A stretch of DNA of 64,000 nt. Source: Xylophilus sp. GOD-11R. GTDB lineage: Bacteria; Pseudomonadota; Gammaproteobacteria; Burkholderiales; Burkholderiaceae_C. The DNA is taken from NCBI RefSeq assembly GCF_033546935.1, contig NZ_CP137854.1, positions 1,612,001 through 1,676,000 on the forward strand. Direction: 5' to 3'. A program made the position numbers and the translations under genes. Of this stretch, positions 1-64,000 are shown in pieces (position 1 is the first letter of the stretch; each line of letters opens with the position of its first letter). Under the pieces are notes generated by a model. That model searched no databases, was not told the DNA's origin, and was given only the letters and a program-made list of their open reading frames with translations.

Positions 1-502
1 CCGGCAGCTGCGACTGTTTCGGATACCCGGCCAGGTCGAGGTACTGCGTCCACTCCGCGCTCGCAAAACCTTGCAAGGCCTGCGCGCCGATGGTCACGTA
101 CGGAATCGTGGTGCCGCCGCTCAACCGCGAGAACGCCGCGTTGTCTTCGGGCGTGGCGATGGTCTTCTCGACGAAAGGCACGCCGCGGCCACGCAGCAGC
201 GAACGGGCGTCGCTGCAGGGCGCGCAGTCGGCGGCCGCATAGAAGGTAACCGGGTAGCGCTGCACCACTTGGCGCAGCTCGTAGGGCAGCACGGTGGTGT
301 CGACGCTCGCGGGGCGGCCGGGCAGTTCGACCGGCGCGGCCGAGGCGGGCGGCGCCTTGTCGGCGGCGCTGCCGGCGGGCCGATCCGAAAAGGTGACCCG
401 GCCGTCCGGCCCCACGATGCGATAGACCTGCTGGGCATGCGCGCCGACGGCGGCCAGCAGCAGGACGAGGGCGGCGAACCGCTCGGTGGTGAACGTCGTC
501 AT
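1..502 (-). CDS. DUF4124/glutaredoxin-like exported protein (3' end cut by window)
   Basis: The reading frame opens at an ATG at 502 with a good Shine-Dalgarno (GGGAGG about 10 bases upstream) and stays open to the window edge, so the C-terminus is missing. The first 25 or so residues look like a signal peptide ending in AHA. A short DUF4124-type segment follows (QVYRIVGPDGRVTFSDRP, about residues 27-44), then a thioredoxin/glutaredoxin-like domain with a CAPC redox motif after FYAAAD and a cis-Pro-type segment GGTTIPYVTI. It is probably a periplasmic thiol-disulfide protein. It lies 17 bases downstream of the oligopeptidase A gene in the same direction, so the two are likely cotranscribed. 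The substrate is unknown. Confidence 0.8.
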   Translation of the reverse strand, partial: MTTFTTERFAALVLLLAAVGAHAQQVYRIVGPDGRVTFSDRPAGSAADKAPPASAAPVELPGRPASVDTTVLPYELRQVVQRYPVTFYAAADCAPCSDARSLLRGRGVPFVEKTIATPEDNAAFSRLSGGTTIPYVTIGAQALQGFASAEWTQYLDLAGYPKQSQLP

Positions 503-519
503 CTGCAACGCGACCTCCC

Positions 520-2577
520 TCAAGCCGTCGGCGCCATGCCCTGGTGGCGCAGCAGGGCGTCGATGGTCGGTGCCCGGCCGCGGAAGGCCTTGAACGACTC
601 CATGGCCGGCCGGCTGCCACCGGATTCGAGAATCGCCTCGCGGTAGCGGCGGCCGGTTTCCGGATCGGGCTGGCCGTCGGCGCCGGCGGTTTCCTCGAAG
701 GCGGCGTAGGCGTCCGCGCTCAGCACCTCGGCCCACTTGTAGCTGTAGTAGCCGGCCGCATAGCCGCCCGCGAAGATGTGGCTGAAGGTGTGGGCGGTGC
801 GGCTGAAGGCCGGCGACTGCAGCACCGCGACGTCCTGGCGGATGGTGGCCAGCAGCGGCATGAAGTCCTGCGCCGGGTCGTGTTCGGCGTGCAGCAGCAT
901 GTCGAACAGCGAGAACTCGACTTGGCGCAGGGTGGCGAGGCCGCTCTGGAAGTTCTTGGCGGCGAGCATCTTGTCGAAGAGCTCGCGTGGCAGCGGCTCG
1001 CCGGTGTCGGCATGAGCGGTCATGTGGCGCAGCACGTCCCACTCCCAGACGAAGTTCTCCATGAACTGGCTGGGCAGCTCCACCGCATCCCATTCCACGC
1101 CGTTGATGCCCGACACGTCGTGTTCGTTGACCTGGGTCAGCATGTGCTGCAGGCCGTGGCCGAATTCGTGGAACAGGGTGATGACATCGTCGTGCGTGAG
1201 CATCGGCGGCTTGCCGCCGATGCCTTCGCCGAAGTTGCAGACCAGCTGCGCCACCGGTGTCTGCAGCCGACCGTCGTCCGGGCGCAGCCAGCGCGCGCGC
1301 ACGTCGTCCATCCATGCGCCGCCACGCTTGCCGGCGCGGGCGGACGGGTCCAGGTAGAACTGCCCGACCAGCACCGGCGCCTGGCCCGACGGACGGGCGC
1401 GTTCGATGCGATAGAACTCCACGGTGGGGTGCCACACGGGCGCCTGGTCGCGGCGAATCTGCACGTCGAACAGGGTCTCGACGATCTTGAACAGTCCGGC
1501 CAGCACCTTGGGCGCCGGCAGGTATTGCTTCACTTCCTGCTCGCTGAAGGAATAGCGTGCTTCCTTGAGCTTTTCGCCGACATAGGTCCAGTCCCAGGGC
1601 TGCGGATCGGCCAGGCCGAGTTTCTCGATGGCGAAGGCGCGCATGTCGGCCACGTCCTTTTCGCCATAGGGCTTGGCGCGGCGCGCCAGGTCTTGCAGAA
1701 AGGCGATGACTTCGGCCGGCGACTCGGCCATCTTGGGCACCACCGACACTTGGGCGAAGTTGTCGTAGCCCAGCAGACGGGCTTCCTCGCGGCGCAGCGC
1801 CAGGGTCTCCTTGATGATGGCGCTGTTGTCGAACTTGCGTTGCTCGTCGGTGCCGATTTCGCTGGCGCGGGTGACGTAGGCGGTGTAGAGCGTGCGGCGC
1901 AGTTCCGAGCTGTGCGCGAACTGCATCACCGGCAGGTAGCTCGGCATCTTGAGGGTGAGCTTGTAGCCCTCGCGGCCGGCGGCTTCGGCGGCGGCACGGG
2001 CCGATGCGATCGCGTCTTCCGGCACGCCCGCCAGCTCTTCGAGCGTGGCGTAGTAGGCGAAGGCGTCGGTGGCGTCGAGTGCGTTCTCGCTGAACTTCTG
2101 GCTGAGCTCGGCCTGGCGCTCCTGCAGCTCGGCGAAGCGCTCACGGGCCGCGCCCTGCAGTTCGGCGCCCGACAGCACGAAGTTGCGCATCGCATTCTTG
2201 TGCGCCTGGCGCTGTTCGGCGTCGAGCACGGCGGTGTCGATCGACTTGTACTTGGCGAAGAGCCGTTCGTCGGCGCCCAGTCGGGTCCAGAACTCGGTGA
2301 CCTTGGGCATGGCCGCGTTGTAGGCCGCGCGCAGTTCTGGCGTGTCGGCAACCGCGTTCAGGTGGCCGACGACACCCCAGGCGCGGCCCAGCCGCTCGGT
2401 GGCCACGTCGAGCACCTTGGCGATGGCGCTCCAGTCGGCGGGGAAGTCCGGGGCGGTGACGGTTTCGAGTGCCTGCTCGGCCTCGACCAGCAACTGGTCG
2501 GTGGCAGGCGCCACGTCCTCGGGTCGGACGCGATCGAACAGGGGCAGGTCGGAGAAGTCGAGCAGGGCATTGGTCAT
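520..2577 (-). CDS. prlC: oligopeptidase A, M3 family zinc metallopeptidase
   Basis: A 685-residue protein of the thimet oligopeptidase (M3A) family, the usual length for PrlC/OpdA. The zinc site HEFGH is at His470-Glu471-His474, preceded by ITLF and followed by GLQHML. The N-terminal part is the expected long helical domain. The enzyme is cytosolic and degrades short peptides, including cleaved signal peptides. The start at 2577 gives a typical N-terminus (MTNALLDFSDLPLFDRV). The gene lies between folD and a DUF4124/glutaredoxin gene, all on the minus strand, with about 68 bases separating it from the folD stop. The catalytic motif is intact. Confidence 0.95.
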   Translation of the reverse strand: MTNALLDFSDLPLFDRVRPEDVAPATDQLLVEAEQALETVTAPDFPADWSAIAKVLDVATERLGRAWGVVGHLNAVADTPELRAAYNAAMPKVTEFWTRLGADERLFAKYKSIDTAVLDAEQRQAHKNAMRNFVLSGAELQGAARERFAELQERQAELSQKFSENALDATDAFAYYATLEELAGVPEDAIASARAAAEAAGREGYKLTLKMPSYLPVMQFAHSSELRRTLYTAYVTRASEIGTDEQRKFDNSAIIKETLALRREEARLLGYDNFAQVSVVPKMAESPAEVIAFLQDLARRAKPYGEKDVADMRAFAIEKLGLADPQPWDWTYVGEKLKEARYSFSEQEVKQYLPAPKVLAGLFKIVETLFDVQIRRDQAPVWHPTVEFYRIERARPSGQAPVLVGQFYLDPSARAGKRGGAWMDDVRARWLRPDDGRLQTPVAQLVCNFGEGIGGKPPMLTHDDVITLFHEFGHGLQHMLTQVNEHDVSGINGVEWDAVELPSQFMENFVWEWDVLRHMTAHADTGEPLPRELFDKMLAAKNFQSGLATLRQVEFSLFDMLLHAEHDPAQDFMPLLATIRQDVAVLQSPAFSRTAHTFSHIFAGGYAAGYYSYKWAEVLSADAYAAFEETAGADGQPDPETGRRYREAILESGGSRPAMESFKAFRGRAPTIDALLRHQGMAPTA

Positions 2578-2645
2578 GCCCTTGATTTTGCGCCAGCCGG
2601 CCGGGGTTCAAGCCCTCGCGCGATAGATGCTGACGATTCCGGCGA

Positions 2646-3497
2646 TCAGCCGGCGGCGCGTTCGGCCGCTTCGATGGTGTTGACCAGCAGCATGGTGATG
2701 GTCATGGGGCCTACGCCGCCCGGGACCGGGGTGATCCAGCCGGCGACCTGCGACACGCTGGCGAAGTCCACGTCGCCGCAGAGCTTGCCCGCATCGTCGC
2801 GGTTCATGCCCACGTCGATCACCACCGCGCCGGGCTTGACCATGTCGGCGGTCAGCACATTGCGCTTGCCGACGGCCGCGACGATCACGTCGGCCTGGCG
2901 CGTCATGGCGCCGAGGTCGGGCGTGGCGCTGTGGCAAATGGTGACGGTGGCGCTGCGGGCCAGCAGCATCAGGGCCATCGGCTTGCCGACGATGTTGCTG
3001 CGGCCGATCACCACCGCATGCTTGCCGCGCGGATCGAAGCCGATCGAGTCGAGCATCTTCATGCAGCCGTAGGGCGTGCAGGGCCAGAAGCCCGGTGTGC
3101 CGGTCATCAGCGCACCGGCCGACGCCACATGGAAGCCGTCCACGTCCTTCTCCGGCGCGATCGCCTCGATCACCTTCACCGCGTCGATGTGCGGCGGCAG
3201 CGGCAGTTGCACCAGGATGCCGTGGATGGCGGGGTCGAGGTTGAGCGCATCGACACGGGCCAGCAGCTCAGCCTCGGACAGGGCGGCGTCGTACTTCTCC
3301 AGCACCGAATGCAGGCCGTTGTCCTCGCAGGCCTTGACCTTGTTGCGCACGTAGACCTGGCTGGCGGGGTTGTCGCCGACCAGCACCACGGCGAGGCCCG
3401 GCACGGTGCCGCGTTCGCGCAGCGCGGCGGCGCGTTGCGCGACCTCGGTGCGAAGTTGGCGGGAGAGGGCGTTGCCGTCGATGGTCTGGGCGGTCAT
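2646..3497 (-). CDS. folD: bifunctional methylenetetrahydrofolate dehydrogenase / cyclohydrolase
   Basis: FolD interconverts 5,10-methylene-, methenyl- and 10-formyl-tetrahydrofolate with NADP. I place the start at 3497 ([15 protein letters not shown]), giving 283 residues, the family norm. The frame stays open 41 codons further upstream, but that extension crosses a terminator hairpin and looks non-coding. Conserved pieces are visible: [13 protein letters not shown] with the catalytic-type Lys, [13 protein letters not shown], the [11 protein letters not shown] block, the nucleotide-binding [14 protein letters not shown] and the C-terminal [15 protein letters not shown]. The cytosolic enzyme appears complete. 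No strong Shine-Dalgarno is seen upstream. Confidence 0.96.
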
Positions 3498-3528
3498 GGC
3501 AGGAAAGGCGGTCTGGTCGGGAGAAATG

Positions 3529-3560
3529 AAAAGCGCCCGCGGGCGGCTGCCAGCGGGCGC
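3529..3560 (-). terminator. Rho-independent terminator after the response regulator
   Basis: On the minus strand an 8-bp perfect stem (GCGCCCGC / GCGGGCGC, 3560-3553 with 3540-3533) is followed by TTTT. It lies 17 bases beyond the response-regulator stop and before the folD start, so it should separate the two-component operon from folD. Confidence 0.8.
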
Positions 3561-3576
3561 GGTGTGGGTGTCGGTA

Positions 3577-4242
3577 TCAGGCTTTGACGACAGCGGCGGG
3601 GTGGGCGGCGTGATTGCCATGGGCGCCGTGGGTCTGGCCGAGCGCGATCTTCAGCAGGTCGGCGACGGTGTTGGCATTGAGCTTTTCCATGATGTTGGCG
3701 CGGTGCGCCTCCACCGTCTTGATGCTGATGCCCAGGTCGTCGGCGATCTGCTTGTTGAGCCGGCCGGCGACGATGCGTTCGAGCACCTGCGCCTCGCGCG
3801 AGGTGAGCTTGGCCAGCAGCGCGTCGCGGCTGGCGGCCTGCTGCGAGTCGGCGAAGACTTCCTTGGCGTGGTCGAGCATGCGTTCGACCACGGCGACGAG
3901 TTCGTCTTCCTTGAACGGCTTCTGGATGAAGTCGAGCGCGCCCTTCTTCATGGTGTCGACCGCCATCGGCACGTCGCCGTGGCCGGTGATGAAGACGATG
4001 GGCAGCGGCGACTTGCGCTCGATGAGCCGGTCCTGCAGCTCGATGCCGCTCATGCCGCCCATGCGGATGTCGACGACGAGACAGGCGATCTCGCGAGGGT
4101 CGTAACGGGAGAGAAATGACTCGGCGGACTCGAAACAGCGGACGCGGAAGTCCTTGCCTTCGAGGAGCCATTGCACGGAATCGCGGACGGCTTCGTCGTC
4201 GTCCACCACGTATACCGTGCCTTTTTTGGGAATCAAGCTCAT
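3577..4242 (-). CDS. FixJ/NarL-type two-component response regulator
   Basis: A 221-residue regulator with an N-terminal receiver domain (acidic DDDE at 14-17, phospho-acceptor Asp58 in VVDIRM, Lys108 in QKPF) and a C-terminal LuxR-type helix-turn-helix at about 146-195 ([33 protein letters not shown]). This is the FixJ layout. The ATG at 4242 overlaps the stop of the upstream PAS histidine kinase in an ATGA, so the pair is translationally coupled and almost certainly cognate. The tail after residue 200 is His/Ala-rich and unremarkable. The pair is divergent from aceE, so a role in regulating pyruvate dehydrogenase or central carbon flow is possible, but that rests on position only. Confidence 0.92.
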
Positions 4243-6791
4243 GCGGTCACGCCCGGTTTTTGTGGGTTGGCTGGAATGGAGTTGTCTCTAGCCGGTAGCA
4301 ATGGTATCCAGAAGGAAAAACGGCAACCGGCGACCTCCGGACCATTGTAGAGGTTCTCGGCGTGCATGCGGCCCTGATGCGACTCCACGATGCTGCGGCA
4401 CAGGTTCAGTCCCATGCCCATGCCTTCGGACTTGGTGGAGAAGAAAGCCTCGAACAACCGGTCCAGCACTTCGGGCGCCAGGCCGCCGCCGGTATCGAGT
4501 ACGGTGAACTCGATGGCCGGCTGCATCTCGACCTGCTTGGGCAGCACCCGCAGCTCGACGCTGCGTCGCCCCGACGGCCGACCGGCGTTGTCGACCGATT
4601 CGGCGGCGTTGCGCATCAGATTGACCAGCACCTGCTCGATGAGGATCGGGTCGACCATCAAGGTGGGCAGGCGTGCCGCGACGTAGTGCGACAGTCGGAT
4701 GCTGCGCCGCCGCATCTCGATGTCGGCCAGCTCCACCGCTTCGGCCACCATGCTGGCCACGTCCGAGGGTGTGCGGTTGGGTTCGCTGCGTTTCACGAAG
4801 GCGCGGATGCGCTGGATGATCTGGCCGGCGCGTTGCGCCTGGTGGGCGGTCTTGTCGAGCGCCGACAGCAGCATCTGCGGATCGGCGTTGCCGCCCTTGA
4901 TGCGCGAGATGAGGCCGCTGCAGTAATTGCTGATGGCGGTGAGCGGCTGATTGAGTTCGTGCGCCACCGACGAGGCCATCTCGCCCATGGTGATCAGCCG
5001 GCTCACCGACTGCGCTCGCTCTGCCTGCGCGGCCGCCTGTTCCTCGGCGTCGCGGCGGCTGGTGATATCGGTGGCGATCACCATCTGGGCGAGACGGCCA
5101 TCGACCCAATTGAGGTAGCGCGAACGCACCTCGAGCCAGCGGCCGAGCGCGGGAATGAAGATCTCCGAGTTCTCGGTCTGGGCCTGGGTGAGCGACTCCG
5201 TGGGCAGGCCGGCCAGGCCGTCGACGTCGTCCAGGGTGTCTTCGCCACCGGCGCTGGCCGGCTGCAGGCCAGCCTGCGCGGCCATCTGCAGATGGCCCTC
5301 GGCTTCGGCGCCGAACCACTGGCGGTAGAGGCGGTTGGCGAAGAGGATCTCCTGGCTGCCGATCGGCGCCACCGACACCGAGGCGTCCAGGGCCTCGAGC
5401 ACGATGGTGAATCGCTCGTGCGAGGCGGTGAGCTGCGCGCGGATGCGGTTGGGCTCGGTGATGTCGGTCATCGAGGTCATCCAGCCGGTCTGCTGGCCGC
5501 GCGGGTCGATGAGCGGCGACACGTAGAGCCGGGCGTCGAAGATGGCGCCGCTCTTGCGCTTGACGCGCACCTGGAAACCGCCGGGCTTGTGGTGGCCGGT
5601 GAGCTCGTCGTTGAGCAGGTCGGCCAGGTGGGTGTGGTCTTCCTCCGGCCAATAGGAATAGGGCGGGGTCTGGCCGACCAGCTCGCTCTCGGTCCAGCCG
5701 GTCATCTGGCAGAAGGCAGCGTTGACGTAAGTGATGCGGCTTTCCATGTCGAGGGCGCGCATGCCGGTCAGCACCGAGTTTTCCATGGCCCGGCGGAAAT
5801 ACGTCTCGGCGATGAGCGCCTGCTGGGCCTGCATGCGGCGCCGCGTATGGCGCCAGTTGGCGATGAGCATCCAGGCGGTCATCGCGCTCAACATGCCGAC
5901 CAGCCAGAAAAAGCCGCTGCCCACTACGCCGAGCGAGGTGCGGTAAGCCTGCGCGTGCAGCACCAGCGCATTGCCCACCGGCGACACCGGCACCTGGTAG
6001 GTGATGGAGTTCGCGCCCCAGGGCACGAGGCGCTTGGCGCCGGTCTGCGGTGCCAGCGGCGTGCCGGCGAGCGGCCGGCCGCTGCCGTCCTGCAGCGTGA
6101 CCGCATAGCGGGCCAGCACCTCGCTGGGCACGCCGTAACGCAGCAGGCTGTCGATGGAGTATTCGGCCAGCAGCACGCCGGCGAAGTGGCCCTGCACCGA
6201 AAGCGGAATCTGCAGCTGCAACAGCGTGGTCGGCAGCACGCCGCCGACCGGCTGCGAATAGATGGGTTGCTGCAGGTCGCGGGTGAGGCTGAACACGCCT
6301 TCGGTCTCGCCCGGTCGCAACACGTCGTCGGTGCGGCGCAGCCAGGTGGCGGGCAGCGACGGCGCCGCGTGGCTGGCCAGCACCTTGCGCCGTTCGTCGA
6401 TCCAGCTCAGCGCCTGCAGCTCGGGGTACTGGCTGATCAGCGACTCGGAGCGGCTGTTGAACTCCTGCCGGTCGATCTCCTCGTTGGCGATGTCGCGCGC
6501 GATGCGCATCAACTGCTCCTGCCGCTCCAGCAAGCGCAGCCGCAGCCGCTGCTGCGCGTATTCGACGTCACGCCGCACCGCTTCGTGCTCGCGCTCGAGT
6601 TCCTCGCTGCGCAGATAGGAAAAGGCGGTGGCGATGGCCGCCAGGAACAGCAGCACCGCGGCCAGCGGGGCCAGCATGGCGAACCGGTCCTGGCGCTGCG
6701 GTGACTGGCGCTGCCACCAGTGGCGCCACAGCGCGGCGGCGCGCGCAGGCCAGCGGCGCGTGCGCGGGGAGGCTTTGGAATGGTTAACCAT
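4239..6791 (-). CDS. membrane PAS-sensor histidine kinase
   Basis: From the ATG at 6791 (MVNHSKASPRTRR) the product is 850 residues; an in-frame ATG at 6851 is an alternative and neither has a clear Shine-Dalgarno. It has a membrane segment at about 37-60, a periplasmic sensor region to about 285, a second membrane segment at about 288-312, two PAS regions (about 330-450 and 460-590, the first containing ITYVNAAFCQMTGW), and a kinase core. His611 lies in VAHELNQPL, followed by N-box VNLMRNAAES and the G-boxes DTGGGL and GMGMGLNL. This is FixL/DctB-like. The stop overlaps the response regulator start. The periplasmic ligand is not apparent. Confidence 0.92.
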   Translation of the reverse strand: MVNHSKASPRTRRWPARAAALWRHWWQRQSPQRQDRFAMLAPLAAVLLFLAAIATAFSYLRSEELEREHEAVRRDVEYAQQRLRLRLLERQEQLMRIARDIANEEIDRQEFNSRSESLISQYPELQALSWIDERRKVLASHAAPSLPATWLRRTDDVLRPGETEGVFSLTRDLQQPIYSQPVGGVLPTTLLQLQIPLSVQGHFAGVLLAEYSIDSLLRYGVPSEVLARYAVTLQDGSGRPLAGTPLAPQTGAKRLVPWGANSITYQVPVSPVGNALVLHAQAYRTSLGVVGSGFFWLVGMLSAMTAWMLIANWRHTRRRMQAQQALIAETYFRRAMENSVLTGMRALDMESRITYVNAAFCQMTGWTESELVGQTPPYSYWPEEDHTHLADLLNDELTGHHKPGGFQVRVKRKSGAIFDARLYVSPLIDPRGQQTGWMTSMTDITEPNRIRAQLTASHERFTIVLEALDASVSVAPIGSQEILFANRLYRQWFGAEAEGHLQMAAQAGLQPASAGGEDTLDDVDGLAGLPTESLTQAQTENSEIFIPALGRWLEVRSRYLNWVDGRLAQMVIATDITSRRDAEEQAAAQAERAQSVSRLITMGEMASSVAHELNQPLTAISNYCSGLISRIKGGNADPQMLLSALDKTAHQAQRAGQIIQRIRAFVKRSEPNRTPSDVASMVAEAVELADIEMRRRSIRLSHYVAARLPTLMVDPILIEQVLVNLMRNAAESVDNAGRPSGRRSVELRVLPKQVEMQPAIEFTVLDTGGGLAPEVLDRLFEAFFSTKSEGMGMGLNLCRSIVESHQGRMHAENLYNGPEVAGCRFSFWIPLLPARDNSIPANPQKPGVTA

Positions 6792-6946
6792 GGTGGTCAA
6801 GTGTAGGCGCCGGGGGTAGAAAGTCTGCTGCACTGCAGCATCGTTTTTCATTATATGAAACCAACATGCACGATTCGAAATGAAAAGAAAGTGTGAGAAA
6901 CTCGCCGCCGCCCGTGCCGGACCGGCACCCCCTCTTGGAGACAAGC

Positions 6947-9664
<2,718 letters not shown>

Positions 9665-9686
9665 CGCATTTCCGGAGACTCACGAT

Positions 9687-11387
9687 ATGGCATTGGTGGA
9701 AGTTAAGGTCCCGGACATCGGCGACTTCAAGGATGTCGCGGTCATCGAGCTGCTGGTCAAGCCGGGCGACACCGTCGCGGCGGACCAGTCGCTGATGACG
9801 GTGGAGTCGGACAAGGCCTCGATGGAAATTCCGTCGTCGGCTGCGGGCGTGCTCAAGGAGCTCAAGGTCAAGATCGGCGACACCGTCAACATCGGCGACC
9901 TGATCGCGACGCTGGAGTCCGACGCGACGGCGGCCCCGGCGCCCGCTGCGGCTGCGGCTGCGCCGGCCCCGGCTGCTGCCCAGGCGAGCGCGCCCGCTCC
10001 GGCGCCTGCCGCGCCGGCCCCGGCGCCAGCCGCATCGGCTCCGGCTGGCCCGGTCGAGATCAAGGTGCCCGACATCGGCGACTTCAAGGACGTCTCGGTC
10101 ATCGAGGTGCTGGTCAAGCCCGGCGACACCATCGCGGCCGAGCAGTCGCTGATCACCGTCGAATCCGACAAGGCCTCGATGGAGATTCCCTCGTCGGCCG
10201 CCGGCGTGCTCAAGGAACTCAAGGTCAAGGTCGGCGACGTGGTGAACATCGGCGACCTGGTCGCGATCCTCGAAGGCAGCGCTGCGGCCGCGCCGGCTCC
10301 TGCCGCCGTTCCGGCGCCGGCTGCACCTGCGCCCCAGGCCGGTGCCGCAGCTCCGGCTCCCGCACCCGCCGCGCTGGCCAGCAAGCCGGTCGAACGCACC
10401 GATCCCAACGCGGCACTGCCACCGCACCAGCCGGGCAGCGCCACCGGCGCGCTGCCGCACGCATCGCCCTCGGTGCGCAAGTTCGCCCGCGAACTCGGCG
10501 TGCCGTTGGAAGAGGTCAAGGGTTCCGGCGCCAAGGGCCGCATCACCCAGGAAGACGTGCAGAACTTCACCAAGGCGGTGATGTCCGGCGCGGCCTCCAC
10601 CAAAGCGTCCTCGGCCAAGGCCCCGGCGACCTCGGGCGGTGGCGACGGCGCTGCACTGGGTCTCATCCCCTGGCCCAAGGTCGACTTCGCCAAGTTCGGC
10701 CCGGTCGAACGCAAGGACCTGTCGCGCATCAAGAAGATCAGCGGCGCCAACCTGCACCGCAACTGGGTGATGATTCCGCACGTCACCAACAACGACGAGG
10801 CCGACATCACCGAGCTCGAAGCCTTCCGTGTCTCGACCAACAAGGAGAACGAGAAGAGCGGCGTCAAGGTGACCATGCTCGCCTTCGTCATCAAGGCGGT
10901 GGTCGCTGCGCTCAAGAAATTCCCCGAGTTCAACGCCAGCCTCGACGGCGACGCTCTGGTCTACAAGCAGTACTTCAACATCGGCTTCGCGGCGGACACG
11001 CCCAACGGCCTGGTGGTGCCCGTGCTGAAAGATGCCGACAAGAAGGGCATCCTGCAGATCAGCCAGGAGATGTCCGAGCTCGCCAAGAAGGCGCGCGACG
11101 GCAAGCTCGGCGGCGGTGACATGTCGGGCGGCTGCTTTTCGATCAGCTCGCTCGGCGGCATCGGTGGCACGCATTTCACGCCCATCATCAATGCACCGGA
11201 AGTCGCCATCCTCGGCTTGTCGAAGGGCCAGATGAAGCCGGTGTGGGACGGCAAGGCCTTCGTGCCGCGCCTGGTGCTGCCGCTGAGCCTGTCGTATGAC
11301 CACCGGGTCATCGACGGTGCGTCGGCCGCACGCTTCAACGCGTACCTGGGCCAGCTGCTGGGCGACCTGCGTCGCATCACACTCTGA
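9687..11387 (+). CDS. aceF: pyruvate dehydrogenase E2, dihydrolipoamide acetyltransferase
   Basis: The 566-residue E2 core protein transfers the acetyl group to CoA. It has two N-terminal lipoyl domains, with predicted lipoyl-lysines Lys43 and Lys162 in [11 protein letters not shown], separated by Ala/Pro linkers. A peripheral-subunit binding domain lies at about 258-294 ([22 protein letters not shown]), and the catalytic domain ends with His539/Asp543 in SYDHRVIDG. The ATG at 9687 follows a GGAG. The two lipoyl domains are almost identical to each other and to the one at the N-terminus of LpdA, which suggests recent duplication or conversion. The next gene in the operon is 130 bases downstream, beyond a hairpin-rich spacer. 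Confidence 0.97.
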
Positions 11388-11397
11388 CCATGGCTAA

Positions 11398-11490
11398 CCT
11401 CCAGGCTTCGCGCACTGCGTGTCGCTACGCCAACCCCCTTCCAGGGGACAACACCGGCGGTCCGGCGAAGCCGGTCCCACGGTGTTCCCT
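11398..11490 (+). repeat. hairpin-rich intergenic element inside the PDH operon
   Basis: The spacer between aceF and the Ntn hydrolase contains nested inverted repeats: CCCCT-tcc-AGGGG near 11437-11449, then AACACCG (11450-11456) pairing with CGGTGTT (11480-11486) around an inner CCGGC-gaa-GCCGG hairpin. There is no U-tract, so it is not a classical terminator. Its composition resembles the dispersed REP-like intergenic sequences I associate with Comamonadaceae genomes; that resemblance is from memory. No second copy was noticed in this window. It could act as an mRNA-stability or attenuation element. Confidence 0.5.
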
Positions 11491-11517
11491 GGCAGAAGGA
11501 CAGCCGGAGTACATCGA

Positions 11518-12108
11518 ATGACCACGGTAGTCGTCGTAAGAAAGAACGGCCAGGTCGCCCTGGCCGCCGACACGCTGGTGACCTTCGGCGACACCCGGCT
11601 GAAGCACCGTTTCGAGGACAACTCCAAGATCTTCGCACTCGACACGCCGGCAGGCACCACCTACGTCGGCATGGCCGGCACGGTGGCGCACTTTCCGGTG
11701 CTGCGCAAGTCGCTGGCGGCCATGGCGCCGGAGCAGCGGCTGTTCGGCAGCAAGGACGAGATCTTCGACACCTTCTCGCGACTGCATCCGGTGCTGAAGG
11801 ACACCTTCTTCCTGCAGACCAAGGAAGACGACAACGACCCGTACGAGTCCAGCCAGTTCAGCGTGCTGCTGGCCAATCCGGCGGGCATCTTCGGCCTCTA
11901 CAGCTACCGCGAGGTCTTCGAGTTCAAGGAATTCTGGGGCATCGGTTCCGGCCGCAGCTTCGCGCTGGGCGCCATGCACGCGGCTTACGGCCGTGCCAAG
12001 ACCGCACGCGAGATCGCGCAGGCAGGCGTCGATGCCGGCTGCGAGTTCGACCGCAACTCCGAAGGTCCGGTCAACCTGTTCACCCTCAAATTGAAAGCTG
12101 ACAAATGA
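11518..12108 (+). CDS. beta-proteobacterial proteasome homologue (HslV-like Ntn hydrolase)
   Basis: A 196-residue protein of the proteasome beta-subunit fold. The start at 11518 has GGAG eight bases upstream; the frame is open further 5' but only through the intergenic hairpin element. After removal of Met the chain begins [18 protein letters not shown], parallel to HslV (TTIVSVRRNG...GD). Thr1, Asp17 and a lysine at about 36 of the mature protein match the Ntn catalytic set, and GMAGT matches HslV GFAGG. It fits the known but little studied family called BPH (beta-proteobacteria proteasome homologue), distinct from HslV and Anbu. Its stop overlaps the lpdA start (ATGA), so it is coupled to the PDH operon. 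No unfoldase partner is encoded nearby. The substrate is unknown. Confidence 0.82.
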
Positions 12109-13943
12109 GCCAGCAAGACATCGCCGTCCCGGATATCGGCGACTTCAAGGACGTCCCGATCATCGAGATTCTGGTCAAGCCCGGCGACACGATCGCGGTC
12201 GATCAGAGCCTGGTCACCGTGGAGTCCGACAAGGCCTCGATGGAGATTCCCTCGTCGGCCGCCGGCGTGGTGAAGGAAGTCAAGGTCAAGATCGGCGACG
12301 CGGTGAGCCAGGGCAGCGTGCTGCTCAGCGTGGAGACCGACGGTGCTGCGGCGCCCGCGCCCGCGCCGGCCGCAACGCCTGAGGCCGCGGCCGCCGCACC
12401 GGCACCAGCCGCCACGCCCGCCGCGACGCCCGCTCCGGCTGCCGCCGCTCCCTCGCGCGCCGCCGGCCCGGTCTCCGATCAGCCCGGCGCCGACTACGAC
12501 GTCGTCGTCATCGGCGGCGGCCCCGGCGGCTATTCGGCCGCCTTCCGCGCGGCCGACCTCGGCCTGAAGGTCGCCATCGTCGAGCGATACACCACGCTCG
12601 GCGGTGTCTGCCTGAACGTCGGGTGCATTCCGTCCAAGGCGCTGCTGCATGTGGCCGCGGTGATGGACGAGGTGAAGCATTTTGCCGACCTCGGCGTGAG
12701 CTACGGCGAGCCGTCGCTCGACATCGACAAGCTGCGCGGCCACAAGGAAAAGGTCATCGGCAAGCTCACCGGCGGGCTGGCCCAGATGGCCAAGATGCGT
12801 AAGGTGACGGTGCTGCGCGGCCTCGGCGCCTTCACCGGCGCGCACACGCTGGAAGTGGCCGAAACCACTGGCGCGGGCCAGGAAAAAACCGGCAAGACCC
12901 AGTCGGTGAGCTTCCGTCGCGCCATCATCGCGGCCGGCTCCCAGGCGGTGCGCCTGCCGTTCCTGCCGGACGATCCGCGTGTGGTCGACTCCACCGGCGC
13001 GCTGGGCCTGACGTCGGTGCCCAAGCGCATGCTGATCGTGGGCGGCGGCATCATCGGCCTCGAAATGGGCACGGTGTATTCCACCCTCGGCGCGCGGCTC
13101 GACGTGGTTGAAATGCTCGACGGCCTGATGCAGGGCGCCGACCGCGACCTGGTGAAGGTCTGGCAGAAGATGAACGCGCCACGCTTCGACAACATCATGC
13201 TCAAGACCAAGACCGTCGGCGCCAAGGCGACCGAGGCCGGCATCGAGGTGACGTTCGAAGGCGAGGGCGCGCCCAAGGAGCCGCAGGTCTACGACCTGGT
13301 GCTGCAGGCGGTGGGCCGCTCGCCCAACGGCAAGAAGGTCGGCGCCGACAAGGCCGGTGTCGAGGTCACCGACCGGGGCTTCATCAACGTCGACATTCAG
13401 CTGCGCACCAACGTCAGCCACATCTTCGCCATCGGCGACCTGGTCGGCCAGCCGATGCTTGCGCACAAGGCGGTGCACGAAGGCCACGTGGCGGCCGAAG
13501 TCATCGCCGGCGAACTGCTGGGCGACAAGGAGTTGGCCTCCACCGTGTTCGACGCGCGGGTGATTCCGAGCGTGGCCTATACCGATCCGGAAGTGGCCTG
13601 GGTCGGCCTCACCGAAGACCAGGCCAAGGCGCAGGGCGTGAAGGTGGAGAAGGGCCTGTTCCCCTGGGCGGCTTCCGGCCGGGCCATCGCCAACGGCCGC
13701 GACGAAGGCTTCACCAAGCTGCTGTTCGACGCCCAGACGCACCGCATCGTCGGCGGCGGCATCGTTGGCACGCATGCGGGCGACATGATCGGCGAGATCG
13801 CGCTGGCCATCGAGATGGGGGCCGACGCGGTGGACATCGGTCGCACCATCCATCCGCATCCCACGCTGGGTGAGTCGATCGGTCTGGCGGCGGAGGTGGC
13901 GCACGGCAGCTGCACCGACGTACCGCCTGCACGCAAGAAGTAA
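12105..13943 (+). CDS. lpdA: dihydrolipoamide dehydrogenase (E3) with N-terminal lipoyl domain
   Basis: E3 reoxidises dihydrolipoyl groups of the pyruvate dehydrogenase complex using FAD and NAD. This 612-residue form carries an extra lipoyl domain (about 1-78, Lys43 in ESDKASMEI) and an Ala/Pro linker before the flavoprotein. The FAD site is [14 protein letters not shown] (about 133-146) and the redox disulfide is Cys169/Cys174 in [13 protein letters not shown]. The NAD site is [16 protein letters not shown] ([14 protein letters not shown]), and the C-terminal dimer motif HPHPTLGES carries the catalytic His. It overlaps the preceding Ntn hydrolase by four bases and ends the operon. Lipoyl-bearing E3 is known in several proteobacteria. 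Confidence 0.96.
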
Positions 13944-13952
13944 ATCGCAAGA

Positions 13953-14028
13953 CCGCCCTGGCGACAGGGCGGCAATTCGCCGACGAGGCGCGGCGCCAAA
14001 CAAAAAGCCCGGTGGAAACCGGGCTTTT
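13953..14028 (+). terminator. hairpin and bidirectional terminator after lpdA
   Basis: A first hairpin CCGCCCTG-gcga-CAGGGCGG (13953-13972) has no U-run. The main terminator is at 14002-14028, where AAAAAGCCCGGT and ACCGGGCTTTT form a stem with A and T tracts on both sides. It can stop both the PDH operon and the convergent NlpC/P60 gene. Confidence 0.85.
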
Positions 14029-14060
14029 CGACGTTTGGGGCGTTGTGCCCTGGCTGCAGA

Positions 14061-14639
14061 TCAGCGCGCGGCCGGCAGGTTGGCTGCAGCGGCGATGGCG
14101 GCGTCGTCGGCACCTTCGACGCGGCGGGCACCGTCGAAGCGGCCATTCCAGTAGCCGATGCGCATGTCTTCCACACGCACCTTGGCGCCGGGCTTGGGCG
14201 CGTGGATGAATTTGTTGTCGCCGACGTAGATGCCCACGTGGCTGAAGGCGCGGCGCATGGTGTTGAAGAACACCAGGTCGCCCGGCTTGAGTTCGCTGCG
14301 GTCGATCTTCTGGGTGACGGCGGCCTGCTCGCTGGCGCGGTGCGGGAGCATCAGGCCAACGGTCTGTTCGTAGATGGTGCGCACGAAACCGCTGCAGTCG
14401 ACGCCGGCTTCGCTGGCGCCGCCACGGCGATAGGGCACGCCGATGAAGCCCATGGCGTTGACGACGAGATCGGAAGCACGCTCGGCGACGGAGTTGCGTA
14501 CTTCGCGCAGATGGACCATGAGGCCCTTCTGTGCGAGCAGAGAATCCATGTCGTCGGCTTCGGTGGAAGGGGCGGGAGCCGCGTGGGCCAGGACGGCGGC
14601 ACACGACAACAACACGGCGCAAAGGGCTTTCATCTGCAT
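14061..14639 (-). CDS. secreted NlpC/P60 family peptidoglycan endopeptidase
   Basis: A 192-residue protein with a signal peptide (MKALCAVLLSCAAVLAHA, cleaved after AHA) and an NlpC/P60 domain. The catalytic Cys82 sits in DCSGFVRTIY, His134 in SHVGIYVG, and a polar third residue, His146, in FIHAP; LKPGDLVFF is also typical. It is probably a periplasmic or outer-membrane-associated enzyme cleaving stem peptides. The first Met is two codons before a second (MQMKAL), so 14633 is an equally good start. The gene is convergent with lpdA across a shared terminator and divergent from the sugar dehydrogenase gene. Confidence 0.9.
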   Translation of the reverse strand: MQMKALCAVLLSCAAVLAHAAPAPSTEADDMDSLLAQKGLMVHLREVRNSVAERASDLVVNAMGFIGVPYRRGGASEAGVDCSGFVRTIYEQTVGLMLPHRASEQAAVTQKIDRSELKPGDLVFFNTMRRAFSHVGIYVGDNKFIHAPKPGAKVRVEDMRIGYWNGRFDGARRVEGADDAAIAAAANLPAAR

Positions 14640-14752
14640 GGGGTGGGAATCTACCGTCAGACAGCGCCTACGTCAACAATAGTTACATGCCTCGTTTTCT
14701 GGGTTATCGTCAAGCGGACAAACAGAATTTTTTGCAAAAAAGAGACGAATAG

Positions 14753-15874
14753 ATGGCTATTGCGCAGCGGGTGATTCTGGCCATGGGCATCGGAGCGACG
14801 TTTTCCGGTACGGCGTTTGCTGCCGATACGACGATCCGCGCGACCACCGTCGCACGCGGGCTGGACTCACCCTGGGCCGTCGCCTTCCTGCCTGGCGCGC
14901 AATATCTGGTGACCGAGCGGCCGGGCACCATGCGGTTGGTCGCCGCCGACGGAAAGGTCGGCCCGCCACTGGCCGGTGTTCCGCCCGTGGCGGCGGCGGG
15001 CCAGGGTGGCTTGCTCGACGTGGTGACCGACAAGGATTTCGCCCACAACCGGCAGATCTTCTTCTGCTACTCCGAGCCAGGCGAGGGCAGCTCGAACGGC
15101 ACGGCGCTCGCCAGTGCGCTGCTCTCCCGCAAGCAGGACACGCTGGAAGACGTGAAGGTGATCTTTCGCCAGCAGCCCAAGGTCGACAGCGGGAGCCATT
15201 TCGGCTGTCGCATCGTCGAGGCGCCCGACGGCAATCTGTGGCTCACGCTCGGCGAGCGCTACAGCCGCCGCAACGACGCGCAGAAGCTCGACAACCACCT
15301 CGGCAAGATCGTGCGCATCGCCAAGGACGGCTCCGTCCCCAAGGGCAACCCCTTCGTCAACCGTCCTGGCGCGCTGCCAGAGATCTGGAGCTACGGCCAC
15401 CGCAACATCCAGGGCGCGGTGATCGGCCCCGACAGCCGGCTTTGGACGCACGAGCACGGCCCGCAGGGTGGCGACGAGATCAACCTGCCCATGGCGGGCC
15501 GCAATTACGGCTGGCCGGTCATCACCTTCGGCGAGAACTATGGCGGCGGCAAGATCGGCGCGGGCATCACCGCGCAAGAAGGCATGGAGCAGCCGCTGCA
15601 CCATTGGACGCCGTCGATCGCGCCGTCGGGCATGACCTTTCTCACCAGCCTGCGCTATGGCAACGCCTGGCGCGGCAATCTCTTCGTGGGCTCGCTCAAG
15701 TTCCGCTATCTCGATCGCATCGTGCTGGCCTCGGGCAAGGTGCAGTCCGAGCAGAAGCTGCTGACCGATGTGAATGAGCGCATCCGCGATGTGCGCCAGG
15801 GCCCCGACGGCCTGCTCTACGTGCTCACCGACAGCCCGCAAGGCCGGCTGCTGCGCCTGGACCCGCAACGCTGA
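14753..15874 (+). CDS. PQQ-dependent sugar dehydrogenase family protein (YliI/Asd-like)
   Basis: A 373-residue periplasmic six-bladed beta-propeller enzyme of the glucose/sorbosone dehydrogenase family. The signal peptide ends in GTAFA. Family hallmarks are LDSPWAVAFLP with LVTERPG at the start of the first blade, GQGGLLDVV, SGSHFGCRIV, WSYGHRNIQG, THEHGPQGGDEIN, and the ending VRQGPDGLLYVLTD. PQQ use is inferred from family; the electron acceptor and sugar are not evident, and some relatives are annotated only as aldose sugar dehydrogenases. The start at 14753 follows an AAGAGA stretch. The stop directly abuts the convergent small membrane protein gene. Confidence 0.88.
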   Translation: MAIAQRVILAMGIGATFSGTAFAADTTIRATTVARGLDSPWAVAFLPGAQYLVTERPGTMRLVAADGKVGPPLAGVPPVAAAGQGGLLDVVTDKDFAHNRQIFFCYSEPGEGSSNGTALASALLSRKQDTLEDVKVIFRQQPKVDSGSHFGCRIVEAPDGNLWLTLGERYSRRNDAQKLDNHLGKIVRIAKDGSVPKGNPFVNRPGALPEIWSYGHRNIQGAVIGPDSRLWTHEHGPQGGDEINLPMAGRNYGWPVITFGENYGGGKIGAGITAQEGMEQPLHHWTPSIAPSGMTFLTSLRYGNAWRGNLFVGSLKFRYLDRIVLASGKVQSEQKLLTDVNERIRDVRQGPDGLLYVLTDSPQGRLLRLDPQR

Positions 15875-16258
15875 TCAGGCGAGCCAGGCTTTCACGTTCA
15901 GGGCGATCGACAGTGCTGTCAGTGCCAGCGTGCCGTACAGCGTGAGCCGGTCCACGGCCGTTGCATCCACTGTCCGGCGCAGCAGCGTCGTCAGTACCTG
16001 GTGGATATAGCTGCCTGCCGGCCGGCCCCCGCCCGCAGCGGCCTTGAGCTTCGAATGCCAGTCCGACAACGGGCAGTAGCCGATGCCCCACCAGCGGCCC
16101 AGCACGAACCACGAGCCGAGGATGAGCAACATCAGCGCCAGGTGGGCCGGCCGCAGCGCGGGAGACACCCAGCCCCACACGGCGAATGCGATGACACCCA
16201 GGTGAATGGCATGGAGCAGGCCGTTGAGCAGGGCGTAGACGGGCGCGGAAATCCTCAT
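15875..16258 (-). CDS. small DUF2784-like integral membrane protein
   Basis: A 127-residue hydrophobic protein with three or four membrane helices (about 10-30, 38-55, 106-123). The segment WWGIGYCPLSDWHSKL, followed by GSYIHQVLTTLL, recalls the GWICPLTPLE...FIEHYL pattern of DUF2784 proteins. No catalytic function is known for that family. Its ATG at 16258 overlaps the stop of the DegT-type aminotransferase (ATGA), so it is the last gene of the GlpD-like/aminotransferase operon. The family assignment is tentative; the membrane topology is clear. Confidence 0.65.
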   Translation of the reverse strand: MRISAPVYALLNGLLHAIHLGVIAFAVWGWVSPALRPAHLALMLLILGSWFVLGRWWGIGYCPLSDWHSKLKAAAGGGRPAGSYIHQVLTTLLRRTVDATAVDRLTLYGTLALTALSIALNVKAWLA

Positions 16259-17523
16259 TGCGCCCGGCCGGCCTGGCGAATGATGTCGCCGGCCTGTGCG
16301 GTCACTTTGTGGAAGGCAAGCAGGTACTGGTCCAGCAGGGCGGTCGAGGCGGAAGGAAACGATGGCAGTTGCACCATTGCGTCGTTGGCCTGCTCGGTCA
16401 CCGGAAGCACGACGGCGGCGTAGTCCGGAACTGCAGTGCCGGCCGGCGGTCGCATGACTTCGCGGAATGCGCCTTCCGTGAAGAAGGGCTGCTGGTGCAG
16501 CAGTGGATAGCGCGGCGCCCCGATTTGGCAGCCCTCGGCCCGCAGGGCGTCGATGAAGATGGCCTGCGGCAGACCGATCGCCACGAAATCCGGCCTGACC
16601 AAAAATTCGAAATACACCCGCTCGACGTGCGGCGGCGCCCGGAAGGTGTGAATGCCCAGGGCCTCCAGTCCCGTCGACAGGTAGTGCAGGTTTTCGTTGC
16701 GCCGCCGGTTGTGGCCGGCGAGTCTGGCCAGCTGCACCCGGGCAATGGCCGCCGAGACCGGTGCGATCCGGGTCTTGATGCCGAAGCTGGTGGCCGCGAA
16801 CCGGCGTGCGGCGGTGGGCAGTTCGATGATGCGGGTGATGTCGCCGAAGCAGACCGCCCGCTCCCAGTAGTCGGCGCGGCGGCATAGCAGCATGCCGCCT
16901 TCGCCGGCCGGCGCGAGTTTGCTGCCCTGCAGGCTGAAGACGGCGACATCGCCCAGGGTGCCGCATGGTTGGCCATTCCAGGACGCGCCCTGGGCATGCG
17001 AGGCATCTTCGACGATCTTGAGGCCATGCCGGCGCGCCAGCGCCTGGATTTCGGTCATCTTGGAGGGCATGCCCCATAAATGCACCACCACGATCGCGCG
17101 GGTGCGCGGCGTGATCTTTTTTTCGAGATCGGCGGGATCGAGTCCCAGCCGTTCGGGTTCGCTCTCGCAGAACACCGGCACTGCGCCCAGCCATACCAGC
17201 GGCAGCACGGAGGCCCAGAACGTAGCGGAGGGCACCAGCACTTCGTCGCCGGGCTGCAGCCCGATCGCCCAGAACGCGGCCATGAGCGCGGCGGTGCCGT
17301 TGCAGTGGGCCAGCGCATGGGGCATGCCGGAGAAGTCGCGGTAGTCCTGCTCCAGCTGCCGAATGACCGGATGGGTCGAGATATCGCCGTCGCGCAGTAT
17401 CTGGAGCACCGCTTGCTCTTCCTCGGTTCCCAGCAGCGGCCAGCGGTTTGCCTCGGTCTGGTCCAGTGTCACGGCGGCCGGCCCTCCGAGAATGGCCGCG
17501 CGTGGAGTTTTCGTATCGAGCAT
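16255..17523 (-). CDS. DegT/DnrJ/EryC1/StrS-family PLP aminotransferase
   Basis: A 422-residue fold-type I aminotransferase of the sugar-aminotransferase class. Visible elements are HCNGTAALMAAFWAIGLQPGDEVLVPSATFW split over residues 73-104, IVEDASHAQGA (about 170-180, the PLP-ring Asp), and FSLQGSKLAPAGEGG with Lys202 as the Schiff-base lysine. Members usually aminate nucleotide-linked keto-sugars, but some act on small keto-polyols. No sugar-nucleotide genes surround it; instead it sits six bases after a GlpD-like oxidase and overlaps a small membrane protein. The substrate is therefore open, and a three-carbon or polyol-phosphate ketone is one possibility. Confidence 0.87.
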   Translation of the reverse strand: MLDTKTPRAAILGGPAAVTLDQTEANRWPLLGTEEEQAVLQILRDGDISTHPVIRQLEQDYRDFSGMPHALAHCNGTAALMAAFWAIGLQPGDEVLVPSATFWASVLPLVWLGAVPVFCESEPERLGLDPADLEKKITPRTRAIVVVHLWGMPSKMTEIQALARRHGLKIVEDASHAQGASWNGQPCGTLGDVAVFSLQGSKLAPAGEGGMLLCRRADYWERAVCFGDITRIIELPTAARRFAATSFGIKTRIAPVSAAIARVQLARLAGHNRRRNENLHYLSTGLEALGIHTFRAPPHVERVYFEFLVRPDFVAIGLPQAIFIDALRAEGCQIGAPRYPLLHQQPFFTEGAFREVMRPPAGTAVPDYAAVVLPVTEQANDAMVQLPSFPSASTALLDQYLLAFHKVTAQAGDIIRQAGRAQ

Positions 17524-17529
17524 GGTGGA

Positions 17530-19089
17530 TCAGCGGGTGTTGAGAAGGGGGTCGAGCGTGCTGCGGACCTGGTGCCGATAGCCTTGCAGCATGGCCGCGG
17601 CGGCATGGGCGTCGCCCTGTGCGATTTCGAGTGCCATGGCCGTGAGCGCCGGGGCATTCGAATCGTCGGGCCCCCAGCCGCCGCGCGCAATCCACTGCGC
17701 CAGGTTGGTCCGGCGCCGCAGGTAGTCCTCCAGCGTGCAGCACATCTCGTGCTCCGCCGTCCAGGCCGGCGATGGAACCGGCGCCGCGATGCCGTCAAAG
17801 CGAACCTGCGGCGCCCGGCTTTGCATTGCGGCGTGGTCCACCCGCCGTTGGCCGGTCGCGGCAATCGATTTGCGGATCTCCCGCCACACCCGTTCGGCCA
17901 TGCGCGAGCAGCCGGTGATCTTTCCGCCGTAGCACGAGATCCAGGGCTTGTCCGCATGCCGCACCACTTCTTGCCGGCGCGACAGATCCAGGGAATAGCC
18001 GTCGAAGCGGGAATGCCGGTCCACCACCAGCGGCCGGATGCCGCAGCGAACCGACACGATGTCGCTCCGGTCGAACGGGCGGCGGTAGCGTCGTGCGTAG
18101 TGGTCCAGCAAAAAATCGAGGTCTTCCGGCGATGCCACACGGCCTTCCTCGATCGTCTCCACGGTGGTTTCGGTCGGTCCCCAGAGTGAGATCGGACCCC
18201 AGGGCACATGCGTGATCACGTCCTGGTGGCTGCCGAGCTCGAAGAACAGCGACGCGTGGTGCTCTGCGTGACGCGGCAGTCCCAGGTACACACCCTTGCT
18301 CAGCACATGGCGCCAGGGCGAATCGATGCCGAAGACAGCGTTGACCCGATCGGTCCACACGCCCGCGCAGTTCACCACCAGGGCCGCTCGGATCGGGTGT
18401 GTCCTGGCCGAGCGGACGTCGGTCAAGGCGAGGTGCCAGCACCGGTCCTGAACGGCGTAGTCGCCTTGCACCTCGGCGTAGTTGAGGGCGATCTGGCCGG
18501 GCATCGGCGGCGCGGCGATCCAGCGGTAGACGAAGCGGGCGTCGGATTCGCCGAGCACCGCCTCCTCGTAGGCCAGCGCGCCGCCGACCAGGCCGGGTCG
18601 AATCAGGCCGGCTTCCGGAAAAACCGTCTGGCCGCGAGGCGGGCGACGCCGGCCACGGCTCATCAGCCAGTACAGCCACAGGCCGGCCTGGGCCAGCCAG
18701 CGGGCGCGGCGGTCGCCGGCGGGCGGGAGATAGCGCATCAACTCGGGTGTCACCCAACCGGCCTTGCGCTCGATGATGCGATCGCGGTCGGACGACAGCC
18801 GCAGGACCGACGCGATATCGAAGGTTCGCAGGTACAGCAGGCCGCCCCAGATCATCATGCCGGACGCCTGGCTGGTGCCCGAGGCGAAGTCGCCGCGATC
18901 GACCAGCAGAACCCGGTAACCCTCGCGGCAGAGGCGGTCGTACAGGCAAGCGCCGTTGATGCCGCCTCCGATGACCACGACATCGAAGCGGTTCTCGTGC
19001 TGCAGTCGATCCAGTTGCGCTGGCCGTGACGTCAAGCTTGGTCTCTCTCGTATCGGATGTGCGTGGGTCGGATGGTTCAGGCCCCGCAT
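17530..19089 (-). CDS. GlpD-like FAD-dependent oxidoreductase
   Basis: Up to 519 residues. The N-terminal FAD fold ([19 protein letters not shown]), then RGDFASGTSQASGMMIWGGLLYL, is the signature of the glycerol-3-phosphate dehydrogenase GlpD/GlpA family, and the C-terminal block EMCCTLEDYLRRRTNLA matches its cap domain. The frame opens with an ATG at 19089, but a TTG at 19035 preceded by GAGAGAGACC has a far better ribosome-binding site and gives a more usual N-terminus; I think 19035 is as likely. It heads a three-gene operon with a DegT-type aminotransferase and a DUF2784-like protein rather than the glp genes, so its polyol substrate may not be glycerol 3-phosphate. Confidence 0.85.
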   Translation of the reverse strand: MRGLNHPTHAHPIRERPSLTSRPAQLDRLQHENRFDVVVIGGGINGACLYDRLCREGYRVLLVDRGDFASGTSQASGMMIWGGLLYLRTFDIASVLRLSSDRDRIIERKAGWVTPELMRYLPPAGDRRARWLAQAGLWLYWLMSRGRRRPPRGQTVFPEAGLIRPGLVGGALAYEEAVLGESDARFVYRWIAAPPMPGQIALNYAEVQGDYAVQDRCWHLALTDVRSARTHPIRAALVVNCAGVWTDRVNAVFGIDSPWRHVLSKGVYLGLPRHAEHHASLFFELGSHQDVITHVPWGPISLWGPTETTVETIEEGRVASPEDLDFLLDHYARRYRRPFDRSDIVSVRCGIRPLVVDRHSRFDGYSLDLSRRQEVVRHADKPWISCYGGKITGCSRMAERVWREIRKSIAATGQRRVDHAAMQSRAPQVRFDGIAAPVPSPAWTAEHEMCCTLEDYLRRRTNLAQWIARGGWGPDDSNAPALTAMALEIAQGDAHAAAAMLQGYRHQVRSTLDPLLNTR

Positions 19090-19268
19090 CCGGACGGCCG
19101 CCGCGCTGTGGGAATCGACGATGAATTCTGGCGCTGCGCATCAACGGGCCCGGGGCAGGCGGATGCGCCGTCCGGACCAATGCACGTGCATGCGGATCCT
19201 CGTAGGCACGATGGCGGCGATGGCTGGGGTCTAATCGCGGTCACTCCTTTTGCCGACCGAATCACCCC

Positions 19269-19874
19269 ATGCTGCTCGATGTCTCCGAATCCCAACTCGT
19301 CCTGATCGACTACCAGGAGCGCCTGATGCCGGCCATGGCCGACGCGGCCGGCGTGCTGGCCAACGCCGCGCGCCTGGCCACGGCGGCGCAGCTGCTGGAA
19401 GTGCCGGTTTTCGGCACCGAGCAGAACCCCTCCAAGCTGGGCGCGCTGCCGGCGGAGCTGCGCGAGCGCTGCCGCCGCACGCTCGCCAAGATGGAGTTCA
19501 GCGCCTGTGCCGAAGGCCTGAGCGAATGGCTGCGCCCGCCGCAGAAGGCGCCCCAGGGCAACGCCCGCAGCCTGCCGCGCCACCTGCAGAAGCCGCGTGA
19601 CGAGCAGCCCGCCGGGCGCGGCAGCATCGTGGTGGCGGGCTGCGAAGCGCACGTCTGCCTGCTTCAGACCGCGCTCGACCTGCTGGGCGACGAGTTCGAG
19701 GTGTGGGTGGTGACCGACGCCTGCGCCTCGCGCACCGAGCGCAACCGCGACGCCGCCTTCGACCGCCTGGCCGGCGCCGGCGCCGAGCTGGTCACCACGG
19801 AGATGGTGCTGTTCGAATGGCTGGGCGGCGCCGAGCATCCGCTCTTCAAGCAGGTACAAGCCCTGATCAAGTAG
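19269..19874 (+). CDS. isochorismatase-family cysteine hydrolase
   Basis: A 201-residue alpha/beta hydrolase of the isochorismatase-like superfamily. The catalytic triad is visible as Asp14 (VLIDYQE), Lys75 (AKMEFSAC) and Cys131 (CEAHVCLLQTAL). The layout resembles the ISOC1/YcaC-like subgroup rather than true isochorismatases. A 25-residue polar insertion rich in Pro, Lys and Arg lies between the Lys and Cys motifs (about 91-118). No siderophore genes are near, so the substrate is unknown. It is divergent from the GlpD-like operon and 123 bases ahead of prpE. No obvious Shine-Dalgarno precedes the ATG. Confidence 0.85.
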   Translation: MLLDVSESQLVLIDYQERLMPAMADAAGVLANAARLATAAQLLEVPVFGTEQNPSKLGALPAELRERCRRTLAKMEFSACAEGLSEWLRPPQKAPQGNARSLPRHLQKPRDEQPAGRGSIVVAGCEAHVCLLQTALDLLGDEFEVWVVTDACASRTERNRDAAFDRLAGAGAELVTTEMVLFEWLGGAEHPLFKQVQALIK

Positions 19875-19997
19875 ATGGCGAAGCGCCCGGGTGCGTCAGC
19901 GTGACGCAAGTCGGGCTTCCATAATCGGCTGCACAACGACAGCCGGTCAGCCAGCGCCGCGGGGCGTGTCGGCCGGACATCCGGAGACAAGCCGCCC

Positions 19998-21914
19998 ATG
20001 ACCACGTACGCCGACTTCCATCGTCGCTCGCTCGCCGACCGCGACACGTTCTGGGCCGAACAGGCCCGCCTGATCGACTGGCATTCGCAGCCCCGCCAGA
20101 TCTGCGACTGGAGCCATCCGCCTTTCGCGCGCTGGTTCGCCGGCGGCACCACCAACCTCTGCCACAACGCGATAGACCGACACCTGGCGATGCGGTCCGA
20201 GCAGCCGGCGCTGGTGGCGGTGTCGACCGAGACCGATACCGAACGCAGCTACACCTACGCGGAAATGCACGCCGAGGTGAACGCCATGGCCGCGGCGCTG
20301 CAGTCGCTCGGCGTGGCGGCAGGCGACCGGGTGCTGATCTACATGCCCATGGTGGCGGAGGCCGTGTTCGCCATGCTGGCCTGCGCCCGGCTCGGCGCCT
20401 TGCACACGGTGGTGTTCGGCGGTTTCGCCCCGGCGGCGCTGGCCACGCGCATCGACGACGCCGGGCCCAAGGTCGTCGTCAGCGCCGACGCCGGCTCGCG
20501 TGGCAAACGCGTCCTGGCCTACAAGCCGTTGCTCGACGAGGCCTTGCGCCTGTCGGCCCACCAGCCCGAGCGGGTGGTGCTGGTCGACCGCGGACTGGCC
20601 GACATGCCCCTGGTGCCGGACCGCGACCTGCTCTGGCGCGACCTGCGCGCCGAGCACGCCGGCGCGCAAGTGCCCGTCACGTGGGTCGACGCCACCCATC
20701 CCAGCTACACGCTCTACACCAGCGGCACCACCGGTCGGCCCAAGGGCGTGCAGCGCGACACCGGCGGCTATGCCGTGGCGCTGGCGGCGAGCATGCGGCA
20801 CATCTTCGACGCCCACGGCGGGCAGACCTTCTTCTGCACCAGCGACATCGGCTGGGTGGTCGGCCACAGCTACATCGTCTACGGGCCGCTGATCGCCGGC
20901 ATGACCACCATCCTGTACGAGGGCCTGCCGATCCAGCCGGACGCAGGCGTGTGGTGGAGCCTGGTCGAGCGCCACCAGGTGACGCAGATGTTCTCGGCAC
21001 CGACCGCGATCCGGGTGCTGCGCCGGCAGGATCCCGAGCACCTGCGCCGCTACGACATCTCCAGCCTGAAAGCGCTCTGGCTGGCGGGCGAACCGCTCGA
21101 CGAGCCGACCGCCCGCTGGATCGGCGAGGCGATCGGCGTGCCGGTGGTCGACAACTACTGGCAGACCGAAAGCGGCTGGCCGATCATGACCATCGCCAAC
21201 GGCGTGGAACGCTCGGCCGGCCGTATCGGCAGCCCGGGATTTCCGATGTACGGCTACGACCTGCGGCTGATCGACGAGGCCACCGGCGAAGACCTGAACG
21301 AGCCGGGCCGCAAGGGCGTCATCGCCATCGAGGGGCCGCTGCCGCCGGGCTGCATGCAGACGGTGTGGCGCGACGACGAGCGCTTCGTCAACACCTACTG
21401 GAAGAGCGTGCCGGGTCGCTTCGTCTACAGCACATTCGACTGGGGCGTGCGCGACGAGGACGGCTACTGGTTCGTGCTGGGCCGCACCGACGACGTGATC
21501 AACGTGGCCGGGCATCGCCTGGGCACGCGCGAGATCGAGGAAGTCGTCGCCGGCCATGCCGGCGTGGCCGAGGTCGCGGTGGTGGGCGTGGCGGACGCGG
21601 TGAAGGGCCAGGCGGCGCTGGCTTTGGTGGTGGCGCGCGATGCGCAGGCGGCGGTGGACCCGGCCGTGGCGTCCACACTGGAGGCCGACATCCTGCGCCA
21701 CGTCGACACCCGCCTGGGCGCCATCGCCCGTCCGCAGCGGGTGCTGTTCGTCTCGCTGCTGCCCAAGACCCGCAGCGGCAAGCTGCTGCGACGCGCGATC
21801 CAGGCGGTCTGCGAAGGGCGCGACACCGGCGACTTGAGTACCTTGGAAGACCCGGGCGCCCTGCAGCAGGTGCGTGACGCGGTCGCCCGCCTGCGTGCCG
21901 CCGCCACGGCCTGA
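19998..21914 (+). CDS. prpE: propionyl-CoA synthetase (acyl-CoA synthetase, PrpE type)
   Basis: A 638-residue AMP-forming acyl-CoA synthetase that activates propionate (or acetate) to the CoA thioester. It has the N-terminal ACAS_N-like block (YADFHRRSLADRDTFWAEQA), the P-loop-like YTSGTTGRPKGV, the A5 region NYWQTESGWPI, and the C-terminal FVLGRTDDVINVAGHRLGTREIE split across 490-512. The acetylatable lysine lies in TRSGKLLRR. The length and W-rich active site fit PrpE; an acetyl-CoA synthetase cannot be fully excluded. GGAG precedes the ATG at 19998. It stands apart from a methylcitrate cluster and is followed by a DUF1345 gene 35 bases on. Confidence 0.88.
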   Translation: MTTYADFHRRSLADRDTFWAEQARLIDWHSQPRQICDWSHPPFARWFAGGTTNLCHNAIDRHLAMRSEQPALVAVSTETDTERSYTYAEMHAEVNAMAAALQSLGVAAGDRVLIYMPMVAEAVFAMLACARLGALHTVVFGGFAPAALATRIDDAGPKVVVSADAGSRGKRVLAYKPLLDEALRLSAHQPERVVLVDRGLADMPLVPDRDLLWRDLRAEHAGAQVPVTWVDATHPSYTLYTSGTTGRPKGVQRDTGGYAVALAASMRHIFDAHGGQTFFCTSDIGWVVGHSYIVYGPLIAGMTTILYEGLPIQPDAGVWWSLVERHQVTQMFSAPTAIRVLRRQDPEHLRRYDISSLKALWLAGEPLDEPTARWIGEAIGVPVVDNYWQTESGWPIMTIANGVERSAGRIGSPGFPMYGYDLRLIDEATGEDLNEPGRKGVIAIEGPLPPGCMQTVWRDDERFVNTYWKSVPGRFVYSTFDWGVRDEDGYWFVLGRTDDVINVAGHRLGTREIEEVVAGHAGVAEVAVVGVADAVKGQAALALVVARDAQAAVDPAVASTLEADILRHVDTRLGAIARPQRVLFVSLLPKTRSGKLLRRAIQAVCEGRDTGDLSTLEDPGALQQVRDAVARLRAAATA

Positions 21915-21949
21915 GCGCGAATCATCGGCGGCGAACACAATCGCCTTCC

Positions 21950-22609
21950 ATGGCTCTATCCGACACCACTGGTCCGCAGCGGCTGGCGTTTTCCGGCATC
22001 GCGTTCGTGGCGGTCTCGCTGCTGCCGCTGCCCCTGACCTGGCAGACGCGCGGACTGCTGGCCTGGATAGCCGCCGCCGTGGTCGACCTTGGCCTGGCCG
22101 CGCGGCTGGCCGGCGGCTTCGACGCGGTGCGCATTCGCCAGCGCGCGCGGGAGCAGGACGAATCGGCCTGGGTGTTGTTCCTGGTGATGGTGGTGGCGCT
22201 GTGCGCCAGCGTGGCGGCCATCGTGCTGCTGCTGAGCCATGCGCGCAGCCTGCCGCCGGCGCAACGGGCGCTGCAACTCGCGCTGTCGGCGGCGGCCCTG
22301 GCGGCTTCCTGGCTGTGGATCCACAGCCTGTTCGCCTTTCACTATTCGCATCTCTATTACCAGCTGGAAGACGAAAAGGCGGAGAACGCGGCCGACACGG
22401 CAGGGCTGGATTTTCCCGGCAAAGGCGATCCCGACTACTTCGACTTTCTCTACCACGCGCTGGTCATCGGCATGACCTCTCAGGTGTCCGACGTGCAGGT
22501 CACCACCTCGCGCATGCGACGGCTGACGGCGGTGCACGGCCTGCTGTCCTTCGTGTTCAACGTGGTGATCCTGGCGCTGGGCATCAACGCGCTGGCCTCG
22601 GCGCTCTGA
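21950..22609 (+). CDS. DUF1345 integral membrane protein
   Basis: A 219-residue protein with five predicted membrane segments. The family signature is clear in the second half: SLFAFHYSHLYY, then DYFDFLYHALVIGMTSQVSDVQ and a terminal HGLLSFVFNVVILALGIN. DUF1345 has no assigned function; the DFxYxAxxIGMTxQVSDV motif is somewhat channel-like. It follows prpE in the same direction with a 35-base gap and is convergent with the EamA transporter gene. Confidence 0.85.
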   Translation: MALSDTTGPQRLAFSGIAFVAVSLLPLPLTWQTRGLLAWIAAAVVDLGLAARLAGGFDAVRIRQRAREQDESAWVLFLVMVVALCASVAAIVLLLSHARSLPPAQRALQLALSAAALAASWLWIHSLFAFHYSHLYYQLEDEKAENAADTAGLDFPGKGDPDYFDFLYHALVIGMTSQVSDVQVTTSRMRRLTAVHGLLSFVFNVVILALGINALASAL

Positions 22610-22633
22610 GCGCCGGGCCCGCCGGCAGTCCGA

Positions 22634-23527
22634 TCAGACCTCGTGCGGTCGCGGCAGCCGCACCAGTCCCGTGGCGAGCAGGGTGCCGGCCAGCACCACC
22701 AGCCCGCCGATGACGGTGGTGGTCGTCAGCGTTTCCCCGAGCAGCGCCACGCCGTAGGCCAGGCCGAAGACCGGGATGAGGAAGGTGACCGTCATCGCGC
22801 GCGCCGCACCGGCCCGCTGGATCAGCCGGTAGTACAGAAAGTAGGCGAGCGCCGAGCACAGCAGCGCGAGCGCCACCACTGCCGCCCACGCGCTGACGCC
22901 GGGCATGCGCGCCGGCCAGTACATCGCGGTGGGCACGGCCAGCACCAGGCTCGCGCCGACCAGGCTGGCGGCGGTGCTGAAGAGCGGGCTCAAGCCCTGC
23001 AGATGCAGCCGTGCCATGGTCGCCCCGACGCCGTAGCACAGCGTGGCGCCCAGGCAGGCGAGCACGGGCCACAGCCCGCTGGAGGCACCCAGCTTGCCGC
23101 TGGCCTGGGCGATGAGCGCCACGCCGCCGAAACCCACTGCCAGCCCGATGCAGCGCGAGGCGTCCGGCCGCTCCCGCAGCCACACCCAGGCGACCAGCGC
23201 GCCGAACAGCGGCGCGGTGGCGTTGAGGATCGAGGTCATGCCCGTCGGCTGGTGCAGCACTGCGTACGAGAACAGGGCGAACGGAATGCCGGAGTTGAAC
23301 GCGCCCACGGCCAGCAGCCAGCCCCAGCGCCGCGCCGTCATGCCGCTGGCCGGCCGTCGCAGCCACAGCGCCGGTGCCAGCACCAGCGCGGCCAGCATCA
23401 CCCGCAGGCCGGCGGTCGGCCAGGGGCCGAAGTCGACCGCGCCCAAGCGCATGAAAAGAAACGAGGCGCCCCAGATGGCGGCCAGGGCGATGAAGCTGCC
23501 GATCCAGCCGCGCGGGCTGTCGGTCAT
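22634..23527 (-). CDS. EamA/DMT-family transporter
   Basis: A 297-residue protein with ten membrane helices and two EamA repeats (about 5-135 and 148-285). GAxFLFMRLG in helix 1, FNSGIPFALFSYAVLHQPTGMTS in the first repeat and ALAYFLYYRLIQRAGAA in the second are typical metabolite exporters of the drug/metabolite superfamily. The ATG at 23527 overlaps the ogt stop (ATGA), making it the third gene of the alkylation-repair operon. Whether it exports an alkylating compound or is just a passenger is unknown. Confidence 0.88.
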   Translation of the reverse strand: MTDSPRGWIGSFIALAAIWGASFLFMRLGAVDFGPWPTAGLRVMLAALVLAPALWLRRPASGMTARRWGWLLAVGAFNSGIPFALFSYAVLHQPTGMTSILNATAPLFGALVAWVWLRERPDASRCIGLAVGFGGVALIAQASGKLGASSGLWPVLACLGATLCYGVGATMARLHLQGLSPLFSTAASLVGASLVLAVPTAMYWPARMPGVSAWAAVVALALLCSALAYFLYYRLIQRAGAARAMTVTFLIPVFGLAYGVALLGETLTTTTVIGGLVVLAGTLLATGLVRLPRPHEV

Positions 23528-24060
23528 GCCATTTCGGGCAGGCGGTGCTGGGCCTGCTCCTGCTCCAGCGCCAGCAGCGCCGCCTTGCGCGACAGCCCGC
23601 CGGCATAGCCGGTGAGCGCACCGTCGCCGCCCACCACGCGATGGCAGGGCACCAGGATGGAGACCGGGTTGCGACCCACGGCGGTGCCGACGGCCCGCAC
23701 CGCGTGGGGCCGGCCGGTGGCGACGGCCAGCGTGCCGTAGCTGCAGGTGCGGCCGTGTTGCAGGTCGAGCAGGCCGGCCCAGACGGCGCGCTGGAAGTCG
23801 GTGGCCTGCGGCAATTCGATCGGCACCTCGAAGCGGGCGAGTTTGCGGTCGAAGTAGGCCTGCAGTTCGGCAACGGCGGCGTCGAGCACCGCATGCGGGC
23901 CGTCGTGGCGCGGCCAGCCGTCGGCCGCGTCGAGCGCGGCGGGGCGGTATTTGTGGTCGTCGAACCAGAGCCCGGCCAGGCCGCGCGGCGTGGCGGCCAG
24001 GTCGATGGCGCCCAGCGGGCTCTGCCAGCGGCGCTGTACGGTGTCGGCTGCGTATTTCAT
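23524..24060 (-). CDS. ogt: methylated-DNA--protein-cysteine S-methyltransferase
   Basis: A 178-residue O6-alkylguanine-DNA alkyltransferase. The acceptor cysteine is Cys139 in the invariant ILVPCHRVVG motif, preceded by the helix-turn-helix region FQRAVWAGLLDLQHG and the AVGTAVGRNP loop. It removes O6-alkyl groups from guanine in a suicidal transfer. It overlaps the upstream Ada-AlkA fusion and the downstream EamA gene by four bases each, so all three are likely translated from one message induced by alkylation. Confidence 0.94.
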   Translation of the reverse strand: MKYAADTVQRRWQSPLGAIDLAATPRGLAGLWFDDHKYRPAALDAADGWPRHDGPHAVLDAAVAELQAYFDRKLARFEVPIELPQATDFQRAVWAGLLDLQHGRTCSYGTLAVATGRPHAVRAVGTAVGRNPVSILVPCHRVVGGDGALTGYAGGLSRKAALLALEQEQAQHRLPEMA

Positions 24061-25622
24061 GGGGTCGTCTCCTGTTCGGCCGGGGTGGAGATTGTCGCTT
24101 CGGGCGTGCCGTGCCAGGCGCGCAACACGGCGTAGCTGCGCCAGGGCCGCCAGGCCTGCGAGGCGTCGATGGCGGCTTGCGCCGGCTTGGCGGCGCCGCG
24201 TACGCCGAGCGCTTTCTGCAGCGCCACGTCGCCGGCCGGAAAGGCGTCGGGCCAGCGCAGGGCGCGCATCGCGATGTATTGCGCGGTCCAGTCGCCGATG
24301 CCGGGCAGGGCGCGCAGGGCGGCCATGGCGGGCTCCGGCGCGTCGCCCGGTCGCAGGGCGAGACGCCCGGCGTCGACCTCGCGTGCCAGGGCGACGATGG
24401 CCGCCTGCCGCTGCCGCACGATGCCGAGCCCGCCCAGGACGTCGCCGTCGGCCAGCGCCAGCGCGGCGGGCGTGGGGAACAGGCGGTCGACGCCGGGGAA
24501 GGGCGTTTCGATCGGCTCGCCGTAGCGCACCACCAGTCGGCCGCAGATGGTGTGCGCGGCTGCCACGGTGACCTGCTGGCCCAGGATCGCCCGCACCGCC
24601 AGCTCGAATCCGTCGAGCGCGCCCGGCACCCGGCCACCGGCGCTGCCCGGAAAATGCGGCAGCAGTACAGCGTCGATGGCGGCGGGGTCGGCATCGAGGT
24701 CGAGCATGGCGCGCACCCGGCGGATCAGCGCGGGCAGCGCCGGCGCCAGGCGTTCCCCCACCCGCAGCAGCGCCTGGTGGGCGTTTGTGTCCAACGTGAT
24801 CTGCAACCAGCCGCGCGCGTTGCCCAGGGCCAGGGTGCGGGTCAGCCAGCTCCTGCCGGCGACCTGCTCGTCGGCCACCAGCGTTTCGAGACCGGTCACT
24901 GCGCGTTTGCCGAAGAAGGCCATGATGCCGGCCGCGTCGTAGGGCGCGCGCCAGGGCAGGCGGATGGTCGCCGTGCCGGTGTCGGTGGCGCTGCTGCCTT
25001 CGCGGCGCAGCGCGGTCGGGCTCAGGCGGTAGTGTTCGAGAAAGGCCGCGTTGAAGCGACGCTGGCTGGCGAAGCCGGCGGCCTGCGCGACGGTGCTGAC
25101 CGGCAGCCGGGTATCGGTCAGCAATTGCTTGGCCGACAGCAGCCGGCGGGTTTGCAGGTATTGCAGGGCGGTCACGCCGAATGCAGCCAGAAAGACGCGG
25201 CGCAGGTGCCGGTCGGTCACGCCGAGGTGATCGGCCAAGCGGGCCTGCAATGCCGCGCCAGCCTCGTCGCTCCAGTTCAGCGGATCGTCCAGCCAGGCCG
25301 CGGCGGCGTGTGCCAGCAGGCTGCCGGCGTCCTGCATCGACCAGGCAGCCGCGCCGCCCGGCGATGGCGCCAGCTCCGGCCGGCAGCGCAGGCAGGGCCG
25401 AAAACCCGCCTGCTCGGCCTGCGCCGCGAGCGCGAAGAAGCGGCAGTTCTCCAGGCGCGGCGTGCGCACCCGGCAAACCGGTCGACAGTAGATGCCGGTG
25501 CTGGTCACGCCGGTGAAGAAGCGGCCGTCGAAACGCGCGTCGTGCGATGCCAGCGCGCGCCAGCAGCCTTCGGTATCGGTGGGCAGGGCGGTAGTCGCAG
25601 CGGTGGAGGAGGCGGAATCCAT
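24057..25622 (-). CDS. Ada regulator / AlkA DNA-3-methyladenine glycosylase fusion
   Basis: From the ATG at 25622 the product is 521 residues. Residues 20-82 are the Ada metal-binding domain with Cys46, Cys50, Cys77 and Cys80 (STGIYCRPVC, RPCLRC); Cys46 is the equivalent of Ada Cys38, the methylphosphotriester acceptor. An AraC-type helix-turn-helix follows (about 105-190), then an AlkA N-terminal domain and an HhH-GPD glycosylase domain (LPGIGDWTAQYIAMRAL, catalytic Asp in FPAGDVAL). It should sense methylation damage, activate the operon and excise alkylated bases. Open frame continues 70 codons 5' but lacks conserved sequence. It is divergent from the phosphomannomutase gene. Confidence 0.9.
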   Translation of the reverse strand: MDSASSTAATTALPTDTEGCWRALASHDARFDGRFFTGVTSTGIYCRPVCRVRTPRLENCRFFALAAQAEQAGFRPCLRCRPELAPSPGGAAAWSMQDAGSLLAHAAAAWLDDPLNWSDEAGAALQARLADHLGVTDRHLRRVFLAAFGVTALQYLQTRRLLSAKQLLTDTRLPVSTVAQAAGFASQRRFNAAFLEHYRLSPTALRREGSSATDTGTATIRLPWRAPYDAAGIMAFFGKRAVTGLETLVADEQVAGRSWLTRTLALGNARGWLQITLDTNAHQALLRVGERLAPALPALIRRVRAMLDLDADPAAIDAVLLPHFPGSAGGRVPGALDGFELAVRAILGQQVTVAAAHTICGRLVVRYGEPIETPFPGVDRLFPTPAALALADGDVLGGLGIVRQRQAAIVALAREVDAGRLALRPGDAPEPAMAALRALPGIGDWTAQYIAMRALRWPDAFPAGDVALQKALGVRGAAKPAQAAIDASQAWRPWRSYAVLRAWHGTPEATISTPAEQETTP

Positions 25623-25806
25623 GCAATCGATGATAAGGAGGCCATCCGTACCGATTCGCCGTTTTCGGACATGTGCATCGCGTGCCGCGCACGAACTTTG
25701 CAAAGCCCGTCCAAGCGCCCATGTCCGACATCGTGCCGCCATGGTGCTGCCTACAATCTCTGGCGTTTTTGCCAACAACTCAACCCGCCGTATCCGGAGC
25801 GCACCC

Positions 25807-27192
25807 ATGCCGTTTTCCCCGTCGATCTTCAAGGCTTACGATATTCGCGGCGTCGTGCCGTCCACCCTGGACGAGGAAGTCGCCCGGTCGCTGGGCCAGG
25901 CCTTCGGTGCCGCCGCCCTGGAGCTTGGCGAGAAGACGGTGGCCGTCGGCCGCGACGGCCGTCTGTCGGGCCCGTCGCTGTCGGCCGCGCTGATCGCCGG
26001 CCTCATCGACGCCGGCATCGAGGTGATCGACGTCGGCATGGTCACCACGCCCATCCTGTACTTCGCGGCCGCCACGCTCTGCCACAGCGGCATCCAGGTC
26101 ACCGGCAGCCACAACCCCAAGGACTACAACGGCTTCAAGATGGTGCTGGCCGGCAAGGCCATCTACGGCGAGGAGATCCAGTCGCTGCGCCGCACCATGG
26201 ACGCTGCCAGCGCGCCGCACCGCGAAGGTGGCAGCGTGCGCCAGGTCGACGTGCTGCCGGCCTACATCGCGCGCATCGTCGGCGACATCAAGCTCGCCCG
26301 CCCGGTCAAGATCGTCGTCGACTCCGGCAACGGCGTGGCCGGCGCGTCGGCCCCGGCCATCTTCCGTGCGATCGGCTGCGAAGTCATCGAACTCTTCAGC
26401 GAGGTCGACGGCAACTTCCCCAACCACCATCCGGATCCGAGCAAGCCCGACAACCTGAAAGACGTGATCGCGGCGCTGCAGAGCTCCGACGCCGAGATCG
26501 GCCTGGCCTTCGACGGCGACGGCGACCGGCTCGGCATCGTCACCAAGGACGGCCAGAACATTTTCCCCGACCGCCAGATGATGTTGTTCGCCCAGGACGT
26601 GCTGACCCGCGTGCCGGGCGGCAAGATCATCTTCGACGTGAAGTGCACCCAGCGCCTGGCCCCGGCCATCGTGGCCGCTGGCGGCGAAGCGGTCATGTTC
26701 AAGACCGGCCACTCGCTGATCAAGGCCAAGATGCGCGAAACCAATTCGCCACTCGGCGGCGAGATGAGCGGCCACATCTTCTTCAAGGAACGCTGGTTCG
26801 GCTTCGACGACGGCACCTACGCCGGCTGCCGTCTGCTCGAGATCCTGAGCCGCAGCGCCGACGTGAGCGCGGTGCTCAACGCCCTGCCCACCAGCTTCTC
26901 CACGCCCGAACTCAACGTGGCCTGTGCCGAGGGCGAGCCGCACCTGGTGGTGCAGAAGCTGGTCGACAGCGCCACCGCTTTCGAGGGGGACGCCAAGGTG
27001 TCCACCATCGACGGCCTGCGGGTCGACTGGTCCGACGGCTTCGGCCTGATCCGCGCGTCCAACACCACGCCGGTGCTGGTGCTGCGCTTCGAAGGCCATA
27101 CCGAGGCCGCGATGCACCGCATCGAGGAAACGATGGTCACGTTGCTCAAGACGGTCAAGCCCGACGCACAGCTCGGCGCCGCCGCGCACTGA
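25807..27192 (+). CDS. phosphomannomutase/phosphoglucomutase
   Basis: A 461-residue alpha-D-phosphohexomutase of the AlgC/ManB class. It interconverts hexose 1- and 6-phosphates for LPS and exopolysaccharide precursors. The phosphoserine loop is TGSHNPKDYNGFK, the metal loop DGDGDRLG, the sugar-specificity loop GGEMSGHIFF, and the phosphate-binding loop RASNTTPVLVLR. The N-terminus FKAYDIRGVVP is the family start; longer in-frame starts upstream run through the Ada promoter region. It lies 20 bases before waaA on the same strand, consistent with a shared role in cell-envelope sugar synthesis. Confidence 0.93.
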   Translation: MPFSPSIFKAYDIRGVVPSTLDEEVARSLGQAFGAAALELGEKTVAVGRDGRLSGPSLSAALIAGLIDAGIEVIDVGMVTTPILYFAAATLCHSGIQVTGSHNPKDYNGFKMVLAGKAIYGEEIQSLRRTMDAASAPHREGGSVRQVDVLPAYIARIVGDIKLARPVKIVVDSGNGVAGASAPAIFRAIGCEVIELFSEVDGNFPNHHPDPSKPDNLKDVIAALQSSDAEIGLAFDGDGDRLGIVTKDGQNIFPDRQMMLFAQDVLTRVPGGKIIFDVKCTQRLAPAIVAAGGEAVMFKTGHSLIKAKMRETNSPLGGEMSGHIFFKERWFGFDDGTYAGCRLLEILSRSADVSAVLNALPTSFSTPELNVACAEGEPHLVVQKLVDSATAFEGDAKVSTIDGLRVDWSDGFGLIRASNTTPVLVLRFEGHTEAAMHRIEETMVTLLKTVKPDAQLGAAAH

Positions 27193-27212
27193 CCTCCAAG
27201 GGCTCGCGCATC

Positions 27213-28520
27213 GTGCCGTTCGAACGCGCCCTGCGCGCGGTGTATTCGGCCGGCATGACGCTTGCCCAGCCCCTGTTGCGGCGCAAGCTGCGGCGGCGCG
27301 GCGAGGTCGAGGCCGGCTACCTGGAATCCGTCGAGGAGCGTTTCGGCCGTTACCCGGCCGAGCCACTCGCCCCGGGCGGGCCGCGCATCTGGATCCACGC
27401 GGTGTCGCTCGGCGAAACCCGGGCGGCCGGCGTGCTGGTCGCTGCCTTGCGCCAGCGCATTCCCGGCATGCGCCTGCTGCTGACGCACGGCACCGCCACC
27501 GGCCGGGCCGAGGGCGGAGTGCTGCTGCTGCCGGGCGATGCCCAGACCTGGCAGCCCTGGGACACCGCCGGCGCGGTCGGCCGCTTTCTCGCGCATTTCC
27601 GGCCCGACATCGGCGTGCTGATGGAAACCGAGGTATGGCCGAACCTGGTCGCCGGCTGCCGCGATGCTGGCGTGCCGCTGGTATTGGCCAACGCCCGGCT
27701 GAGCGACAAATCCCTGCGCGGTGCCGAGCGCCTGGGCGTGCTGGCGCGGCCGGCCTTCGCCGCGCTGACGGCCGTCTGGGCGCAGTCCGACGACGATGCA
27801 CGGCGCCTGGCCGGCCTGGGTGCACCGGTCGGTGGTGTGTTCGGCAACCTCAAGTTCGACATGACGCCCGACCCCGTGCAGCAGGAGGCCGGCCGTCGCT
27901 GGCGCCGCGCCACGGGGCGCCCGGTCGTGCTGCTGGCCAGCAGCCGCGAGGGCGAGGAAGCGATGTGGATCGAGGCGTTCAGGTCGCGCAGCGCAGGCCT
28001 CGACGACGTGCAGTGGCTGATCGTGCCGCGCCATCCGCAGCGCTTCGACGAGGTCGCGGCACTGCTCGAAGCAGGCGGCCTGGCGGTGTCGCGCCGCAGC
28101 GGGTGGGCGCCGGTCGGCCCGGACGACGCGCCGCCGCGTGCCGATGTCTGGCTCGGCGACTCGCTCGGCGAGATGGCACGCTACTACGGCATGGCCGATG
28201 TGGCGCTGCTTGGCGGCAGTTTCGCGATGACCGGCGGGCAGAACCTGATCGAAGCCGCGGCCTGCGGTTGTCCGGTGGTGATGGGGCCGTCGACCTTCAA
28301 TTTCGCCGAGGCCTCGGCGCTGGCAGAGGCTGCGGGCGCCGCATTCCGGGTGGCCGACATGACCGAAGCGGTCGGCGTTGCAACCTCGCTGGTGGCCGAC
28401 GCCGGGCGGCTGGGCATCGCGCGCGGTGCGGCTCTGTCGTTCGCGTCGGCGCACCGGGGCGCGGCGGCGCGCACGGCCGACGCCCTGTGCGCGCTGCTGG
28501 CAAAAAAAACCGCCCGGTGA
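27213..28520 (+). CDS. waaA: 3-deoxy-D-manno-octulosonic acid (Kdo) transferase
   Basis: WaaA adds Kdo to lipid A precursors at the inner membrane. I choose a GTG start at 27213 (VPFERALRAVYSAGMTLAQPLL), which gives 435 residues and the amphipathic membrane-anchor N-terminus seen in the family; an ATG 42 bases downstream is possible. Motifs include WIHAVSLGETRAA (catalytic Glu), TGTATGR-like LTHGTATGR, ETEVWPNL, SSREGEE, PRHPQRF and GGSFAMTGGQNLIEAAACG. It follows the phosphohexomutase closely. Its last codons overlap a terminator stem that serves the convergent rhodanese gene. Confidence 0.94.
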   Translation: MPFERALRAVYSAGMTLAQPLLRRKLRRRGEVEAGYLESVEERFGRYPAEPLAPGGPRIWIHAVSLGETRAAGVLVAALRQRIPGMRLLLTHGTATGRAEGGVLLLPGDAQTWQPWDTAGAVGRFLAHFRPDIGVLMETEVWPNLVAGCRDAGVPLVLANARLSDKSLRGAERLGVLARPAFAALTAVWAQSDDDARRLAGLGAPVGGVFGNLKFDMTPDPVQQEAGRRWRRATGRPVVLLASSREGEEAMWIEAFRSRSAGLDDVQWLIVPRHPQRFDEVAALLEAGGLAVSRRSGWAPVGPDDAPPRADVWLGDSLGEMARYYGMADVALLGGSFAMTGGQNLIEAAACGCPVVMGPSTFNFAEASALAEAAGAAFRVADMTEAVGVATSLVADAGRLGIARGAALSFASAHRGAAARTADALCALLAKKTAR

Positions 28521-28527
28521 GGGCGGC
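28502..28527 (-). terminator. strong terminator for the rhodanese/PIMT operon, embedded in the waaA 3' end
   Basis: On the minus strand the stem CCGCCC/GGGCGG (28526-28521 with 28515-28510) is followed by eight T residues. The A-run and the 5' stem arm lie inside the last waaA codons (Lys-Lys-Thr-Ala-Arg). On the plus strand the hairpin has only a weak T-tract. Confidence 0.8.
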
Positions 28528-28554
28528 CTTGTTTGGCGCGGCGGTCGACGCCGC

Positions 28555-28902
28555 TCAATAGCGCGGCACGGCGGTGTCGCGCTCCACTGCCCAGGCGTCG
28601 ATGCCGCCGGCCACGTTGGTCACGTCGACGAAGCCGTTGCCCTGCAGGAACATGGCGACGCGCTGGCTGCGCGCGCCGTGATGGCACAGGCAGGCGACCG
28701 GCACGTCCGGGTCGAGTTCGGCCAGCCGCGCGGGAATGTCGTTCATCGGAATGCCGACGAGGCGCAGGCCCGGCACCGCCGCGACGCTCGCGGTCTGCAG
28801 CTCCCAGGGCTCACGCACGTCGAGCAGCACCGGCACGTCGTCGGCGTGGGCGCTGACCCAGGAATCGAAATCGGCGGGCCGCAGCTGGGCAATCGTGGAC
28901 AT
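28555..28902 (-). CDS. rhodanese-like sulfurtransferase domain protein
   Basis: A single-domain rhodanese of 115 residues. The active loop is CHHGARS with catalytic Cys73, and VPVLLDVREPWEL is the CH2A-type motif. Such proteins carry persulfide sulfur; the acceptor here is unknown. It starts 15 bases after the protein-L-isoaspartate methyltransferase stop and is followed by a strong terminator, so the two form an operon. Confidence 0.92.
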   Translation of the reverse strand: MSTIAQLRPADFDSWVSAHADDVPVLLDVREPWELQTASVAAVPGLRLVGIPMNDIPARLAELDPDVPVACLCHHGARSQRVAMFLQGNGFVDVTNVAGGIDAWAVERDTAVPRY

Positions 28903-28917
28903 GGAGGGCCGATCGAA

Positions 28918-29607
28918 TCAGAAGTGAAAACGCGAGGGCGTCGGGAAATTCTGCAGGCGCTGGGCGACGGTGTCCCAGGGTTCCGCCGTCTCGAAGCTGG
29001 CCTCGCCGGTGCGGGTGATGATGTGGGTGCGCATCATCGGCAGGTCGCCGACGATGGCGCCGAGCCGGCCGCCGCGGCGCAGCTGGTCGAGCAACACGGC
29101 CGGCACCTGGGCGACCGAGCCGCTGAGCACGATCACGTCGAACGGCCCGCCGTCCACCGGCAGCTGCGAGCCATCGGCCACGCGGACGTCGGCGTTGGCG
29201 ATGCCGGCGCGCTGCAGGTTGTCGCGCGCGAAGGCGGCGAGTTCGGGGTCGATCTCCAGGCTGAGCACCCGCTTGGCTCGGCGTGCGAGCAGCGCGGCCA
29301 TGTAGCCGGAGCCGGCGCCGATCTCCAGCACGGACTCGTGCGGCTGGATGCGCAGGTCCTGCAGCAGGCGGGCCTCGACGCGCGGCGCCAGCATGTTCTG
29401 GCCGCCCGGCAGGGGGATTTCCATGTCCATGAAGGCCAGGCCGCGGTGGGCCAGGGGCACGAATTCCTCGCGGTGGAGCACGGCCAGCAGGTCGAGAACG
29501 TCGTTGTCCGCCACGTCCCACGGGCGGATCTGCTGCTCGATCATGTTGAAGCGAGCCTGGTCCTGGCTGCTGGCGTGGGTGATGGGCGTATTGAGCGGGA
29601 GGGACAT
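28918..29607 (-). CDS. pcm: protein-L-isoaspartate O-methyltransferase
   Basis: A 229-residue SAM-dependent methyltransferase of the PIMT family, taking the ATG at 29607 (MSLPLNTPITHA). Motif I is VLEIGAGSGYMAALLA. The N-terminal FNMIEQQIRPWDV and EEFVPLAHRGLAFMD segments and the post-motif DVRVADGSQ are typical of the beta-proteobacterial branch, which lacks part of the classical isoaspartate-binding loop; some members may have other substrates. An in-frame ATG 114 bases upstream is less likely. The gene is divergent from msrA, another protein-repair enzyme. Confidence 0.88.
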   Translation of the reverse strand: MSLPLNTPITHASSQDQARFNMIEQQIRPWDVADNDVLDLLAVLHREEFVPLAHRGLAFMDMEIPLPGGQNMLAPRVEARLLQDLRIQPHESVLEIGAGSGYMAALLARRAKRVLSLEIDPELAAFARDNLQRAGIANADVRVADGSQLPVDGGPFDVIVLSGSVAQVPAVLLDQLRRGGRLGAIVGDLPMMRTHIITRTGEASFETAEPWDTVAQRLQNFPTPSRFHF

Positions 29608-29768
29608 CGGGTCGTTCTCGGAGGTCTCGCGGGGCGTGGAGCCGCCGATTTTAGGGCAGCAGGCCGATCTTTGGACGGGATTCAAACCGGTCGTCACCGG
29701 CCGGGCTTTTATAAGTGGCATGCTGACCCCAACTCAGTCAACCAGTCCCTGAAGGAAGAGGTTCATAG

Positions 29769-30311
29769 ATGGCAAATGTAGAAACCATCGTGCTCGGTGG
29801 CGGATGCTTCTGGTGCACCGAAGCGGTGTACCTCGAGGTCACCGGGGTGGTCGCCGTGGAGAGCGGCTATTCCAACGGCGACCAGCCGCGCCAGCCCAGC
29901 TACCAGGACGTCTGCACCGGCGACACCGGCTATGTCGAGGTGGTGCGCCTGCAGTTCGATCCGGAATTGATCAGCCTGCGCGAGATCCTGGAAATATTTT
30001 TCGTGGTGCACGACCCGACCACACTCAACCGCCAGGGCAACGACGTGGGCACGCAGTACCGAAGTGGCATCTACTACGCCCGCGACGAGCAGAAGCAGGT
30101 GGCCGAATCGGTGATCGCCGAGATGGTCGCCAGCGGCGTGTACCGCAGCCCCATCGTCACCGAGGTGACCCCGCTGGCCGACTACTGGCCGGCGGAGGCG
30201 TATCACCAGAATTACTTTGCCAACCATCCGGGGCAAGGCTACTGCGCGGCGGTGGTGGCGCCGAAGGTGCAGAAATTTCGCAAGACGTTTCTGCAGCACG
30301 TGAAGTCGTGA
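29769..30311 (+). CDS. msrA: peptide-methionine (S)-S-oxide reductase
   Basis: A 180-residue MsrA that reduces methionine-S-sulfoxide in proteins. The active motif is GGGCFWCTEAV with catalytic Cys13 and a second cysteine at 16; a probable resolving cysteine lies near the C-terminus in GQGYCAAVV. FDPELISLREILEIFF and HDPTTLNRQGNDVGTQYRS are conserved. A strong Shine-Dalgarno (AAGGAAGAGG) precedes the ATG at 29769. It is cytosolic, judging by the absence of a signal peptide. Confidence 0.95.
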   Translation: MANVETIVLGGGCFWCTEAVYLEVTGVVAVESGYSNGDQPRQPSYQDVCTGDTGYVEVVRLQFDPELISLREILEIFFVVHDPTTLNRQGNDVGTQYRSGIYYARDEQKQVAESVIAEMVASGVYRSPIVTEVTPLADYWPAEAYHQNYFANHPGQGYCAAVVAPKVQKFRKTFLQHVKS

Positions 30312-30371
30312 GGCGCGCGACTCGGGAGCGTCACGCTTTTCGGTAACAATCGCGGGTTGCTCGCCGCCCGC

Positions 30372-30815
30372 ATGACTTTCCCTCGTTTTCCATCCCGCCA
30401 CCACGCGACGCCCGCCGCCGCGCGGGTGTCGCCATGGAGCGCATTGCGGGTGTGGCTGCTGCTGGTGGCATTGCTGATCGCGCCCTGGCTGGGCACGGTG
30501 CATTCGGTCCTGCATGCGTCGACGAGCAAGACCGCCGTCGTGTCCTTCGACTCGCATCTGCCCGCTGCGGTCGGTGCTTCGTCGTCGGATGCCGACGCCT
30601 GCGCCGGCACGCTGCGGCGCCTCTTCGGTGACCACAGCCACAGCGGCGACTGCCGCCTCTACGACCAGCTCTCCCACGCCGACGGCCTGCAGCACGCGCT
30701 GACCCTGCCGCCGGTGCTGCTGCCGCCCGTCGCGGTGCTGGCCTGGCATGCGGGCGAATGCCTGCGCCGCTGGGCCACGCTGTTCGACGCGCGCGGTCCA
30801 CCCTCGCTCGCCTGA
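30372..30815 (+). CDS. small His-containing exported/membrane protein upstream of a TonB receptor
   Basis: A 147-residue protein from the ATG at 30372; a TTG five codons earlier is possible. A single hydrophobic signal-anchor lies at about 25-45 (ALRVWLLLVALLIAPWLG), followed by a periplasmic part with VHSVLHA, FGDHSHSGDCRLYDQLSHADGL and a second hydrophobic stretch at about 108-123. The clustered His, Cys and Asp suggest metal binding. Similar small proteins sit upstream of ZnuD-like TonB receptors and metal transport genes; that association is inference. It lies 121 bases ahead of the receptor gene. No family could be named with confidence. Confidence 0.65.
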   Translation: MTFPRFPSRHHATPAAARVSPWSALRVWLLLVALLIAPWLGTVHSVLHASTSKTAVVSFDSHLPAAVGASSSDADACAGTLRRLFGDHSHSGDCRLYDQLSHADGLQHALTLPPVLLPPVAVLAWHAGECLRRWATLFDARGPPSLA

Positions 30816-30936
30816 AATCCCCGGCGCCTCCGCGCGCCGACAAGAGTCTTCCGATGCTGCTCCGGCCGCATCGGTCGCCCGCCTGCCGCGCCCGCTTCGA
30901 GCGCGCGGCCGGCTTCGATTTCAGCGAGTTTTTTCC

Positions 30937-33012
30937 ATGTCCGCCTCCTTCCGGTCCAGCGCCGTCCGTGCCGCCGTCCTCACTTTCGTTTCCGCCTCCG
31001 CATTCGCCCAGACCGCGCCGGTCACCACACTGAAGGAGGTCACCGTCACCGGTAATCCGCTGGGTTCCGACGCCATGGTGCAGCCGGTCGAGCAGCTCTC
31101 GGGCGACGCGCTCACCCAGCGCCTGCAACCTACGCTCGGCGAAACGCTGGACGGCCTGCCGGGCGTCTCCAGTACCTATTTCGGCCCCAACGCCAGCCGA
31201 CCGATCATCCGCGGACAGGACGGCGACCGCATCCGCGTGCTGCAGAACGGCGGCGCCTCCATCGACGCGTCGGCGCTGAGCTTCGACCACTCGGTGCCGA
31301 TCGAGCCGATGCTGATCGACCGCGTCGAGGTGCTGCGCGGCCCGGCTGCGCTGCTGTATGGCGGCAGCGCCGTGGGGGGCGTGGTCAACGTGATCGACAA
31401 CCGCATTCCGCGCGAGCCGCTCAATGGCGTCGGCGGCAAGGTGCAACTCGACGGCGCCACCGGCAACCGCTCGGCCGGCGGCAGCGCCATGGTGGAAGGC
31501 GGCAACGACCGCTTCGCCCTGCATGTGGACGCCTTCGATCGCCACACCGGCGATGTACGGGTGCCGGTGTCGCTCGATTGCGAGAAGCCGGGCAAGGTCG
31601 GAATTCGTCGGCGCATCTGCAACTCCGAAAGCCAGACGCACGGCGGCGCGGTCGGCGGCACGATGTTCTTCGACCGCGGCTACCTGGGCGCCTCGGTCAG
31701 TACCTACCGCAGCACCTATGGCACCGTGGCGGAAGACGACGTGACCATCGGCATGCGTTCGGACCGCTACGCGCTCGAAGGTGAGTACCGCATCAATGCG
31801 CTGGGGCTGGAAAGCATCCGCATGAAGGCCAGCCACACCGACTACCGCCATACCGAATACGAAGGCGGCGAGCCCGGCACCACCTTCTCCAACCGTGGCA
31901 ACGAGTTGCGACTGGAGGCGCGCCACCTGCCGATGGGCCGGCTGAACGGCCTGGTCGGCCTGCAGGTCGAGTCCAACCGGTTCTCGGCCGTGGGCGAAGA
32001 AGCGTTCGCGCCCTACAGCCGCACGCAAAGCGCCGCTTTGTTCATCCACGAGGAACTGCCGACGTCCTGGGGCAAGCTGAATTTCGGCGCGCGCACCGAG
32101 CATGTGGAAGTGGAGTCCTTGGGCAATGCGGCGATCGACCGCTTCGCCACCGGCAAGTTCAACTTCAACCCATACAGCGCGGGCGTCGGCGCGCTGGTCG
32201 ACCTGTCGCCCGCCTGGAAGCTCACCTCCAACCTGGCCTACACCCGGCGCGCCCCCAAGGACTACGAATTGTTCGCCAACGGCCCGCACATCGCGACTGC
32301 CGCCTGGGAGACCGGCGACACCGCGCTGAAAGTGGAAAAGTCGACCAGCTTCGACCTGGGCACCGAGTGGAAGAGCGGGCCGAACCGCTTCAAGGCGACG
32401 GCTTATGTCAGCAACTTCAGCCACTACATCGGCCTTTCGCGCACCGGCGACGTGTTGAGCGAGGAGGGCGAACGCAATCCGTCCGACCCGCTGCTGGAGA
32501 CGTTGCCGGAATACCGCTATTCGTCGATTCGCGCGCGTTTCTACGGCATCGAGTCCAGTGGCACGGTGCGGCTGGCCGGCGAGCAGGGGCTGACCGGGCC
32601 GCTGGCCGGCGGCACGCTCGACCTGATGCTGCGCGCCGATCTGACCCGCGCCACCAACCGCGACACCGACCAGCCGCTGCCGCGCATCGCCCCGGTGCGC
32701 GCCGGCGCCACGCTGGCCTGGGCGAACGGCCCGTGGCGACTGTCGGGCGGCTTCGACCACCTGGCTTCGCAGGACCGCGTGCCCGAAGGCGACCGCGCCA
32801 CCAAGGCCTACACGCTGTGGAATGCGGCGCTCGGCTGGCGCACCCAGGCGCAGTTCGGCGCGCTCAAGACCAGCCTGCTGTGGTTCGCCCGCCTGGACAA
32901 CATCACCGACAAACGGGCTTACAGCGCGACCTCGATCCTGACCACGACCGCCTATCCCAGGGCGCCGCTGCCCGGCCGCAGCCTGAAGCTGGGCGTGCAG
33001 GCGAGCTTCTGA
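30937..33012 (+). CDS. TonB-dependent outer-membrane receptor, probable zinc/metal type (ZnuD-like)
   Basis: A 691-residue beta-barrel receptor. The signal peptide ends ASAFA-QT, followed by a TonB-box region (LKEVTVTGNPL), the plug (PGVSSTYFGPNASRPIIRGQDGDRIRVL, then RVEVLRGPAALLYGGSAVGGVVNV) and the barrel ending in a C-terminal Phe (LKLGVQASF). The SRPIIRGxxGxRIxVLxNG plug is characteristic of the ZnuD branch; a loop with two cysteines (about 210-225) and several His support metal traffic. It follows the small His-containing protein. I found no clear Zur or Fur operator in the 60-bp and 121-bp gaps upstream. Confidence 0.85.
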   Translation: MSASFRSSAVRAAVLTFVSASAFAQTAPVTTLKEVTVTGNPLGSDAMVQPVEQLSGDALTQRLQPTLGETLDGLPGVSSTYFGPNASRPIIRGQDGDRIRVLQNGGASIDASALSFDHSVPIEPMLIDRVEVLRGPAALLYGGSAVGGVVNVIDNRIPREPLNGVGGKVQLDGATGNRSAGGSAMVEGGNDRFALHVDAFDRHTGDVRVPVSLDCEKPGKVGIRRRICNSESQTHGGAVGGTMFFDRGYLGASVSTYRSTYGTVAEDDVTIGMRSDRYALEGEYRINALGLESIRMKASHTDYRHTEYEGGEPGTTFSNRGNELRLEARHLPMGRLNGLVGLQVESNRFSAVGEEAFAPYSRTQSAALFIHEELPTSWGKLNFGARTEHVEVESLGNAAIDRFATGKFNFNPYSAGVGALVDLSPAWKLTSNLAYTRRAPKDYELFANGPHIATAAWETGDTALKVEKSTSFDLGTEWKSGPNRFKATAYVSNFSHYIGLSRTGDVLSEEGERNPSDPLLETLPEYRYSSIRARFYGIESSGTVRLAGEQGLTGPLAGGTLDLMLRADLTRATNRDTDQPLPRIAPVRAGATLAWANGPWRLSGGFDHLASQDRVPEGDRATKAYTLWNAALGWRTQAQFGALKTSLLWFARLDNITDKRAYSATSILTTTAYPRAPLPGRSLKLGVQASF

Positions 33013-33089
33013 TGGAAGTTGGTCAGGGTTTGCCCTGAGGTACAGTCCCGGCCTTTCGCCCCTCGCCGGCCCGCCGGGCCGTCCTCACC

Positions 33090-34040
33090 GTGATCCACGC
33101 CGTCTTTTCCGCCCTCGCACCGGTCGTCCTGTTCATCCTGGTCGGCTATGGGTGCGGGCGGCGCGGCTGGATCCGGGCGAGCGCGATTCCGGATCTGACC
33201 AATCTCACTTTTTTGGTGCTGACGCCGGCGCTGCTGTTTCGCACCATGAGTTCGGTGCATGTCACCGAGCTCGATTTCCGGCCGATCGGCATCTACTTCG
33301 CGGTGGTGGCCTGCGTGTTCGCCGCGGTGTGCCTGTCGCGCGGCGGCTTCAACCGGCACGGCATCGTGCTGGCGCTGGCCGGCACTTTCAGCAACACCAC
33401 CATGATCGGCGTGCCGTTGATCGGGCTGGCCTTCGGTCCCGCCGGGCTGGTGGTGCTGTTCACGCTCATTTCGGTGCACGCCTTCATCCTGCTGACCATC
33501 GCCACGGTGCTGCTCGAACTGGCCGTGGCGCGCGAGGAAGCCGCCAGCGGAAAAGGCGGTCAGCGGCACATGGCCGCGACCGTGCTGCGGGCGGTGCGCA
33601 ACGGGGTGCTGCATCCGGTGCCGCTGCCCATCGTGCTCGGGCTGCTCTACGGCACGACGGGCCTGGGGCTGCCACCGGTCGTCGACAACGCCTTGCTGAT
33701 TCTGGGTAATGCGCAGGTGCCGGTGGCGCTGGTGCTGGTGGGTGTCACGCTGGCGTTTTCGCGCGTCGGTCACCAGCTGCGCGGCGCGCTGGCGCTGACC
33801 TCGGTCAAGACGCTGGCCCATCCGCTGGGCATGCTGGTGGTGGGCAAGCTGCTGGGGCTGTCGGGGTTGACGCTGCAGGTGATGGTGGTGACCGCCGCAT
33901 TGCCGATCGGCGCCAACGTGTTCCTGTTCTCGCAGCGCTACCGCACCGCCGAGACGGTGGTGACCGCCAGCGTGGCCGTGTCCACCATCCTGGCTCTGGT
34001 CACGCTGCCCGCGATGCTGCTGCTGGTCGCGCGGTTCTAG
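33090..34040 (+). CDS. AEC (auxin efflux carrier) family transporter
   Basis: A 316-residue protein with about ten membrane helices, starting at a GTG (33090). FVLIGYGxGRR-type N-terminus (FILVGYGCGRRGWI), TFSNTTMIGVPLIGLAFG in helices 4-5 and the second-half ALPIGANVFLFSQRY are AEC signatures. These carriers export or import small organic anions such as malonate or malate; the substrate here is not evident. It is convergent with pdxH. Confidence 0.88.
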   Translation: MIHAVFSALAPVVLFILVGYGCGRRGWIRASAIPDLTNLTFLVLTPALLFRTMSSVHVTELDFRPIGIYFAVVACVFAAVCLSRGGFNRHGIVLALAGTFSNTTMIGVPLIGLAFGPAGLVVLFTLISVHAFILLTIATVLLELAVAREEAASGKGGQRHMAATVLRAVRNGVLHPVPLPIVLGLLYGTTGLGLPPVVDNALLILGNAQVPVALVLVGVTLAFSRVGHQLRGALALTSVKTLAHPLGMLVVGKLLGLSGLTLQVMVVTAALPIGANVFLFSQRYRTAETVVTASVAVSTILALVTLPAMLLLVARF

Positions 34041-34061
34041 GCGCCGGGCCGAGCGCCCGAA

Positions 34062-34715
34062 TCAGGGTGCGAGCCGTTCGCGAAGCCACTGGCCGCCTTC
34101 GAGTCGGTAGCGCAGCCGGTCGTGCAGGCGGCTCTTGCGGCCTTGCCAGAATTCCCAGCCGTCAGGCACGAGCCGAAAGCCGCCCCAGTGCGGCGGCCGG
34201 GGCGGGTGGAGCAGAAATCGGGCGCTGGCCTTGGCCGCGTTGGCCACCAGCACGCCGCGTCCGGAAATGACCTCGCTCTGCGGACTGGCCCAGGCGCCGA
34301 TGCGCGAATCGAGCGGCCGGCTGTCGTAGTAGCGGTCGCTCTCCTCGGCCGAGGTGCGCTCGATGCGGCCTTCGATGCGCACCACCCGCTCGAGCTCGAC
34401 CCAGTGGAACTGCAGCGCCGCGTACGGATTGCCCGCCAGCTCACGGCCCTTGCGGCTGTCGTAGTTGGTGAAGAAGACCAGACCGCGTTCGTCGTAGCCC
34501 TTGATCAGCACGATGCGGGTGCTCGGCCGCAGGTCGCCGCCGACGGTGGCCAGCGTCATGGCGTTGGGCTCGGGCACCTGGGCGGCAAGAGCTTGCTGCA
34601 GCCACTGGTCGAACTGGCCAAGCGGCGAGAAGTGCGAATCCTGTTCGCTCAGCTCGGCTTTTTCGTAGCTCTTGCGCAGGTCGGCTATTGCCTGGGGGAT
34701 GGGGGTGTCGGGCAT
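34062..34715 (-). CDS. pdxH: pyridoxamine 5'-phosphate oxidase
   Basis: A 217-residue FMN enzyme that oxidises pyridoxine/pyridoxamine phosphate to pyridoxal phosphate. The start at 34715 ([13 protein letters not shown]) matches the family; 17 further codons upstream are open but unlikely. Conserved pieces are [44 protein letters not shown] spread over 63-86, [11 protein letters not shown], and the C-terminal [20 protein letters not shown] and RLHDRLRY. It is divergent from the MobA-like gene. Confidence 0.95.
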
Positions 34716-34777
34716 CGCTTGATTATGCTTTTGGGATTCCGGCCATGCGGGCCGGCTCGCTGCCATACCCCTACGCC

Positions 34778-35347
34778 ATGCATCCGACCGTTCTCATCCT
34801 CGCTTCCGGCCTGGGCCTGCGCTTTCGCAAGGCCGGTGGCCAGACCCACAAGCTGCAAGCGGACCTGGCCGGTCGGCCGGTGCTCGAACGCACGATCGAA
34901 GCGGTCCGTGCGACCGGCTTGCGCTGGCATCTGGAGCAGACCTTCCATCCCGGCATGGGCGAAACGATTGCCGCTGCCGTGCGTGCGACCCGCCAAGCCG
35001 CAGGCTGGCTGGTGCTGCCGGCCGACATGCCACTGATATCGCCGCAGACGATCCGACAGGTGGCCGACGCCATAGCGCGAGGCGCCGAAGCCGCGCAGCC
35101 GGTGATGGGGGGTCAGCGTGGCCACCCGGTCGGGTTCGCCGCCGGCAACGGCGAAATACTGAGGGCGATGAGGGGCGACGAAGGTGCCCGCTTTTTGCTC
35201 GCCACGATCCGGCAGATAGGCAAGGCCGAGGAGATCGAGGTCGACGACCCCGGCATCCTGGAAGACATCGACACGCCCGCCGACCTGGAGCGTGTCGAGG
35301 CCCTCTGGCGCGCCCGGCAGGCGCGCCACGGTGGGCTGGCGGATTAA
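34778..35347 (+). CDS. MobA-like nucleotidyltransferase (molybdenum-cofactor type)
   Basis: A 189-residue NTP-transferase-3 domain protein. The N-terminal loop is [21 protein letters not shown], with [13 protein letters not shown] as the metal/substrate motif and [16 protein letters not shown] near the end. It resembles MocA/MobA-type molybdopterin cytidylyl- or guanylyltransferases and the family linked to CO/xanthine dehydrogenases. No molybdoenzyme is in the window. The third base of the usual G-x-G-x-R-x-G motif region is slightly degenerate ([10 protein letters not shown]). An ATG at 34745 is an alternative start. The stop overlaps the convergent sodC stop (TTAA shared). Confidence 0.82.
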
Positions 35348-35883
35348 CGCCGGACGATGACCGCGCAGGCCAGTCGGCCGCCGGAATTGCCGGTCGGCTG
35401 GGTCACGTAATCGTCGGGCATGGCGTGCACGATGAGGCCGCGGCCTACGACGTCGGTCACACCCGCGCCGACCGAGATGCCGCGCAGCTCGGCGCTGAAG
35501 GTGGCGGTGCCGGTGGCGTCGGCATGCAGGCTGGGCAGGTCGCCGGCATGCACGCCCGGGTCGCCCGCGTGGCCGTGCTTGGCACCGGTGGGATTGAAGT
35601 GGCCGCCGGCGCTCATGCCGTCGCCACTGCTGCAGTCGCCTTTTTCATGGATGTGGAAGCCGTGTTCCGCGTTCGGCTTGAGACCCTTGATCGTGCCGCT
35701 GACCCGCACCATGCCGCCGAGCTGCACGAACTGCACGTTGCCCGTGGTGGTGTTGCCGGTGGTGGGCATCAGGTCGGCCGAGGCGGTGGGACCGAGCGTC
35801 GGGGAGGCGCAGCCAGCGACGGCCAGCAGGGCGACGGCGCCGAAGACGGCGGGCAGTCGGTGAAAGGCATGGGCGTAGGTCAT
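35344..35883 (-). CDS. sodC: Cu-Zn superoxide dismutase, lipoprotein type
   Basis: A 179-residue periplasmic SOD. A signal peptide with lipobox AVAGC at about 22-26 indicates lipidation. Metal ligands are in GFHIHEKGDC (two copper His and the disulfide Cys), the zinc loop with GGHFNPTGAKHG, HAGDLPSLHAD, and the final copper His in GRGLIVHAMPDDY; the active-site Arg lies in GGRLACAVI with the second Cys. All appear intact. It detoxifies extracytoplasmic superoxide. The stop overlaps the convergent MobA-like gene. Confidence 0.95.
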   Translation of the reverse strand: MTYAHAFHRLPAVFGAVALLAVAGCASPTLGPTASADLMPTTGNTTTGNVQFVQLGGMVRVSGTIKGLKPNAEHGFHIHEKGDCSSGDGMSAGGHFNPTGAKHGHAGDPGVHAGDLPSLHADATGTATFSAELRGISVGAGVTDVVGRGLIVHAMPDDYVTQPTGNSGGRLACAVIVRR

Positions 35884-35921
35884 GAGGCAAAGGCTCCGTT
35901 GGTTCTGGACAGCGGGCTACT

Positions 35922-36545
35922 CTAAGGCCTCGCATCGGCCGCATCTGATTCGGCCTGTGACAAACGCAGCAGGCGCGCCAGGGCGCGGTCCTCGATGCCC
36001 AGGCGGCGCAGCTCGTCGTAGGTCTGCCGGGCGTAGTCGCGGGTGGTGCCGAAGCGGCCGGCGGCGGTCGAGAAGATGCGGCGGTAGTCGTCGTCGCACA
36101 GCACGCCGGTGTGCTGCGGGCTGCGGCGCGACAAGGTGAATGCCAGCGCCCGCACCGTGCCGTGCTCGGTGCGGCAGGGCAGCCAGCGCGGGTCGTACAC
36201 GCCGGTCACCATCTCGCGCTGCCACAGAGTGGCGATGCCCTGCGCCCCGGCTTCGCGCGGGAGGCGAAACACCATGCCCCGGCAGCTGCCGCCCGAAAGT
36301 AGCCCGAAGACCAGGCCGGGGCATTCGGGCGTGCCGCGGTTGACCTTGCTCCACATCTTCAGCGCCCGGTGCCAGCCGTAGACCTGCGCGGGCCGGCGCT
36401 CCTCGAAGTCGAGCTCGGGCCGCCAGAGCAGCGAGCCGTAACCGAAGACCCAAAGGTCGTGTTCGCCGCCCCATTGCGCGATCGCGCGGGCGAGCATCGC
36501 CTGCGGATCGCGGCCGGCATGGGCGTGGTGCAGTTGTCGCGTCAT
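35922..36545 (-). CDS. gamma-glutamylcyclotransferase, ChaC family
   Basis: A 207-residue ChaC-type enzyme, which in the family cleaves glutathione to 5-oxoproline and Cys-Gly. The substrate loop is [13 protein letters not shown] and the catalytic Glu is probably in [10 protein letters not shown]. Supporting segments are [24 protein letters not shown] and a C-terminal [15 protein letters not shown]. It is 38 bases upstream of sodC in the same direction, so both may be part of one stress-related transcript. The 151-bp region to edd carries a GntR-like operator. Confidence 0.9.
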
Positions 36546-36568
36546 GGTGCATACGCATTATCCAAAAC

Positions 36569-36586
36569 GTTACCGGTGCCGGTAAC
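36569..36586. promoter_or_regulatory. GntR (LacI-family)-like operator upstream of edd
   Basis: A near-perfect palindrome, GTTACCGG-tg-CCGGTAAC, lies in the chaC/edd divergent region, about 110 bases before the edd start. It contains two overlapping copies of the GTTACCGGTAAC-type site recognised by E. coli GntR, which controls edd-eda. Related half-sites (GGTTCGTACC, GGTTCGTTACC) follow to 36611. No regulator gene is adjacent, so the assignment is by motif only. Confidence 0.6.
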
Positions 36587-36696
36587 CACGGTTCGTACCC
36601 GGTTCGTTACCGCGCCACACGAAAACCCGGGTCTACACGCCTACGATGGTGACAGGTGCGTCCGTTGGCGGCGCGCGAGAGAGAGAGAACACTGCG

Positions 36697-38513
<1,817 letters not shown>

Positions 38514-38523
<10 letters not shown>

Positions 38524-39164
38524 CCGACACCACCTCTCTCACCCCGCGCGACGTCATGGCCGATGCGCCGGTCATCCCGGTCATCGTGCTCAACGACGTG
38601 GCCCATGCCGTGCCGCTGGCGCGCGCGCTGGTCGCCGGCGGTATCCGCATGCTGGAGGTGACGCTGCGCACGCCGCAGGCCATCGCCTGCATCGAGGCCA
38701 TCGCCCGGGAGGTGCCGGAAGCCATCGTGGGCGCGGGCACCATCCGCACCGCGTCGGATGCCGATGCCGCCGCCGCAGCCGGTGCGCGCTTCGGCGTCAG
38801 CCCAGGCTACACGCCCACCATCGGCCGGGCCTGCCGCGAGGCCGGCATTCCGCTGCTGCCGGGCGTGGCGACCGGCTCGGAGATCATGGCGGCGCTGGAA
38901 GACGGCTTCACCGCGCTGAAGTTCTTCCCGGCGATGCAGGCCGGCGGCCCGGCCATGCTCAAGGCCTGGCACGGCCCGTTCGCCGACGTGGTGTTCTGCC
39001 CGACCGGCGGGGTCAGCGCGGGCAATGCCGGTGAACTCCTGTCGCTGCCCAATGTGGCCTGCGTGGGCGGCTCCTGGCTGACGCCGGGCGATGCGGTCAA
39101 GGCCGGCGACTGGGCGCGCATCACGGCCCTGGCCAAGGGAGCGAAAGCTCTGCCTCGCGGGTAA
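38514..39164 (+). CDS. eda: 2-keto-3-deoxy-6-phosphogluconate aldolase
   Basis: Eda splits KDPG into pyruvate and glyceraldehyde 3-phosphate. It has 216 residues from the ATG at 38514, which is preceded by AAGGAG inside the edd coding end. The active-site Glu48 lies in MLEVTLRT and the Schiff-base Lys136 in [13 protein letters not shown] and CPTGGVS are the other class I aldolase motifs. It is the second gene of the edd-eda operon. Confidence 0.97.
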
Positions 39165-39173
39165 AAAGTGTTT

Positions 39174-39213
39174 TCTCATTCTGTTCGAAATCGGCGTTTT
39201 GTACAGAATGAGA
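39174..39213. promoter_or_regulatory. perfect 11-bp inverted repeat upstream of the toxin-antitoxin pair (probable operator)
   Basis: TCTCATTCTGT (39174-39184) and its exact complement ACAGAATGAGA (39203-39213) are separated by 18 bases and end six bases before the antitoxin ATG. The block is visibly AT-richer than its surroundings and probably contains the promoter. It is the expected place for autoregulation by the XRE-type protein. Confidence 0.7.
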
Positions 39214-39218
39214 TTCAC

Positions 39219-40085
39219 ATGCCCGCCAAAACCGCTCCCGTCGGCCCATCCGCCGCCCATCGCCTGACCGGCCTGGGTGAGCGCATTCGCTTGCGCCGCA
39301 AGAGCCTGGGTGTGAGTGCGGTGAACGCAGCCGAGGCGGCAGGCATGTCGCGTGTGACCTGGCACCGTATCGAAAAAGGCGAGCCCTCGGTCACCATGGG
39401 TGCGTACATGGAGGCTGCCGAGTGCGTCGGCCTGGCGATCGAGGTGATTGGACCTGGAGACGACGCGGGCCCGGCTGAAGCGTTGCCCTCATCGATCGAT
39501 CTCGACGCCTATCCGCAGCTCAAGTCGCTGGCCTGGCACCTGCCGGACGCGCGCGAGCTCACACCGCAGCAGGCGTTGGAGCTCTACGAGCCCCAATGGC
39601 GCCACGTCGACACCGCCAGCCTCGATGCCAAAGAGCGCCGCCTGATCGAGCAACTCGCTCGCCAGATCGGGGGGGGGGGGGCGTCTGCTTGTATGAGCGT
39701 GATCATCACCGTCGTATCGCCAGCGTGCTGCTGTCGCTCGACGCCGACCTGCTCCAGTCGCACGCCTGCTACTTCGGCGGCGGCACCGCCATCGCGCTGC
39801 GCTACGGCGAATACCGCGAGTCGGCAGATATCGATTTTCTGGTGTCTGACAGAGCCGGCTACCGCGCATTGCGCGAATTGCTCGCCGGCCCGGACCGGCT
39901 GCGACCGTTGTTCAGAACCGATGCCGGTCTTCAGCAGATCCGCGAGGTGCGCGCCGACCAGTACGGCATTCGCACGCTGGTCGACGCTGGCGGCCGTGCC
40001 ATCAAGTTCGAGATCGTGCAGGAAGGCCGCATCACCTTCGCTACACCGACCGCGGCCGATCGCGTCTGCGGAGTGTCGGCCCTGA
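39219..40085 (+). CDS. XRE-type antitoxin/regulator, frameshifted at a 13-G tract
   Basis: From the ATG at 39219 a helix-turn-helix domain is clear at about 19-62 ([36 protein letters not shown]), followed by a helical region to about residue 150. At 39669-39681 there are 13 consecutive G. As sequenced, the frame then runs out of register through the toxin gene to 40085 (289 residues) as Cys/Ser-rich nonsense. With 12 G the protein would end at a TGA at 39694-39696 (158 residues, GGGGRLLV), overlapping the toxin start, which is what this gene family should look like. So the intended gene is 39219-39696; either a frameshift, phase variation or a sequencing error. Confidence 0.75.
39669..39681 (+). 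repeat. 13-base poly-G tract at the antitoxin/toxin junction
   Basis: Thirteen consecutive G residues. Slippage by one base decides whether the antitoxin stops at the toxin start (12 or 15 G), runs out of frame across the toxin (13), or fuses in frame to it (11 or 14). The tract also ends seven bases before the TTG toxin start, at Shine-Dalgarno distance. It is the longest mononucleotide run I noticed here. Confidence 0.9.
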
Positions 40086-40408
40086 GCCCGCTCGACATGG
40101 CCACCAGCGAGCTGCTGGCCAACACCGACCGCTGGCGCGACGATTCGATAATGAGCCGTGGCTTGATCGATCTCGCCATGATGGCGCCCGCACGGTCGAT
40201 GCTGCGCCAGGCCATGGTCAAGGCGCGCGAGGCGTATGGAGCGTCGATCGACTCTGCCCTGGGTAAGGCGATCGACTACCTGCGCCAGTTTCCGCAGCGG
40301 CTCGACCAGCGCATGGCGGCGATGTCCATGACGACGGTTCCGCGCGCGCAGCTCTGGCAGCGGATCAAGGCGCTGGAGGCAGTCGTGGCGCCGCACCCAC
40401 GCGCCTGA
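39689..40408 (+). CDS. nucleotidyl transferase AbiEii/AbiGii-family toxin
   Basis: About 239 residues from a TTG at 39689 ([18 protein letters not shown], the expected family N-terminus); no ATG is available in frame before the conserved region. The nucleotidyltransferase signature is [19 protein letters not shown] followed by ADIDFLVSD, i.e. the GG...DxD motif. Later blocks [24 protein letters not shown] and [17 protein letters not shown] also match. Such toxins modify tRNA or other targets and are neutralised by the cognate upstream gene. The codons are otherwise intact, so the toxin remains potentially functional although its start lies within the frameshifted antitoxin reading. Confidence 0.83.
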   Translation: MYERDHHRRIASVLLSLDADLLQSHACYFGGGTAIALRYGEYRESADIDFLVSDRAGYRALRELLAGPDRLRPLFRTDAGLQQIREVRADQYGIRTLVDAGGRAIKFEIVQEGRITFATPTAADRVCGVSALSPLDMATSELLANTDRWRDDSIMSRGLIDLAMMAPARSMLRQAMVKAREAYGASIDSALGKAIDYLRQFPQRLDQRMAAMSMTTVPRAQLWQRIKALEAVVAPHPRA

Positions 40409-40418
40409 ACGCTCAGAT

Positions 40419-40727
40419 TTATTTCGCCATCGGATCGGGCTTGGCCGGCGTCTTGGTCGGCAGGCCGGTGGTGGGCGCCTGCCCGGTGGCGTTGACCTTG
40501 GCGGATTCGGTCTGCACCGCACCGTCGGCCTTGGTAACGGTGGCCTTCATGCCGCCATTCTTTTCGCAGCCGGTCTTGTCGGTGGCATTGGTGCCGTCCG
40601 CGCAGGTGATGGCCGTCTGCTTTTCGTATTTTTTGTCGGCCGCCTGGGCGCCGGTGGCGGCGGCCAGGGCCAGAGCGGCGCCGGCGGCCAGCAAGGTGAG
40701 ACGGGGCAGGTGGGATGTCTGATGCAT
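40419..40727 (-). CDS. small secreted protein of unknown function
   Basis: A 102-residue product from the ATG at 40727, with GGAG seven bases upstream; the frame extends further but without a ribosome site. A clear signal peptide (LLAAGAALALAAATGAQA-AD) precedes a short mature chain with two cysteines (ITCADGTNATDKTGCEKNG), then KATVTKADGAVQTES and a Pro/Lys-rich C-terminus. I do not recognise a family. It is divergent from uvrA2 and convergent with the toxin gene. Confidence 0.7.
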   Translation of the reverse strand: MHQTSHLPRLTLLAAGAALALAAATGAQAADKKYEKQTAITCADGTNATDKTGCEKNGGMKATVTKADGAVQTESAKVNATGQAPTTGLPTKTPAKPDPMAK

Positions 40728-40907
40728 GGTGAGTCTCCGGTTGGATGAGGGCTCGCGCCCGTGACCAGTCTCGTTCGGCTTCGGCAGCCGGGTGCGCACC
40801 AAATGCAACCGGCGTCATGCCGACAGGCGGTACGCGCATTGTTCCTACAGCGCCCGCGCCCGCCGTCCCGACAGTTCCGCCCCGCCGGTCCGCGCAACCT
40901 CATCGCC

Positions 40908-43544
40908 ATGCAGAAGAAAACAGACAGGACCGATGCGCCCCCGACCGGCTTCGTACAGGTGCGCGGCGCCCGCGAGCACAACCTGCGGCAGGTCGATGTC
41001 GACATTCCGCGCGACCGGCTGGTGGTGTTCACCGGCATTTCTGGCTCGGGCAAGTCGTCGCTGGCCTTCGGCACCATTTACGCCGAGGCGCAGCGCCGCT
41101 ATTTCGATTCGGTGGCGCCCTATGCGCGCCGGCTGCTCGACCAGGCCGGCGCGCCGCAGGTCGACCGCATCGACGGACTTCCGCCGGCCGTCGCGCTGCA
41201 GCAGCAGCGCGGCACCCCGACGGCGCGTTCCACGGTCGGCAGCGTGACCCACCTGTCCGACCTGCTGCGCCTGCTCTATTCACGCGCCGGCCACTACCCG
41301 CGAGACCAGGCGATGCTGTTCGCCGAAGACTTCTCGCCCAACACCCCGCAGGGCGCCTGCCCGCACTGCCACGGCCTGGGCCGGGTCTACGACGCCACCG
41401 AGAAAAGCATGGTGCCCGACGACCGGCTGAGCATCCGCGAGCGCGCCATCGCCGCCTGGCCGCCGGCCTGGTACGGGCAGAACCTGCGCGACATCCTGGT
41501 GTCGCTGGGCCACGATGTCGACAAGCCCTGGCACAAGTTGCCGCGCAAGACCCGCGACTGGATTCTGTTCACCGACGAGCAGCCGCAGGTGCCGGTCTAC
41601 GCCGGCTTCAGCCCCGAGGAAACCGCCGATGCGGTGCGCCGCCAGCTCGCGCCGAGCTACATGGGCACCTTCAGCAGCGCACGGCGCTATCTGCTGCACA
41701 ACTTCGCCACCACCCAGAGCGCGTCGACCAAGAAGCGGGTGGCGCGCTTTCTGGTCAGCACGCCGTGCCCGATGTGCGATGGGAAACGGCTCAAGAAGGA
41801 GTCGCTGTCGGTGCGTTTCGCCGGCCTCGACATCGGCGAGATGGCGCGCCTACCGCTGGACGACATGGCTGAGCGGCTGCGGCCCGCTGCCGAGGACGCG
41901 CAGGCTGACGAATCCGCCGGTGCGACCGAGCGCGCGGCCCGCATCCGCGCCCGCCACGAGGGCGCGACCCACGCCGGCACGCCCGATGTGACACGCACCG
42001 ATGCCCTGTCGACCGAGAAACGCATCGCCGCACGACGCATCGCCACCGAACTGCGCGAGCGCATCGGGCGGCTGACCCGGCTCGGCCTGGGTTATCTCGG
42101 CATGGAGCGGGCGACGACGACGCTGTCGTCGGGCGAGCTGCAACGCCTGCGGCTCGGCACGCAGCTGGCGTCGCAGCTCTTCGGCGTGGTGTACGTGCTC
42201 GACGAGCCGTCTGCCGGCCTGCACCCGGCTGACGGCGAGGCGCTGCTCGACGCGCTGGAAGGCCTGCGCGACGGCGGCAATTCGGTCTTCGTGGTGGAGC
42301 ACGACACGGCCACCATGCAGCGGGCGCAATGGCTGGTGGACGTGGGGCCGGGTGCCGGCGAACACGGCGGCCGGGTGCTCTACAGCGGGCCGCCGGCGGG
42401 GCTGGCGGCCGTCGCCGAATCGCAGACGGCGCGCTATCTCTTTGCGTCGGAAGTCGCAGGCCCCGCCCGCGTCGCGCGTGAGCCCGCCGGCTGGCTGCAG
42501 TTGCGCGGCGTGAGCCGGCACAACCTGCGCGACGTCGACGCCGACTTTCCGCTGGCCTGCCTGTGCGCGGTGACCGGCATCTCCGGCTCCGGCAAGTCCA
42601 GCCTGGTGAGCCAGTCGCTGGTGGAGCTGGTGCAGGCGCGCCTGGGCGCCGCGCCGCTACGGGAGACCGAGGCGGCGGACGACGGCGACGACGCGGCCGA
42701 CGATCCTGTCGACAGCGTGGAGCCGACCGCCGGGCGCATCGTCGCCGGGCTCGACGGCATTCGCCGCCTGGTGCAGGTCGACCAAAAGCCGATCGGCCGC
42801 ACGCCGCGCTCCAACCTCGCCACCTACACCGGCCTGTTCGACGCGGTGCGCAAGCTGTTCGCCGCCACGCCGCAGGCCCGGGCGCGCGGCTACGGCGCCG
42901 GCCGCTTCTCCTTCAACGTGGCGCAGGGGCGCTGCCCGGTCTGCGAGGGCGAAGGCTTCGTCAGCGTGGAGATGATGTTCATGCCCAGCGTCTATGCGCC
43001 GTGCCCGCAATGCCACGGCGCGCGGTATGCGCCCGAGACGCTGGAGGTGCGCTGGCAGGGCCGCGACATCGCCGAGGTGCTCGGCCTGACGGTGGATACC
43101 GCCGCCGACTTCTTCGCGCAGGAAGCGGCAATCGCCCGGCCGCTGGAGGTGCTGCAGCAGATCGGGCTGGGTTATCTCCGCCTGGGTCAGCCGGCCACAG
43201 AACTCTCTGGCGGCGAGGCCCAGCGCATCAAGCTCGCGACCGAGCTGCAGCGGCTGCGGCGCGGCGACACCCTGTACGTGCTCGACGAGCCGACCACCGG
43301 CCTGCATCCGGCCGACATCGACCGCCTGCTGACCCACCTCGACGCGCTGGTGGCGGCCGGCAATACGGTGGTAGTGGTGGAGCACGACATGCGGCTGGTG
43401 GCGCGCTGCGACTGGGTGATCGACATCGGGCCAGGCGCGGGCCACTCCGGCGGCCAGGTGGTGGCTTGCGGCACACCGGCCCGGGTGGCCGCGGCCGAAG
43501 GCAGCCGCACCGCGCCGTACCTGGCACAGGCGCTGGCGGGCTGA
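40908..43544 (+). CDS. UvrA-like ABC ATPase (UvrA2 class)
   Basis: An 878-residue twin ABC-ATPase with two Walker A sites (GISGSGKSSLAFG and GISGSGKSSLVS), signature motifs SSGELQRLRLGTQL and LSGGEAQRIKLATEL, and Walker B VLDEPSAGLHP and VLDEPTTGLHP. Zinc-finger CxxC motifs are present (CPHCHGLG, CPMCDG, CPVCEGEG, CPQCHG). After the first Walker A the UvrB-binding domain of canonical UvrA appears to be missing, which fits UvrA2/DrrC-like paralogues linked to drug or DNA-adduct tolerance. The start at 40908 (MQKKTDRTDAPP) is the natural one; more upstream frame is open. zntB is convergent four bases away. Confidence 0.88.
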   Translation: MQKKTDRTDAPPTGFVQVRGAREHNLRQVDVDIPRDRLVVFTGISGSGKSSLAFGTIYAEAQRRYFDSVAPYARRLLDQAGAPQVDRIDGLPPAVALQQQRGTPTARSTVGSVTHLSDLLRLLYSRAGHYPRDQAMLFAEDFSPNTPQGACPHCHGLGRVYDATEKSMVPDDRLSIRERAIAAWPPAWYGQNLRDILVSLGHDVDKPWHKLPRKTRDWILFTDEQPQVPVYAGFSPEETADAVRRQLAPSYMGTFSSARRYLLHNFATTQSASTKKRVARFLVSTPCPMCDGKRLKKESLSVRFAGLDIGEMARLPLDDMAERLRPAAEDAQADESAGATERAARIRARHEGATHAGTPDVTRTDALSTEKRIAARRIATELRERIGRLTRLGLGYLGMERATTTLSSGELQRLRLGTQLASQLFGVVYVLDEPSAGLHPADGEALLDALEGLRDGGNSVFVVEHDTATMQRAQWLVDVGPGAGEHGGRVLYSGPPAGLAAVAESQTARYLFASEVAGPARVAREPAGWLQLRGVSRHNLRDVDADFPLACLCAVTGISGSGKSSLVSQSLVELVQARLGAAPLRETEAADDGDDAADDPVDSVEPTAGRIVAGLDGIRRLVQVDQKPIGRTPRSNLATYTGLFDAVRKLFAATPQARARGYGAGRFSFNVAQGRCPVCEGEGFVSVEMMFMPSVYAPCPQCHGARYAPETLEVRWQGRDIAEVLGLTVDTAADFFAQEAAIARPLEVLQQIGLGYLRLGQPATELSGGEAQRIKLATELQRLRRGDTLYVLDEPTTGLHPADIDRLLTHLDALVAAGNTVVVVEHDMRLVARCDWVIDIGPGAGHSGGQVVACGTPARVAAAEGSRTAPYLAQALAG

Positions 43545-43548
43545 GGGC

Positions 43549-44580
43549 TCAGCGGTCCTTCTTGCGCAGCGCCAGCCAGCCGGCGATGACGGTGAAGGTC
43601 AGCACCAGCGACACCAGGATCCAGAATCCGTGCGGGCTCTCAGCCAGCGGAATGCCGCCCACGTTCATGCCGAAAAGCCCGGCCAGGATGTTGATCGGCA
43701 AGGCCAGCACGGTGACCACCGTCAGTACGAACAGGCTGCGGTTGTTGTCTTCGTTCACGGCGGCGGCCATTTCTTCCTGCAGCAGCTTGATGCGTTCCTG
43801 CAGGCCCTGCATGTCGCGCAGCACCACCGAGAATTCTTCGGTGGAACCGCGCAGTTGCTGCAGGTCGTCCTCGGCCATCCAGGCCGGCGGATGGTGCAGC
43901 ACCCGAAACAGCGCGGCCGGCTCCGGGGCCAGCAGGCGCTGCAGCCGCACCAGCAGGCGGCGCAGCGTGCCCAGGCGCGCGCGTTCGTTGGCGCGGCGGC
44001 CGGCCAGGAGCTTGTCCTCGATGTCGTCGACGCGGGCGGTGACACCGCGCAGGATGTCGACCAGGCTTCCGGCCTGGGTGCGCATGAGCTGCTCCAGCAG
44101 CTCCACGGTGGATCGCGGCGAGCGCCCGTCGCGCACGGCGGTGCGCAGCGCGTCCACCGAGCGCAGCGGCCGGGTGCGCGCGGTCACCACCAGGTGCGGC
44201 CGCACGCAGATCCACAGCGTGGCGATGTCCGACGGCTCGAAGCCGAATTCGAAATGCACGTCGTTGAGCACCGCGACCAGGGCATCGTCGTCACGCTCGA
44301 TGCGGGTGGAGTGCGAGGTTTCGCGCAGGGCGTCGAAGAAGGCGTCGGGCAGGCCGGCGTGGCGCTGGATCCAGCGCTTGGCGTGGGCATGGCTGAGGTT
44401 GAAATGCAGCCAGGCGAAGGTCGGGTCGTCGTCGTCGGGGCGGGCGTCGTGCAGCCAGACGGTGGCTTCGTCGAGCGACATCGGCCGCGCCACGGCGCCG
44501 TCTTCGTCGAAACGGTAGCCGCAGATCAGGCCGGCATCGTCGCCGCTGCCGGGCCAAGCCGGATTCGCAAAGGAAGACAT
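43549..44580 (-). CDS. zntB: CorA-family divalent cation transporter, ZntB type
   Basis: A 343-residue CorA-superfamily protein with a large soluble N-terminal domain and two C-terminal membrane helices (about 285-305 and 318-338). The pore motif is GMNVGGIP (GxN with V/G following), as in ZntB rather than the GMN-F-x-MP of magnesium CorA. FAWLHFNLSHAHAKRWI near the N-terminus is also typical. It probably transports zinc, direction uncertain. Confidence 0.88.
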   Translation of the reverse strand: MSSFANPAWPGSGDDAGLICGYRFDEDGAVARPMSLDEATVWLHDARPDDDDPTFAWLHFNLSHAHAKRWIQRHAGLPDAFFDALRETSHSTRIERDDDALVAVLNDVHFEFGFEPSDIATLWICVRPHLVVTARTRPLRSVDALRTAVRDGRSPRSTVELLEQLMRTQAGSLVDILRGVTARVDDIEDKLLAGRRANERARLGTLRRLLVRLQRLLAPEPAALFRVLHHPPAWMAEDDLQQLRGSTEEFSVVLRDMQGLQERIKLLQEEMAAAVNEDNNRSLFVLTVVTVLALPINILAGLFGMNVGGIPLAESPHGFWILVSLVLTFTVIAGWLALRKKDR

Positions 44581-44620
44581 GAAGGGCGGGATGCTGCCGC
44601 CGTGCCGTGACAGCCGTGTG

Positions 44621-46414
44621 TCAGCTGCTGCGCAAGTCGCTCAATGCCAGCACGACCGATGCGACCACTGGCGCCCAGTCGCCGCGCCGCGCCTGGCGAA
44701 ACAGCCGGGTGCGGCGGTACCAAGGCGTGTCGTCACGCTTGCGCAGCCAGCGCCAGTCGTTGCGGTAGGCCGGCAGCAGCACCCAGCAGGGAATATCGAG
44801 CGCGCCGGCGAGGTGGCAGGCAGCGGTGTCCACCGAAATCAGCAGATCGAGCTGCGACAGGATGGCCGCCGAGTCGGAGAAGGTGCGGATGTCGCTGCCC
44901 AGATGCGTGAGCGGCTGGCCGGGTGGCGGCTGGCGGGCTTCGTCCTCGCCGGCCCATTTCTGCAGGCTCACGAAGGTGACGCCCGGCACGTTCCACAGCG
45001 GCGCCAGGGTGGCGAGGCCGGGCAGGGAGCGGTCGGCGTCGTTCTCGTGCTGTACGTTGCCGCGCCAGACCAGGCCGACGCGCAGGCCCTCTGTCGGAAT
45101 GCGCGGTGACCAATGGGCGATGTCGGCCGGGTCCGCGGCCAGATAGGGCGTGGGGCCGGGAATGGTCGCCAGCGTGGTGCCGCAGTAGAGCGGCAGGCTC
45201 ATCAGCGGCACCCAGAAGTCGTGCGTGGACAGGGCGGCGGGGGCGTCTTGCAACGCGATGAAGCCATGCGCACCGTCGAGGCCGCGCAGCAGCGGCAGCA
45301 GGGAATCGGTGCAGGCGCAGGTGAGGGTGGCCGGGCGGTGCTGCGCGCGTACGGTGGCGAGGAAACGGCTGAACTGGATCTGGTCGCCATGACCCTGCTC
45401 GGGCCAGACCAGCAGGCGTTGCCCTTCCAGCGGCCCGCCCGCCCAGCGACGGGCGGCGCCGGGCGGCAGCGTATCGGGAAAGCTCGGCACCGCGCCGGGC
45501 ACGCGCAGGCGATAGCGCATCTCGGTGTGGGCGAAGCCTTCGGGCAGCTGGCCCAGCGCCAGCAGCAGCTGGCCCAGGTTGATGTGGGCCGAGCCGAGCT
45601 GCGGATCCTGCGCGACGGCGGCGCGCAGCGTGGTTTCGGCCTCGTCCACGCGGCCGAGGTCGTAGAGCAGGGCGCCGAGGTTGGACAGATGCACCGCGTT
45701 GTCCGGCTGCAGCCGCAGCGCTTCGCGGTAATGCGCTTCGGCCTCGGCCTCCGACTGCCGGCGCGCCAGCACGCCGGCGAGGTGGTTGTGGACCTCGGCC
45801 CGGTCGGGCGCCAGCGCCAGGGCGCGGCGCTGGCAGGCCTCGGCTTCGGGCAGGCGCCGCAGCGCTTCGAGCGTCAGGCCCCGATTGGTCAGCGCGGCGA
45901 CGTCGTCGGGATGCAGTTCGAGCGCGCGGTGGTAGGCGCCATCGGCTTCCTGCCAGCGCTCCCCGGCGGCCAGCAGCACGCCGAGGTTGGTCCAGGTGCC
46001 GGCTTGCAGCGGATCGAGGGCCAACGATCGGCGCAGGGCGGCTTCGGCGGCAGTGTCTTCGCGGCGGCGCAGACGCAGCAGGCCCAGGTTGGCCCAGCAG
46101 ACCGCGTCGGCGCTACCGTCGTCGGCGCTGCGCTGCCAGCAGGCCAGTGCGTCGTCGGTGCGGCCGGGCGCCATCAGCAGCATGGCCAGGTGCTGGGTGA
46201 CCTGGGCGTCGGGACGGATGGCGAGGGCATGGCGCCAGTGCGCCTCGGCCTCGTCCACACGACCGGCCAGGCGCGCGGCGATGCCGGCGGCGCTGCGCAG
46301 GCGGGCATCGTCCGGATGCTTGCGCAGCGCCTCGGCGGCGGTCGACAGGGCGTCGTCGGGCCGGCCGGCGTCGAGCGCGTCGAGGATGGCGACAAGGGCG
46401 TTCTCAGCCAGCAT
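44621..46414 (-). CDS. TPR protein with glycosyltransferase-like C-terminal domain
   Basis: A 597-residue protein from the ATG at 46414, which lies inside the end of rfaE2. Residues 1 to about 290 are tandem tetratricopeptide repeats (for example TWTNLGVLLAAGERWQEADGAYHRALELHPDD split over two units, AVHLSNLGALLYDLGRVDEAE). The C-terminal 300 residues (LEGQRLLVWPEQGHGDQIQFSR, LRVGLVWRGN, DLLISVDTAACHLAGAL) resemble the GT-B heptosyltransferase/OGT-like fold. Because it is the last gene of the gloA-rfaE1-rfaE2 operon, a role in LPS or protein glycosylation with heptose is plausible but unproven. Confidence 0.82.
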   Translation of the reverse strand: MLAENALVAILDALDAGRPDDALSTAAEALRKHPDDARLRSAAGIAARLAGRVDEAEAHWRHALAIRPDAQVTQHLAMLLMAPGRTDDALACWQRSADDGSADAVCWANLGLLRLRRREDTAAEAALRRSLALDPLQAGTWTNLGVLLAAGERWQEADGAYHRALELHPDDVAALTNRGLTLEALRRLPEAEACQRRALALAPDRAEVHNHLAGVLARRQSEAEAEAHYREALRLQPDNAVHLSNLGALLYDLGRVDEAETTLRAAVAQDPQLGSAHINLGQLLLALGQLPEGFAHTEMRYRLRVPGAVPSFPDTLPPGAARRWAGGPLEGQRLLVWPEQGHGDQIQFSRFLATVRAQHRPATLTCACTDSLLPLLRGLDGAHGFIALQDAPAALSTHDFWVPLMSLPLYCGTTLATIPGPTPYLAADPADIAHWSPRIPTEGLRVGLVWRGNVQHENDADRSLPGLATLAPLWNVPGVTFVSLQKWAGEDEARQPPPGQPLTHLGSDIRTFSDSAAILSQLDLLISVDTAACHLAGALDIPCWVLLPAYRNDWRWLRKRDDTPWYRRTRLFRQARRGDWAPVVASVVLALSDLRSS

Positions 46415-46883
46415 CGAGGCTCCGGATGCGCCGCACCAGCGCGCTGGTCGAGCGGCCGGGCAGCAAGGGCAGGGCGACGGCGCTGGCGCCCCAGCCTCGC
46501 ACCCGTGCGGCTTCGGCGAGCGTGGCCATGTCGTAGTCGCCGCCTTTGGCATACACCTCGGGGCGCAGCCGGTCGAGCAGGGCCAGCGGCGCGGGCTCGT
46601 CGAAGCCGACGACGAGGTCGACCGAGGCCAGCGCGGCCAGCACGGCGGCGCGGTCTTCCCAGGGCACGAGTGGTCGGCCCGCGCCCTTGCCGAGGCCGCG
46701 CGCCGACAAATCCGAATTGAGCCCGACGACGAGCGACGCCCCCAGCGCGCGCGCCCGCTGCAGGCAGTCGACATGGCCGCGGTGCAACAGGTCGAACACG
46801 CCGTTGGTGAAGACCAGCGGACGCGGCAGCGCCGCGATGCGGTCGGCGAGCGTGGCGGTGTCGCAGATCTTGTCGGCGCTCAT
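46404..46883 (-). CDS. rfaE2: D-glycero-beta-D-manno-heptose 1-phosphate adenylyltransferase
   Basis: A 159-residue nucleotidyltransferase with the HxGH motif at His34-His37 (FTNGVFDLLHRGHVDCL) and a C-terminal LPGRSTSALVRRI. It makes ADP-heptose for the LPS inner core; the two halves of HldE are separate genes here. The ATG at 46883 overlaps the rfaE1 stop (ATGA), and its stop overlaps the TPR gene start by eleven bases. Confidence 0.92.
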   Translation of the reverse strand: MSADKICDTATLADRIAALPRPLVFTNGVFDLLHRGHVDCLQRARALGASLVVGLNSDLSARGLGKGAGRPLVPWEDRAAVLAALASVDLVVGFDEPAPLALLDRLRPEVYAKGGDYDMATLAEAARVRGWGASAVALPLLPGRSTSALVRRIRSLDAG

Positions 46884-47812
46884 GCGAACAGCTCCGCGTA
46901 ACGCACGCTGGCCGTGCCGAAGCGGCCGACCACGATGCCGCCGGCCCTATTGGCGAAAGGCACCGCTTCGCGCATCGGCAAGCCGCAGCCGAGCAGCGTA
47001 GCCATGACCGCCGCGACGGTGTCGCCCGCGCCGGTGACGTCGAACACCTCGCGGGCGGTGGCCGGCACGTGCAGGGCACCGTCGGCATCGAACAGCGTCA
47101 TGCCTTGCTCGGCGCGGGTGGCGAGCACGGCGTCGAGGTTCAGGCGATGGCGCAAGGCCTGTACGCGGTCGGCGAGGTCGGCCTCGTCGCGCCATGGGCC
47201 GATGGCTTCCCGCAGCTCGGCGCGGTTGGGGGTGAGCAGGGTGGCGCCGGCATACCGGTCGAAGTCGCCGCCGCGCGGGTCGACCACGACCGGCAACGCG
47301 GCGGCGCGGGCAGCGGCGACGAGGTCGGGCACCCGGGCGAGGGCGCCCCGTCCGTAGTCGGACAGCAGCACCGCGGCGTGACGGGGCAGGGCGGCGGTGA
47401 AGGCCTGGGCGAAGGTGTCGAGCGCCGTGGCACTCGGCAGGCCGCGGGTGAAGTCGGCCCGCAGCAGTTGCTGCGCGCGGCCGACGATGCGCAGCTTGAC
47501 GGTGGTGGGCAGCGCGTCGTCGTGCGCGCCGGCCCAGGCGATGTCGGCTTGGGTGACCAGGGCGGCCAGCCGGTCGGCGTCGGCATCGCGGCCACGGATC
47601 GACAGCAGCGTGGCCGACGCGCCGAGCGAGCGCACGTTCGTCGCGGCGTTGGCCGCGCCACCGAGGCGCTCCTGCTCGTCGGCAACCTGGACGATGGGCA
47701 CCGGCGCCTCGCGCGAGATGTGTTCGACGCTGCCCAGCCAGTAGCGGTCCAGGATGGCGTCGCCGGCCACCAGCACGCGGCAGGCGGCGATCTCGCGCGG
47801 GGTGGGCGTCAT
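46880..47812 (-). CDS. rfaE1: D-glycero-beta-D-manno-heptose-7-phosphate kinase
   Basis: A 310-residue PfkB-family kinase. The N-terminal [22 protein letters not shown] with REAPVPIV and [14 protein letters not shown], plus the C-terminal [15 protein letters not shown] with the catalytic Asp, are the HldE N-domain hallmarks. It phosphorylates heptose 7-phosphate at C1. The ATG at 47812 overlaps the gloA stop, and its own stop overlaps rfaE2. Confidence 0.93.
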
Positions 47813-48228
47813 GCGGCCTTCAGGCCTCCACCGGCGGCGCCGTCGGCGCGCTGGATGAGTTCGATCTTGTAGCCGTCGGGGTCGGTCACGAAGGCGATGA
47901 CGGTGCTGCCGCCCTTGACCGGGCCGGCCTCGCGGGTGACGTTGCCGCCGGCCGCGCGGATCTTGTCGCAGGCGGCGTAGGCGTCGGGCACCCCGAGGGC
48001 GATGTGGCCGTAGGCGGTGCCCATCTCGTATTCGGTAGTGCCCCAGTTGAAGGTGAGCTCGATCTCGGCCTGGCCGGGGTTGCCGCCCTCGAAGCCGAGA
48101 AAGGCCAGGCTGTACTTGTATTCGGTGTTCTCGGACTGGCGCAGCAGCTGCATGCCGATGACCTGGGTGTAGAAGTCGATGGAACGCTGGAGGTCGCCGA
48201 CGCGCAGCATGGTGTGAAGAAGTCGCAT
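47809..48228 (-). CDS. gloA: lactoylglutathione lyase (glyoxalase I)
   Basis: A 139-residue glyoxalase I that converts methylglyoxal-glutathione hemithioacetal to lactoylglutathione. Metal ligands His5 (RLLHTML), Glu57 ([10 protein letters not shown]), His75 (AYGHIALGV) and Glu123 (GYKIELIQ) are all present, as in the Ni-type E. coli enzyme. The start at 48228 gives the canonical [10 protein letters not shown]. It is the first gene of an operon with the heptose genes and is divergent from a MarR regulator. Confidence 0.95.
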
Positions 48229-48310
48229 GGTGTGTGGGGCTCTGAATGGCGAAACCCGGCATTTTGCGCGGGTGGCGTGCAGGCCGGATGGCACGGGGTT
48301 TTCGATAATA

Positions 48311-48339
48311 GTTGCAGCTGCAACCATTGCAGCTACAAT
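48311..48339 (+). promoter_or_regulatory. promoter and palindromic operator for the MarR gene
   Basis: A perfect 14-bp palindrome GTTGCAGCTGCAAC (48311-48324) is followed 15 bases on by a degenerate second copy TTGCAGCTACAA (48327-48338). A sigma70-like promoter overlaps: TTGCAG at 48312 and TACAAT at 48334 with 16 bases between, nine bases before the ATG. This is the expected arrangement for autorepression by a MarR protein, and it may also act on the divergent gloA operon. Confidence 0.65.
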
Positions 48340-48347
48340 CCACGCCC

Positions 48348-48857
48348 ATGTCTGCCGTCGACCTGATTGCCCCCCTTGCGCCCGAGGCGATGCCGGCCGA
48401 TGCCGCGCCGCTGATGCCCACCGGCTGCACCAATGCCAAGCTGCGCCAGCTCACCCGCCGTGTGGGCCAGCACTTCGATGCCGAGGTGGCGCAGTCCGGC
48501 CTCAAGACCACGCAGTATTCGCTGCTGACCACCATCGAATCGCGCGGCCCGGTGCGGGCGGTGGACCTCGCGGCGTCGCTGCACATGACCGCGTCCACGC
48601 TCAGCCGCAACCTGCATGTGCTGGTCGATGCCGGCTGGCTGCAGATCGACGAAGGCCCGGACGCCCGCAGCCGCCTGGTGCGCATCACCGAGGCCGGGCG
48701 CACCCGTCGCCGCGCGGCGCGCGCGCACTGGCGCCGGGCGCAGCAATCGCTGGTGGCGCTGCTCGGCGCGGAGCGGGTGGCGGCGCTGCACACGCTCATC
48801 GACGAAGCGCTGCCGCTGCTGGCGCCGGCGCCCGACGAGCAGCTCGACGACCACTGA
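48348..48857 (+). CDS. MarR-family transcriptional regulator
   Basis: A 169-residue winged-helix regulator. The DNA-binding core is about 58-125 ([57 protein letters not shown]). The N-terminal 30 residues are an unusual Ala/Pro-rich extension. It is 55 bases ahead of an MFS transporter, which it probably represses, and carries its own palindromic operator. The effector is unknown. Confidence 0.9.
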
Positions 48858-48912
48858 ATCACCGCACGCCCGCGTCCGACCCGACTCTTCATTTCTCCCC
48901 GAAAGGCATCTC

Positions 48913-50217
48913 ATGTTGTCCCGCGACTTTTCTTCCTGGCTGCAGCGCCGGGGCATCCATTACGGCTGGGTGATGGCGGTGGTCACCTTCCTGACCATGC
49001 TCACCATGTCGGCCGCGCTCGGGCTGCCGGGCGCGATGCTGCAGCCGCTGTCCAAGGAATTTGGCTGGACCACGGGCGATATCTCCTCGGTGCTGGCGGT
49101 GCGTTTCGCACTGTTCGGGCTGATGGGGCCTTTCTCGGCGGTGCTGATGGAGCGCTTTGGACTGCGCGCGGTGATGTGCGCGGGGCTGGCGCTGGTGGGT
49201 GGGGGCATGGCGCTGGTCACGCAGGCGTCGCACCTCTGGCAGTTGTTCGTGCTGTGGAGCCTCATGCTGGGCCTGGGCACCGGCCTGACCGCCTTGGTGT
49301 TGGGTGCGGTGGTGGCCAACCGCTGGTTCGTGGCCCGGCGGGGGCTGGTCGTGGGCATTCTCACGGCGAGCGCGGCGACCGGCCAGCTGGCGTTTTTGCC
49401 CTTCGCGGCCTGGATGATCGAGCACTGGGGCTGGCGCTCGGCGGTGGCGCCACTGTTCCTGGGTTGCGCCATCGTCGCGACGCTGGTCTTTCTGTTCGTG
49501 CGCAACCGTCCGGCCGACCTGGGTCTGGCGCCTTACGGCGAAGCGCCGGGCACCGCCCCGGTCGCGCCGCCTGCCGCCGGCAGCATGACCTGGCGCACGC
49601 CTTTCGTGGCGCTGGCCGAGGCCTCGCGCAGCGGCACCTTCTGGGTGCTGGCCGGCACCTTCTTCATTTGCGGGCTGTCGACCAACGGGCTGGTGCAGAC
49701 GCACTTCATCTCGCTGTGCGGCGACAACGGACTGGCGGCGGTGCCGGCGGCGTCGGTGCTGGCCATGATGGGCGCCTTCGATCTGGTCGGCACCATCGCC
49801 TCGGGCTGGCTGTCGGACCGCTACGACTGCCGCAAGCTGCTGTTCTGGTACTACGGACTGCGCGGGCTGTCGCTGTTCTGGCTGCCGCATTCGGGCTTTA
49901 CCTTCTACGGCCTGGGCCTGTTCGCCATCTTCTACGGCCTGGACTGGATCGCCACCGTGCCGCCGACCGTCAAGCTCGCCGGTGCCGCCTTCGGGCCGCA
50001 GAGGGTGGGGCTGGTTTTCGGCTGGGTGTTCGCGGCGCACCAGCTGGGCGCGGCGACGGCGGCCTACGGCGCGGGCTTTTCGCGGACCATGCTGATGAGC
50101 TACACCCCCGCGTTGTATGCGGCCGGCGCCGCCTGCTTGGTCGCGGCGGTCATGGCGCTCGGCGCCCAGCGTGTGGTGCCGCCGCTGGCGGCCGCGCGCA
50201 AGGCGTCGACCGCCTGA
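48913..50217 (+). CDS. MFS transporter
   Basis: A 434-residue, 12-helix major facilitator. The start at 48913 (MLSRDFSSWLQRRGIHYGW) has GAAAGG upstream. HYGWVMAVVTFL and the loop motif ERFGLRAVMCAG between helices 2 and 3 are typical of the oxalate/formate-antiporter-like MFS subgroup, with GWLSDRYDCRKLLFWYYGLRG in the second half. It is likely coexpressed with the MarR gene. The substrate is not apparent. Confidence 0.9.
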   Translation: MLSRDFSSWLQRRGIHYGWVMAVVTFLTMLTMSAALGLPGAMLQPLSKEFGWTTGDISSVLAVRFALFGLMGPFSAVLMERFGLRAVMCAGLALVGGGMALVTQASHLWQLFVLWSLMLGLGTGLTALVLGAVVANRWFVARRGLVVGILTASAATGQLAFLPFAAWMIEHWGWRSAVAPLFLGCAIVATLVFLFVRNRPADLGLAPYGEAPGTAPVAPPAAGSMTWRTPFVALAEASRSGTFWVLAGTFFICGLSTNGLVQTHFISLCGDNGLAAVPAASVLAMMGAFDLVGTIASGWLSDRYDCRKLLFWYYGLRGLSLFWLPHSGFTFYGLGLFAIFYGLDWIATVPPTVKLAGAAFGPQRVGLVFGWVFAAHQLGAATAAYGAGFSRTMLMSYTPALYAAGAACLVAAVMALGAQRVVPPLAAARKASTA

Positions 50218-50221
50218 GACC

Positions 50222-50325
50222 GGGCGATCGAATCGCCCGCACGGCCCGGCGCCGTGCGGTCAGGCGGCCAACCGGTCGGAAATGAAAAAGGCCTGCGATG
50301 TCATGACGACACCGCAGGCCTTTTT
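50222..50325. terminator. two hairpins and a bidirectional terminator between MFS and helicase genes
   Basis: GGGCGAT-cga-ATCGCCC (50222-50238) and GCACGGC-ccggc-GCCGTGC (50239-50257) are followed by a strong terminator at 50285-50325, where AAAAAGGCCTGCG pairs with CGCAGGCCTTTTT around a 15-base loop. A and T tracts on both sides let it serve both convergent genes. Confidence 0.85.
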
Positions 50326-50357
50326 CGATCTTTCGGGATCAGCGTGGCTGGAAGTGA

Positions 50358-52163
50358 TCAGCGACCGAAGCGTCCGCCGCCACCGCCGCCGCTGCGGCCG
50401 CCGTAACCACCACCGCCGCCACCACCACCACCACCGCCGCCGGAGCGACGGCCATAGCCACCGCCGCCGCCATTGCCGCCACCGCCACCGGGGCGACGGC
50501 CGCGACCGGCCATGCTGTCGACGCTGGTGCGCAGCGGATCGGGCTGGCCGGCAGCGCCGACATGGCCGAGCGATTCGGCGCGGCGATGCGCCAACTGGTC
50601 AGCCTGCGAAGGGCTGATGGCGTTGCCGTGGTGGCGCGGCTGGCGCTCCTCGCGCGGCACCGGCGGCTGGAAGTCGCCGCGATCGACCTGGCGCTCGGGG
50701 CGCGGCGGACGGTTTTGCTGCTGGCCGCCGAAATTGCCGCCGCCCTGGCCTTGGCCCTGGCGCGGACCCTGTCCACCACCACCGCCACCACCGTTGCGAC
50801 GACCGCCGCCACCGTTGGGCTGACCGCCACCGTGCGGCTGGCCGCCACGGGCCTGGCCACCGCCGCCGTTCTGGCCGGCCTTGTTGTCGCGGATGCGTTG
50901 CATCATCTCGCTGCGCGCGGCCTTGGCGGCTGCGGCCATGACTTCACGGCTCGGCGGCTTGCCGGCGCCGCCCCAGATGGTCTGGCGGCCCATGGCGATG
51001 GGCTCGGCGCGTTCGCCTTCTTCCGGACCGAAGCCGTCGACGACTTCCACGGCGATCTTCTGCTTGGTGAAGCGTTCGATCTCGTACATGAAGCCTTCCT
51101 CGTCCAGGCACACCAGGCTCACGGCGGCGCCGTCGTTGCCGGCACGGCCGGTACGGCCGATGCGGTGCACGTAGTCTTCGGAGACGTTCGGGATTTCGTA
51201 GTTGACGACGTGCGGCAGCTCGTCGATGTCGATGCCGCGCGCGGCGATGTCGGTGGCCACGAGCGCGCGGATGTCGCCGCTCTTGAAGCCGGCCAGCGCC
51301 TGCGTGCGGGCCGACTGGCTCTTGTTGCCGTGCAGCGCCATGGCGCTGATGCCGTTCTTCTCCAGAAACTCGGCCACGTTGTTGGCGCCGAACTTGGTGC
51401 GGGTGAAGACCAGCACCTGGCTCCAGTTGTGCTGGTTGATGATGTGCGCGAGCAGCGCCTTCTTCTTGCCGCGGCCGACCGGGTGGATCACCTGGGTGAT
51501 GCGCTGCACGGTGGTGTTGGCCGGCGTCACCTGGATGCTTTGCGGGTTGCGCAGCAGGCCGTTGGCGAGTTCACGGATCTCGTCGCTGAAGGTGGCCGAG
51601 AACAGCAGGCTCTGCTTTTCACGGGGCACCAGGGCGAGGATCTTCTTCACGTCGTGGATGAAGCCCATGTCGAGCATGCGGTCGGCTTCGTCGAGGATCA
51701 GCACCTGGACCGTGGACAGATCGAGATGGCCCTGCTGCTGCAGGTCGAGCAGGCGGCCGGGGGTGGCCACGAGGATGTCGACGCCGCTGCGGATGCGGTC
51801 GATCTGGGGATTCATGCCGACGCCGCCGAAGATGACGGTGGAGTTCAGCTTGAGGTACTTGCCGTAGGTGCGGACCGATTCCTCGACCTGGGCCGCGAGT
51901 TCCCGGGTGGGGGTGAGCACCAGGGCGCGCACGCCCTTGTTGCCGTGGCGGTTGCGCGGAGCCTCGCCTTCGGAGAGGCGCTGCAGCAGCGGCAGGGTGA
52001 AGGCGGCGGTCTTGCCGGTACCGGTCTGGGCGCCGGCCAGGAGGTCGTGGCCTGCGAGCACGGCGGGAATGGCCTGTGCCTGGATGGGCGTGGGGCTGGT
52101 GTAGCCCTGTTCGTTGACCGCTTGCAGGATGGCCGGGGCCAGATTCAGTTCGTCAAAAGTCAT
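50358..52163 (-). CDS. rhlE: DEAD-box RNA helicase, RhlE type
   Basis: A 601-residue helicase. Q-motif [14 protein letters not shown], motif I AQTGTGKT, Ia [38 protein letters not shown] and [12 protein letters not shown] are all intact in residues 1-370. The last 170 residues are low-complexity Gly/Arg/Gln/Asn, ending in a run of about a dozen Gly and RGG-like pieces, which should bind RNA and may promote condensates. The ATG at 52163 is preferred over one 42 bases upstream. About 250 bases of untranslated leader separate it from the next gene. The tail is encoded by tri-nucleotide (CCG/CCA) repeats that may vary in length. Confidence 0.93.
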
Positions 52164-52414
52164 GGTGTGGTGCCCAAGCAGGGCACGGAGACATCGGCCT
52201 GCCACGGTGCTGATGTAAGCAAGGGGCCAGTCTGAGGCTGATGTGTCTTCGAGATCGGGAGCCGGAAGGCGTCGTGACTTGCCTTCCTTGTCCCCGGCAG
52301 GTTGCCGGCGCCGTGGGTAACTGTGCCCGGCGGCGAATGGTCATTGTCGCATGAACCCACTGCCGCGCGACGTTGCGCAGGCCCGGTCTGTGCAATTGCC
52401 TTGGTTCGAGTGGC
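52164..52414. other. 251-bp gene-free leader region before the helicase gene
   Basis: No convincing open frame on either strand. It is less GC-rich than its neighbours at the 52330-52414 end. I see no clear terminator for the upstream minus-strand gene. A long leader would be in keeping with cold-regulated helicase genes, but no specific cold-shock box could be identified by eye. Confidence 0.4.
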
Positions 52415-53116
52415 TTACGACGGCTTGCATTCGGGTTTTTGGTTGGAAAAATTGCGCCACTGCAGCGGCGTGATGAAGTTGCAAGCCTCATTGGCACGAT
52501 GCAGGCAGGCGAGATCGCCGACCAGCGTGGCCCGCCAAGGCCCCGCCTCCTTGAACATGATGCTGCAGGTTCGGCTGCGCTCCGCGCGACTGCAGAACTC
52601 GTCGCAGCGTTGGTGGACGAGCATCAGATCGATGAACGCGGATCGGGCCATGTCCCGTGGCAGGTCGGGCAAGACCTCGCAGAGCTGGCGCGTCACGGTG
52701 CTCAACGAGTCACGTTCGATCCAGGTTGCACCGATCGCCTCGGCGAGCCGCCGCAAATCATGCAGGTAGCCGCGCAATGCGGTGTCCATCGGGGTCAGCC
52801 GGGGCAGTGCCGCTACGGCGCGGCGTACCAATGGCAGACCTCTTTGGTTTCGCAGCGCTCCCGAACTGGCCGCTTGCGCCGAGGCCCGCGCGGTCGGTAG
52901 CGCGAAGAAGGCCGACAGATTGCGGTCCACCTGCGACAGCGCCCATTTGGCGTCGACGTCGGACATGTTGAACACGAGTTGCCAAAGTTCGTTGGGCATC
53001 AGTTCGTAGGATGCCCTCGCAGCGCTGTCCGAGCAGCTGGGTGCGGTGTCTTCATCGGCCGACGAGGCCGCGGTGGATGGAGGCAGGGAAGTGCCGGAGG
53101 TGACGGATGGCAGCAT
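52415..53116 (-). CDS. hypothetical protein with an F-box-like segment
   Basis: A 233-residue protein from the ATG at 53116. The first 37 residues are Ser/Thr/Ala-rich and disordered-looking with no signal peptide. Residues about 38-72 (ELMPNELWQLVFNMSD, then WALSQVDRNLSAFF) follow the F-box consensus LPxELLxxIFxxLxxxDLxxLSxVxRxLxxL. The rest is helical with five cysteines (DEFCSRAERSRTCSIMF) and no recognised repeat. F-box proteins in plant-associated bacteria are usually secreted effectors; that role is only an inference. Base composition is noticeably more even than its neighbours. It lies 17 bases after a small membrane-protein gene. Confidence 0.6.
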   Translation of the reverse strand: MLPSVTSGTSLPPSTAASSADEDTAPSCSDSAARASYELMPNELWQLVFNMSDVDAKWALSQVDRNLSAFFALPTARASAQAASSGALRNQRGLPLVRRAVAALPRLTPMDTALRGYLHDLRRLAEAIGATWIERDSLSTVTRQLCEVLPDLPRDMARSAFIDLMLVHQRCDEFCSRAERSRTCSIMFKEAGPWRATLVGDLACLHRANEACNFITPLQWRNFSNQKPECKPS

Positions 53117-53133
53117 GGCAGGCAGGGCTCGAT

Positions 53134-53436
53134 TCAGGGTATCGCCACGGCGTAGGGGATATCGAACAGGGGAGCCTCCTCGGGCTGTTGCCGAGGCCCT
53201 TCGGCGTGGACCTGGTGTTGGGACTTGTACCACTGGTAGCCCCGATATGCGCCCATGCCGGCCAGCATGGTCAGTGCCGGTACCGCCACGATAGCGGCGG
53301 TGACCATGGTCACGGTGGAGTGCAGCTGGTCGCTCGCTACCTGGTCTTCGGTGAGGTTCGAAGTGAGGTTGTTGTCGTGGACGGCCCAACTGGCGGTGGC
53401 GGTGGCGAAGGAGGTGGATGAGAGGTTGGGGATCAC
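53134..53436 (-). CDS. small single-span membrane protein, unknown function
   Basis: About 100 residues from a GTG at 53436 (another GTG at 53472 is possible; neither has a good Shine-Dalgarno). The N-terminal 40 residues are Ser/Thr/Asn-rich, one membrane helix follows (VTMVTAAIVAVPALTMLAGMG, about 44-63), then a charged tail with HQVHAEGPRQQPEEAPLF. I recognise no family. It is directly upstream of the F-box-like gene in the same direction and probably cotranscribed. Confidence 0.5.
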   Translation of the reverse strand: MIPNLSSTSFATATASWAVHDNNLTSNLTEDQVASDQLHSTVTMVTAAIVAVPALTMLAGMGAYRGYQWYKSQHQVHAEGPRQQPEEAPLFDIPYAVAIP

Positions 53437-53653
53437 AATGGCCGCTTTCGTGGAAGGTGGACGCCGGCGCACCGGCGGGGTGACAGACCTGCGTATGCTG
53501 GCCTGTCGTCCGGCAGCCGTCGGCCGGCAGGCGCAGCGCCTGCCGTCAAGCCGAACGTGGCCTTTTCTGCATCGGCCTGCCAGCGCGGATAATCCGGTGG
53601 TTTGGCCGGTGCATTTCCTTCACCGCGCCGCCTCTCTCATCTCTGCACACGAC

Positions 53654-55315
<1,662 letters not shown>

Positions 55316-55376
55316 TCGTGACCACCGGGGTCAGAGCGCAGGCCTGAGCGGGCCGGCAGACCCCGCAACCTACTTC

Positions 55377-56756
55377 ATGAACCACGCTGCCGCCGTGCCA
55401 CCTGCCCGCAATCCTCTGGACCTGTGCATCGACGATGCCGTCTCCCACGCCGGGATCCTGATGGCCGAGCTGGTCGCACGCGCACGACGCAGCCTGTATG
55501 AAGCAGCCTTGCGGCCCGGCAACCAGGGCGAGGCCGCAGCGGCCGCCACCCAGGCGCGCCAGGCACTCGGCGACAAGGCCGGTTTTTTCGAAGACCAGTT
55601 CGGCGCCGCGTTGCTGGCAGCCATGCGGCATCCCCAGCCCGACATCGCCGACGGCTACCGGGACGCGCTGGACGTGTCGCGCCCGGTGCTCGACGCGCCG
55701 CTGGCGGAGTTCTCGGCCCTGGCCGATACCGCCATGGGCATGACCGAGGCGCTGGCCGGCATCAACCCGCTCACGCCGGAATGCGTGGTGCAGGCCCTCC
55801 ATGCGGTGGCAGTAGCCGCCGGTCCGAGCGACCTGGTCGGCGAGTTGTGGATGCGCCATTTCTGCCAGGTGCTCGGGTTCGAGCTGGCAGACGAATACCG
55901 GCGGCTGTCGCAGATCCTGCGCGGCCACCTCGCGCCGCGCGAAGACTCGGTGCTGGTGGTGGACGAGCATTCCGTCGCCGACGCGCTGGCACTGCTGGAG
56001 ACCTCGGTCGAACGCGCCGACGGCGTTGCGCGTGCGGCCAGCCCGAGCGACGCGGCACGGCGCATCTCGGCCGACATCGCCACCTGGCCCGAAATGCAGA
56101 ACGTGCCGGACACGATCCGCGATTTTGTGCTCGGTCCCTGGTCCGAGGTCATCGCGCAGGCGGAAGCGCACGCCGGCAACGCCGAAGGGCCGCCGAGCGA
56201 TCCGGACGGCTACCTGGCGCTGGTGCGTCCGCTGTTTTGGAGCGCGCAGCCGACACTCGGGCGCGCCGACATCCAGCGGCTGCTGGTCACCGTGCCTTCG
56301 CTGCTGTCGCGGCTGAGGTCCGGCCTGCAGAGCATCGGCTACCCGGCCGAGCAGGCGGCCGACTTCTTCCAGATGCTCGACGACCTGCACGGCGTGGCCG
56401 CGCGGGCTGCCGGCAGTTCATTCGCCATGCGCCGACAACCACGTGCCCACGGTGCCGCCACCGAAGGCCTGCCGGCGCCGCTGCAGGCCACGGCGGTGCC
56501 GTCGGAGGACATCGGCGCGCCCGCGGTCGCCACCGTCTCGCCGGCTGCGGCCTCGCAGGTGCTGCAGCTCGGGGCGCAGCTCGCGGCGTGGGAAGGTGGC
56601 CGCTGGGTGCGCTGGGAACTCGTGTGGATGAGCCCCAAGGGCAAGTTGCTGATGTTCAGCACCGAAGACGGCGAAGTCGACAGCCTGAGCCGCGCCGGCT
56701 GCATCCGCCGCATCGTGGAGCAGCGCATGCACGTCATTCCCGACATCGCCTTCTGA
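55377..56756 (+). CDS. DUF1631 family protein
   Basis: A 459-residue protein. The N-terminal NPLDLCIDDAVSHAGILMAELV and the C-terminal QLGAQLAAWEGGRWVRWELVWMSPKGKLLMFSTEDGE, here given as its two recognisable parts, match DUF1631, whose C-terminus resembles a PilZ-like barrel (W...L.W.SP.G..ylF). This member is shorter than the usual 700 or more residues, with a compact middle. No function is established; a c-di-GMP-related role has been suggested only by fold resemblance. It follows ettA and is convergent with fghA. Confidence 0.75.
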   Translation: MNHAAAVPPARNPLDLCIDDAVSHAGILMAELVARARRSLYEAALRPGNQGEAAAAATQARQALGDKAGFFEDQFGAALLAAMRHPQPDIADGYRDALDVSRPVLDAPLAEFSALADTAMGMTEALAGINPLTPECVVQALHAVAVAAGPSDLVGELWMRHFCQVLGFELADEYRRLSQILRGHLAPREDSVLVVDEHSVADALALLETSVERADGVARAASPSDAARRISADIATWPEMQNVPDTIRDFVLGPWSEVIAQAEAHAGNAEGPPSDPDGYLALVRPLFWSAQPTLGRADIQRLLVTVPSLLSRLRSGLQSIGYPAEQAADFFQMLDDLHGVAARAAGSSFAMRRQPRAHGAATEGLPAPLQATAVPSEDIGAPAVATVSPAAASQVLQLGAQLAAWEGGRWVRWELVWMSPKGKLLMFSTEDGEVDSLSRAGCIRRIVEQRMHVIPDIAF

Positions 56757-56790
56757 CGGGCGATGCCGGCACCGCCCACCCGGGCGGCGC

Positions 56791-57654
56791 TCAGTCGAGC
56801 AGGGCGGCGGCGTGGTGGGCCAGGTGGTCCTCGACGAAGCTTTGTATGAAGTAATAGCCGTGGTCGTAGCCGGGCTGGCGCCGAAGCGTCAGCGGCTGCG
56901 CGACGTGCTGGCAGGCTTCTTCGAACGCAGCTGGGAACAGCTGGTCGGCCAGGAATTTGTCGTCCAGGCCCTGGTCGATAAGGATGCCCGCGGGGTAGGG
57001 CGCCGTCGCTTGCGAACGCATGAGCGCGCTGGCGTCGTGTTCGAGCCACCGGGCCCGGTCCTGGCCGAGATAGCCGCCGAAGGCTTTTTGGCCCCAGGGG
57101 CACTGGCTCGGCGCGCAGATCGGCGCGAAGGCCGACACCGAGCGGAATACGCCCGGGTGGCGCAAGGCGAGCGTCAGGGCACCATGGCCGCCCATCGAAT
57201 GGCCGAACACGCCGAGCTTGCCAGGCTGCAGCGGCAGCGTTTCGGCCAGCAGGGGCAGGAGCTCGGCCATCAGGTAGCTTTCCATGCGCCAGCGCTCGGC
57301 CCAGGGCGCCTCGGTGGCGTCGAGATAGAAGCCGGCGCCGGTGCCGAAGTCCCAGTCGGCGTCCTGCCCTGGCACGTCCGTACCGCGCGGGCTGGTGTCC
57401 GGCGCGATCAGCGCGATGCCGTGGCGGGCCGCGAAGCGCTGGGCGCCGGCTTTCACCATGAAGGTTTCCTCGGTGCAGGTCAGGCCGGCCAGAAACACCA
57501 GGGCAGGCACCGGCGCGGTCGATGCCTGTGGCGGCAGGTAGACCGAGAACTTCATCGGCAGGTCGATCTCGCGCGAGGCGTGGCGATAGAAGCGCTGCTC
57601 GCCGCCGAAGCAGCCGTGGGACGAGATCAGTTCGTGGGAGGAGGGCGTGGCCAT
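56791..57654 (-). CDS. fghA: S-formylglutathione hydrolase
   Basis: A 287-residue esterase-D-type alpha/beta hydrolase that releases formate and glutathione. The nucleophile is in FGHSMGGHGALT; ALVFLAGLTCTEETF, PDTSPRG and the histidine region GYDHGYYFIQSFVEDHL are conserved. The ATG at 57654 follows the frmA stop by 14 bases, so the two form the glutathione-dependent formaldehyde-detoxification operon. Confidence 0.95.
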   Translation of the reverse strand: MATPSSHELISSHGCFGGEQRFYRHASREIDLPMKFSVYLPPQASTAPVPALVFLAGLTCTEETFMVKAGAQRFAARHGIALIAPDTSPRGTDVPGQDADWDFGTGAGFYLDATEAPWAERWRMESYLMAELLPLLAETLPLQPGKLGVFGHSMGGHGALTLALRHPGVFRSVSAFAPICAPSQCPWGQKAFGGYLGQDRARWLEHDASALMRSQATAPYPAGILIDQGLDDKFLADQLFPAAFEEACQHVAQPLTLRRQPGYDHGYYFIQSFVEDHLAHHAAALLD

Positions 57655-57668
57655 GGCGCGCAGCTTCT

Positions 57669-60540
<2,872 letters not shown>

Positions 60541-60541
<1 letters not shown>

Positions 60542-60566
60542 AAAAAGCCCGCCGGGCGGCGGGCTT
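60541..60566 (-). terminator. Rho-independent terminator after gltA
   Basis: On the minus strand AAGCCCGCC and GGCGGGCTT form a 9-bp stem with a four-base loop followed by six T. It lies 20 bases after the gltA stop and should end the sdh-gltA transcript. The plus strand has no comparable T-run. Confidence 0.85.
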
Positions 60567-60586
60567 CGGTGAGGCGACGCTGTCGA

Positions 60587-61897
60587 TCAGCGCTGTGCCA
60601 ACGGCTTGACCTCGCGGCGCTCGGAGCCCACGAACAACTGACGCGGACGGCCGATCTTGTACTCGGGGTCGGCGATCATTTCGTTGAGCTGGGCGATCCA
60701 GCCGACGGTGCGCGCCAGGGCGAACACGGCGGTGAACAGCGGCACCGGGATGCCGATGGCGCGCTGCACGATGCCGGAGTAGAAATCGACGTTCGGGTAG
60801 AGCTTGCGGGAGACGAAGTATTCGTCTTCCAGCGCGATCTTTTCCAGAGCGACGGCGATCTTGAGCAGCGGGTCGTTTTCGAGGCCCAGCTCGGCCAGCA
60901 CTTCCTTGCAGGTTTCCTGCATGAGCTTGGCGCGCGGGTCGTAGTTCTTGTACACGCGGTGGCCGAAGCCCATCAGCTTGACGCCGGAGGACTTGTCCTT
61001 CACCTTGGCGATGAAGTCGCCGATCTTGTCGACGCCGCCCATGTCCTGGATTTCCTGGAGCATGTTCAGGCAGGCTTCGTTGGCACCGCCGTGGGCCGGG
61101 CCCCAGAGGCAGGCCACGCCGGCGGCGATGGCTGCGAACGGGTTGGTGCCCGACGAGCCGCACAGGCGCACGGTCGAGGTGGAAGCGTTCTGCTCGTGGT
61201 CGGCGTGCAGGATGAAGATGCGGTCGAGCGCCTTCTCCAGCACCGGGCTCACCTTGTAAGGCTCGCAAGGCGTCGCGAACATCATGTGCAGGAAGTTGCC
61301 GGCGTAGCTCAGCTCGTTCTTGGGGTACATGAAAGGTTGGCCGATGCTGTACTTGTAGGCCATGGCGACCAGCGTCGGCATCTTCGCGATCAGGCGGATC
61401 GCGGCGATCTCGCGGTGCTCGGGGTTATTGATGTCGGTGCTGTCGTGATAGAAGGCCGACAGGCCGCCCACCAGGCCGGTCATGACCGCCATGGGGTGCG
61501 CGTCGCGGCGGAAGCCCCGCAGGAAGAACTGCATCTGCTCGTTGACCATCGTGTGATGGGTCACGAGGTCGTTGAACTGCTCCTTCTTGGACGCGTTCGG
61601 CAGTTCGCCGTAGAGCAGCAGGTGACAGGTTTCGAGGTAATCGCAGTTGGTGGCCAGCTGTTCGATCGGGTAGCCGCGATAGAGCAATTCGCCCTTGTCG
61701 CCGTCGATGTAGGTGATGCCGGACTGGCAGGCGGCGGTCGACAGGAAACCCGGGTCGTAGGTGAACATGCCGGTCTGCGCATACAGCTTGCGGATGTCGA
61801 TCACGTCCGGGCCGATGCTGCCGGCATAGACCGGCAGCTCCACGCTGGGGCTGCCATTGGTGAACGACAGGGTGGCTTTGTTGTCTGCTAGCTTCAT
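60587..61897 (-). CDS. gltA: type II citrate synthase
   Basis: A 436-residue citrate synthase that condenses acetyl-CoA and oxaloacetate. Active-site regions are [26 protein letters not shown] and [13 protein letters not shown] with both catalytic His, and PNVDFYSGI with the catalytic Asp. The ATG at 61897 ([12 protein letters not shown]) follows AAGGAAG. It is the last gene of the sdhA-sdhB-sdhE-gltA cluster, 95 bases after sdhE. The acetyl-CoA comes from the PDH operon at the other end of the window. Confidence 0.96.
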
Positions 61898-61992
61898 GTG
61901 CTTCCTTGGGTTAATGCCTCGTCTCCGGAAACCCGGGTTGGGGGCTAGTCTTTCATGAACACCTGGGAGGGCCGTGCAGGACAAGCGCCTGC

Positions 61993-62271
61993 TCAGACCC
62001 TCAACATCCTCAAGACATCGAGCGCTTCCGGCGTGGCGGTCGCGCCCTCGGGCTGCTTGCGGCCCATGAGCAGGTCCATCAGATCGTGGTCCGACAGATC
62101 CATCAGTTGTGTCATGCCGCGTGCCTGCCGCACGGTGAGCGTGTCGGCGTGGCGGGCGAAGAAGCGCTCGATGAACAGGTCGTTCTCGAGCAGGCCGCGC
62201 CGGCAGCGCCAGCGCAGCTTGCTGAGCGAACGCTCGTCGACGAGCGCTTCGTCCGGCACGGCTTGCATCAC
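61993..62271 (-). CDS. sdhE: FAD assembly factor SdhE
   Basis: A small protein of about 91 residues that flavinylates SdhA. The family signature [20 protein letters not shown] lies at about 19-38, followed by [14 protein letters not shown]. The frame starts with GTG-ATG, so the ATG at 62268 is the probable start. It sits 16 bases after sdhB and before gltA. Confidence 0.93.
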
Positions 62272-62287
62272 GGATTCGATGGCGGGA

Positions 62288-62992
62288 TCAGACGGCCCGG
62301 CGGACCATCAGCTCCTTGATCTTGCCGATCGCCTTGGTGGGGTTGAGACCCTTGGGGCAGACATCGACGCAGTTCATGATGGTGTGGCAGCGGAACAGGC
62401 GGTACGGATCCTCGAGGTTGTCGAGGCGGTCGCCGGTGGCGTTGTCGCGACTGTCGGCGATGAAGCGGTAGGCCTGCAGCAGGCCGGCCGGGCCGACGAA
62501 CTTGTCGGGGTTCCACCAGAAGCTCGGGCAGCTGGTCGAGCAGCTGGCGCACAGGATGCACTCGTACAGGCCGTCGAGTTCTTCGCGCTCTTCCGGGCTC
62601 TGCAGGCGTTCCTTTTCGGGCGGCCGGCTGTCGTTGATCAGGTAAGGCTTGATCGAGTGGTACTGGTTGAAGAAGTGGGTCATGTCCACGATCACGTCGC
62701 GGATGACCGGCAGGCCCGGCAGTGGCTTGATGACGATCGGGTCCTTCAACGTGCGCAAGTTGGTCAGGCAGGCCAGGCCGTTCTTGCCGTTGATGTTCAT
62801 CGCATCGGAGCCGCACACGCCTTCGCGGCAGGAGCGGCGAAAGGCGATGGTCGGGTCGATGGCCTTGAGCTTGATCAGCGCGTCGAGCAGCATGCGTTCA
62901 TTGCCTTCGAGTTCGATCTCGATGGTCTGCATGTAGGGCTTGGCGTCCTTGTCCGGGTCGTAGCGATAGATCTTGAATGTGCGCTTTTGCAT
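62288..62992 (-). CDS. sdhB: succinate dehydrogenase iron-sulfur subunit
   Basis: A 234-residue subunit carrying the three iron-sulfur clusters: [2Fe-2S] in [15 protein letters not shown] with NGLACL, [4Fe-4S] in [12 protein letters not shown] and [3Fe-4S] around [17 protein letters not shown]. It passes electrons from SdhA to the membrane anchor. It follows sdhA by 30 bases and precedes sdhE. Confidence 0.96.
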
Positions 62993-63022
62993 GATGTACT
63001 TTCGCGTGGGTTGCCGGACTGA

Positions 63023-64000
63023 TCAGAACGTGCGGACCTTGGGCGGCACGGTGTCGACGGTCAGCGGCTTCATGCGGACCGGTTTGTAGGCCAGGCTGTT
63101 GGTGGCGCTGTACCACAAGGTGTGCTTCATCCACTCCTTGTCGTTGCGGCCGAGCGGGAACTCGGCGTCGTCGGCGGGACGTTCGTAGTCGTCGACGGTG
63201 TGGGCGCCACGGCATTCCTTGCGCGCTGCGGCAGACACCATGGTGGCCTGCGCCACTTCGATCAGGTTGTCGACTTCCAGGGCTTCGATGCGGGCGGTGT
63301 TGAAGACGCGCGACTTGTCCTTGAGCGTGACGTTGGCCACGCGCTTGCGGATCTCGGCGATCTTGGCCACGCCTTCGTCCATGACCGACTGCTGGCGGAA
63401 CACGGCGGCATGCGCCTGCATCGTGGCGCGGATGTCGGCAGCGACGTCCTGGGCGTATTCACCGGACGTGGAGTCTTCCAGTTCGTTCAGGCGCTTCAGG
63501 GTACGGTCGGCCGCATGGGCCGGCAGCGACTTGTGCTCCTTGAGCTTGTCGTTGAACTCGACGATGTGGTTGCCGGCCGCGCGGCCGAAGACCAGCAGGT
63601 CGAGCAGCGAGTTGGTGCCCAGGCGGTTGGCGCCGTGCACCGACACGCAGGAGCATTCGCCGACCGCGTACAGGCCCTTGACCACCACGCTCTCGTTGGC
63701 TTCGTTCTGGGTGACGACCTGGCCGTTGATGTTGGTGGGGATGCCGCCCATCTGGTAATGGATGGTGGGCACCACCGGGATCGGCTCGCGGGTGATGTCG
63801 ACGTTGGCGAAGTTATGGCCGATCTCTTCGACCGAGGGCAGGCGCTTGCGGATGGTGTCGGCGCCCAGGTGGTCGAGCTTGAGCAGGATGTGGTCCTTGT
63901 TGGGACCGCAGCCACGGCCTTCCTTGATTTCCTGGTCCATGCAGCGCGAGACAAAGTCGCGCGGGGCCAGGTCCTTCAGGGTAGGCGCATAGCGTTCCAT
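63023..64000 (-). CDS. sdhA: succinate dehydrogenase flavoprotein subunit, C-terminal part (cut by window edge)
   Basis: The last 325 or so residues of SdhA. The N-terminal FAD-binding half lies beyond the right edge, and the Met codon at 64000 is internal. Present are the segment APRDFVSRCMDQEIKEGRG, HYQMGGIPTNINGQVV with active-site His/Arg context, GECSCVSVHGANRLGTNSLLDLLVFGR, and the C-terminal EFPLGRNDKEWMKHTLW. It should oxidise succinate to fumarate with covalent FAD. Confidence 0.95.
   Translation of the reverse strand: MERYAPTLKDLAPRDFVSRCMDQEIKEGRGCGPNKDHILLKLDHLGADTIRKRLPSVEEIGHNFANVDITREPIPVVPTIHYQMGGIPTNINGQVVTQNEANESVVVKGLYAVGECSCVSVHGANRLGTNSLLDLLVFGRAAGNHIVEFNDKLKEHKSLPAHAADRTLKRLNELEDSTSGEYAQDVAADIRATMQAHAAVFRQQSVMDEGVAKIAEIRKRVANVTLKDKSRVFNTARIEALEVDNLIEVAQATMVSAAARKECRGAHTVDDYERPADDAEFPLGRNDKEWMKHTLWYSATNSLAYKPVRMKPLTVDTVPPKVRTF

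Follow-up and report, generated by a model that had tools for sequence, protein, structure and literature searches.

Why does a gene for a proteasome-like hydrolase stand inside a pyruvate dehydrogenase (PDH) operon, and what might the enzyme do there? The question is raised by a window of 64,000 nucleotides from Xylophilus sp. GOD-11R (the window being this whole stretch of DNA). The original prediction, made from the letters of the window, described an HslV-like Ntn hydrolase of the BPH family with Thr1, Asp17 and a lysine at about 36, encoded between the E2 and E3 genes and overlapping lpdA by ATGA. All of this was confirmed, the lysine being Lys36; both the family and this genomic context had been described before. 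BPHs are self-compartmentalizing relatives of the proteasome whose structures have been solved and for which PMC5777263 names no substrate. That C. metallidurans carries BPH within its PDC operon was already published (Fuchs et al., 2018; PMC5777263); the surveys of presence, position, clade and independence of HslU are new here.

Identity of the gene and its operon

In sequence searches, the window protein scored 221.7 and 120 bits against BPH entries and 27.4 bits against the best HslV. The closest solved structure by sequence is the BPH of C. metallidurans (52% identity), and a solved BPH is also the best fold match of the predicted monomer model. The gene is not a misnamed HslV, as its TIGR03692 score is 32.4 bits at a cut-off of 157.75 bits, and the curated score for the archaeal-type 20S beta subunit was likewise missed (26 of 224 bits). 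At E up to 1, the window protein had 34 sequence matches, none of them a solved Anbu chain; as a positive control, the genome's own Anbu finds them at E 6.3e-93. This Anbu (275 aa) is encoded at G000:C1:2230452-2231279 (L004:1243-2070, minus strand). HslU is encoded at 4160332-4161675 (643.8 bits, the sole one over the cut-off), beside another PF00227 gene at 4162028-4162555, and the genome has one TIGR03692 match. Since Anbu is present too, HslV, Anbu, and BPH coexist in this genome. Public records call several BPHs "MFS transporter" (P0011, P0031, P0047, P0063, and others) and further ones HslV, an annotation error that is spreading.

Table 1. Features of the PDH operon, in positions of the window
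Feature	Position	Strand	Basis or description
aceE-type pyruvate dehydrogenase E1	6947..9664	+	TIGR00759, 1438.7 bits
aceF-type E2, two lipoyl domains	9687..11387	+	TIGR01348, 748.5 bits
E2-bph spacer with hairpin-forming dispersed repeat	11388..11517	+	
bph	11518..12108	+	Betaproteobacteria proteasome homologue (BPH), 196 aa
ATGA overlap, bph stop / E3 start	12105..12108	+	sequence
lpdA-type E3, N-terminal lipoyl domain	12105..13943	+	TIGR01350, 475.8 bits; Biotin_lipoyl residues 5-74

The E1 start in Table 1 is a chosen one, the longest ORF starting with GTG at 6893. The Pfam domains of E2 are Biotin_lipoyl (two stretches), E3_binding, and 2-oxoacid_dh. The repeat in the spacer upstream of bph (123 bases) has at least 34 matches in its own genome, with its own copy counted and 40 of 59 candidates scored, and its predicted fold is a long hairpin with -54 kcal/mol (z -2.0). 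At the same junction, two BPH-positive genus mates (L069 and L070) have a 4-base overlap and no repeat spacer. The overlap between bph and E3 is 4 bases long in 21 of 61 family loci, and ATGA coupling was hence rejected as a conserved device. A promoter scan of positions 6500-14300 found none, where 0.6 would be expected, and is uninformative for this organism. Divergent to the operon (3577-6944) lie genes for a PAS-type histidine kinase and a LuxR-type response regulator, a candidate regulator. A tie between BPH and the lipoyl domain of E3 was also rejected: 24 of 24 E3 loci from BPH-less genomes align from query residue 1, so that the lipoyl-domain E3 also occurs without BPH.

Active site and genomic contexts

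The window ORF begins with MTT, placing Thr1 (ORF residue 2) directly after Met, without a propeptide; in mature numbering, the active-site residues are Thr1, Asp17, Lys36, and the oxyanion-hole Gly53. Conservation was assessed in 101 BPHs, i.e., the window copy and those of 100 fetched loci. Of these, 98 have Thr at position 1, among them all 71 PDH-type copies, and three have Ser; position 17 is Asp in 98 and Glu in three, all PDH-type. The catalytic Lys and the Gly at ORF position 54 are invariant (101/101). The alignment, in which missing Ntn residues would have spoken against the original prediction, leaves the active site of the window BPH intact. The three Ser1 copies (L157:4445-5014, L163:6323-6901, L165:6333-6902) all come from the window's GTDB order, whereas PMC5777263 describes Ser1 for BPHs outside Betaproteobacteria; in the BPH tree, two of the three branch off deeply, apart from the rest.

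An acidic pore loop lies between H2 and S7 (ORF about 97-115) and is the least confident block of the monomer model. In 71 PDH-type sequences, the segment 97-115 holds on average 5.14 acidic residues (net charge -4.14). As other BPH types are similar or more acidic (means of 5.6-6.7), the acidity is not peculiar to the PDH type. The PDH clade does differ from other BPHs at position 20 (Val in 66/71, others mostly Thr) and position 59 (Pro in 63/71, others mostly Leu), and has Tyr129 in 70/71. By proteasome numbering and our own count, positions 20 and 59 would line the S1 pocket, Pro59 presumably corresponding to proteasome position 53 by the same count. Given these differences, a clade-specific substrate is possible.

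In samples of 399 genomes each, BPH was present in 99 for the window's family and in 151 for its order. Regions were fetched for 60 of the 99 BPH-positive family genomes, spread over genera, plus the window, and for 40 of 154 matches in the order; Pfam names of neighbors were taken from one representative per cluster. In all 60 fetched family loci, bph follows E2 and precedes E3, all on one strand, with some of the E3s cut by a contig end. Among named genome contigs, 78 of 80 (the best 80 of 553) have the same arrangement, a count that is not independent of the former one, as the two sets of loci partly overlap; in the two exceptions, the upstream side is cut or there is no recognized E3 within 400 bases. 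The original prediction would have been undermined by a bph not conserved beside aceF/lpdA, whereas the position proved stable throughout the fetched family loci. As to its suggestion of co-regulation with PDH, co-expression is likely given the conserved E1-E2-BPH-E3 gene order.

At the level of the order, 10 of the 40 fetched loci have the E2-BPH-E3 arrangement. The other 30 include nine with an argG-cluster gene upstream, eight with an Hsp33-cluster gene downstream, and 13 left unassigned. Thus, the three published contexts of BPH (argG, PDC, hsp33), credited in PMC5777263 to Valas and Bourne (2008), are reproduced in the window's order. Downstream of argG-type BPH, a YajQ/DUF520-cluster gene was observed in six of the nine argG loci (L158, L162, L164, L166, L167, L168), a neighbor of which the cited portions of PMC5777263 make no mention.

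Presence, loss, and inheritance

For comparison, 26 of the 300 BPH-less family genomes were searched. An E3 locus was obtained from 24 of them, while G537 and G417 had no full-length close match. E2-E3 persists in all 24, two of them genus mates of the window, and in 22 the two genes are directly joined (gap of -4 to 96 bases). In the remaining two, the slot is filled by another ORF (L174:3396-4091 and L187:3471-4355), of which one encodes a DUF4253 protein and the other matches no Pfam family. The six sampled genomes of the window's genus are evenly divided, three with BPH and three without, and thus offer natural comparisons between close relatives.

An E3 tree was built from 56 of the 61 BPH-positive loci (cut or short E3s were excluded) and the 24 BPH-less ones. 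On it, BPH must have been gained or lost at least 13 times, five of these changes being forced by starred (strongly supported) branches, as compared with a mean of 20.9 in shuffles; changes on a tree cannot alone tell gain from loss. In the BPH tree, obtained by a quick method, all 71 PDH-linked copies fall on one side of a branch with SH-aLRT 89. More than one entry of BPH into the PDH operon, suspected for L147, is therefore unsupported, if not firmly dismissed, because the tree is a quick one and L147 a long branch. Of the BPH and E3 splits compared at support of at least 95, seven of ten are identical and one conflicts; at support of at least 80, 14 of 33 conflict. As the two trees agree only partly, regain by transfer is possible. 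Pairwise distances, calculated like dN/dS for 46 of 61 operons, show that BPH tracks E1-E3 moderately (Spearman 0.41-0.52).

These observations fit best with one ancestral entry followed by mostly vertical inheritance and repeated loss, with some exchange possible. The entry between E2 and E3 would have occurred in an ancestor common to several Burkholderiales families, after which BPH would mostly have been inherited in place or lost. Where present, BPH is under purifying selection: its median dN/dS is 0.118 (13 of 14 pairs with dS < 1.5), next to 0.103 for E1, 0.155 for E2, and 0.093 for E3, with one outlying pair, L075 and L124, at 0.459. A search for E3 residues correlated with the occurrence of BPH, comprising 506 tests over 232 columns and seven independent pairs on starred branches, had no power.

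Function and known systems

The original prediction allowed that BPH may recruit an ATPase from elsewhere, and HslU could be the one if BPH were an HslV paralogue that uses it as a shared unfoldase. The window genome has HslU, and published clustering derives BPH from HslV (PMC5777263). However, BPH presence is independent of HslV, which occurs in 82 of the 99 family genomes with BPH and in 255 of the 300 without it (Fisher p 0.63). Moreover, HslU was missing at E 1e-60 in 16 of 17 BPH-positive, HslV-negative family genomes, although it was found in 3/3 HslV-positive controls. Eleven of these 16 genomes reach a completeness of at least 99%, one of them (G491) consisting of a single contig; the remaining five reach 76-92%, and their gaps may hide HslU. 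HslU is therefore not an obligate partner of BPH, an obligate partnership being refuted by the HslU-less genomes. Published pull-downs, mentioned in PMC5777263 as data not shown, contained neither HslU nor another unfoldase nor PDH subunits. Sharing of HslU is thus barely credible, while some other ATPase may serve.

We favor, with a probability of about 0.7, the view of BPH as a Thr hydrolase that forms rings, needs no ATP and is maintained by purifying selection; it would be expressed together with PDH, which can do without it, and the operon would mainly be its site of expression. Its orthologues form double rings of 14 subunits with seven-fold symmetry and Thr1 facing an acidic chamber, and epoxomicin was bound to Thr1 (PMC5777263); as an orthologue of the C. 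metallidurans protein, the window BPH would have the same architecture. Gene order and overlaps suggest that BPH and PDH are made from one operon. Working without HslU as an obligate partner, the enzyme would most likely be a peptidase or hydrolase whose substrates, once inside the chamber, are small, unfolded or damaged; "peptidase" is a word we infer, because PMC5777263 reports no activity of BPH on standard peptides or casein. Its usefulness would be conditional, which would explain both the frequent loss and the purifying selection where it is kept, and the PDH operon would provide steady expression rather than substrate. Counting against this preferred view are the lack of activity on those substrates, the partial agreement of the BPH and E3 trees, and the moderate correlation of pairwise distances. 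Two more observations do so by hinting at something linked to PDH, namely, the stable E2-E3 position (60/60) and the PDH-clade residues 20, 59, and 129.

These last two observations would suit a BPH that serves PDH alone, clearing away E2/E3 or lipoyl domains that are damaged or in surplus, and that is co-translated for that reason. So would the long Ala/Pro-rich linkers of E2 and E3, possible cleavage sites for an ungated protease. The original prediction had suggested that BPH might take part in the turnover of PDH subunits or in the quality control of lipoyl proteins, and here more evidence stands against this than for it. E2-E3 is kept in all 24 BPH-less loci, mostly with nothing between the genes and even in genus mates, while BPH itself comes and goes; the argG and hsp33 clades retain the same active site; and, according to PMC5777263, PDH subunits are absent from the pull-downs and BPH is without effect on carbonylation patterns. 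A dedicated role is accordingly disfavored and, in our estimate, unlikely. It is distinctly unlikely that the PDH-operon BPHs form a specialized branch that, without ATP, trims the flexible linkers of E2/E3 or a lipoyl-peptide product and so tunes PDH under stress; genomes losing BPH would then manage without such tuning. A BPH that is a neutral passenger, in decay and retained fortuitously because its operon is strongly expressed, would agree with the patchy presence and its changes and with the absence of activity in published assays (PMC5777263), but a dN/dS of about 0.12, similar to E1-E3, and the invariant catalytic Lys and Gly make it very improbable.

We know of no physiological role of BPH so far, and no later functional paper was among the literature matches listed. 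The question is narrowed by the absence of HslU from nearly all HslV-less BPH genomes and by the persistence of E2-E3 without BPH; if a link to PDH were shown, it would give this family its first known physiological function.

In alignments with the C. metallidurans BPH (PDB 5ovu; PMC5777263), four extra residues follow the Lys strand in the window copy and its close relatives; the window locus also differs in having the dispersed repeat in the E2-bph spacer. The T. denitrificans BPH (PDB 5ovs, 5ovt) is more distant, with 39% identity to the window protein, and its gene is in an argG operon. Unlike HslV (ClpQ), the window BPH has no adjoining hslU and carries a long acidic pore loop, the true HslVU being encoded elsewhere in the genome. 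With Anbu it has in common the proteasome-like fold family, but Anbu has a gene of its own in this genome, at about 2.23 Mb.
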